Source: Draconibacterium orientale (lineage in GTDB: Bacteria; Bacteroidota; Bacteroidia; Bacteroidales; FEN-979). From it: 35,288 bases of DNA. The position numbers were made by a program, and so were the translations under genes. Positions within the stretch are counted from its first letter, which is position 1. Every line of letters starts with the position of its first letter. Of this stretch, positions 1-35,288 are shown in pieces. The stretch is from the NCBI GenBank assembly GCA_020718225.1, contig DYSO01000011.1:1-35288 (forward strand), in the 5' to 3' direction. A model generated the notes under the pieces. It searched no databases and had not been told where the DNA came from. It worked only from the letters and a program-made list of their open reading frames with translations.

Positions 1-1
1 T

Positions 2-1267
2 ACCACCCCTGATCATAACGACACATCCTCCGTTGCCGGCCACCCTTTACAATTTAACAGAAACGGGGCACAGGAAACCTATCCCGTACTCCTGGCTTTC
101 GACCCACAGGGAAACGGAGCGGTACCGGTGACCTTATACCGGGAACTTGCCGAAAAGTATGGGTTCATCCTCATGGGTTCAAACGATTCGAAAAATGGTT
201 TGTCGCAGGAACAGATTTCACATATTCTGTCGGGGATGTTTGAGGAAATCCATACCCGGTTCCCGGTTGACACCAGCCATTTGTATTTGATGGGGTTTTC
301 GGGTGGGGCGCGGGTGGCTGTCCTTGCTGCCATGATGTATTCCGGGGTGAAATCGGTGATTGGTTGTGGCGCGGGATTTCCACAGGGCGCCCAGCCCCCG
401 TTGTACAAGTTTGACTATTTCGGGTTCATCGGAACCGCCGATTTTAACCTGAACGAAATGATGGAGCTCGACGAAATGCTGAACATCATGAAGATGCGGC
501 ATCTCATTGCGACATTTAACGGGGGCCATGCCTGGCCACCTGCTAAAAACATGGAAGATGCTGTTCAATGGAACCTCCTGAACGCGATGAAAGATCACCG
601 TTCGGTAAAAAATGAGTTGCAAATCCGTCAAATCCTTGACTCTTTCAACGAAAGGATCGACAGCGCCAGGAGAGAAAACCGGCTGATCGAGGCTGCTTCT
701 TTATGCAGGGAAGCGTCGCAGTTTGCTTCAGGGTTAGCTTCCACTGAGGTTTTCTACAAGAAGCTTTTCCTGATGGAACAACTTCCCGGATATAAAAAAC
801 AGATGGCCCGACATCAGAACATCATGAAAAAAGAGGGGGTGGAACAACAGGAACTGATGGGTGCGCTGTTTACCAAGAACCGCTCCTGGTGGAACGACCG
901 GATTGGACGACTTACCCGCACCACACCGGATTCAGACCCGGAAGACACACTGATGCATGCCCGGCTCAGGGCCTTTTTAAGCCTGCTGTGCTATTCCAAT
1001 GTAAATGCCGCCATGGCCCAGCAAAACTACGATATGGCGAAAAAACTGATCCAAATCTATGAATTGGCAGATCCTTCCAATCCGGAGCCTCATTATATAT
1101 ATGCCAGGTTGCTGATGCGGCACAACGATACAACCAGCGCCATCGGTCAACTTCAGGAGGCAGTATCGAAGGGTTTTTCCGATAAAAACAGGCTTCTTTC
1201 CGAACCAGAATTCGACGGTATTAAAAATAATCCTGCATTTTTTGACCTGTCGGGAAAAATGAAATAA
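2..1267 (+). CDS. Alpha/beta-hydrolase-fold protein with TPR-like C-terminal region, 5'-truncated by the window edge
   Basis: Frame 2 is open from base 2 with in-frame sequence upstream of the listed GTG (ETYPVLLAFDPQGNGAVPVTLYRELAEKYGFILMGSNDSKNG). GFSGGARVA looks like a nucleophile elbow and GGHAWPP like the catalytic His. The helical C-terminus (IYELADPSNPEPHYIYARLLM) is TPR-like. Confidence 0.7.
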   Translation, partial: TTPDHNDTSSVAGHPLQFNRNGAQETYPVLLAFDPQGNGAVPVTLYRELAEKYGFILMGSNDSKNGLSQEQISHILSGMFEEIHTRFPVDTSHLYLMGFSGGARVAVLAAMMYSGVKSVIGCGAGFPQGAQPPLYKFDYFGFIGTADFNLNEMMELDEMLNIMKMRHLIATFNGGHAWPPAKNMEDAVQWNLLNAMKDHRSVKNELQIRQILDSFNERIDSARRENRLIEAASLCREASQFASGLASTEVFYKKLFLMEQLPGYKKQMARHQNIMKKEGVEQQELMGALFTKNRSWWNDRIGRLTRTTPDSDPEDTLMHARLRAFLSLLCYSNVNAAMAQQNYDMAKKLIQIYELADPSNPEPHYIYARLLMRHNDTTSAIGQLQEAVSKGFSDKNRLLSEPEFDGIKNNPAFFDLSGKMK

Positions 1268-1307
1268 TCCATTCCCCTGGTCAGGGGTGGTGGACGAGGC
1301 AGAAAAA

Positions 1308-4300
1308 ATGGACAAACAACAACAACTTCACGAAAAATTATCTGCTTTTCAAAAGCAGTTTGCCGGTGAGATCCTGTTGGATGATACGTACCGGTTACTC
1401 TATGCCACCGATGCATCGGCCTACCGCGAAATCCCGTTAGGGGTTGCCCGTCCGAAAAATGCCGATGACATCCAAAAACTCATCCGGCTGGCGGCATCGG
1501 AAAAATTTTCACTTATTCCCAGGACGGCAGGCACATCGCTGGCCGGACAGGTAGTGGGCGGAGGTTTGGTGGTCGATGTTTCACGATACATGACCGCCAT
1601 CCTGGAAATCAACCCGGAAGAACATTGGGTTCGTGTTGAACCCGGCGTGATCCTTGACGAATTGAATAAAACAGTTGAAAACCTGGGTCTCTTTTTCGGA
1701 CCGGAAACGAGTACTTCAAGCCGGTGTATGATGGGAGGAATGGTCGGGAATAACTCATGTGGCGCACATTCGATCCTTTATGGAAGCGCCCGCGACCATC
1801 TCCTTTCGGTAAAAGGGTTTCTGAGCGATGGTTCGGAAGTAGAATTCTGTGACCTTTCTGTGGCGGAGTTTCATCTCAAATGCAAGGGCGACAAGCTGGA
1901 AAATAAAATTTACCGTCAGATCAACGCGATATTATCCGATCCGGTCAATCAGAGGAATATCCGGGATGAATACCCCGATCCTTCGATCCACAGGAGGAAT
2001 ACCGGTTATGCACTGGACCTGCTCTTAGGGACCCGACCCTTTATGGGAAATCCCATCGATGATGAACAGATTCAGGGTTCTGAATTTAATTTTTCGAAGC
2101 TGATAGCGGGGTCGGAAGGTACGTTGATGTTTATGACTGAGATCAAGCTGAACCTGGTCCCTTTGCCTCCCAAAGAAAAAGCGCTTGTATGCGTTCATTG
2201 CCATACTGTTGCCGATGCCTTAAAAGCGAACCTGCTGGCGCTGAAGTACAATCCCGGATCGGTGGAGTTGATGGACAAGGCCATTATGGATTGTACCAAA
2301 GACAACATTACCCAGAGGCAAAACCGGTTTTTCATCAAAGGGGATCCGGGCGCTATTCTGATTATTGAATTTGCAAGAGAAATGCGGGAAGAGATCCTGG
2401 AGGCATATAAAAAATTGGAGTCGGAAATTGGCAGTTGCGGGCTGGGTTACCATTTTCCAATCGTTTTCCCACCCGATGTTAAAAAAGTCTGGGAGCTGAG
2501 AAAAGCCGGGCTTGGAGTGCTTTCCAACTATCCGGGCGACCGGAAACCGGTGCCGGTTACCGAAGATACCGCCGTGAACCCAAAAGCGCTTCCCGAATAC
2601 ATCGATGAATTCAACCAATTGCTTACCGGGCTTGGGCTCGACTGTGTATATTATGCCCATGTTGGTTCGGGGGAACTTCATCTTCGCCCGGTACTCAACC
2701 TGAAAGATCCGGCCGATGTTGAGTTGTTTCATACCGTGGCATTGGAGACGGCCCGGCTGGTAAAGAAATACAAAGGGTCGCTTTCGGGTGAGCACGGCGA
2801 TGGCCGTTTGCGCGGGGAATTCATCCCGTTGATGTTAGGGGAGAAAAATTACCAGCTTCTCAGGGAAATCAAGGGACTGTGGGACCCCGAACGGATTTTC
2901 AATCCGGGAAAAATCACCGACACACCGAAAATGAATACCCATTTGAGGTTTGTGCCCGGAAAACCGGCCAGGAAAATTGAAACCCTGTTTGATTTTTCCG
3001 AAAACCATGGGATCCTTCGCGCTGCCGAACAGTGTAACGGTTCAGGCGATTGCCGGAATACCGTCCTGACCGGACGCTGGATGTGCCCGTCGTACATGGC
3101 TGTTAAAGATGAACATACCACAACCCGCGCACGGGCTAATATCCTGCGTGAATTTCTCACCAATTCTTCAAAAGAAAACCCTTTCGACCATGCCGAAATT
3201 TACGAAGTGATGGACCTTTGTTTGTCCTGTAAAGCTTGTAAATCGGAGTGCCCGTCGAATGTAGATATAACGAAACTGAAAGCAGAATTCCTGCAACATT
3301 ATTATGATTCCCATGGGGTTCCGTTGCGGTCGATGCTCATTGCCAATATCACTGCCATCAACAAATTAGGAAGCCTGGCGCCCGGCTTGTTTAATTTTTT
3401 CCAGAAAAACCGTCTCTTTTCGGGAATGGTGACGCGCCTCCTTGGATTTGCCCCCAGGCGTTCCATCCCGCTGTTATACCAAACCACCCTCCGGAAATGG
3501 GTATTGAAAAACCTGAAAAATCAGCATTCCGCGTTGCTTCAGACATCCGGCGCAAGAAAGGGGGATGAATTTTCCGCCGATAAAACGCCGGTTCCGGTTG
3601 TCTATCTGTTTGCAGACGAATTCACCAACTTCAACGATGTAACCATTGGTATAAAAGCCATCCGATTGCTGAATGCGCTCGGGTTCCTGGTATTGATCCC
3701 CCGGCATAAGGAGAGTGGCCGTACCTTTCTTTCGAAAGGACTGGTGCGGAAAGCAAAAAAACTGGCCAATGAAAATGTAACCCGCTTAAAAGAATACATC
3801 ACGGAAAATACCCCGCTTATCGGAATTGAACCATCAGCCATTCTGACCTTTCGCGACGAATACCCAGAACTTGTCGATTCCCATTTGAAAGAAGCTGCCC
3901 TTAACCTCGCGAAAAATGCCCTGATGTTCGACGAATTCATTGTCAGGCACTGGTCGCTGGCTACCAGGCCGGTCTCACCCGGCCCCGGTATACCGACAAA
4001 GGATGACCTGACCTTTCCCCGGTCGTTATTTACCACCGGGCCAATGCACATCAAACTGCATGGTCATTGTTACCAGAAAGCGCTGGCTTCGGTTGAAAAC
4101 ACGCGGAAAATGTTGTCGATCCCGGTCAACTATACAGTTGAAGAGATCAAGTCGGGTTGTTGCGGGATGGCCGGCGCTTTCGGGTATGAAAAAGAACATT
4201 ACGAAGTATCGATGAAAGTTGGCGAACTGGTCCTTTTTCCCGAGATCAGAAAAACTGCCCCGGAGGTGATTATTGCCGCTCCGGGTACATCGTGCCGTCA

Positions 4301-4379
4301 CCAGATTCAGGATGGGACCGGACGCAGGGCCCTGCATCCGATAGAGATCCTTTACGATGCGTTGTTGGAAAAAGATTAA
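1308..4379 (+). CDS. FAD-linked oxidase / 4Fe-4S fusion (YdiJ or D-2-hydroxyacid dehydrogenase-like)
   Basis: N-terminal FAD-binding signature (RPKNADDIQKLIRLAASEKFSLIPRTAGTSLAGQVVGGGLVVD), FAD-oxidase C domain (SGEHGDGRLRGEF), CLSCKACKSECPSNVDI ferredoxin motif and a C-terminal CCG domain (SGCCGMAGAFGYE). The track starts at GTG 1287; ATG 1308 is the likelier start. Confidence 0.88.
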   Translation: MDKQQQLHEKLSAFQKQFAGEILLDDTYRLLYATDASAYREIPLGVARPKNADDIQKLIRLAASEKFSLIPRTAGTSLAGQVVGGGLVVDVSRYMTAILEINPEEHWVRVEPGVILDELNKTVENLGLFFGPETSTSSRCMMGGMVGNNSCGAHSILYGSARDHLLSVKGFLSDGSEVEFCDLSVAEFHLKCKGDKLENKIYRQINAILSDPVNQRNIRDEYPDPSIHRRNTGYALDLLLGTRPFMGNPIDDEQIQGSEFNFSKLIAGSEGTLMFMTEIKLNLVPLPPKEKALVCVHCHTVADALKANLLALKYNPGSVELMDKAIMDCTKDNITQRQNRFFIKGDPGAILIIEFAREMREEILEAYKKLESEIGSCGLGYHFPIVFPPDVKKVWELRKAGLGVLSNYPGDRKPVPVTEDTAVNPKALPEYIDEFNQLLTGLGLDCVYYAHVGSGELHLRPVLNLKDPADVELFHTVALETARLVKKYKGSLSGEHGDGRLRGEFIPLMLGEKNYQLLREIKGLWDPERIFNPGKITDTPKMNTHLRFVPGKPARKIETLFDFSENHGILRAAEQCNGSGDCRNTVLTGRWMCPSYMAVKDEHTTTRARANILREFLTNSSKENPFDHAEIYEVMDLCLSCKACKSECPSNVDITKLKAEFLQHYYDSHGVPLRSMLIANITAINKLGSLAPGLFNFFQKNRLFSGMVTRLLGFAPRRSIPLLYQTTLRKWVLKNLKNQHSALLQTSGARKGDEFSADKTPVPVVYLFADEFTNFNDVTIGIKAIRLLNALGFLVLIPRHKESGRTFLSKGLVRKAKKLANENVTRLKEYITENTPLIGIEPSAILTFRDEYPELVDSHLKEAALNLAKNALMFDEFIVRHWSLATRPVSPGPGIPTKDDLTFPRSLFTTGPMHIKLHGHCYQKALASVENTRKMLSIPVNYTVEEIKSGCCGMAGAFGYEKEHYEVSMKVGELVLFPEIRKTAPEVIIAAPGTSCRHQIQDGTGRRALHPIEILYDALLEKD

Positions 4380-4423
4380 TATTAAGATACATCAACCCTT
4401 CGGTACTCACCAGGTTGACCGGG

Positions 4424-5212
4424 TCAAACCGGTAGAAAAACCCCTTCTTCGGCCAGATATGTCTCAGGAAAGATACTCCGTGCTTCTTCTAACAACGGGT
4501 TCAGATCTTCATACCGCGCTGAAAAATGGCCGAGCAGCAACTTTTTCACCCGGGCCAGTTTTGCAATGGTTGCCGCTTCCATGGCTGTGGAGTGGAATTT
4601 TTCAGCAGCCACCCCGGCCTTATCCTGCATAAAAGTAGCTTCATGATAAAGCAGCCCGGTTTCATGCACCCAGGGGACGATATTTTCTGAAAAGGCGGTA
4701 TCGCTGCAATAAGCATAAGAACGGGGATGAGCTATTTTCCGCGGTGGGTTTTTTTCACGAAAAAGGAAGCCACAGGTGGGAATGCTATGTTTCAAAGGAA
4801 AGCAAAATACCGATAAACGATCTTCATCAAGGATCAGATGGTAGGCCCCCATGTTTAAAGGATGAAAGAAAAACGGATAAACGAGGGTAGTTTGTGAGGC
4901 AGCCATTTGAAGTTCAATAATTTCGAGGAGTGGCGCCGGCGCATGGAGGTGCAATTCATTTTTCCTTCCCAGGAGGTGCATTGAATTCAACAGTCCGATC
5001 AAGCCAAAAAAATGGTCCCCATGCAAATGGCTAATGAAGATATGGGAAATGCGCTGCCATGAAATGTGGTATTTTCGCAACTGGAACTGTGTCCCTTCAC
5101 CACAGTCGATTAAAAAAAAGCGCTCATTTGCATTGAGCAAATGAGCGCTAAGATTCCGGTTATTGGCTGGAATTGCAGCGCTGCTCCCCAGCGCCATCAA
5201 TGAGAAATTCAT
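4424..5212 (-). CDS. rnz: Ribonuclease Z
   Basis: MNFSLMALGSSAAIPANNRNLSAHLL...FFLIDCGEGTQFQLRK...ISHLHGDHFFGLIGLL: metallo-beta-lactamase HxHxDH of the RNase Z type. C-terminal LLLGHFSARYEDLNPLLEEAR. Confidence 0.93.
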   Translation of the reverse strand: MNFSLMALGSSAAIPANNRNLSAHLLNANERFFLIDCGEGTQFQLRKYHISWQRISHIFISHLHGDHFFGLIGLLNSMHLLGRKNELHLHAPAPLLEIIELQMAASQTTLVYPFFFHPLNMGAYHLILDEDRLSVFCFPLKHSIPTCGFLFREKNPPRKIAHPRSYAYCSDTAFSENIVPWVHETGLLYHEATFMQDKAGVAAEKFHSTAMEAATIAKLARVKKLLLGHFSARYEDLNPLLEEARSIFPETYLAEEGVFLPV

Positions 5213-5215
5213 CGT

Positions 5216-7453
5216 CTATGCTTCAGCCTCAGGTTCTTTGGTTTCTGTTTCTGTGTTTCCGGTTTCAGCTTCGGGAGTTACCGATTCTTCCATGACCGGT
5301 TCTTCGGTTTTCGGTTCTTCGATTGGTTTTTTAACCACCTGAACCGGTTTCCGGGCCGCTTTTTCCTCGGCTGCAACCATGTCGGCTTTCAGGTTGGCAA
5401 GGGCATCGATATCGCCAAGGGTTGTTTTTTCAAGGTTATCCTTAATTTTTTTAACGGCTTTCTTGGTATCTTTTTCCTTTTTCAACCCGGCTTTGGCTTC
5501 TTTATTCCGCTCTGCATTTAATTCATCCTGATGAATTTTGCTGTGCGAAAGAATGATCTTTTTATTGTCTTTTGAAAATTCGATCACTTTGAAATCCAGA
5601 GCTTCTTCTTCCTTTGCAGAGGAGTTGTCCTCTTTTACCAGATGACGGAGCGGTGCAAATCCTTCAACCCCATAAGGCAGGGCAACAATGGCGCCTTTAT
5701 CGTTGAGGCTTACGATGGTCCCTAAATGGGTTGATCCGACAGCAAAAACACTTTCGAACACATCCCACGGGTTTTCTTCCAATTGTTTGTGGCCCAGGCT
5801 CAGACGGCGGTTATCGACATCCACGTCAAGCACCATCACTTCGATGGCTTCTCCGATTTTGGTGAATTCGGCAGGATGTTTAATTTTCTTCGACCAACTG
5901 AGGTCTGAAATGTGAATTAACCCATCAACGCCCTCTTCCAGTTCAACAAAAATGCCAAAATTGGTGAAGTTGCGAACGGTGGCCATATGTTTTGACTTGA
6001 GCGGATATTTTTCCTTGATATTGGTCCAGGGATCGGGGATGAGTTGTTTGATGCCCATTGACATCTTGCGTTCTTCGCGGTCGAGGGTCAGGATAACGGC
6101 TTCCACCTCCTGTCCTACTTTCAGGAAATCGTGGGCAGTACGCAGGTGCTGCGACCACGACATTTCTGAAACGTGGATGAGCCCTTCAACGCCGGTATTG
6201 ATTTCGACAAAGGCGCCATAATCGGCTATAACCACAACTTTCCCTTTTACTTTATCGCCAATCTTCAGGTTTGCATCAAGCGAATCCCATGGGTGCGGGG
6301 TAAGCTGCTTCAGACCCAGGGCAATCCGTTTTTTATTGTCGTCGAAATCAAGGATGACCACTTTAATTTTCTGATCCAGTTTTACGATCTCTTCAGGATG
6401 GTTGATGCGCCCCCAACTCAGGTCGGTGATGTGGATCAATCCGTCAACACCGCCCAGGTCGACAAATACGCCATAACTGGTGATATTTTTAACGGTACCT
6501 TCCAGGATTTGTCCTTTTTCAAGCTTTTTGATGATTTCTGCTTTTTGTGCCTCCAGCTCATCTTCGATCAGGGCTTTATGGGAAACCACCACATTTTTAT
6601 ATTCATGGTTGATTTTCACAACCTTGAATTCCATCACTTTATCAACAAAAATGTCATAATCACGGATGGGTTTAACATCGATCTGCGATCCGGGGAGGAA
6701 AGCCTCAATACCGAAAATATCGACAATAAGCCCGCCTTTGGTACGCGATTTAACATAACCTTTGATGATTTCTTGTTTTTCATAGGCATCGTTGATCCGT
6801 TCCCACGATTTCAGGATACGGGCTTTTTTATGGGAAAGGAGCAACTGTCCGGTGGTATCTTCTTGATTTTCAACATATACTTCCACCTTATCGCCGATTT
6901 TCAAATCGGGATTATACCGGAATTCGTTCATCTGGATCACCCCATCGCTTTTAAAGCCGATATTAACAACAACTTCGCGATTGGTCATGGTGACAACGGT
7001 ACCTTCAATGACCTCATGGTCCTGTACGGCGCGCAACGTCTGGTCATAGACATCTTCCAGTTTACGGCGTTCATCGCTGGAATAAATTTCATGTTTTTTC
7101 CCAATGGAGTCCCAATCGAAATTTTTCAGTTCATCATTGGTTAGATAGGTTTTTTTTGTTGGTCTTTCCGGGACAATAACGACAGGCTTTTCCGGGATTT
7201 CGGCTACCGGGGCCGGTGGGGTTTCTGACAGAGGTTCTGATACAGGTTCCGGGAGGCTATCCGTTACAGCGACAGCGACGGGTTCTTCGGCAGGCGTAAC
7301 AACAGGTTCTGTGACAGGATCGGTGACTGGAACTGCAACAGTTTCATTTTCAATAAATTCACCGGATAAAGCTACAATTTCCCCATCGGTTGATTTTTCA
7401 ACATTTGTTTCCGGATCCTGTTCCAGGTTTACATTGTTTTCTTCAGGAGTCAT
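5216..7453 (-). CDS. rpsA: 30S ribosomal protein S1 with extended low-complexity N- and C-termini
   Basis: Six recognisable S1/OB repeats (e.g. GTVKNITSYGVFVDLGGVDGLIHITDLSW, ATVRNFTNFGIFVELEEGVDGLIHISDLSW). Confidence 0.94.
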   Translation of the reverse strand: MTPEENNVNLEQDPETNVEKSTDGEIVALSGEFIENETVAVPVTDPVTEPVVTPAEEPVAVAVTDSLPEPVSEPLSETPPAPVAEIPEKPVVIVPERPTKKTYLTNDELKNFDWDSIGKKHEIYSSDERRKLEDVYDQTLRAVQDHEVIEGTVVTMTNREVVVNIGFKSDGVIQMNEFRYNPDLKIGDKVEVYVENQEDTTGQLLLSHKKARILKSWERINDAYEKQEIIKGYVKSRTKGGLIVDIFGIEAFLPGSQIDVKPIRDYDIFVDKVMEFKVVKINHEYKNVVVSHKALIEDELEAQKAEIIKKLEKGQILEGTVKNITSYGVFVDLGGVDGLIHITDLSWGRINHPEEIVKLDQKIKVVILDFDDNKKRIALGLKQLTPHPWDSLDANLKIGDKVKGKVVVIADYGAFVEINTGVEGLIHVSEMSWSQHLRTAHDFLKVGQEVEAVILTLDREERKMSMGIKQLIPDPWTNIKEKYPLKSKHMATVRNFTNFGIFVELEEGVDGLIHISDLSWSKKIKHPAEFTKIGEAIEVMVLDVDVDNRRLSLGHKQLEENPWDVFESVFAVGSTHLGTIVSLNDKGAIVALPYGVEGFAPLRHLVKEDNSSAKEEEALDFKVIEFSKDNKKIILSHSKIHQDELNAERNKEAKAGLKKEKDTKKAVKKIKDNLEKTTLGDIDALANLKADMVAAEEKAARKPVQVVKKPIEEPKTEEPVMEESVTPEAETGNTETETKEPEAEA

Positions 7454-7619
7454 TCAATTTTTCTTTGTGGTGGCCGCTTTGGCCAACCGGGTTTGACATT
7501 TTGTTTATTGTAAGGGGTTTTTATAAAGAACGGCGCAGTTTTTACCCTTGAAAAACGGGGTGCAAAGATAGAAAGAAATAATTGATTTTACTATCTTCGC
7601 AGTCCAAAATCCCATTATT

Positions 7620-8711
7620 ATGCCTTTAAAATGTGGAATCATCGGGCTTTCGGGTTCCGGAAAAACAACCCTCTTCAACTGCATTTCGAATAACCGTGCA
7701 GAGACGCACCAGGCTGCTTTTCAGGGAACGAAGTCCAACCTCGGGACTGTGAATGTACCCGACGCCCGTTTATTTGCCATCGATGCCTTGATCAGGTCGG
7801 CCAAGATTGTTGCCACAACCATCGAAATGGTTGATATCCCGGGATTATCAAAGGGAGGAAGTCATACCGACGGGAATAAATTCCTGGCAGATGTAAGAAA
7901 TGTTGATGCATTGATCCATGTTATCCGATGTTTTGACGACCCTCAGATGCCCCATGTGGAGGGATCGGTGGATCCGGTGCGCGACAAGGAGATTGTTGAC
8001 ATGGAGATACAGATCAAAGACCTCGAATCGGTTGAAAAGAAAATTGCACGCACCGAAAAGCTGATCAAAGCGGGAGATAAGGATTCAAAACATACATTGG
8101 ACATATTGCATGTACTAAAATCGCATCTGGAAGATTTCAAACCTGTCAGGACCGCGCCGGTTTCTATTGATGACCGCCGTTTTTTCGATGATTTGTTCCT
8201 GCTGGGCGACAAACCGGTGATGTATGTCTGCAATGTCGACGACGGCTCTGCTGTAAAAGGGAATGCATACTCCAATCGGTTTACCGGATCGGTTGGGGAA
8301 GAGAAGGCGGAGGTGTTGGTCATTGCTGCCAAAATGGAATCGGAGATTGCCGAGCTTGACAGTGAAGAGGACCGGCAGGCATTTCTACTGGATGGAGGAT
8401 TGGCTGAACCGGGCGTTAACAGGTTGGTCAGGGCAGCATTTCACCTGCTTGACCTTCAGTGCTTTTTTACTGCCGGCCCGAAGGAGGTCCGGGCCTGGAC
8501 TATTAAAAAGGGAATGACGGCCCCCCAGGCAGCCGGCGTCATCCACAGCGATCTGGAACGGGGTTTCATCCGGGCTGAAGTCATGAAATACGATGATTTT
8601 ATTCAATTAAAAACAGAACATGCCTGCAAGGAGCATGGGAAACTGTTTATTGAAGGGAAAAACTATGTGGTGGGCGACGGGGATATTTTGCATATCCGGT
8701 TCAATGTTTAA
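7620..8711 (+). CDS. ychF: YchF/DUF933-type P-loop ATPase (divergent P-loop)
   Basis: GLSGSGKTTLFNCIS P-loop, DIPGLSKGGSHTDGNKFLADVRNVDALIHVIRCFDD, KPVMYVCNVDD, and the YchF C-terminal TGS-like domain (FFTAGPKEVRAWTIKKGMTAPQAAGVIHSDLERGFIRAEV). Confidence 0.82.
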   Translation: MPLKCGIIGLSGSGKTTLFNCISNNRAETHQAAFQGTKSNLGTVNVPDARLFAIDALIRSAKIVATTIEMVDIPGLSKGGSHTDGNKFLADVRNVDALIHVIRCFDDPQMPHVEGSVDPVRDKEIVDMEIQIKDLESVEKKIARTEKLIKAGDKDSKHTLDILHVLKSHLEDFKPVRTAPVSIDDRRFFDDLFLLGDKPVMYVCNVDDGSAVKGNAYSNRFTGSVGEEKAEVLVIAAKMESEIAELDSEEDRQAFLLDGGLAEPGVNRLVRAAFHLLDLQCFFTAGPKEVRAWTIKKGMTAPQAAGVIHSDLERGFIRAEVMKYDDFIQLKTEHACKEHGKLFIEGKNYVVGDGDILHIRFNV

Positions 8712-9466
8712 ACGTACCGCGCGAAATTTTTTAATTTCTCAATAAAATCGGCTTTTTTACGGACCGAGACTTCAACTTCGGTATTGTCTTCAAGTATGAC
8801 CGATCCGCCTTTCCCCTTGACATATCGTTTGATGTACATTAAATTGATAAGGTGCTTGCTGTGAATGCGTGAAAATGGCAGGTCTTCCAGAATCTTTTCG
8901 TAATTGTTCAGGGGTTTTGAAGCTACAAACCGTTGTCCGTTGGTCATATAAAACAGTGTATATACATCACTGGCTTCAAGTCGCACAATATCGGCAAGCT
9001 TTACCACATTAAGCCCGTCGGTGGAAGGAATGATGATCTTTTCATTTTTTGTCTTCAGATTGTCGCGAAGTACATTCAACCGGTTATTGATCTCTTCAAC
9101 CTTTAAATCCCTGTAACGGTTGATGGCCGATTCCAACATTTCGTTCGTTATCGGCTTTACAAGATAATGCAACGCTGAGAACTCAAATGCGCGTACGGCA
9201 TATTTATCGTAAGCGGTGATAAAAATGACCCTGAAATCCTTGTAGGATACCCGTTCAATGACATCAAAACCCTCCCCGTCGGGCAGGTTGATATCGAGGA
9301 AAACCAGCGCAGGTTTCACCTTGTCGATCAGTGGCACAGCTTCGTTTACACTATAGGCTGTACCCACAATATCCATATACTGAAAATTTGCAGTCAGCAA
9401 AGACTTCAATGTCAGGATACTCGTTTTATCATCATCAACCAGTACAATTTTTATCAAATCGTCCAT
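8708..9466 (-). CDS. LytTR-family DNA-binding response regulator
   Basis: REC domain (IKIVLVDDDKTSI...PALVFLDINLPDGEGFDVIE...VIFITAYDKYAVRAFEFSALHYLVKP) followed by a LytTR domain (VRLEASDVYTLFYMTNGQRFVASKPLNNYEKIL...FSRIHSKHLINLMYIKRYVKG). Start trimmed to MDDLIKIVLVDD. Confidence 0.93.
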   Translation of the reverse strand: MDDLIKIVLVDDDKTSILTLKSLLTANFQYMDIVGTAYSVNEAVPLIDKVKPALVFLDINLPDGEGFDVIERVSYKDFRVIFITAYDKYAVRAFEFSALHYLVKPITNEMLESAINRYRDLKVEEINNRLNVLRDNLKTKNEKIIIPSTDGLNVVKLADIVRLEASDVYTLFYMTNGQRFVASKPLNNYEKILEDLPFSRIHSKHLINLMYIKRYVKGKGGSVILEDNTEVEVSVRKKADFIEKLKNFARYV

Positions 9467-9565
9467 ACATAATTGTGTTATCAATAGTCATGTAAATGTA
9501 GTAATTTTGCCAAAGAAAATGCAAATTTATAATCTATTAATTAATTTTTTTTAAATCCGAAGCAA

Positions 9566-10660
9566 TTGAATGTTGAATATGTTTTAAAAAAATCCTCTTT
9601 ATCCGGAGAGGATTTGATTTTTTTATTGGGGTTACAAGGTGAAGAAAAGAAAAAATTGTTTCAGCATGCCCAACAGGTCAAGGCTGATTTTGTGGGGAGG
9701 AAGGTTTATTTCAGGGGTTTGATCGAATATTCCAACATTTGTTCAAAAAACTGTTACTATTGTGGTATCAGGGCTTCCAACAAACGCTATTCCCGATACC
9801 GGATGACTGTACCCGAGGTTTTGGAGGCCGTGGATTTTGCCTTCCGGAATAATTATGCCTCCATTGTCATTCAGGCGGGTGAACGCTCCGGTGAAACCCA
9901 TATTGGGAAGATCGAATCGATCCTGAAAAAAATTCAGCAGAAGACCAATGGCAAAATTCACGTCACCCTTTCTCTGGGTGAACAAACTGAAGATACCTAT
10001 CGCCGTTGGTTTGAAGCAGGGGCACACCGGTATCTTTTACGCATCGAGGTCTCCAATCCCGCCCTGTACCTCAGGTTACACCCCGCCAACCGCCATCACG
10101 ACTACATGAAACGGTTGGAAGCATTGAAATTATTAAAAAAAACCGGTTACCAGGTAGGTACCGGCGTTATGATCGGCCTCCCCTTTCAGACACTCTCCGA
10201 CCTTGCAGATGACCTGCTTTTTTTCCGTGAAATGGATATCGATATGGCCGGAATGGGGCCCTATATTGAGCACCAGGATACCCCGCTCTATATCCACAAA
10301 GATACCTTGTTGCCCCTGAAAGAACGGTTTGACCTCTCCTTGAAGATGGTCGCCCTTCTCCGCATCCTCATGAAGGACATTAACATCGCAGCCACCACAG
10401 CCATGCAAACAATCGACCCACAGGGAAGGGAGAAAGCGTTGATGGTCGGCGCCAACGTAATCATGCCCAATCTCACCCCGGTAAAATACCGTGAGGATTA
10501 CCTCCTATACGAAAACAAACCCTGTTTGGATGAAGAAGCCGCTGAATGCCAGAGCTGTTTAGAGGCAAGGATTTCCATAGCCGGAGATGAAATTGGTTAC
10601 GGGGAATGGGGCGACTCTTTGCATTTCAGAAAAAGAGGGGAATCGAATATTGAACACTGA
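9566..10660 (+). CDS. hydE: [FeFe] hydrogenase H-cluster radical SAM maturase HydE
   Basis: Radical-SAM motif CSKNCYYCGIR with HydE-like context (RGLIEYSNICSKNCYYCGIRASNKRYSRYRMTVPEVLEAVDFAF; GMIGLPFQTLSDLADDLLFF; MGPYIEHQDTPL). Confidence 0.88.
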   Translation: MNVEYVLKKSSLSGEDLIFLLGLQGEEKKKLFQHAQQVKADFVGRKVYFRGLIEYSNICSKNCYYCGIRASNKRYSRYRMTVPEVLEAVDFAFRNNYASIVIQAGERSGETHIGKIESILKKIQQKTNGKIHVTLSLGEQTEDTYRRWFEAGAHRYLLRIEVSNPALYLRLHPANRHHDYMKRLEALKLLKKTGYQVGTGVMIGLPFQTLSDLADDLLFFREMDIDMAGMGPYIEHQDTPLYIHKDTLLPLKERFDLSLKMVALLRILMKDINIAATTAMQTIDPQGREKALMVGANVIMPNLTPVKYREDYLLYENKPCLDEEAAECQSCLEARISIAGDEIGYGEWGDSLHFRKRGESNIEH

Positions 10661-10684
10661 ACGCCAAACGCTGAATTTTTTTAT

Positions 10685-12118
10685 ATGTCAGGAAAGAAAT
10701 CACCCCTCCCAATTTTAGAAAAAGTCGAAATCCTGGATGCAGGATCGGAAGGAAACGCCGTTGCCCGCGCGGGAGGATTGGTCGTGTTTGTCCCTTATGT
10801 TGTTCCCGGCGATGTGGTCGACATTCGGGTAACCAAAAAAAAGAGGTCGTTTTGCGAAGGTAAAGCGATCCGGTTTCACCAATACAGCGATAAACGGGCC
10901 CAACCTTTTTGTGCCCATTTCGGGACTTGCGGAGGTTGCAAATGGCAGCATCTCAGATACGAAGACCAGTTGTTTTACAAACAAAAGCAGGTTGAAGACA
11001 ATCTTATCCGGATCGGGAAACTGGAAAAAAGCATGGCGTTGCCTATATTGCCATCGCCAGGAGAACAGTTTTACAGGAACAAACTCGAATATACCTTTTC
11101 GAACCATCGCTGGCTTACCAGTGACGACCCGCCAGGAGAGGTACCCGAAAGCGAGATGAATGCACTCGGTTTTCACATTCCCCGGCTTTACGATAAAATC
11201 CTGGATATAAAGAATTGTTATCTTCAGCCCCACCCGTCCAATGCCATACGACTGTTTTTAAAGGCATACGCGATAGAACATGGTTTATCCTTTTACGATG
11301 TACGGAAATGGACCGGTTTCCTGAGGAACCTGATCATCCGGAATACAACAACAGGCGATCTGATGGTTATCCTGGTATTCAGGGAAGCGCTTACGGATGT
11401 CATCAATACCCTGCTGGAGGCGTTGATTTCAGCCTTTCCTGAAATCACTTCGGCATTCTATGTGATCAATGAGAAAAAAAATGATATCATCAACGATCTT
11501 CCGCTACATCATTTTTATGGTAAGGAGTTCATGACCGAAAGGATGCCTCCATATAAACCAGGATATCCCGGCACGGAATTCAGAATTGGTCCGGTTTCAT
11601 TTTTTCAGACCAACTCCCGGCAGGCGGTTGTATTGTATCAGACTGCTGCTGATTTTGCAGGTTTTCGTGGCCATGAAACAGTTTATGACCTTTATACCGG
11701 GACTGGTACCATTGCAAATTATATTGCCCCTTATGTAAAAAAAGTTGCAGGAATTGAATCGGTCGGGGCCGCCATCGAAGATGCACGAATGAACGCACTG
11801 CTGAACGGCTTCACAAACACCCATTTTTTTACCGGTGAAACCGAAAAAATTTTAACGCCGGAATTCATCCTGGAAAATGGTAAGCCCGATATCGTTATTA
11901 CCGATCCTCCCCGCTCCGGAATGCATGAAAAAGTAATCCGGGCCATTCTCTCCGTTGCACCCGGAAAAATTGTTTATGTAAGTTGCAACCCAGCTACCCA
12001 GGCCCGTGATATTGCATTAATGACCGATCGATATGAAGTGGTTAAATGTCAACCGGTGGATATGTTCCCTCAAACACAGCATGTTGAAAATATTGCATTG
12101 CTGAGACGGAGAGATTAA
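10685..12118 (+). CDS. rlmD: 23S rRNA (uracil-5-)-methyltransferase RlmD/RumA family
   Basis: TRAM-like N-terminus, Fe-S motif CAHFGTCGGCKWQHLRYEDQ, VYDLYTGTGTIANYIA SAM site, DPPRSGMHEKVI and VYVSCNPATQARD catalytic motifs. Confidence 0.92.
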   Translation: MSGKKSPLPILEKVEILDAGSEGNAVARAGGLVVFVPYVVPGDVVDIRVTKKKRSFCEGKAIRFHQYSDKRAQPFCAHFGTCGGCKWQHLRYEDQLFYKQKQVEDNLIRIGKLEKSMALPILPSPGEQFYRNKLEYTFSNHRWLTSDDPPGEVPESEMNALGFHIPRLYDKILDIKNCYLQPHPSNAIRLFLKAYAIEHGLSFYDVRKWTGFLRNLIIRNTTTGDLMVILVFREALTDVINTLLEALISAFPEITSAFYVINEKKNDIINDLPLHHFYGKEFMTERMPPYKPGYPGTEFRIGPVSFFQTNSRQAVVLYQTAADFAGFRGHETVYDLYTGTGTIANYIAPYVKKVAGIESVGAAIEDARMNALLNGFTNTHFFTGETEKILTPEFILENGKPDIVITDPPRSGMHEKVIRAILSVAPGKIVYVSCNPATQARDIALMTDRYEVVKCQPVDMFPQTQHVENIALLRRRD

Positions 12119-12630
12119 CCTGTCATAACCCGCTCCCTTATCCAACCGGCCAGTTTTTCAACATCCGGGTTCATCCCTTCAACAGTATAGTTTGCCTGAC
12201 GATAAAAAAAAGATCGTTGTTGCATATGCTCCACGACAAATTTTTCAAGCTGGCCGGGATCCAGTTGACTTAACAGTGGCCGTTTTTTCCGGATCTTGTA
12301 CAACCGGTCCAGCAGTGGTTTAACCTCCCAGTGTAGATAGACAGAAATACCCGATTGGTTTATAAAATCCATATTATTAAAAAAACAGGGGGTCCCGCCT
12401 CCGGTGGCAATGACAGTATCGATTAATTGCGTTGTTTTGTGTAAAATTTCCTGTTCCATTTTTCGAAATGGAGGTTCTCCATATTTATTAAAAAAATCGA
12501 GAATGGAAACTTTATATTGCTCTTCGAAAATATAGTCAATATCCACAAATCCGTATTGTAACCTCTCTGCCAGAAATTTCCCCAGTACCGACTTCCCCGA
12601 AGCCATATAGCCAACCAGATAGATACGCAT
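12115..12630 (-). CDS. aroK: Shikimate kinase
   Basis: MRIYLVGYMASGKSVLGKFLAERLQYGFVDIDYIFEE...FRKMEQEILHKTTQLIDTVIATGGGTPCF: P-loop, DxD and GGG motifs. The 355-aa track ORF starts too far upstream; ATG at 12628-12630 gives 171 aa. Confidence 0.93.
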   Translation of the reverse strand: MRIYLVGYMASGKSVLGKFLAERLQYGFVDIDYIFEEQYKVSILDFFNKYGEPPFRKMEQEILHKTTQLIDTVIATGGGTPCFFNNMDFINQSGISVYLHWEVKPLLDRLYKIRKKRPLLSQLDPGQLEKFVVEHMQQRSFFYRQANYTVEGMNPDVEKLAGWIRERVMTG

Positions 12631-12688
12631 ACCGGTAAAAGTACGATAATTATACTTATCTTTGCAGGGAAAAAAATAGTCTATTGCT

Positions 12689-13174
12689 ATGAAACTACGG
12701 CCATTGTTGATTTTTTCCCTGTTCATTGCATGGATCATCGTGGGCGGTTGCAACAACAGGGAAGGAAAAGAGGGCAGCCCCCTCTCCACCGACATTGTGA
12801 GCAATCCCAATACTGCCGACGGGACTACCGACCGGAGCGGGCTTCCCCTGATGGTTTTTGAAGAGACAGAACATGATTTCGGGAAAATCCTCGAAGGAGA
12901 AACGGTGTCATTCAATTTTAAATTTACAAACAAAGGGAAATCCGACCTGGTTATTGCCGATGTCAGCTCCTCCTGTGGCTGTACTGTTCCTTCATACCCC
13001 AAAACACCCGTTCGCCCGGGAGAAGAAAGCACGATTAAAGTTATCTTCAACAGCAACGGCCGGCGCGGATACCAAGCTAAAAATGTTATTGTGGTGGCCA
13101 ATACGCAACCCAATACAACCCTGATCCGCATCAAAGCGCAGGTAGTAAACCCCGGAAGTGAAAAAACACAATAG
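12689..13174 (+). CDS. DUF1573-domain lipoprotein
   Basis: Signal peptide with lipobox (LFIAWIIVGGC), then FEETEHDFGKILEGETVSFNFKFTNKGKSDLVIADVSSSCGCTVPSYPKTPVRPGEESTIKVIFNSNGRRG, a typical DUF1573 sequence. Confidence 0.9.
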   Translation: MKLRPLLIFSLFIAWIIVGGCNNREGKEGSPLSTDIVSNPNTADGTTDRSGLPLMVFEETEHDFGKILEGETVSFNFKFTNKGKSDLVIADVSSSCGCTVPSYPKTPVRPGEESTIKVIFNSNGRRGYQAKNVIVVANTQPNTTLIRIKAQVVNPGSEKTQ

Positions 13175-13225
13175 ATACACAATTAACCGATAACATCCAA
13201 CCTAATATCTAAATCAAAATTGCAT

Positions 13226-13555
13226 ATGACAAACCTCTTATCAATCCTGCTGATGGCGCCACAGGGCCAGGGTGGACAACAAAATGGCTGGTATTCCTTT
13301 TTACCGTTATTATTGATCATCGTCGTTTTCTATTTCTTCTTTATCCGGCCACAGATGAAACGCTCCAAAGACCAGAAAAAATTCAAGGAGAGTTTACAAA
13401 AGGGCCAGAAAATTATTACCATTGGTGGTATTCACGGACGGATTGTCGAAATCCAGGAGACTTCAGTGACCATTGAAGTTGAAAACGGAGTCCGGTTGCG
13501 TGTGGAAAAAACCGCCATTGCCATGGATCCCAACCAGACCATCGAAGCCAAGTAG
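13226..13555 (+). CDS. yajC: Preprotein translocase subunit YajC
   Basis: One TM helix then FFFIRPQMKRSKDQKKFKESLQKGQKIITIGGIHGRIVEIQETSVTIEVENGVRLRVEKTAI. Start moved from TTG 13220 to ATG 13226. Confidence 0.93.
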   Translation: MTNLLSILLMAPQGQGGQQNGWYSFLPLLLIIVVFYFFFIRPQMKRSKDQKKFKESLQKGQKIITIGGIHGRIVEIQETSVTIEVENGVRLRVEKTAIAMDPNQTIEAK

Positions 13556-13579
13556 TATACCATCTTAAAGCTGAGGCGC

Positions 13580-14173
13580 TTGAAAACCGATTTTATTCAG
13601 TTTATCGGAAATGCCCGGCAGCGCAAAAGTGCAAATTTCAGGAATCAACTTTCCATTTTTATAATTTGCCTGGTACTGTCCCTGCTTATATGGTTCCTTG
13701 TACGACTTTCCAAGGATTACTATTATGCTATGGAATACCATCTTACTTATACCGACATTCCGGCAAAATTCAAATTGACCGGATATTCTGATACAATCCT
13801 TACCGTTAAAATCAAAGTACAGGGTTTTGATTTTATTACCGAACGGTTTATCATCCCCCAGGAACGGCAATTTGATGTCAGCTTGAGGGACATCAGGATC
13901 CGTTTTTCAGATAACCGGGTGTGGGGATACCTCTTGACAAACCGGATCGGAAAAGATTTGGTAGCACAGTCGAGCTTTTCAGGCGATGTCTATTTTGTTG
14001 CCCCCGATACCCTTTTTTTTGAATTTGAAAAAAGAGAGGCGGCCCCAGCCGATAAAAAACCGGTAACAACTCCCGGCACCCTTCAACCCATGGTGAAAGA
14101 TTCCCTGAGGATGCTTCCCGACAGTTCAAAAAAAATAACGAAACCTGTGGCCGGACATCGGGAAAAACACTGA
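13580..14173 (+). CDS. YbbR-like domain protein
   Basis: N-terminal TM (LSIFIICLVLSLLIWFLVRLS), YbbR-like beta repeat (YTDIPAKFKLTGYSDTILTVKIKVQGFDF), and position between yajC and coaE. Confidence 0.7.
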   Translation: MKTDFIQFIGNARQRKSANFRNQLSIFIICLVLSLLIWFLVRLSKDYYYAMEYHLTYTDIPAKFKLTGYSDTILTVKIKVQGFDFITERFIIPQERQFDVSLRDIRIRFSDNRVWGYLLTNRIGKDLVAQSSFSGDVYFVAPDTLFFEFEKREAAPADKKPVTTPGTLQPMVKDSLRMLPDSSKKITKPVAGHREKH

Positions 14174-14176
14174 ACC

Positions 14177-14779
14177 ATGCTTAAAATCGGACTGACCGGG
14201 AACATCGGAAGTGGAAAAAGCGTGGTTTCCCGGATATTTTCCCAATTGAGGGTCCCGGTGTATCAGGCAGATGAAGAATCGAAGAAAATCCTTCAAACAG
14301 AACGCGTCATTACCGAAGTGACGAAGTATTTCGGCCATGATATCCTTACACCCGGGAGACAGGTAGATAAAAAAAAACTGGCTTCGGTCGTTTTTTCTGA
14401 CGCCACCGCCCTTCAACGCCTCAATTCAATCCTCCATCCCAGGGTTCGTCAGGATTTTCAGGAGTGGGCTTCAAAATTCAGCCATCTACCTTATGTTGTT
14501 CAGGAAGCGGCTATTATTTTTGAAAGCGGTTTTCAAAATGAATTTGATTATATTGTCCATGTATCCTGTCCGGAAGAGATTGCCATCCGGAGGGTCATGA
14601 CCAGGGACGGGGCCGACCGGCAAACCGTATTACAGCGTATGCGTTTTCAGATGGAAGATATAAAAAAAGCGGCGTTATCCGATTTTGTAATCCGCAACGA
14701 TGGTTCTCTTTTAATTATTCCCCAGACGCTTTCCATTCACAGAAAATTATTGGAAACCGGAACGAAAAACATCCCATGA
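14177..14779 (+). CDS. coaE: Dephospho-CoA kinase
   Basis: MLKIGLTGNIGSGKSVVSRIFSQLRVPVYQADEESKKIL...ILHPRVRQDFQEW: P-loop and CoaE signatures. Confidence 0.93.
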   Translation: MLKIGLTGNIGSGKSVVSRIFSQLRVPVYQADEESKKILQTERVITEVTKYFGHDILTPGRQVDKKKLASVVFSDATALQRLNSILHPRVRQDFQEWASKFSHLPYVVQEAAIIFESGFQNEFDYIVHVSCPEEIAIRRVMTRDGADRQTVLQRMRFQMEDIKKAALSDFVIRNDGSLLIIPQTLSIHRKLLETGTKNIP

Positions 14780-15525
14780 AGGAGTTAAAAATCTCTGCTG
14801 TATCGTATCTGAACACCTTTCCTTTTGTTTATGGTATCCAGAAATCCGGGTTTCTGAAAAATTTCCGATTAGAGCTCGATATCCCAAAAGTTTGTGCCCT
14901 GAAATTAAAAGACAAGAAGGTCGATATTGCGCTTGTTCCGGTTGGCGCGCTGCCTGATTTCGACCATTACCATTTTGTTTCCAACGATTGTATCGGCGCG
15001 GTCGGACCGGTAAAAACCGTCCTCCTGCTGTCGAAGTCCCCATTGGAAAAGATAGCGCAGGTTCATCTTGATTACGACTCAAGGACGTCGGTACAGTTGG
15101 TCAAAGTATTGGCAAAACATTATTGGGGAATCGCTCCCGACTGGCAGAACATGGCAGCCGGCCAGGCTTCGGCTCAACCATCGGTTGAGGCGCTGGTTGC
15201 CATTGGCGATAAGACTTTTGAGCTCAGGCATCACTTCCCGTATGTTTACGACCTGGCAGAAGAATGGATCCGGTTCGCCCGTTTGCCTTTTGTTTTTGCT
15301 GTCTGGATTTCAAACGAACAACTGCCACCGGAGCTGACAACTCCTTTTTGCCGGGCGCTCGCCTGGGGGCTGGACCGGAAAGCCGGAAGCCTGGAATTTT
15401 TCAAAGAAAAACTTCCCGTTTGCGAAGATTGCCTGGGATACCTTGAAAAGAATATATCCTATGCCTTCGATGAGAGGAAAAAAGAAGGATTGTCGAAGTT
15501 CCTGGGTTATTTCTTCGCCGGATAG
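14776..15525 (+). CDS. mqnA: Chorismate dehydratase (futalosine menaquinone pathway)
   Basis: MKELKISAVSYLNTFPFVYGI N-terminus, SNDCIGAVGPVKTVLLLSKSPLEKIAQVHLDYDSRTSVQLVKVLAKHYW, FVFAVWISN. ATGA overlap with coaE. Confidence 0.9.
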   Translation: MKELKISAVSYLNTFPFVYGIQKSGFLKNFRLELDIPKVCALKLKDKKVDIALVPVGALPDFDHYHFVSNDCIGAVGPVKTVLLLSKSPLEKIAQVHLDYDSRTSVQLVKVLAKHYWGIAPDWQNMAAGQASAQPSVEALVAIGDKTFELRHHFPYVYDLAEEWIRFARLPFVFAVWISNEQLPPELTTPFCRALAWGLDRKAGSLEFFKEKLPVCEDCLGYLEKNISYAFDERKKEGLSKFLGYFFAG

Positions 15526-17456
15526 CCGCGTTTTTTGGCCATATCCTCAAGACGTTTCTGAAATCCCGATTTTTTTACCGGTTTTTTGCGGTTTGCTTCG
15601 ATCTGTGCATGAAGTTTCTTTTCATCGATGGTTGCCCGGATGATATAAATCTGTGCAAAGGTAAGCAGGTTTGCCAGCAGGTAGTAATAGCTGAGGCCTG
15701 AGGAATAATCATTAAACCAAAAAAGGAACATCACCGGCATCAGGTACATCATGGTTTTCATACCTGGCATCTGTTGTTGCGACGATCCCATCATCTGATC
15801 GTTGATCCTGGTGTAAAGTACGCTTGAGATCGTCATTAAAAGGGCAAACAAACTCACGTGGTCGCCATACCAGGGGATTGAAAAACCGCCGGGAAAGGTC
15901 CAGATCGAATCGTAGGAGGAGAGGTCTTTGGCCCATAAAAAGGATTGTTGACGAAGTTCAATGGAGGATGGGAAAAACCGGAACATGGCAATCAGGATGG
16001 GCATCTGTAAAAGAAGCGGGATGCAACCCGCCATGGGGTTAACGCCGGCTTTTTTATAGAGTTCCATGGTAGCCTGCTGCTTCTTCATAGCATCTTCCTT
16101 TTTGGGATATTTTTTACCCAACTCATCAATTTCGGGTTTAAGGACCTTCATTTTTGCCGATGATTTGTAGGTCTTGAAAGCAATCGGAAAAAGGACAATT
16201 TTTAAAAGAATGGTCAATACCAGGATGATGATCCCATAGTTCCATCCGAAGTTACCAAAGAAGGTAAAAACCGGGATAACAGCATATATATTGATCCAGG
16301 CCATCAGAAAAAATCCCCAGCCCAGCGGGATTTGTTTTTCGAGATCGAGTTTGTATTTTCTGAGTCCGTAGTATTTGTTGGGGCCAAAGTACATCGACAT
16401 CGAAACTTCTTTTGTCTCCTTTGGGGTAAAAGGGATTCCGACTTCTGCCAGCATCGATTTCACATAATTCCGCTTACCCGGAAGGGTCAGCGTCCGGATC
16501 CTGGGTTCACTGAAAAAATGATCGGCTATCAGGCTGGTTGAGAAGAACTGCTGGGTAAACGAAACCCATTTGATTTTCTCATTCTTCAGGTATTTTTCTT
16601 CATCTTTTGTTTCAGAGATATAATCTGTTTTATCTTCGAAAAACTTATAATAGATGGTGGAGTTCATATGCTCCATCTTCAGGCTTTTCTCCAATTGTTT
16701 CAGGTTGTCGCTCCAGTTCAGCACAAGATATTTGGTAGAGGGGTCGATGACCTCTTCCATGCCCTGAAATTTCACCTGAAACCTCAGCATATATTCATTT
16801 CCGCGAACAGTGTAAAGGAATTCAATATATTTCCCGGGGTCGTAGGTAGTATCGGTTGCTGCCATAAATAGCCGCATTCCGAACTGAATGGAGTCATTGC
16901 CCGAAACTTTGCCGCTGGCTTTTTCTTTATTTTCCATACCTGGCCAAAAAGGTTGAAAATAGAGCCGGTCGGTATTTATAATGCGGTTGTTGGCAAAAAA
17001 GGTGAGGCCAAAGTGGAGTGAATCGTTATCTAAAAGGATCAGCGGGCGCTTATCCCAGGTGAGATAATCCTTGAGTTCCACATTGGCAATTTTACCGCCT
17101 AAGGAAGCTATTTTCAAACGGAAAAAGTCATTTTCAATGGTATAGGATGTATCGTCACCGGCGGCGGCATTGGCAAACAGGCCCAGTTCATCTTTCCTGT
17201 TCATCCGCAGGAGGGTTACCGAATCGAAACTCTTTCCCGATGCTTTGATTTTTTCTTTTTCCATGGCAGTTTCGAGGGCGCGGGTGCGGGCATTGGCACG
17301 GATGGTCGAATCGCGCCGTGCCTGGGTTACCAGCCACAGTGAGTCGGATTTCCGTTTTTGCTGAATGAGTTCGTCCTGTGAAGGGCTCATCAGATAACTG
17401 TAGGCAATGAAGATCCCAAAAATCAGGACCAGGCCAATGATGGTATTTTTGTTCAT
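15507..17456 (-). CDS. yidC: Membrane protein insertase YidC
   Basis: MNKNTIIGLVLIFGIFIAYSY start, large periplasmic domain, YidC/Oxa1 core (FPIAFKTYKSSAKMKVLKPEIDELGKKYPKKEDAMKKQQATMELYKKAGVNPMAGCIPLLLQMPILIAMFRFFP). Confidence 0.95.
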   Translation of the reverse strand: MNKNTIIGLVLIFGIFIAYSYLMSPSQDELIQQKRKSDSLWLVTQARRDSTIRANARTRALETAMEKEKIKASGKSFDSVTLLRMNRKDELGLFANAAAGDDTSYTIENDFFRLKIASLGGKIANVELKDYLTWDKRPLILLDNDSLHFGLTFFANNRIINTDRLYFQPFWPGMENKEKASGKVSGNDSIQFGMRLFMAATDTTYDPGKYIEFLYTVRGNEYMLRFQVKFQGMEEVIDPSTKYLVLNWSDNLKQLEKSLKMEHMNSTIYYKFFEDKTDYISETKDEEKYLKNEKIKWVSFTQQFFSTSLIADHFFSEPRIRTLTLPGKRNYVKSMLAEVGIPFTPKETKEVSMSMYFGPNKYYGLRKYKLDLEKQIPLGWGFFLMAWINIYAVIPVFTFFGNFGWNYGIIILVLTILLKIVLFPIAFKTYKSSAKMKVLKPEIDELGKKYPKKEDAMKKQQATMELYKKAGVNPMAGCIPLLLQMPILIAMFRFFPSSIELRQQSFLWAKDLSSYDSIWTFPGGFSIPWYGDHVSLFALLMTISSVLYTRINDQMMGSSQQQMPGMKTMMYLMPVMFLFWFNDYSSGLSYYYLLANLLTFAQIYIIRATIDEKKLHAQIEANRKKPVKKSGFQKRLEDMAKKRGYPAKK

Positions 17457-17499
17457 AAGAGAAATTGGAGAAATCGGGTACAAAGTTATTAAAATGTCG

Positions 17500-19110
17500 T
17501 TAACTCCCGGAGTAATCCTTAGCAGCTTTAATAAAACTGACAAACAACGGATGTGGCCGGGCTACCGTACTTTTAAATTCGGGGTGGAACTGAACGCCAA
17601 AAAACCAGGGGTGTGACTCCAGTTCGATAATTTCAACCAGATTGTCTTTTTCATTTAATCCTACCGGGACCATCCCTGCATTCCGGTATTGTTCGATGTA
17701 CTCGTTGTTAAATTCAAACCGGTGCCGGTGGCGCTCCGAGATATTTTCATCCTGATAGATATCCAATACTTTGCTGCCTGCTTTAAGTTTGCATGGAAAT
17801 GCGCCAAGGCGCATGGTCCCTCCCATTCCGGAAATCTTTTTTTGGGTCTCCATCATATCAATTACCGGGTATGGGGTCGATTTATTGAACTCCGTTGAAT
17901 GTGCGTTATGTAAACCAAGTACATTCCGTCCGAATTCTATAACAGCACATTGCATCCCGAGACAGATTCCAAAGAAGGGAATGTTGTGTTCGCGGACATA
18001 CCGGATGGCTGTAATCTTCCCTTCGATGCCCCGTTCGCCGAAACCGGGAGCAACCAAAACCCCATCCAGATGTCCCAGCTTTTCAGCTACATTTTCATCA
18101 TTGATAAACTCAGAATGGATGGTCAGTACTTTCACTTTGACACCATTGGTCGTTCCGGCATGGATAAACGATTCATTGATTGACTTATAGGCGTCCTTTA
18201 ATTCGACATATTTCCCGACCAGGCCAATAATTACTTCGCCTGCAGGATGTTTCATGGCGTATAAAAACTGCTCCCAGTCGGTCAGGTCTGGTTGGGAATC
18301 GACCGGCATCCGGGTTTTCTGCAAAATTTCGAAATCCAGGTTTTCCCTTCGCATCAGGATGGGCACATCGTAAATGGATTCGACATCGATGCATTCAATA
18401 ACCGATGTTGGCGCAACGTTGCAGAAAAGGGCTATTTTATTGCGGATTCCTTCAGACAAGTGTTTTTCGGTGCGGCACACAATAATATCGGGTTGAACCC
18501 CTGATTCGAGCAACGTTTTTACCGAGTGCTGGGTGGGTTTTGTTTTTAATTCGCCTGCAGCGGCAAGATAAGGGACTAATGTAAGATGAACAACAACACA
18601 ATTATGGCCCAGTTCCCAGCGCAACTGACGAACTGCTTCAATGAAAGGCAACGACTCAATATCGCCGACGGTCCCACCGATTTCGGTGATAATAAAATCA
18701 TACCGGGCCCGGTTTGAAAGAAGTTTTATCCGGTATTTTATTTCGTCGGTAATGTGCGGAATTACCTGAACGGTCTCCCCTAAATATTCGCCCTTGCGTT
18801 CCCTGGTGATCACCGATTGGTAGATAACCCCGGTGGTCACATTGTTGGCCTGTGAAGTGGGGACATTCGAAAACCGCTCGTAGTGACCGAGGTCAAGGTC
18901 GGTCTCAGCGCCATCTTCGGTAACAAAACATTCCCCATGTTCGTACGGGTTCAGGGTTCCCGGATCAATATTAATATAGGGGTCAAGTTTTTGAATGGTG
19001 ACGGTAAACCCACGGGCTACAAGCAACTTTGCAATGGAGGCTGAAATAATCCCTTTGCCTAAGGATGAGGTTACCCCCCCGGTGACGAAAATGTATTTGG
19101 TTGTGGTCAT
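17500..19110 (-). CDS. pyrG: CTP synthase
   Basis: MTTTKYIFVTGGVTSSLGKGIISASIAKLL...KLDPYINIDPGTLNPYEHGE; glutamine amidotransferase domain with FFGICLGMQCAVIEF and HPEFKS. Start trimmed to the MTTTKYIF ATG. Confidence 0.96.
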   Translation of the reverse strand: MTTTKYIFVTGGVTSSLGKGIISASIAKLLVARGFTVTIQKLDPYINIDPGTLNPYEHGECFVTEDGAETDLDLGHYERFSNVPTSQANNVTTGVIYQSVITRERKGEYLGETVQVIPHITDEIKYRIKLLSNRARYDFIITEIGGTVGDIESLPFIEAVRQLRWELGHNCVVVHLTLVPYLAAAGELKTKPTQHSVKTLLESGVQPDIIVCRTEKHLSEGIRNKIALFCNVAPTSVIECIDVESIYDVPILMRRENLDFEILQKTRMPVDSQPDLTDWEQFLYAMKHPAGEVIIGLVGKYVELKDAYKSINESFIHAGTTNGVKVKVLTIHSEFINDENVAEKLGHLDGVLVAPGFGERGIEGKITAIRYVREHNIPFFGICLGMQCAVIEFGRNVLGLHNAHSTEFNKSTPYPVIDMMETQKKISGMGGTMRLGAFPCKLKAGSKVLDIYQDENISERHRHRFEFNNEYIEQYRNAGMVPVGLNEKDNLVEIIELESHPWFFGVQFHPEFKSTVARPHPLFVSFIKAAKDYSGS

Positions 19111-19179
19111 GAAAAAGAAAATTGAGGGATAAACCCACGGCAAAAGTACTGGAATAATTTCAGATATGGAAGCTTCCTC

Positions 19180-20013
19180 TTAGTGTTCAGGGCACTTTCT
19201 TTTCAACAGATCGGGCCGCTGGATGCGCCGTTTGATGCAGAGAATCTCGGAAGCGATCTCCTCAATGGGTTTATTGGTAACCTGTATGACCGGCCATTCA
19301 TACTTGTCGAAAAGGTTCTGTGCGTAATTCAGTTCCCTGCGGACATTTACCAGCGATGAATACTCAATGGTGGCCCCGCCCAGATATTGTTGACGGGCTT
19401 CCCGAAGGTTCGAAAGCTCCTGTGGCCGGGTCATCAGTCCAAAAACATTCCCCGTGGGTAGATTGGCAATGTTGTCGGGCAATTCAACCCCCATAACGAT
19501 CGGATAGTTGGCAACAAACCAACCTTTATAAGCAAGATAGATGGAGAGTGGTGTTTTGAAAGTACGGGAGACTCCGACCAGCAGGATTTCTGATTTTTCG
19601 TAATCATACGCCCGCTGGCCGTCATCATGGTTGAATGCAAACTGCATGGCATCGATCCGCTTAAAATATTCTTTGTTTAACCTGAAAAACAATCCGGGTT
19701 CGCCGGTAGGGGAATCGGCAAAATGATGGGCAAGCCTCGATAACAGCGGCCCCATCAGGTCGATGGAGTCAATGTTGTGAATCCTGCTGATCCGGAGAAT
19801 CGTATCACGAAACACCGATGAAACCAGGGTATGCACAATAAGGCCCTCTTCCCTGACGGCCTCCAGCACGATATCCTCAAGCTGTTGTTCGGTCCGAACT
19901 TCCCCCCTCAGAATGACTTCGGGGCTGATATTTGGGAACTGGGTCAGCGCCGCCATCACCGTTTGCTCAGCAGTACGGCCTGTACCATCGGACACAACAA
20001 ATATTTTTTTCAT
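19180..20013 (-). CDS. PPDK/PEP synthase regulatory kinase-phosphorylase (PDRP/PSRP family)
   Basis: KKIFVVSDGTGRTAEQTVMAAL N-terminus, SIDLMGPLL, FAFNHDDGQ, LVGVSRTFKTPLSIYLAYKGWFVANYPIVMGVELP; all PDRP family landmarks. Confidence 0.9.
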   Translation of the reverse strand: MKKIFVVSDGTGRTAEQTVMAALTQFPNISPEVILRGEVRTEQQLEDIVLEAVREEGLIVHTLVSSVFRDTILRISRIHNIDSIDLMGPLLSRLAHHFADSPTGEPGLFFRLNKEYFKRIDAMQFAFNHDDGQRAYDYEKSEILLVGVSRTFKTPLSIYLAYKGWFVANYPIVMGVELPDNIANLPTGNVFGLMTRPQELSNLREARQQYLGGATIEYSSLVNVRRELNYAQNLFDKYEWPVIQVTNKPIEEIASEILCIKRRIQRPDLLKRKCPEH

Positions 20014-20141
20014 GGGCAGGTTCATTTCATCAGGTCCCTTCCCGCAAAGTTTCATTTTTGTGAAAGGAGGGCCCAATATGTTTTAAGCCTATAAAACTAC
20101 TACATTCATAGCGTTTCTTCAAATTTAAAGTTGTTTTTTGA

Positions 20142-21215
<1,074 letters not shown>

Positions 21216-21277
21216 TTGCTTTCCTGCTTTGGAAGAGGTTCCCTGAGTAAGGGGGCCGTATTTCCGATCCATGCTTC

Positions 21278-21313
21278 AAAAGCTGTTTCCGATAAAGGGA
21301 ACAGCTTTTTTTG
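21278..21313 (+). terminator. Rho-independent terminator downstream of gap
   Basis: AAAAGCTGTTTCC-GATAAA-GGGAACAGCTTTT followed by a T run: a near-perfect 13-bp stem, 60-70 bp after the gap stop. Confidence 0.82.
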
Positions 21314-21349
21314 TAAGTTTGTCCGGCACTACCGACAATAATTCATTCA

Positions 21350-21672
21350 ATGGAATCCATCAAAGAGATTTATAAAATTGGTTTTGGCCCTTCGAGCAGC
21401 CATACCATGGGGCCACGAAAAGCAGCGGAAATTTTCAGGGACTTACCTGCGACCCGCTCTTTGGATTGGTATAGATTCCGCGTATTGAACGGAATGCATT
21501 CGGAGCTGCCCGCGCCCTCGACGCCAATATGTATGCCCTGCTCTCCGACGGCCAGCATCTTGTGAGTTTCGACAGGGTTATCCAAGCAATGAAACAAACC
21601 GGACACGATCTGCCCCGCATTTACCGGGAGACGGCAGAAGGAGGATTGGCCATCCTAGGGATCAAAGGGTGA
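21350..21672 (+). pseudogene. L-serine dehydratase (L-serine ammonia-lyase) remnant: N-terminus joined to C-terminus, internal part deleted, frameshifted, with one nonsense codon
   Basis: Frame 2 from 21350 reads MESIKEIYKIGFGPSSSHTMGPRKAAEIF (SdaA N-terminus). Frame 1 from about 21439 reads [76 protein letters not shown] (family C-terminus, cf. GLTCDP..GLVQIPCIERNA), with TAG at 21472-21474. Confidence 0.88.
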
Positions 21673-22006
21673 AAAATGTACCGTGTAAAACCACGATTAA
21701 GCCTGGGCCATAAATTTTGGTGAATTTTTTTTGACCTTTTTGCAAACCCGTTTTCAACAGGAATGACCTCTTTGTTCCAATAGATCAAAATAAGAGTTGG
21801 CCATCTGCCGAAAAAACAACCCCGGTCTCAATAGAAAACCGTATCTTTGTCATATTATTCATCTGTGTTTTCAGTTTTAACGATTCTGATCATCATTTCC
21901 CACCCTCAAAACCAACAGGCTTCGTGCCATGGCACTGGCTTTCCATCAGGTAGTAACCTGCTTGGGAATATCCCGAAATCATGAAAGCACATAATTTAAT
22001 CCATTC

Positions 22007-23815
22007 ATGATAACATTTAAAGAATTGGGCATCGACACCGATATCGTCCTTGCCCTGACCGAACTTGGTTTTGAAAACCCCATGCCGGTCCAGGAAAAAG
22101 TAATCCCGTTATTGCTGGGACCCAAAACCGATATCGTTGCCCTGGCCCAGACAGGTACAGGAAAAACAGCCGCTTTCGGACTCCCTCTGATCCAGCAAAC
22201 CGATACCGGGAATCATCTTCCACAAGCCCTTATCCTCTGCCCTACCCGCGAACTTTGCATTCAGATTTCAGGCGACCTGAACGATTTTGCCAAATATATT
22301 GACGATTTAAAAGTACTTCCGGTTTATGGCGGAAGCAGTATGGAAATCCAGATCAAAGCATTGAAAAAAGGGGTACAGATCGTTGTTGCCACTCCAGGCC
22401 GGTTGCTTGACCTGATCCGCCGTCGTGCCATTAAATTAAATAAGGTCGCAACGGTGGTCTTAGACGAAGCCGATGAAATGCTGAACATGGGATTTCTCGA
22501 CAGTATCAACGATATCCTTGCCGAAGTGCCCGTCGACCGGAATACCCTCCTTTTTTCGGCTACCATGCCCAACGAAGTGGCCGTCATCGCTCGGAATTAC
22601 ATGCATTCACCGGTGGAAATCACCATCGGGGACCGAAATTCAGGCGCCGAAAACATCAAACACCTTTACTATACGGTACACGCCAGGGATAAATACACGG
22701 CGCTGAAACGGATCGTCGATTACTATCCTTCCATCTATGGGATCGTGTTTTGCCGTACCAGGATCGATACCCAGGAAATTGCCGACAAGCTCATTGCCGA
22801 CGGATACAATGCTGAAGCCTTACACGGGGATCTTTCGCAGGCCCAGCGCGACAGCGTCATGCAAAAATTCCGTATCCGGCACCTCCAATTGCTTGTCGCC
22901 ACAGATGTAGCTGCCCGCGGACTCGATGTGGACGACCTTACCCACATCATCAATTACAGCCTTCCCGACGACATCGGCGCTTACACCCATCGAAGCGGCC
23001 GTACCGGAAGAGCCGGAAAAGCAGGGATCTCTGTAGCCATCATCAACCTCAAGGAAAAACACCTGATTAAACAAATCGAAAAGCTGATCAAAAAACCCTT
23101 CACTTCGGCCAAAGTCCCCGGAGGACGCGAAATCTGCGAAAAACAGCTTTTCAACCTGATCCATAAGATGGAAAATGTGGAGCTGGAACATACTGAAATT
23201 GACACCTTTCTTCCAACCATTTACCGCAAACTCGAATGGCTCGAAAAAGAAGAGGTTATCAAAAGGTTCGTTGCCCTTGAATTCAACCGTTTTCTGGATT
23301 ATTATCGGAATGCAAAAGATATCAATGTAACCGAAGAAAAAACCAGGGATTCCTTTCGTGAAAAAACCGACCGGCGGGAACCACGCAATGAAGTTACTGA
23401 ATTTACGAGGCTCTCAATCAACAAAGGCAAAGCGGACGGGCTCTATCCCAATACCCTCATCGATCTGATAAACCACAATAACCCCGGAAAAAGGATCCGG
23501 ATCGGAGAAATTCTTCTGGATAAAAACGAAGGGCTTTTTGAAGTTGACAGCCATTATGCCAGTGCACTGATGACCGCCCTGAACAATGCCGAATTCAACG
23601 ATACCACAATCCGGGTCGAACCAGCCTCAGGTCAGGCGACAACCCGGTTTACCCAGCCACGTAGTTTCGGTAAAAAGCGCTCCCCAAAAACTTTTAGTGA
23701 CCATTCACAGGAGTCAACATTCCCCCGGAAAACATCGCGAAAAGGGAACAAGGATTACACAGGAAAAACCGGTAACTTTAATAAGAAAAAGAAAAAGTTT
23801 AAAAATAATTCGTAA
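22007..23815 (+). CDS. deaD: DEAD-box ATP-dependent RNA helicase with DbpA-type RNA-binding domain and basic tail
   Basis: AQTGTGKTAAFGLPL, PTRELCIQI, TPGRLLDL, DEADEMLNMGF, SATMP, HRSGRTGRAGKAG; C-terminal RLSINKGKADGLYPNTLIDLINHN...IGEILLDKNEGLFEV is DbpA RNA-binding-like; K/R-rich terminus. Confidence 0.93.
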   Translation: MITFKELGIDTDIVLALTELGFENPMPVQEKVIPLLLGPKTDIVALAQTGTGKTAAFGLPLIQQTDTGNHLPQALILCPTRELCIQISGDLNDFAKYIDDLKVLPVYGGSSMEIQIKALKKGVQIVVATPGRLLDLIRRRAIKLNKVATVVLDEADEMLNMGFLDSINDILAEVPVDRNTLLFSATMPNEVAVIARNYMHSPVEITIGDRNSGAENIKHLYYTVHARDKYTALKRIVDYYPSIYGIVFCRTRIDTQEIADKLIADGYNAEALHGDLSQAQRDSVMQKFRIRHLQLLVATDVAARGLDVDDLTHIINYSLPDDIGAYTHRSGRTGRAGKAGISVAIINLKEKHLIKQIEKLIKKPFTSAKVPGGREICEKQLFNLIHKMENVELEHTEIDTFLPTIYRKLEWLEKEEVIKRFVALEFNRFLDYYRNAKDINVTEEKTRDSFREKTDRREPRNEVTEFTRLSINKGKADGLYPNTLIDLINHNNPGKRIRIGEILLDKNEGLFEVDSHYASALMTALNNAEFNDTTIRVEPASGQATTRFTQPRSFGKKRSPKTFSDHSQESTFPRKTSRKGNKDYTGKTGNFNKKKKKFKNNS

Positions 23816-23883
23816 AATTTTCCCGGGGAAGACCGATCATTTAAGATGAATTGTTATGTTTGCAACCTCAAAGATAACTCAAC

Positions 23884-24894
23884 ATGCTAAAAAAGATCTT
23901 CGCCCGTCAGATGGTGAAACGAACCAAGGGACGCCGGTTTTCAATTCATTATCTCGAAGAAAAACATGTCGATCAATCTCAGCCCTACCCTAACGACAGC
24001 TCCTATTTTTATGGCGGTGACAAAAACGGCAACGCGTTTATCACCCGGATGGCTTTTCGTTCACCCAAAAGGGCCAACGAATACTGGTTCGACTTTTTTA
24101 TCAAAGATTACGGATTCTTCGGTTTAACAAGTTCGCCTGGGGAAGAAGGGCCTGGATTTCAACAAGGGCTTCTTCGATGGGAGCCCATTGAAACCGGCAA
24201 AATCTGGCGGATCACTTTTGAAGGGACGGTTAACGACAAGCAGGAAAAGGCCCATTATTGCAAGGTCAACATGGTTTTCACCGGCGATCACCCGGTGTAT
24301 GATTTCGCTAAGAGTTCCGATCACAGGGCCATTGCCGACGCCATTGCATCCGAGAAGTGGACCCGGGCGTTTTTTCACCACATGAAGGATACACACCAGG
24401 TCCATTATGAACAAACCGGGACCTTCAAAGGTACCATTGTTTTGGATGAGAAGACTTTCGCCTTACAGATGATGGCTTCGCGCGATCACTCATTTGGTTC
24501 ACGCAACTGGCATACATGGGACCGCCATTATTGGATTACCGGCGTTTCCGATGCGGGTGTCCACTGGACAGTAACCACCATTAAATGGCAGTTTCTGGGG
24601 CGGCTAACAGCAGGTTTTATAACCCTGGCCGATGGGTCCACCGATGCCATTGTTGATTGTACAGATCTCGATACCGTTTCCCGGGAAAAACTTCTTCCCA
24701 ACCACGGCGTTATTGAAATAAAAACCCGGAATGGAAAAACACACATCATGGAATTCTGGCGAAACGGGGAATTTCAATACCTTCACGACGGAAAGTACCG
24801 GATGCACGAAGGGATCGGGACTTATAAATTCGATGGGGTTGATGGCATTGGAATGGTTGAATTCGGCTTTCATGCCGATAAATATAAGGAGTAA
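23884..24894 (+). CDS. Uncharacterised lipocalin/tocopherol-cyclase/DUF7064-like beta-rich protein
   Basis: 336 aa; MMASRDHSFGSRNWHTWDRHYWITG resembles the RDHSFGxRDW signature of the DUF7064/AttH-like group; predicted strand-rich, no signal peptide. Family assignment from memory. Confidence 0.6.
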   Translation: MLKKIFARQMVKRTKGRRFSIHYLEEKHVDQSQPYPNDSSYFYGGDKNGNAFITRMAFRSPKRANEYWFDFFIKDYGFFGLTSSPGEEGPGFQQGLLRWEPIETGKIWRITFEGTVNDKQEKAHYCKVNMVFTGDHPVYDFAKSSDHRAIADAIASEKWTRAFFHHMKDTHQVHYEQTGTFKGTIVLDEKTFALQMMASRDHSFGSRNWHTWDRHYWITGVSDAGVHWTVTTIKWQFLGRLTAGFITLADGSTDAIVDCTDLDTVSREKLLPNHGVIEIKTRNGKTHIMEFWRNGEFQYLHDGKYRMHEGIGTYKFDGVDGIGMVEFGFHADKYKE

Positions 24895-24920
24895 GGAACT
24901 TGAACTAAGGACTGATTTTG
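24886..24920. repeat. Imperfect heptanucleotide-periodic spacer, five units
   Basis: AAGGAGT AAGGAAC TTGAACT AAGGACT GATTTTG; spans the stop codon of the 23884 gene and the TTG start of the next gene. Confidence 0.55.
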
Positions 24921-27341
24921 ATTAAGTTTATTCAGGATATACAGGACGAACCAGTTGGAGGAAAAGCGAAGGGGTTACAGATGTTGCGAAAAATCGGGCT
25001 CAATGTCCCCGATGCATTTGTTCTGATCCACCCCCGTACTGAAAATCTCGACGAAGCCCGGATTCAAAAACACCTTCACGCATTAGGGGAAGGATGCAAA
25101 GCCGTACGCTCCTCTGCCGTCAGCGAAGATGGCGCCAATGCCTCATTTGCCGGTCAATTTGAAACGTTTCTGAACCTTTGCTCTTACGGGGAGATCAAAG
25201 ATGCCATTATCAACTGTATTGAAGCCGCCAAAGCAGACCGGGTCCGCTCTTACAGCGGGAGCCTCCATTCAGAAGCCGACCTGCGGATTTCAGTGATCCT
25301 TCAGAATATGGTCGATGCCCGGATAGCCGGCGTCGTCTTTTCAATAAACCCGGTCAATAACCGGCGCGATACCATGATCATCAATGCCATTGCAGGACAT
25401 GGTGAAGAACTGGTGAGCGGAAAGAAAGACGCTGTGCATTACGAAATTTTAAGAAGCGGTAAAAATATTGACCTCATCACAAACCGCCTGTCACCAGCGG
25501 AAAAGAAAGATCCTTCAGCCGATAACCCGCTGTTGACAAAAAATCAGCTTATCGAAATCATGAAGGGGGCCAAATTAGCTGAATCGCATCATGGTATGCC
25601 GGTCGACCTCGAATGGGCCATCGATCAACAGGGTACATTGCACTGGCTTCAGGTACGGCCAATCACCACACTACAGGAGGTCCATTATAATGAACTTGAT
25701 TCTGTGAAGGAGGAAAGCAGCGATGTCTGGACTCTTGGGAACATCGGTGAGATGATGCCGGGTGTTGCCACCCCCCTTACCTGGTCGGTCAGCGCCGAAG
25801 CCATCGATTATGGAATGACCGTCCTTGCAAATCAAGTTGGCGCCTTCAAACTTAAAGACAGGACTTCTCCACGGTATATTCAGATGTTTTACAACCGGTT
25901 GTTCATAAATATGAGCAACATGATGGATTATCCGAAACACATCTGGTTAAACAAAGCAGATGATGTACAATTTGCATTAAGCGGAAAAGTTTTCCCCGGG
26001 ATTGCTGCGCAACCTGAAAGCGGGTTACCACGACGCATCTTTAATTTTTACCGGCAAATAGCCATTACTTTTCTTGCAAAAAAACACCTTGCAGCGCTTA
26101 AGAAACTGGAATCAACTTTCACTGTTGAAGCCTCCGGAAACCTGGTGAAAATACATGAGAATTTAGGAAAAGCCCGATATCAACTGGGTGTCGGATTTGG
26201 TCACCACCTGATGACCTCCGCTCAGTCGGGCACTCTTTATTCTGCATTTATGCGGATCATGGCCGGCAATAAACAGACTCCTTCTGCCGGCGATCACCAT
26301 ATTGCTACCATCCTGTTGCTCAACATCCCTGAAATTGAAAGCGCCGATGCCGTGAAATCCCTGGAACGGTTTGCAAACCTGATAAAACATGACGTGATGT
26401 TTGCTTCACGGTTTCTGACAGCCACTCCAGACGAGGCGCTGGCATTGTTGGAAAACGATGCCCCTTCGGAAATTTCAAGGCAATTTCGGGATTTTATTTC
26501 ACGCCATGGCCACCGTTGTGTAAGAGAATCAGAACTTCGGGAAAAAACATGGGAAGAACGCCCGCAGCTTCTTATCAAATCGCTTCAGACACGGATCAAA
26601 TTCAACGACAACAGGCCTGTCCAGCAAAATGTTTCCGCTTTAATACAGGAAGCCACAAAAAATCTTCCGCTTTTTAAACGGAACCTGCTCCGGATGCTGG
26701 TACCCTTAGCCCGCAGAGCAGTGGCCCGAAGGGAGATTACCAAAGCCGATGTGATCAGGATGGTCAGTAAGGTCAGAAAAGGATACCGGGAACTTGCCCT
26801 CCGGTTGACACAGGATGGATTGCTGGATGATCCCGACCAAATCTATTTTTTAACCCATGAAGAGATCGGCCTTTTAATCCATGACCATAACCCTCAATGG
26901 AAAGTAAAAGCCGGAAAACGCAGGGATATCTTCCCTGAACTGGATAAACTGGTTTTTGATGAGGTGAGCTTCGGAATCCCTGAACCCATGGAACAGGAGC
27001 ACGATATCGATGTCAGGGAAGGACAGTTGCAGGGAATACCTGTCAGCAGTGGCATCGTCGAAGGCCGGGCACGCATCATCCACACCCTTGCAGACGCTGA
27101 AAAACTGATGGAAGGCGAAATCATGATTGCCTCTTTTACCGATATCGGATGGACCCCTTACTTCAGTATTATTTCAGGACTGATTACCGAAATTGGAAGC
27201 CCTCTCTCCCATGGCGCTGTTGTTGCCCGTGAATACAGAATTCCTGCCATTGTAAGCGTTAAAGGGGCCAGACGGTTTTTTAAAGACGGCGACCTGGTGC
27301 ACCTGGATGGAAACAGGGGAATTGTAGAGAAGGTGGGTTAA
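24918..27341 (+). CDS. PEP-utilising enzyme of rifampicin-phosphotransferase-like architecture (N-terminal PPDK ATP-grasp, helical middle, C-terminal swivelling His domain)
   Basis: N-terminal GGKAKGLQMLRKIGLNVPDAFVL...VRSSAVSEDGANASFAGQFETFLN...VDLEWAIDQQGTLHWLQVRPITT; C-terminal ISGLITEIGSPLSHGAVVAREYRIPAIVSVKGA mobile His domain; no C-terminal PEP/pyruvate TIM barrel. TTG start. Confidence 0.85.
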   Translation: MIKFIQDIQDEPVGGKAKGLQMLRKIGLNVPDAFVLIHPRTENLDEARIQKHLHALGEGCKAVRSSAVSEDGANASFAGQFETFLNLCSYGEIKDAIINCIEAAKADRVRSYSGSLHSEADLRISVILQNMVDARIAGVVFSINPVNNRRDTMIINAIAGHGEELVSGKKDAVHYEILRSGKNIDLITNRLSPAEKKDPSADNPLLTKNQLIEIMKGAKLAESHHGMPVDLEWAIDQQGTLHWLQVRPITTLQEVHYNELDSVKEESSDVWTLGNIGEMMPGVATPLTWSVSAEAIDYGMTVLANQVGAFKLKDRTSPRYIQMFYNRLFINMSNMMDYPKHIWLNKADDVQFALSGKVFPGIAAQPESGLPRRIFNFYRQIAITFLAKKHLAALKKLESTFTVEASGNLVKIHENLGKARYQLGVGFGHHLMTSAQSGTLYSAFMRIMAGNKQTPSAGDHHIATILLLNIPEIESADAVKSLERFANLIKHDVMFASRFLTATPDEALALLENDAPSEISRQFRDFISRHGHRCVRESELREKTWEERPQLLIKSLQTRIKFNDNRPVQQNVSALIQEATKNLPLFKRNLLRMLVPLARRAVARREITKADVIRMVSKVRKGYRELALRLTQDGLLDDPDQIYFLTHEEIGLLIHDHNPQWKVKAGKRRDIFPELDKLVFDEVSFGIPEPMEQEHDIDVREGQLQGIPVSSGIVEGRARIIHTLADAEKLMEGEIMIASFTDIGWTPYFSIISGLITEIGSPLSHGAVVAREYRIPAIVSVKGARRFFKDGDLVHLDGNRGIVEKVG

Positions 27342-27343
27342 GT

Positions 27344-27371
27344 AACGAATGACGAATGATGAATGACGAAT
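27344..27371. repeat. Heptanucleotide tandem repeat (AACGAAT GACGAAT GATGAAT GACGAAT)
   Basis: Four consecutive 7-bp units read directly from the sequence, immediately after the stop of the 24918 gene. Confidence 0.85.
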
Positions 27372-27401
27372 CGGTAATATGAGCTTATCGTTGTGTTGTT
27401 A

Positions 27402-28856
27402 TTATAAGATCTTTTGTTTGAACTTTTCAAGGGTATCTTCATCGTCAGTCATCACCGTAAGCTGGTCGCCGGCATGAAAAACAGTTGCGCCATCGGGGAC
27501 AAATAAAACATCGCCCCGGATCACCATCGAGATTAAAATGCTTTTTGGAAGAGATAAACTCACCAATGTTTTATTTTCAATAACAGTTCCGGGAAGCAGT
27601 TCAATTTCTGCCCGCACCGGCTTCACGGTATTCACAAATTCTTCCTCAATGGCGCTCTTTTTCCGGATTGTAACCGGGACCGACAGCCCAAGTAGTTTGG
27701 CAACCCATGCTATTGTCGAACCCTGGATAAGTACCGAGATCAGGGAGATAAAAAAAACGAGATTAAAGATAAACATCCCGTTATCAATTTCAGCATCAAG
27801 TACATAAATGGACAGGATAACAGGAACGGCGCCCCGAAGCCCCACCCACGAAATAAAAAGTTTCGACCGGAAATTAAACCCTGAAAAAGCAAGTGAAATG
27901 AAAACAGCCAATGGCCGGGCAACAAGAATGATAAAAAAAGAAATAACCAATCCTACAGAAACAACGGGAATCAGTTGTTTCGGATAAACAAGCAACCCCA
28001 ATGTCAGGAACATAATGATCTGCATCAGCCAGGCCTGTCCATCGAAATGCTTGGTAAGACTGCGTTTATGGACAAATTCCTTATTTCCCAGGATGGTGGC
28101 GGCAATATAAACGGAGAGATAACCGTTACCGCCGATAAAATCGCTGAAAGCAAAAGTAAAGATGGCAAAAGCGATGAGCATCACTGAATAAAGCCCTTCA
28201 AACGACAGATGGATCCTGTTGATAATCCTTGTGATCAGGAAACCCATTGCAATTCCAAAAGGAATACCGAGGAGGAACTGTTTTAAGAACATCAGGATCA
28301 GTTTCCCGGCGGATACCGATTCAGATTGTAAGATAAAGATAAAAAAAATGGTGAGGAAATAGGCCATCGGATCGTTGCTTCCGCTTTCAAATTCCAGCAA
28401 CGGCCTGATCCTGCCTTTTAGCCCTGTGTTTTTCGATCGAAGGATAGAGAAAACAGCGGCAGCATCGGTAGAAGAGATAATTGAACCAAACAGCAAACCT
28501 TCGATAAGGCTTATATGTGTAAAATAGGAGATGAAAATCCCGGTTAAGGCTGCAGTGACAACAACGCCAAGGGTTGAAAGAAGAGCGCCTTGCCTGAGCA
28601 CCGGACGAATGTCGGAATACCGGGTATCCAATCCGCCGGAAAACAGAATTAAGATCAGGGCCAGGGTGCCGATAAATTTGGAAAGATGGATATCAAAAAA
28701 ATCGATATTCCCTACGCCGTCTGCGCCTGCCAACATCCCGACAGCCAGGAACAAAACGACCGTGGGAACTCCATATTTGGTCGATTTACTGAAAAATACA
28801 CTCAGGATAAGAAGGAAAGAACCTATCAGTAAAATATTTTCCAGGGTCAGGTTCAT
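27402..28856 (-). CDS. K+(Na+)/H+ antiporter of the NhaP2/CvrA type with C-terminal TrkA_C domain
   Basis: Multiple TM segments, SKSTKYGVPTVVLFLAVGMLAGADGVG, FSGGLDTRYSDIRPVL, SSTDAAAVFSILRSKNTGLKGRIRPLLEFESGSNDPMAYFLT; TrkA_C-like tail. Start trimmed to MNLTLENILL. Confidence 0.9.
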   Translation of the reverse strand: MNLTLENILLIGSFLLILSVFFSKSTKYGVPTVVLFLAVGMLAGADGVGNIDFFDIHLSKFIGTLALILILFSGGLDTRYSDIRPVLRQGALLSTLGVVVTAALTGIFISYFTHISLIEGLLFGSIISSTDAAAVFSILRSKNTGLKGRIRPLLEFESGSNDPMAYFLTIFFIFILQSESVSAGKLILMFLKQFLLGIPFGIAMGFLITRIINRIHLSFEGLYSVMLIAFAIFTFAFSDFIGGNGYLSVYIAATILGNKEFVHKRSLTKHFDGQAWLMQIIMFLTLGLLVYPKQLIPVVSVGLVISFFIILVARPLAVFISLAFSGFNFRSKLFISWVGLRGAVPVILSIYVLDAEIDNGMFIFNLVFFISLISVLIQGSTIAWVAKLLGLSVPVTIRKKSAIEEEFVNTVKPVRAEIELLPGTVIENKTLVSLSLPKSILISMVIRGDVLFVPDGATVFHAGDQLTVMTDDEDTLEKFKQKIL

Positions 28857-28857
28857 C

Positions 28858-29331
28858 TCAATACGATACTTTGTCAACCTTATCGAGCCAAAGCCTGAAA
28901 AGGGCTTCACTTTTCGGGTTCCCGATTTTCACAAAATGAATTTTTCGCTCTTCAACCGGAAGGTTTAATTCTTCGTAGATGTGATTATCACGAAAACCGA
29001 TGTTTTCGGCATCCTTCCGTGTTGAACAATAATAAACTTCCTGGATATTGGCCCAGTATATTGCTGAAAGGCACATCGGGCAAGGCTCACATGTTGTGAA
29101 GATGGTAGCCCCGGTCAGATCAAAATGGCCGATGTTTTTACAGGCATTACGGATGGCCATTACCTCGGCATGTGCGGTGGGATCATTTTCGGAAATGACC
29201 TTATTGACACCCCGTCCGAGAATTTTTCCATCTCTGACGATTACTGCTCCAAAAGGGCCGCCATGATTGTTTTTTACCGATTCAATGGCATCATCAAACG
29301 CCTGATCGAGATATTGTGATAAACCATCCAT
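28858..29331 (-). CDS. guaD: Guanine deaminase-like nucleoside/base deaminase
   Basis: HAEVMAIRNACKNIGHFDLTGATIFTTCEPCPMCLSAIYWANIQEVYYCSTRKDAENIGFRDNHIYEELNLPVEERKI closely resembles B. subtilis-type GuaD. The track start at 29505 is probably too early; ATG at 29329-29331 fits the family N-terminus and the promoter at 29365-29397. Confidence 0.85.
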   Translation of the reverse strand: MDGLSQYLDQAFDDAIESVKNNHGGPFGAVIVRDGKILGRGVNKVISENDPTAHAEVMAIRNACKNIGHFDLTGATIFTTCEPCPMCLSAIYWANIQEVYYCSTRKDAENIGFRDNHIYEELNLPVEERKIHFVKIGNPKSEALFRLWLDKVDKVSY

Positions 29332-29364
29332 AGAATAGGGTTCAATGTCATTATTATTCTTTGA

Positions 29365-29397
29365 CAAAAATAAGGAGGAAAGCTGGTTAATTTCAAA
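29365..29397 (-). promoter_or_regulatory. Bacteroidota-type promoter reading into the deaminase gene
   Basis: On the minus strand, TTTG (29397-29394), N21, TATTTTTG (29372-29365) matches TTTG-N19-21-TAnnTTTG and lies 34 bp upstream of the trimmed ATG. Confidence 0.5.
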
Positions 29398-29517
29398 AAA
29401 ATCGCCTCCGGTTATCAAATATACATGTTTCAGATAATTCAATAAAAATTCTTCCCAATCAAAGCCTGAATCTCTTAATTTTGATTCGTTCAATCCATCA
29501 TCCATATTTTCAGTCCC

Positions 29518-32500
29518 GTGTCAGATAAATTTTTTCCTATTCCGTTTCCAAATCTTGTCCGGATCGTCCTGAGAGAGATCAAAATGCACAGGTTTTCCGG
29601 CATCCCGGAGTCCCTTTTTCATTTTCCATCGGCATCCGATCCTTTCACCATGGAACGCTATGGTCAAAAACTCGCCACACCCATTGGGCTGGCGGCCGGT
29701 CCCCATACCCAGTTATCGTTAAATATTGTTGCCGGATGGTTATGCGGCGCCCGGTATATTGAATTGAAGACCATTCAAACCCTCGATGAGCTGGATGTTT
29801 CCAAACCATGTATTGACATGCAGGATGAAGGTTATAATTGTGAATGGTCACAGGAACTTAAAACCGGTCAAACCTTTCTTGAATACCTCCACGCCTTGGT
29901 CCTGATTCATATTCTTCATCGGGAACTCGGATTTTACGGCCCGGTCGGCACTTTGTTCAACATGAGTATCGGATATAACCTGGAAGGGATCCTGAATCCA
30001 AATGTGCAGCAGTTTTTTAATTCCATCCATCGTTCATCTGAAACGATCGACCAGGTAAAACATTCCATCAGGGATATCTATCCCCGTATCGGTGAGATTG
30101 AAATCCCGGGCCCCATATCAAACCACGTCACCCTGAGTACCATGCACGGATGCCCGCCGGATGAAATTGAAAAAATTGGGTTGTACCTGATCCGTGAAAA
30201 AAAACTTCATACAACCATTAAATTAAACCCAACCCTTTTAGGCCCAGGTGAGCTTCGCGGGATATTAAAGGATAAACTTGGCTTTCCCACGCAGGTTCCC
30301 GATGAGGCTTTCGCCCATGACCTTAAATACCCTGAAGCGCTGAAGATTATTGACTCGCTTCAGCAGGCATCCCGTTCAGAGGGGCTCCGGTTCGGGGTAA
30401 AACTTACCAATACCCTTGAGAGCCTGAATCATAAGAGTGTATTCAGTAAAAAAGAACCGATGATGTACCTGAGCGGCCGGGCGCTTCATCCCATCAGCAT
30501 CAATCTTGCAAAAAAATTACAAAACGACTTTCACGGAAACCTCGATATCTCATTTTCTGGCGGCGCCGACTGTTTCAATATTTCCGATATTCTTGCCTGC
30601 GGACTGCGCCCTGTCACCGTTTGTACCGATCTGTTAAAACCCGGTGGATATGGAAGGTTATGGCAGTATATCGATCGGTTGAAAAACACCTTTAATTCCC
30701 TGAAAGCAGGATCCATCGAAGAATTTATTGTCCGGTCATCCGGCAATAACAGCTTAACGCCCCGGGAAGCAGCCCTGTTGAACCTTAACCGCTATGCTAA
30801 TCGCGTTAATGATGACCCGGCCTACCATAAAGTGAACTTATTTGAACCGGATATAAAAACAGACCGGCCGCTCGAATGGTTCGACTGCATTGAGGCCCCC
30901 TGTACCGCTACCTGCCCTGCCAATCAGGATATTCCCGCTTACATGTACCACACCTCCCGCGGTGATTTACAATCCGCCTTCGAAACAATTTTCGACACAA
31001 ACCCTTTCCCATCTGTCACCGGAATGGTGTGCGACCATCCCTGCCAGTCAAAATGTACCCGGATCAACTACGATACACCACTACACATTCGGGAGATCAA
31101 GCGGTTTGTGGCAGAAAACACCCCTTCCCCGGCCCCTCCTCCGGCAGCAGTTAACAGGAGCATAATCGGGAAAAAGGCTGCCATCATCGGGGCCGGGCCT
31201 GCCGGGTTATCCTGTGCCTGGTTTTTGCACCGTGCCGGATTCGCTGTTCAGGTTTTTGAACAAAAAAACATCACCGGAGGCATGGTTTCTTCTGCCATCC
31301 CTTCGTTCCGCATAACCGGAGAAGCCATCGAACAGGATATTCAAAGAATACTGAACTCCGGAATTGCCCTTCAGGATCATTACCTGGTTGATAAAACCAA
31401 TTTCATTCAGATTGCACAACAACACGACGTGGTTTTTATCGCCACAGGAGCACAGCGTTCGGTACCGTTGATTATTGAAGGGATCAAAGCGGAAGGGGTC
31501 CTCGATCCCCTGGAATTTCTGACCAATGTCAAAAACAACCGGGATCCGGGATCCGGAAACCAAATCGTGATTATCGGAGGTGGAAACACGGCGATGGATT
31601 CTGCCCGGACTGCCTGCCGCCTGGTTGGGCCCAATGGAAAAGTCACCGTGGCTTACCGGCGTACCCTGCACGAAATGCCGGCCGATAAAGGAGAAATTGA
31701 AGCCGTTCTTGCCGAAGGCATCGAAATCATTGAACTGGTACATCCCGAACGGGTGAAAACCATCCATGGACGCGTTGTTTCACTTATCTGTTCACGAAAT
31801 ACCCTTTTTTCGAAAAGCAATTCCCTGAACCTCCGGAACGACCGTCCCGCACCGGTAACAATACCTGGCTCGGAATTCGAAATCCCATGCGATACCATTA
31901 TCCCGGCCATCGGACAGCAAACCATCATCGATTTTATGGATGAATCATCGCTGAAGAGATCATCCGGAAGTTATCACACACAAAAGGCAGGGATATTCAT
32001 TGGCGGCGATGCCATGCGGGGCGCTTCTACTGCCATCAATGCCATTGCCGATGGACGAAAAGCGGCTGCCGAAATGGTGGCATGGTCGCTCAAAGGCTCA
32101 ACCGGCCAGTACCTCTCTCCCATGGCAGAAAATGAAAACACCATTGTCGAAAAAAACGACAACATCAGGGAGAGGCCGGCAATTGCAGAATTGATGCGCA
32201 ACAAAGCAATCCGCCGGAAAGGTGTTTCTCCTGAGGAAACACCCCTGTCAGACCGGAAGAATTTTAATTTGGTTATGCGGTCCTACTCCCCTGACGAAGC
32301 CCGGGACGAGGCATCACGCTGTCTGTTCTGCGACAGGTTATGCAATATTTGCGTCACCGTTTGCCCCAACCTGGCAAATTTCAGTTATACCATCGCCCCG
32401 GTTTACTACCGGCTTAAAAAGGCGGTTAAAATGCAAGATGGCGCCATTGGTTTTGCAGACGACTGTGATTTCAAAGTGCAACAGCCATATCAGATATTGA

Positions 32501-32868
32501 ATCTGCGCGACCTTTGTAACGAATGTGGCAACTGCACCACCTTTTGTCCAACGTCAGGACGCCCTTTTGCCGACAAACCAGGACTTTCACTTTCGGTCGG
32601 ATCATTTAACCGCGAGGATCATGGCTTTCTTCTAAGCTCCCTTCCTGACAAAGATATCCTGATATATAAAGAGAAGGAAAATATTAAAACCATTTACCTG
32701 CAAGATGGAAAATACCATTTCGAAACCGACCAGGTCCGGGCAATTCTTGATGCAGAAACCTTTGCCCCGATAGAAGTTTTCTTTCAGGCTCCTTGTATTA
32801 AAGAATATCATTTTACCTTTGCCGCAGAAATGAGCATTATCCTGAAAGGAGCCATCCAACTTAAATGA
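29518..32868 (+). CDS. ygfK: YgfK-type flavo-iron-sulfur oxidoreductase (DHOD-like N-terminus + GltD-like FAD/NAD(P) domains + C-terminal 4Fe-4S motifs)
   Basis: N-terminal PIPFPNLV...GLAAGPHTQLSLNIVAGWLCGARYIELKTIQ..., VTLSTMHGCPPDEIEKIGLYLIREKKLHTTIKLNPTLLG; CTATCPANQDIPAYM, GAGPAGLSCAWFLHRAGF, IIGGGNTAMDSARTACRL, CLFCDRLCNICVTVCPN, CNECGNCTTFCPTSGRPF match the E. coli YgfK layout. GTG start. Confidence 0.9.
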   Translation: MSDKFFPIPFPNLVRIVLREIKMHRFSGIPESLFHFPSASDPFTMERYGQKLATPIGLAAGPHTQLSLNIVAGWLCGARYIELKTIQTLDELDVSKPCIDMQDEGYNCEWSQELKTGQTFLEYLHALVLIHILHRELGFYGPVGTLFNMSIGYNLEGILNPNVQQFFNSIHRSSETIDQVKHSIRDIYPRIGEIEIPGPISNHVTLSTMHGCPPDEIEKIGLYLIREKKLHTTIKLNPTLLGPGELRGILKDKLGFPTQVPDEAFAHDLKYPEALKIIDSLQQASRSEGLRFGVKLTNTLESLNHKSVFSKKEPMMYLSGRALHPISINLAKKLQNDFHGNLDISFSGGADCFNISDILACGLRPVTVCTDLLKPGGYGRLWQYIDRLKNTFNSLKAGSIEEFIVRSSGNNSLTPREAALLNLNRYANRVNDDPAYHKVNLFEPDIKTDRPLEWFDCIEAPCTATCPANQDIPAYMYHTSRGDLQSAFETIFDTNPFPSVTGMVCDHPCQSKCTRINYDTPLHIREIKRFVAENTPSPAPPPAAVNRSIIGKKAAIIGAGPAGLSCAWFLHRAGFAVQVFEQKNITGGMVSSAIPSFRITGEAIEQDIQRILNSGIALQDHYLVDKTNFIQIAQQHDVVFIATGAQRSVPLIIEGIKAEGVLDPLEFLTNVKNNRDPGSGNQIVIIGGGNTAMDSARTACRLVGPNGKVTVAYRRTLHEMPADKGEIEAVLAEGIEIIELVHPERVKTIHGRVVSLICSRNTLFSKSNSLNLRNDRPAPVTIPGSEFEIPCDTIIPAIGQQTIIDFMDESSLKRSSGSYHTQKAGIFIGGDAMRGASTAINAIADGRKAAAEMVAWSLKGSTGQYLSPMAENENTIVEKNDNIRERPAIAELMRNKAIRRKGVSPEETPLSDRKNFNLVMRSYSPDEARDEASRCLFCDRLCNICVTVCPNLANFSYTIAPVYYRLKKAVKMQDGAIGFADDCDFKVQQPYQILNLRDLCNECGNCTTFCPTSGRPFADKPGLSLSVGSFNREDHGFLLSSLPDKDILIYKEKENIKTIYLQDGKYHFETDQVRAILDAETFAPIEVFFQAPCIKEYHFTFAAEMSIILKGAIQLK

Positions 32869-32890
32869 TAACATTCCTGCAAAAAAAATC

Positions 32891-32974
32891 ATATATCATA
32901 TATCGTATATCGTAAATCGTATATCGTAAATCGTAAATCGTATATCGTATATCGTAAATCGTAAATCGTAAATC
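32891..32974. repeat. 12-copy 7-bp tandem array (GTAWATC, first two units ATATATC)
   Basis: ATATATC x2, then GTATATC/GTAAATC alternating for 10 units, all exactly 7 bp; ends one base before ATG 32976. Confidence 0.95.
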
Positions 32975-32975
32975 C

Positions 32976-34448
32976 ATGATCTCAATCACAGACAAAATCC
33001 TTAATCAAAGCATACTGGAGAAAGCTGTTAAACGTTACCGTGAGAAAGGTATCATACTGCCAACTTTTGCCCAAATGCAAAATCCCGCGCTGGTTCCGGA
33101 AAAGATAAAAGAAAAGTTAAAGTCCATCGGCTTATGGGACCTTCATCCACTGAACCTTTTCCGTATCACCTGGAAAAATGAACCCAAAGCCTCCGGAGGG
33201 CTTTTTGGGGCGCCCAACTACATGGAACTTCCCAAATCGCTGACAGGAGTCGATGCCCGCATTGTCGTTCTGATCGGGAAGTGGTTCCCGACCGGCTCGC
33301 ATAAAGTTGGCGCTGCATATGGATGTCTGGCCCCACGCATTATTACTGGTCAGTTTGACCCTACGTATCATAAAGCAGTGTGGCCATCTACTGGTAACTA
33401 TTGCCGTGGAGGTGCATTTGACTCCTACCTGATGGATGTAACCGCAGTGGCTATACTTCCGGAAGAGATGAGCAGCGAACGGTTTTCATGGCTTAAAGAG
33501 ATCGGCGCAGAGGTGATTGCCACACCGGGCTGTGAGTCGAATGTAAAAGAGATTTATGATAAATGCTGGGAAATTCGACGAAGCTCCGACAATAGTATCA
33601 TTTTTAACCAGTTTGATGAATTCGGAAATTCATGCTGGCATTACGACATTACAGGTCATGCCATCGAAGAGGTTTACCGTACCATTGCGGCTTCCCGGAA
33701 TCGGTTTGCCGCTTATATTTCAGCAACCGGGTCAGCCGGGACCATTGCTGCCGGAGATTATCTGCGAACCCTTTTCCCACACCTTAAAGTTGTCGCTTCA
33801 GAAGCGCTCCAGTGCCCTACCCTGCTGCTGAATGGATTTGGGGGCCACCGTATCGAAGGGATCGGCGACAAACATGTTCCATGGATCCATAATGTTAAGA
33901 ATACCAATGCTGTAACAGCCATTGACGATGAATACTGCATGAGGCTCTTCCGGCTCTTTAACGAAAAAGAGGGGCTCCAATACCTGATTTCACAGGGCAT
34001 CGACGAATCCATTGTTTCTCAGCTCGATTTGATAGGCATTTCCGGAATTGCCAATGTATTATCAGCCATTAAAACCGCCAAACATTTCGATCTTAATGCC
34101 GACGATGTCCTGATTACCATTGCAACCGATTCGGCTGAACTGTATGTTTCTCGTCTGGCAGAACTCACAGCGGAACGGGGCAGCTATTCACTTTTACAGG
34201 CAGCCCGCGACCACGAAAAGTGCATGCTTGGAACTACCGACGACCATACAAAAGAACTGACTTACACTGACCAGAAAGCCATTCACAACCTGAAATATTT
34301 TACCTGGGTCGAACAACAAGGCAAAGAGGTAGAAGATTTGAGGCAGTTATGGGACGACCATAACATATGGCCCACCATATTTAACCAGCCCGCCCGTTGG
34401 GATGAGCTGATCCATGAGTTTAATGAAAGGACGGGGCTTTTAAAATAA
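32976..34448 (+). CDS. Fold-type II PLP-dependent enzyme (cysteine synthase/TrpB-like, function unassigned)
   Basis: PLP-lysine motif FPTGSHKVGAAYG, WPSTGNYCRGGAFDSYLM, phosphate-binding-like ATGSAGTIAAGDYL, GISGIANVLSAIKTAKHF. Confidence 0.85.
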   Translation: MISITDKILNQSILEKAVKRYREKGIILPTFAQMQNPALVPEKIKEKLKSIGLWDLHPLNLFRITWKNEPKASGGLFGAPNYMELPKSLTGVDARIVVLIGKWFPTGSHKVGAAYGCLAPRIITGQFDPTYHKAVWPSTGNYCRGGAFDSYLMDVTAVAILPEEMSSERFSWLKEIGAEVIATPGCESNVKEIYDKCWEIRRSSDNSIIFNQFDEFGNSCWHYDITGHAIEEVYRTIAASRNRFAAYISATGSAGTIAAGDYLRTLFPHLKVVASEALQCPTLLLNGFGGHRIEGIGDKHVPWIHNVKNTNAVTAIDDEYCMRLFRLFNEKEGLQYLISQGIDESIVSQLDLIGISGIANVLSAIKTAKHFDLNADDVLITIATDSAELYVSRLAELTAERGSYSLLQAARDHEKCMLGTTDDHTKELTYTDQKAIHNLKYFTWVEQQGKEVEDLRQLWDDHNIWPTIFNQPARWDELIHEFNERTGLLK

Positions 34449-34478
34449 AAAGGGCTTCCTCGGACTGATTGAAAAATG

Positions 34479-34606
34479 AAATATCTATTACAGCCAGCTT
34501 AGCTGACTGATAGAAAGAAGAAATATCTATTGCAGTCTGCTTTAGCTGACTGATTGAAAGATTGAAATATCTATTGCAGTCTGCTTTAGCTGACTGATTG
34601 AAAAAG
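34479..34606. repeat. REP-like repeat cluster upstream of the RAYT transposase (three 42-44 bp units)
   Basis: AAATATCTATTRCAGYCWGCtttAGCTGACTGATWGAAAG repeated at 34479, 34521 and 34565; each contains an imperfect hairpin CAGTCTGC-TTTA-GCTGACTG or CAGCCAGC-TTA-GCTGACTG. Confidence 0.92.
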
Positions 34607-34622
34607 ATTATTTTTGTTTCCT

Positions 34623-34636
34623 GGGGCTTTAGCCCC
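34623..34636. repeat. Short perfect inverted repeat GGGGC-TTTA-GCCCC upstream of the transposase ATG
   Basis: Read directly from sequence; shares the GC-TTTA-GC core of the neighbouring REP-like hairpins. Confidence 0.8.
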
Positions 34637-34650
34637 ATAATTTAAATTTT

Positions 34651-35097
34651 ATGAGCTGGGTGAGAATTTGGGTACATCTGGTTTTCTCCACAAAAAATCG
34701 GGAACCATTCCTCCATTCTTCAGAATTAAGAAAACAATTCTTTCAGCATATCAAACAAAATGCAGAAGAAAAACAAATATGGCTTGATTGTATCAGCGGA
34801 TATGCGGAACATGCCCATTGCCTGATTTCCCTTGGCAAAGATCAATCATTAAGTAAGGTAGCCCAGCTTATAAAAGGAGAATCATCGTTTTGGATCAATA
34901 AAAATGGGATGATCAGGAATAAATTTATCTGGCAGGACGATTATTGGGCCGTAAGTGTGAGTGAAAGTCACTTGGACAATGTGCGACAGTATATTCACAG
35001 CCAGGAAAAACATCACAGGAACATACCTTTTTCGGGAGAAGTAGCAGAGTTTATGGAAAGATATGGGTGGACATTCGTTCATGGTTCAACAGATTAA
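34651..35097 (+). mobile_element. REP-associated tyrosine transposase (RAYT; IS200/IS605-like Y1 transposase, PF01797-type)
   Basis: 148 aa; MSWVRIWVHLVFSTKNREP N-terminus, HUH-type GYAEHAHCLISL, catalytic-Tyr region LDNVRQYIHSQEKHHR; flanked on both sides by REP-like repeats. Confidence 0.9.
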
Positions 35098-35111
35098 GGA
35101 AAGAAGTAATG

Positions 35112-35166
35112 TGGCTAAAGCCAAAGGATCAAAATCATCACTTAAACAGTTGGCTGAAGCCAACTG
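35112..35166. repeat. Two inverted repeats downstream of the RAYT gene (TGGC-TAAA-GCCA and CAGTTGGC-TGAA-GCCAACTG)
   Basis: 35112-35123 TGGCTAAAGCCA; 35147-35166 CAGTTGGCTGAAGCCAACTG, an 8-bp stem with a TGAA loop. Confidence 0.85.
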
Positions 35167-35233
35167 CAATAAATTGAAGAATGAAGGACATTTCCTGCCA
35201 TCAGTTGCTGATTATAATAAAAGCAACAACAAT

Positions 35234-35288
35234 TATTGCAGTCTGCTTTAGCTGACTGATAGAAAGAAGAAATATCTATTGCAGTCTG
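35234..35288. repeat. REP-like repeat cluster downstream of the RAYT gene, continuing past the window end
   Basis: TATTGCAGTCTGCTTTAGCTGACTGATAGAAAGAAG then AAATATCTATTGCAGTCTG, same orientation and sequence as 34521-34606. Confidence 0.92.

Follow-up and report, generated by a model that had tools for sequence, protein, structure and literature searches.

Background

In Sterolibacterium denitrificans, a kinase phosphorylates a tertiary 25-hydroxysteroid and a lyase eliminates the phosphate to give an alkene, so that ATP is spent on the dehydration (PMC7411048, PMC8449060). The step catalyzed by 25-hydroxysteroid kinase (25-HSK) is near equilibrium, and the phosphoryl potential of the tertiary phosphoester lies slightly above that of the beta-gamma bond of ATP (PMC8449060). 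Besides one sterol pathway, NAD(P)H-hydrate repair is a known case of ATP-driven dehydration of an alcohol (PMC8449060). The kinase of the tandem formed by 25-HSK and 25-phosphosteroid lyase (25-PSL; PDB 9fzn, 9g2i and 9g4c) is an ADP-forming, 40-kDa member of a phosphotransferase family.

Two further systems are relevant to the locus described here. In Mycobacterium tuberculosis, a kinase gene, Rv3168, and a DUF7064-related gene, Rv3169, form an operon under the TetR-type repressor Rv3167c (PMC5340868). The rifampicin phosphotransferase RPH-Lm takes up phosphate from ATP and transfers it using Lys22, Arg117, Arg666-Glu667-Lys670 and His825, and its Gln336 and Gln337 are located at rifampicin-phosphate (PMC4844700).

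We analyzed a stretch of 35,288 nucleotides from Draconibacterium orientale (the window), which contains a gene for a DUF7064 protein followed by a gene for a dikinase of the rifampicin-phosphotransferase type. In our assessment, the pair probably constitutes a two-step, ATP-dependent dehydratase, in which the dikinase would phosphorylate a hydrophobic alcohol and the DUF7064 protein would eliminate the phosphate to leave an alkene. The kinase-then-lyase logic is the known one of 25-HSK/25-PSL; new would be the dikinase in the role of the kinase.

A conserved two-gene unit

The earlier note on this DNA had described a two-gene unit. Both open reading frames are indeed present, on the forward strand and 23 bp apart. 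The features of the locus are as follows.

23884-24894, + strand: gene for the DUF7064 protein (336 amino acids, ATG start; PF23212, 38.2 bits)
24481-24510, + strand: codons of RDHSFGSRNW in the DUF7064 gene (residues 200-209; putative catalytic Asp201, Arg207)
24918-27341, + strand: gene for the rifampicin-phosphotransferase-type dikinase (807 amino acids, TTG start; PPDK_N and PEP-utilizers domains)
26730-26744, + strand: codons of R605-E606-I-T-K609, which align with the acceptor-site residues Arg666-Glu667-Lys670 of RPH-Lm (PMC4844700)
27210-27212, + strand: codon of His765, which aligns with the phosphorylated His825 of RPH-Lm

Both SPLSHGAVVAREYRIPAIV and RDHSFGSRNW occur in the encoded proteins. 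The upstream neighbor of the pair is a DEAD-box helicase, while a Na+/H+ antiporter and a deaminase are encoded downstream on the opposite strand. These neighbors are housekeeping genes and do not indicate a substrate. No tRNA or Rfam family was found in the window, and a scan of it for promoters and terminators yielded chance level.

The adjacency that the earlier note had expected in related genomes is present. When relatives were scanned using one genome per species, 28 loci were recovered, and all 28 have the two genes adjacent and in the same order, with differing flanks. Identity to the window proteins over these loci is 68-82% for the DUF7064 protein and 55-69% for the dikinase. The intergenic gap ranges from -4 to 162 bp (median 32, 31 loci), including 4-bp overlaps in four cases. 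Over the 30 loci compared, the flanking genes either serve housekeeping functions or differ from locus to locus, and none points to a pathway.

The association extends to more distant organisms. Among 198 genomes of the order, the DUF7064 gene (detected with the family profile) and the dikinase clade (scores above 585 bits, the next sequence reaching 155) are found in an identical set of 4. The two distant genomes among these 4 have the genes adjacent in unrelated neighborhoods, with identities of 26-30% for the DUF7064 protein and 35% for the dikinase. Because a second genome from each of these two genera has neither gene, the pair seems to be gained and lost as a single unit. Both genes also occur in an identical 7 of 395 genomes of the class, and six of these 7 belong to one genus of another family, where the genes are side by side. 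In the host's own family (43 genomes), each gene is present in 34 genomes, and the 33 that have both have them adjacent (33/33). The counts from the different collections are not to be multiplied, as the collections share genomes and relatives are non-independent. The pairing is far above chance, and the pair is a genuine unit. Among the bacteria searched, we found no fused DUF7064-dikinase gene, and a literature search yielded nothing useful on the animal fusion that the earlier note had surmised. Pfam matches to DUF7064 in five other genomes of the phylum are marginal; a better profile gave one weak match among these five and none in the rest.

Two genomes have one gene of the pair. In one (G624), the dikinase gene is interrupted by a contig end. 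In the other (G615), the dikinase is cleanly missing, and the antiporter gene that follows the dikinase in the window begins 24 bp after the DUF7064 stop codon. The orphan DUF7064 protein reads RRGHSFGSLNW where others have (S)RDHSFGSRxW, such that the Asp and the second Arg have been lost. Such decay would be expected of interdependent proteins and a catalytic motif. This single natural case of kinase loss with motif decay thus points to a mutual dependence of the DUF7064 protein and the dikinase. Adjacency, identical sets of genomes and motif decay after kinase loss together support the earlier idea that the two products act together.

The DUF7064 protein

The Pfam family PF23212 matches residues 209-329 of the DUF7064 protein with 38.2 bits (cutoff 24.7), and just before this region, in the N-terminal part, there is a weak match to DUF7065 (18 versus a cutoff of 27). 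An AlphaFold model built with 18 sequences (pLDDT 87.7, pTM 0.87) is nearly all beta and of the double beta-barrel type. In a Foldseek search of 350,542 PDB chains, a check that the earlier note had suggested, ranks 1-4 are 25-PSL (E-value 8e-12), with a TM-score of 0.62 and an identity of about 14%. A profile made from 14 diverse DUF7064 proteins likewise found 25-PSL as the sole significant solved structure (E-value 1.1e-10). Single DUF7064 proteins retrieved no relative from PDB with phmmer; only the search by fold and the profile of mixed family members succeeded.

The profile alignment ends in a common motif of the form R-D-x-S-x-G-x-R, namely SRDHSFGSR in the window and SRDRSWGVR in 25-PSL. 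D201, S203, G205 and R207 are invariant in all 14 diverse DUF7064 proteins. In PDB entry 9g4c, which contains 25-PSL with phosphate and the product desmost-1,4-diene-3-one, the motif Asp is replaced by Asn. We read this as an inactive mutant made for trapping the product complex, and this entry suggests that the motif Asp, D201 in our protein, is catalytic. The DUF7064 protein is homologous to 25-PSL by profile and fold and is probably a phosphate-eliminating lyase rather than a passive ligand binder. The earlier note had suggested a barrel that possibly binds hydrophobic ligands, of which the double barrel and the hydrophobic ligand agree with these results, but passive binding is improbable in view of the match to 25-PSL in fold and profile. 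We found no mention of DUF7064 by name in the literature that we searched.

Genes of the DUF7064/DUF7065 type also occur beside kinases of another fold. They directly abut a gene for an APH-family kinase on plasmids of Sphingomonas, Novosphingobium (two places), Sphingopyxis, Mycobacterium branderi (two places) and M. paragordonae. The second DUF7064-type protein of M. branderi is a weak match to the family, and on one Rhodococcus plasmid the two genes are near each other but not adjacent. Frequent company of the plasmid pairs includes genes for P450, alcohol dehydrogenase, enoyl-CoA hydratase and alkane monooxygenase. When we compared two of the plasmid APH kinases to PDB, they matched ACAD11, Rv3168 and other APH-like entries; we take the matched entry 3ats to be Rv3168. 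In the ACAD10/ACAD11 and LvaA/LvaC systems, the hydroxyl group of a 4-hydroxyacyl-CoA is phosphorylated and the phosphate is then eliminated. This order of events is the one that we propose, but their eliminating enzyme is an acyl-CoA dehydrogenase with no double beta-barrel, and their kinase is of the APH type.

The Rv3168-Rv3169 operon resembles our locus in combining a kinase gene with a DUF7064-related gene. It differs in having an APH-fold kinase, and the window protein scores 25.7 bits with the model of the Rv3169 family (NF053593), below the cutoff of 150. The pairing with APH kinases is based on plasmid records and on the literature on Rv3168-Rv3169. That two kinase folds share one constant partner argues that the DUF7064-type partner works on what the kinases make.

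The DUF7064 protein might instead have no chemistry of its own and, like a lipocalin, bind or carry the alcohol to deliver it to the dikinase, or shield the dikinase product; the phosphoester would then be the end product. A carrier would suit the two barrels of the fold, in which a hydrophobic pocket is expected, and the kinase that always adjoins and is of one of two unrelated folds. There is also a parallel in levulinate catabolism, where the kinase LvaA needs a small partner protein. However, a carrier does not account for the invariant charged RD-S-G-R motif, which matches the Asp altered in the product complex of 25-PSL, or for the loss of the Asp and Arg in the copy whose kinase was deleted. 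We consider a carrier unlikely, though worth keeping in mind.

A second role might be that of a hydratase or cyclase that acts on the product of the dikinase or supplies its alcohol. The fold superfamily includes hydratases, Diels-Alderases and AttH, whose function is unknown, and the next Foldseek matches after 25-PSL are AttH NE1406, the fungal Diels-Alderases Phm7, Fsa2 and CghA, and kievitone hydratase. Nevertheless, no entry matches better than 25-PSL, and no other was found by a sequence profile. It is also not evident why a hydratase or pericyclase would require the kinase that is constantly encoded next to it. We therefore judge this role to be improbable.

The dikinase

Pfam detects PPDK_N at residues 60-256 of the dikinase and the C-terminal PEP-utilizers domain, the His swivel, at 732-801. 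The order of domains is ATP-grasp, a helical acceptor-binding middle and the phosphohistidine swivel. No PEP/pyruvate-binding TIM-barrel domain was found by Pfam in the dikinase at E-values up to 1. RPH-Lm is the best PDB match by sequence and by fold. For the dikinase, AlphaFold gave a poor model (pLDDT 66), which is unfit for pocket analysis.

An alignment with Streptomyces rph and RPH-Lm shows that the residues with which RPH-Lm takes up and transfers phosphate are kept as K16, R64, R605-E606-K609 and H765, thus covering the Lys and Arg of the ATP site, the Arg-Glu-Lys of the acceptor site and the swivel His (PMC4844700). R605, E606, K609 and His765 are invariant in the dikinase alignment. 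The earlier assignment of an RPH-like rather than a PEP synthase-like order agrees with the C-terminal His domain, the absence of a TIM barrel and the fold match to RPH-Lm. The RPH fold and the kept residues are also in keeping with the predicted phosphorylation of a small molecule.

Unlike RPH-Lm, the dikinase has a diverged acceptor domain, which the phmmer match to RPH-Lm leaves unaligned, as well as a replaced Gln and a constant DUF7064 partner. When Streptomyces rph and further relatives are included in a tree, the dikinases linked to DUF7064 group in a single clade (support 99/95), separate from rph. None of the other dikinases that we examined, including that of an rph locus, has an adjacent DUF7064 gene; in M. 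branderi, the dikinase gene and a pair of APH and DUF7065-type genes are about 1.6 kb apart. Scores with the NCBIfam rph models are far below cutoff (266 versus 999 bits for NF041857 and 196 versus 1700 bits for NF000283). The dikinase is RPH-like but, by its family scores and the replaced Gln, outside the rph family.

The dikinase might instead be a ligase like PigC and RedH, in which a phosphorylated intermediate leads to the condensation of two molecules, one of them bound by the DUF7064 protein. The dikinase reaches 280 and 268 bits with the models of RedH and PigC, on a par with its rph score, but these values are far under the cutoffs of 1300-1350. Moreover, no biosynthetic gene cluster was found around the pair, and a ligase leaves the relation to 25-PSL unexplained. 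A ligase is accordingly very improbable.

Antibiotic resistance through phosphorylation of rifampicin, which the earlier note had raised, has next to no likelihood: RPH-Lm is the nearest solved relative, but the rph score of 266 against 999 bits, the unaligned acceptor domain, the separate clade, the rph locus with no DUF7064 partner and the replacement of the HQQM element, whose Gln contacts rifampicin-phosphate, by IGEM all speak against it. We likewise reject an ordinary PEP synthase or pyruvate phosphate dikinase as scarcely credible, even though relatives are so annotated and a kinase-PPPase (PF03618), from a family of regulators of PEP synthase/PPDK-type dikinases, is encoded 3.8 kb upstream, because there is no pyruvate-binding TIM barrel, the His domain is C-terminal instead of central and the TIGR01418 score is 187 bits against a cutoff of 740.

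Proposed reaction and scope

For the two-step dehydratase that we favor, we infer the following chemistry, order of steps and class of substrate. The dikinase would transfer the beta-phosphate of ATP to its His765, with release of AMP and Pi. The phospho-His765 would then swing to the enzyme's own helical acceptor domain, where the phosphate would be passed to the hydroxyl group of a hydrophobic alcohol that is probably isoprenoid-like and probably tertiary. The double beta-barrel of the DUF7064 protein would take up the resulting phosphoester, and the RDHSFGSR motif would contribute Asp201 to the elimination of phosphate, which leaves the alkene. Formation of AMP and Pi, at the cost of two phosphoanhydride bonds, would pull the phosphorylation step forward. 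Several observations weigh against this scheme: the low identity and TM-score of the match to 25-PSL, the varied functions within its fold superfamily, a neighborhood that points to no substrate, the lack of a squalene/phytoene synthase match in the host and the poor model of the dikinase.

The pair shares with 25-HSK/25-PSL a homologous lyase, the motif Asp and the logic of a kinase with a partner. By contrast, 25-HSK forms ADP, and the phosphohistidine dikinase in the window has an unrelated fold. This difference in the kinase means that the pair would work like 25-HSK/25-PSL but is not a member of that system. In addition, the 2021 paper on the Sterolibacterium kinase identified no candidate lyase close to its gene, whereas the two genes in the window are adjacent.

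We tentatively extend this proposal, with slightly less than even confidence, to DUF7064/DUF7065 as a broad family of phosphate-eliminating lyases in dehydration modules with interchangeable kinases. The kinase would be of the APH type in Actinobacteria (including Rv3168-Rv3169) and sphingomonads and a phosphohistidine dikinase in Bacteroidia, where AMP and Pi would pay for a very high-energy tertiary phosphoester, whose formation by an ADP-forming kinase stays close to equilibrium. Neither DUF7064 nor DUF7065 has an assigned function, and the link to 25-PSL and to two kinase folds gives them a testable one, which probably extends to Rv3169 of M. tuberculosis. The link also suggests that ATP-driven dehydration of alcohols is much wider than the sterol pathway and NAD(P)H-hydrate repair. 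The version with a dikinase would be a new solution to the thermodynamic problem posed by the tertiary steroid phosphoester.

The host genome has no match to squalene/phytoene synthase, so a carotenoid or hopanoid of its own does not explain the pair. The pair lies in housekeeping surroundings, is present once and is widely retained in the family, which is consistent with a role in biosynthesis, repair or lipid remodeling as well as with catabolism.

Loss of the dikinase in a related genome

In one genome of the family (G615), the dikinase has been cleanly lost and the DUF7064 gene is an orphan (L107:2-625, G615:C14). The RDHSFGSRNW motif reads RRGHSFGSLNW in this copy, such that the proposed catalytic Asp and Arg are both substituted. 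To judge from its sequence, the orphan copy is a loss-of-function case found in nature.

Where both genes occur (relatives' loci L002-L029), the dikinase diverges faster than its DUF7064 partner, with identities across the same species of 55-69% for the former versus 68-82% for the latter. One of these loci (L026) is from a record titled as an Alphaproteobacteria metagenome-assembled genome, but this title looks wrong because gene order and identity values are identical to those of the Bacteroidales locus L013.

Neighboring genes

Two further genes in the window are:
19180-20076, Kinase-PPPase (PF03618), 3.8 kb upstream of the pair
34651-35097, IS200-like (Y1) transposase, near the window end

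Kinase-PPPase is a regulator family of PEP synthase/PPDK, and its synteny is kept in several relatives. These regulators modify a Thr two residues before the active His. Since the window dikinase has Leu at this position, the Kinase-PPPase probably serves another dikinase.

In the second lineage, one genome has a phytoene-desaturase-like gene (judged by eye; L122:657-2150) at a distance of ~5 kb from the two genes, too far away to count as linked to them.

Plasmids with APH kinases

On sphingomonad plasmids (L046:7608-12501 and L049:6938-12394), an APH kinase gene is grouped with two DUF7064 genes and with Y_phosphatase3, a tyrosine-phosphatase-like gene whose product might rescue dead-end phosphoesters. 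A region of a Mycobacterium branderi plasmid (L047:15759-34041) has several P450 genes along with two pairs of the APH plus DUF7065 type. An RPH-like dikinase of 918 aa is encoded there as well, ~1.6 kb away from the second of these pairs.
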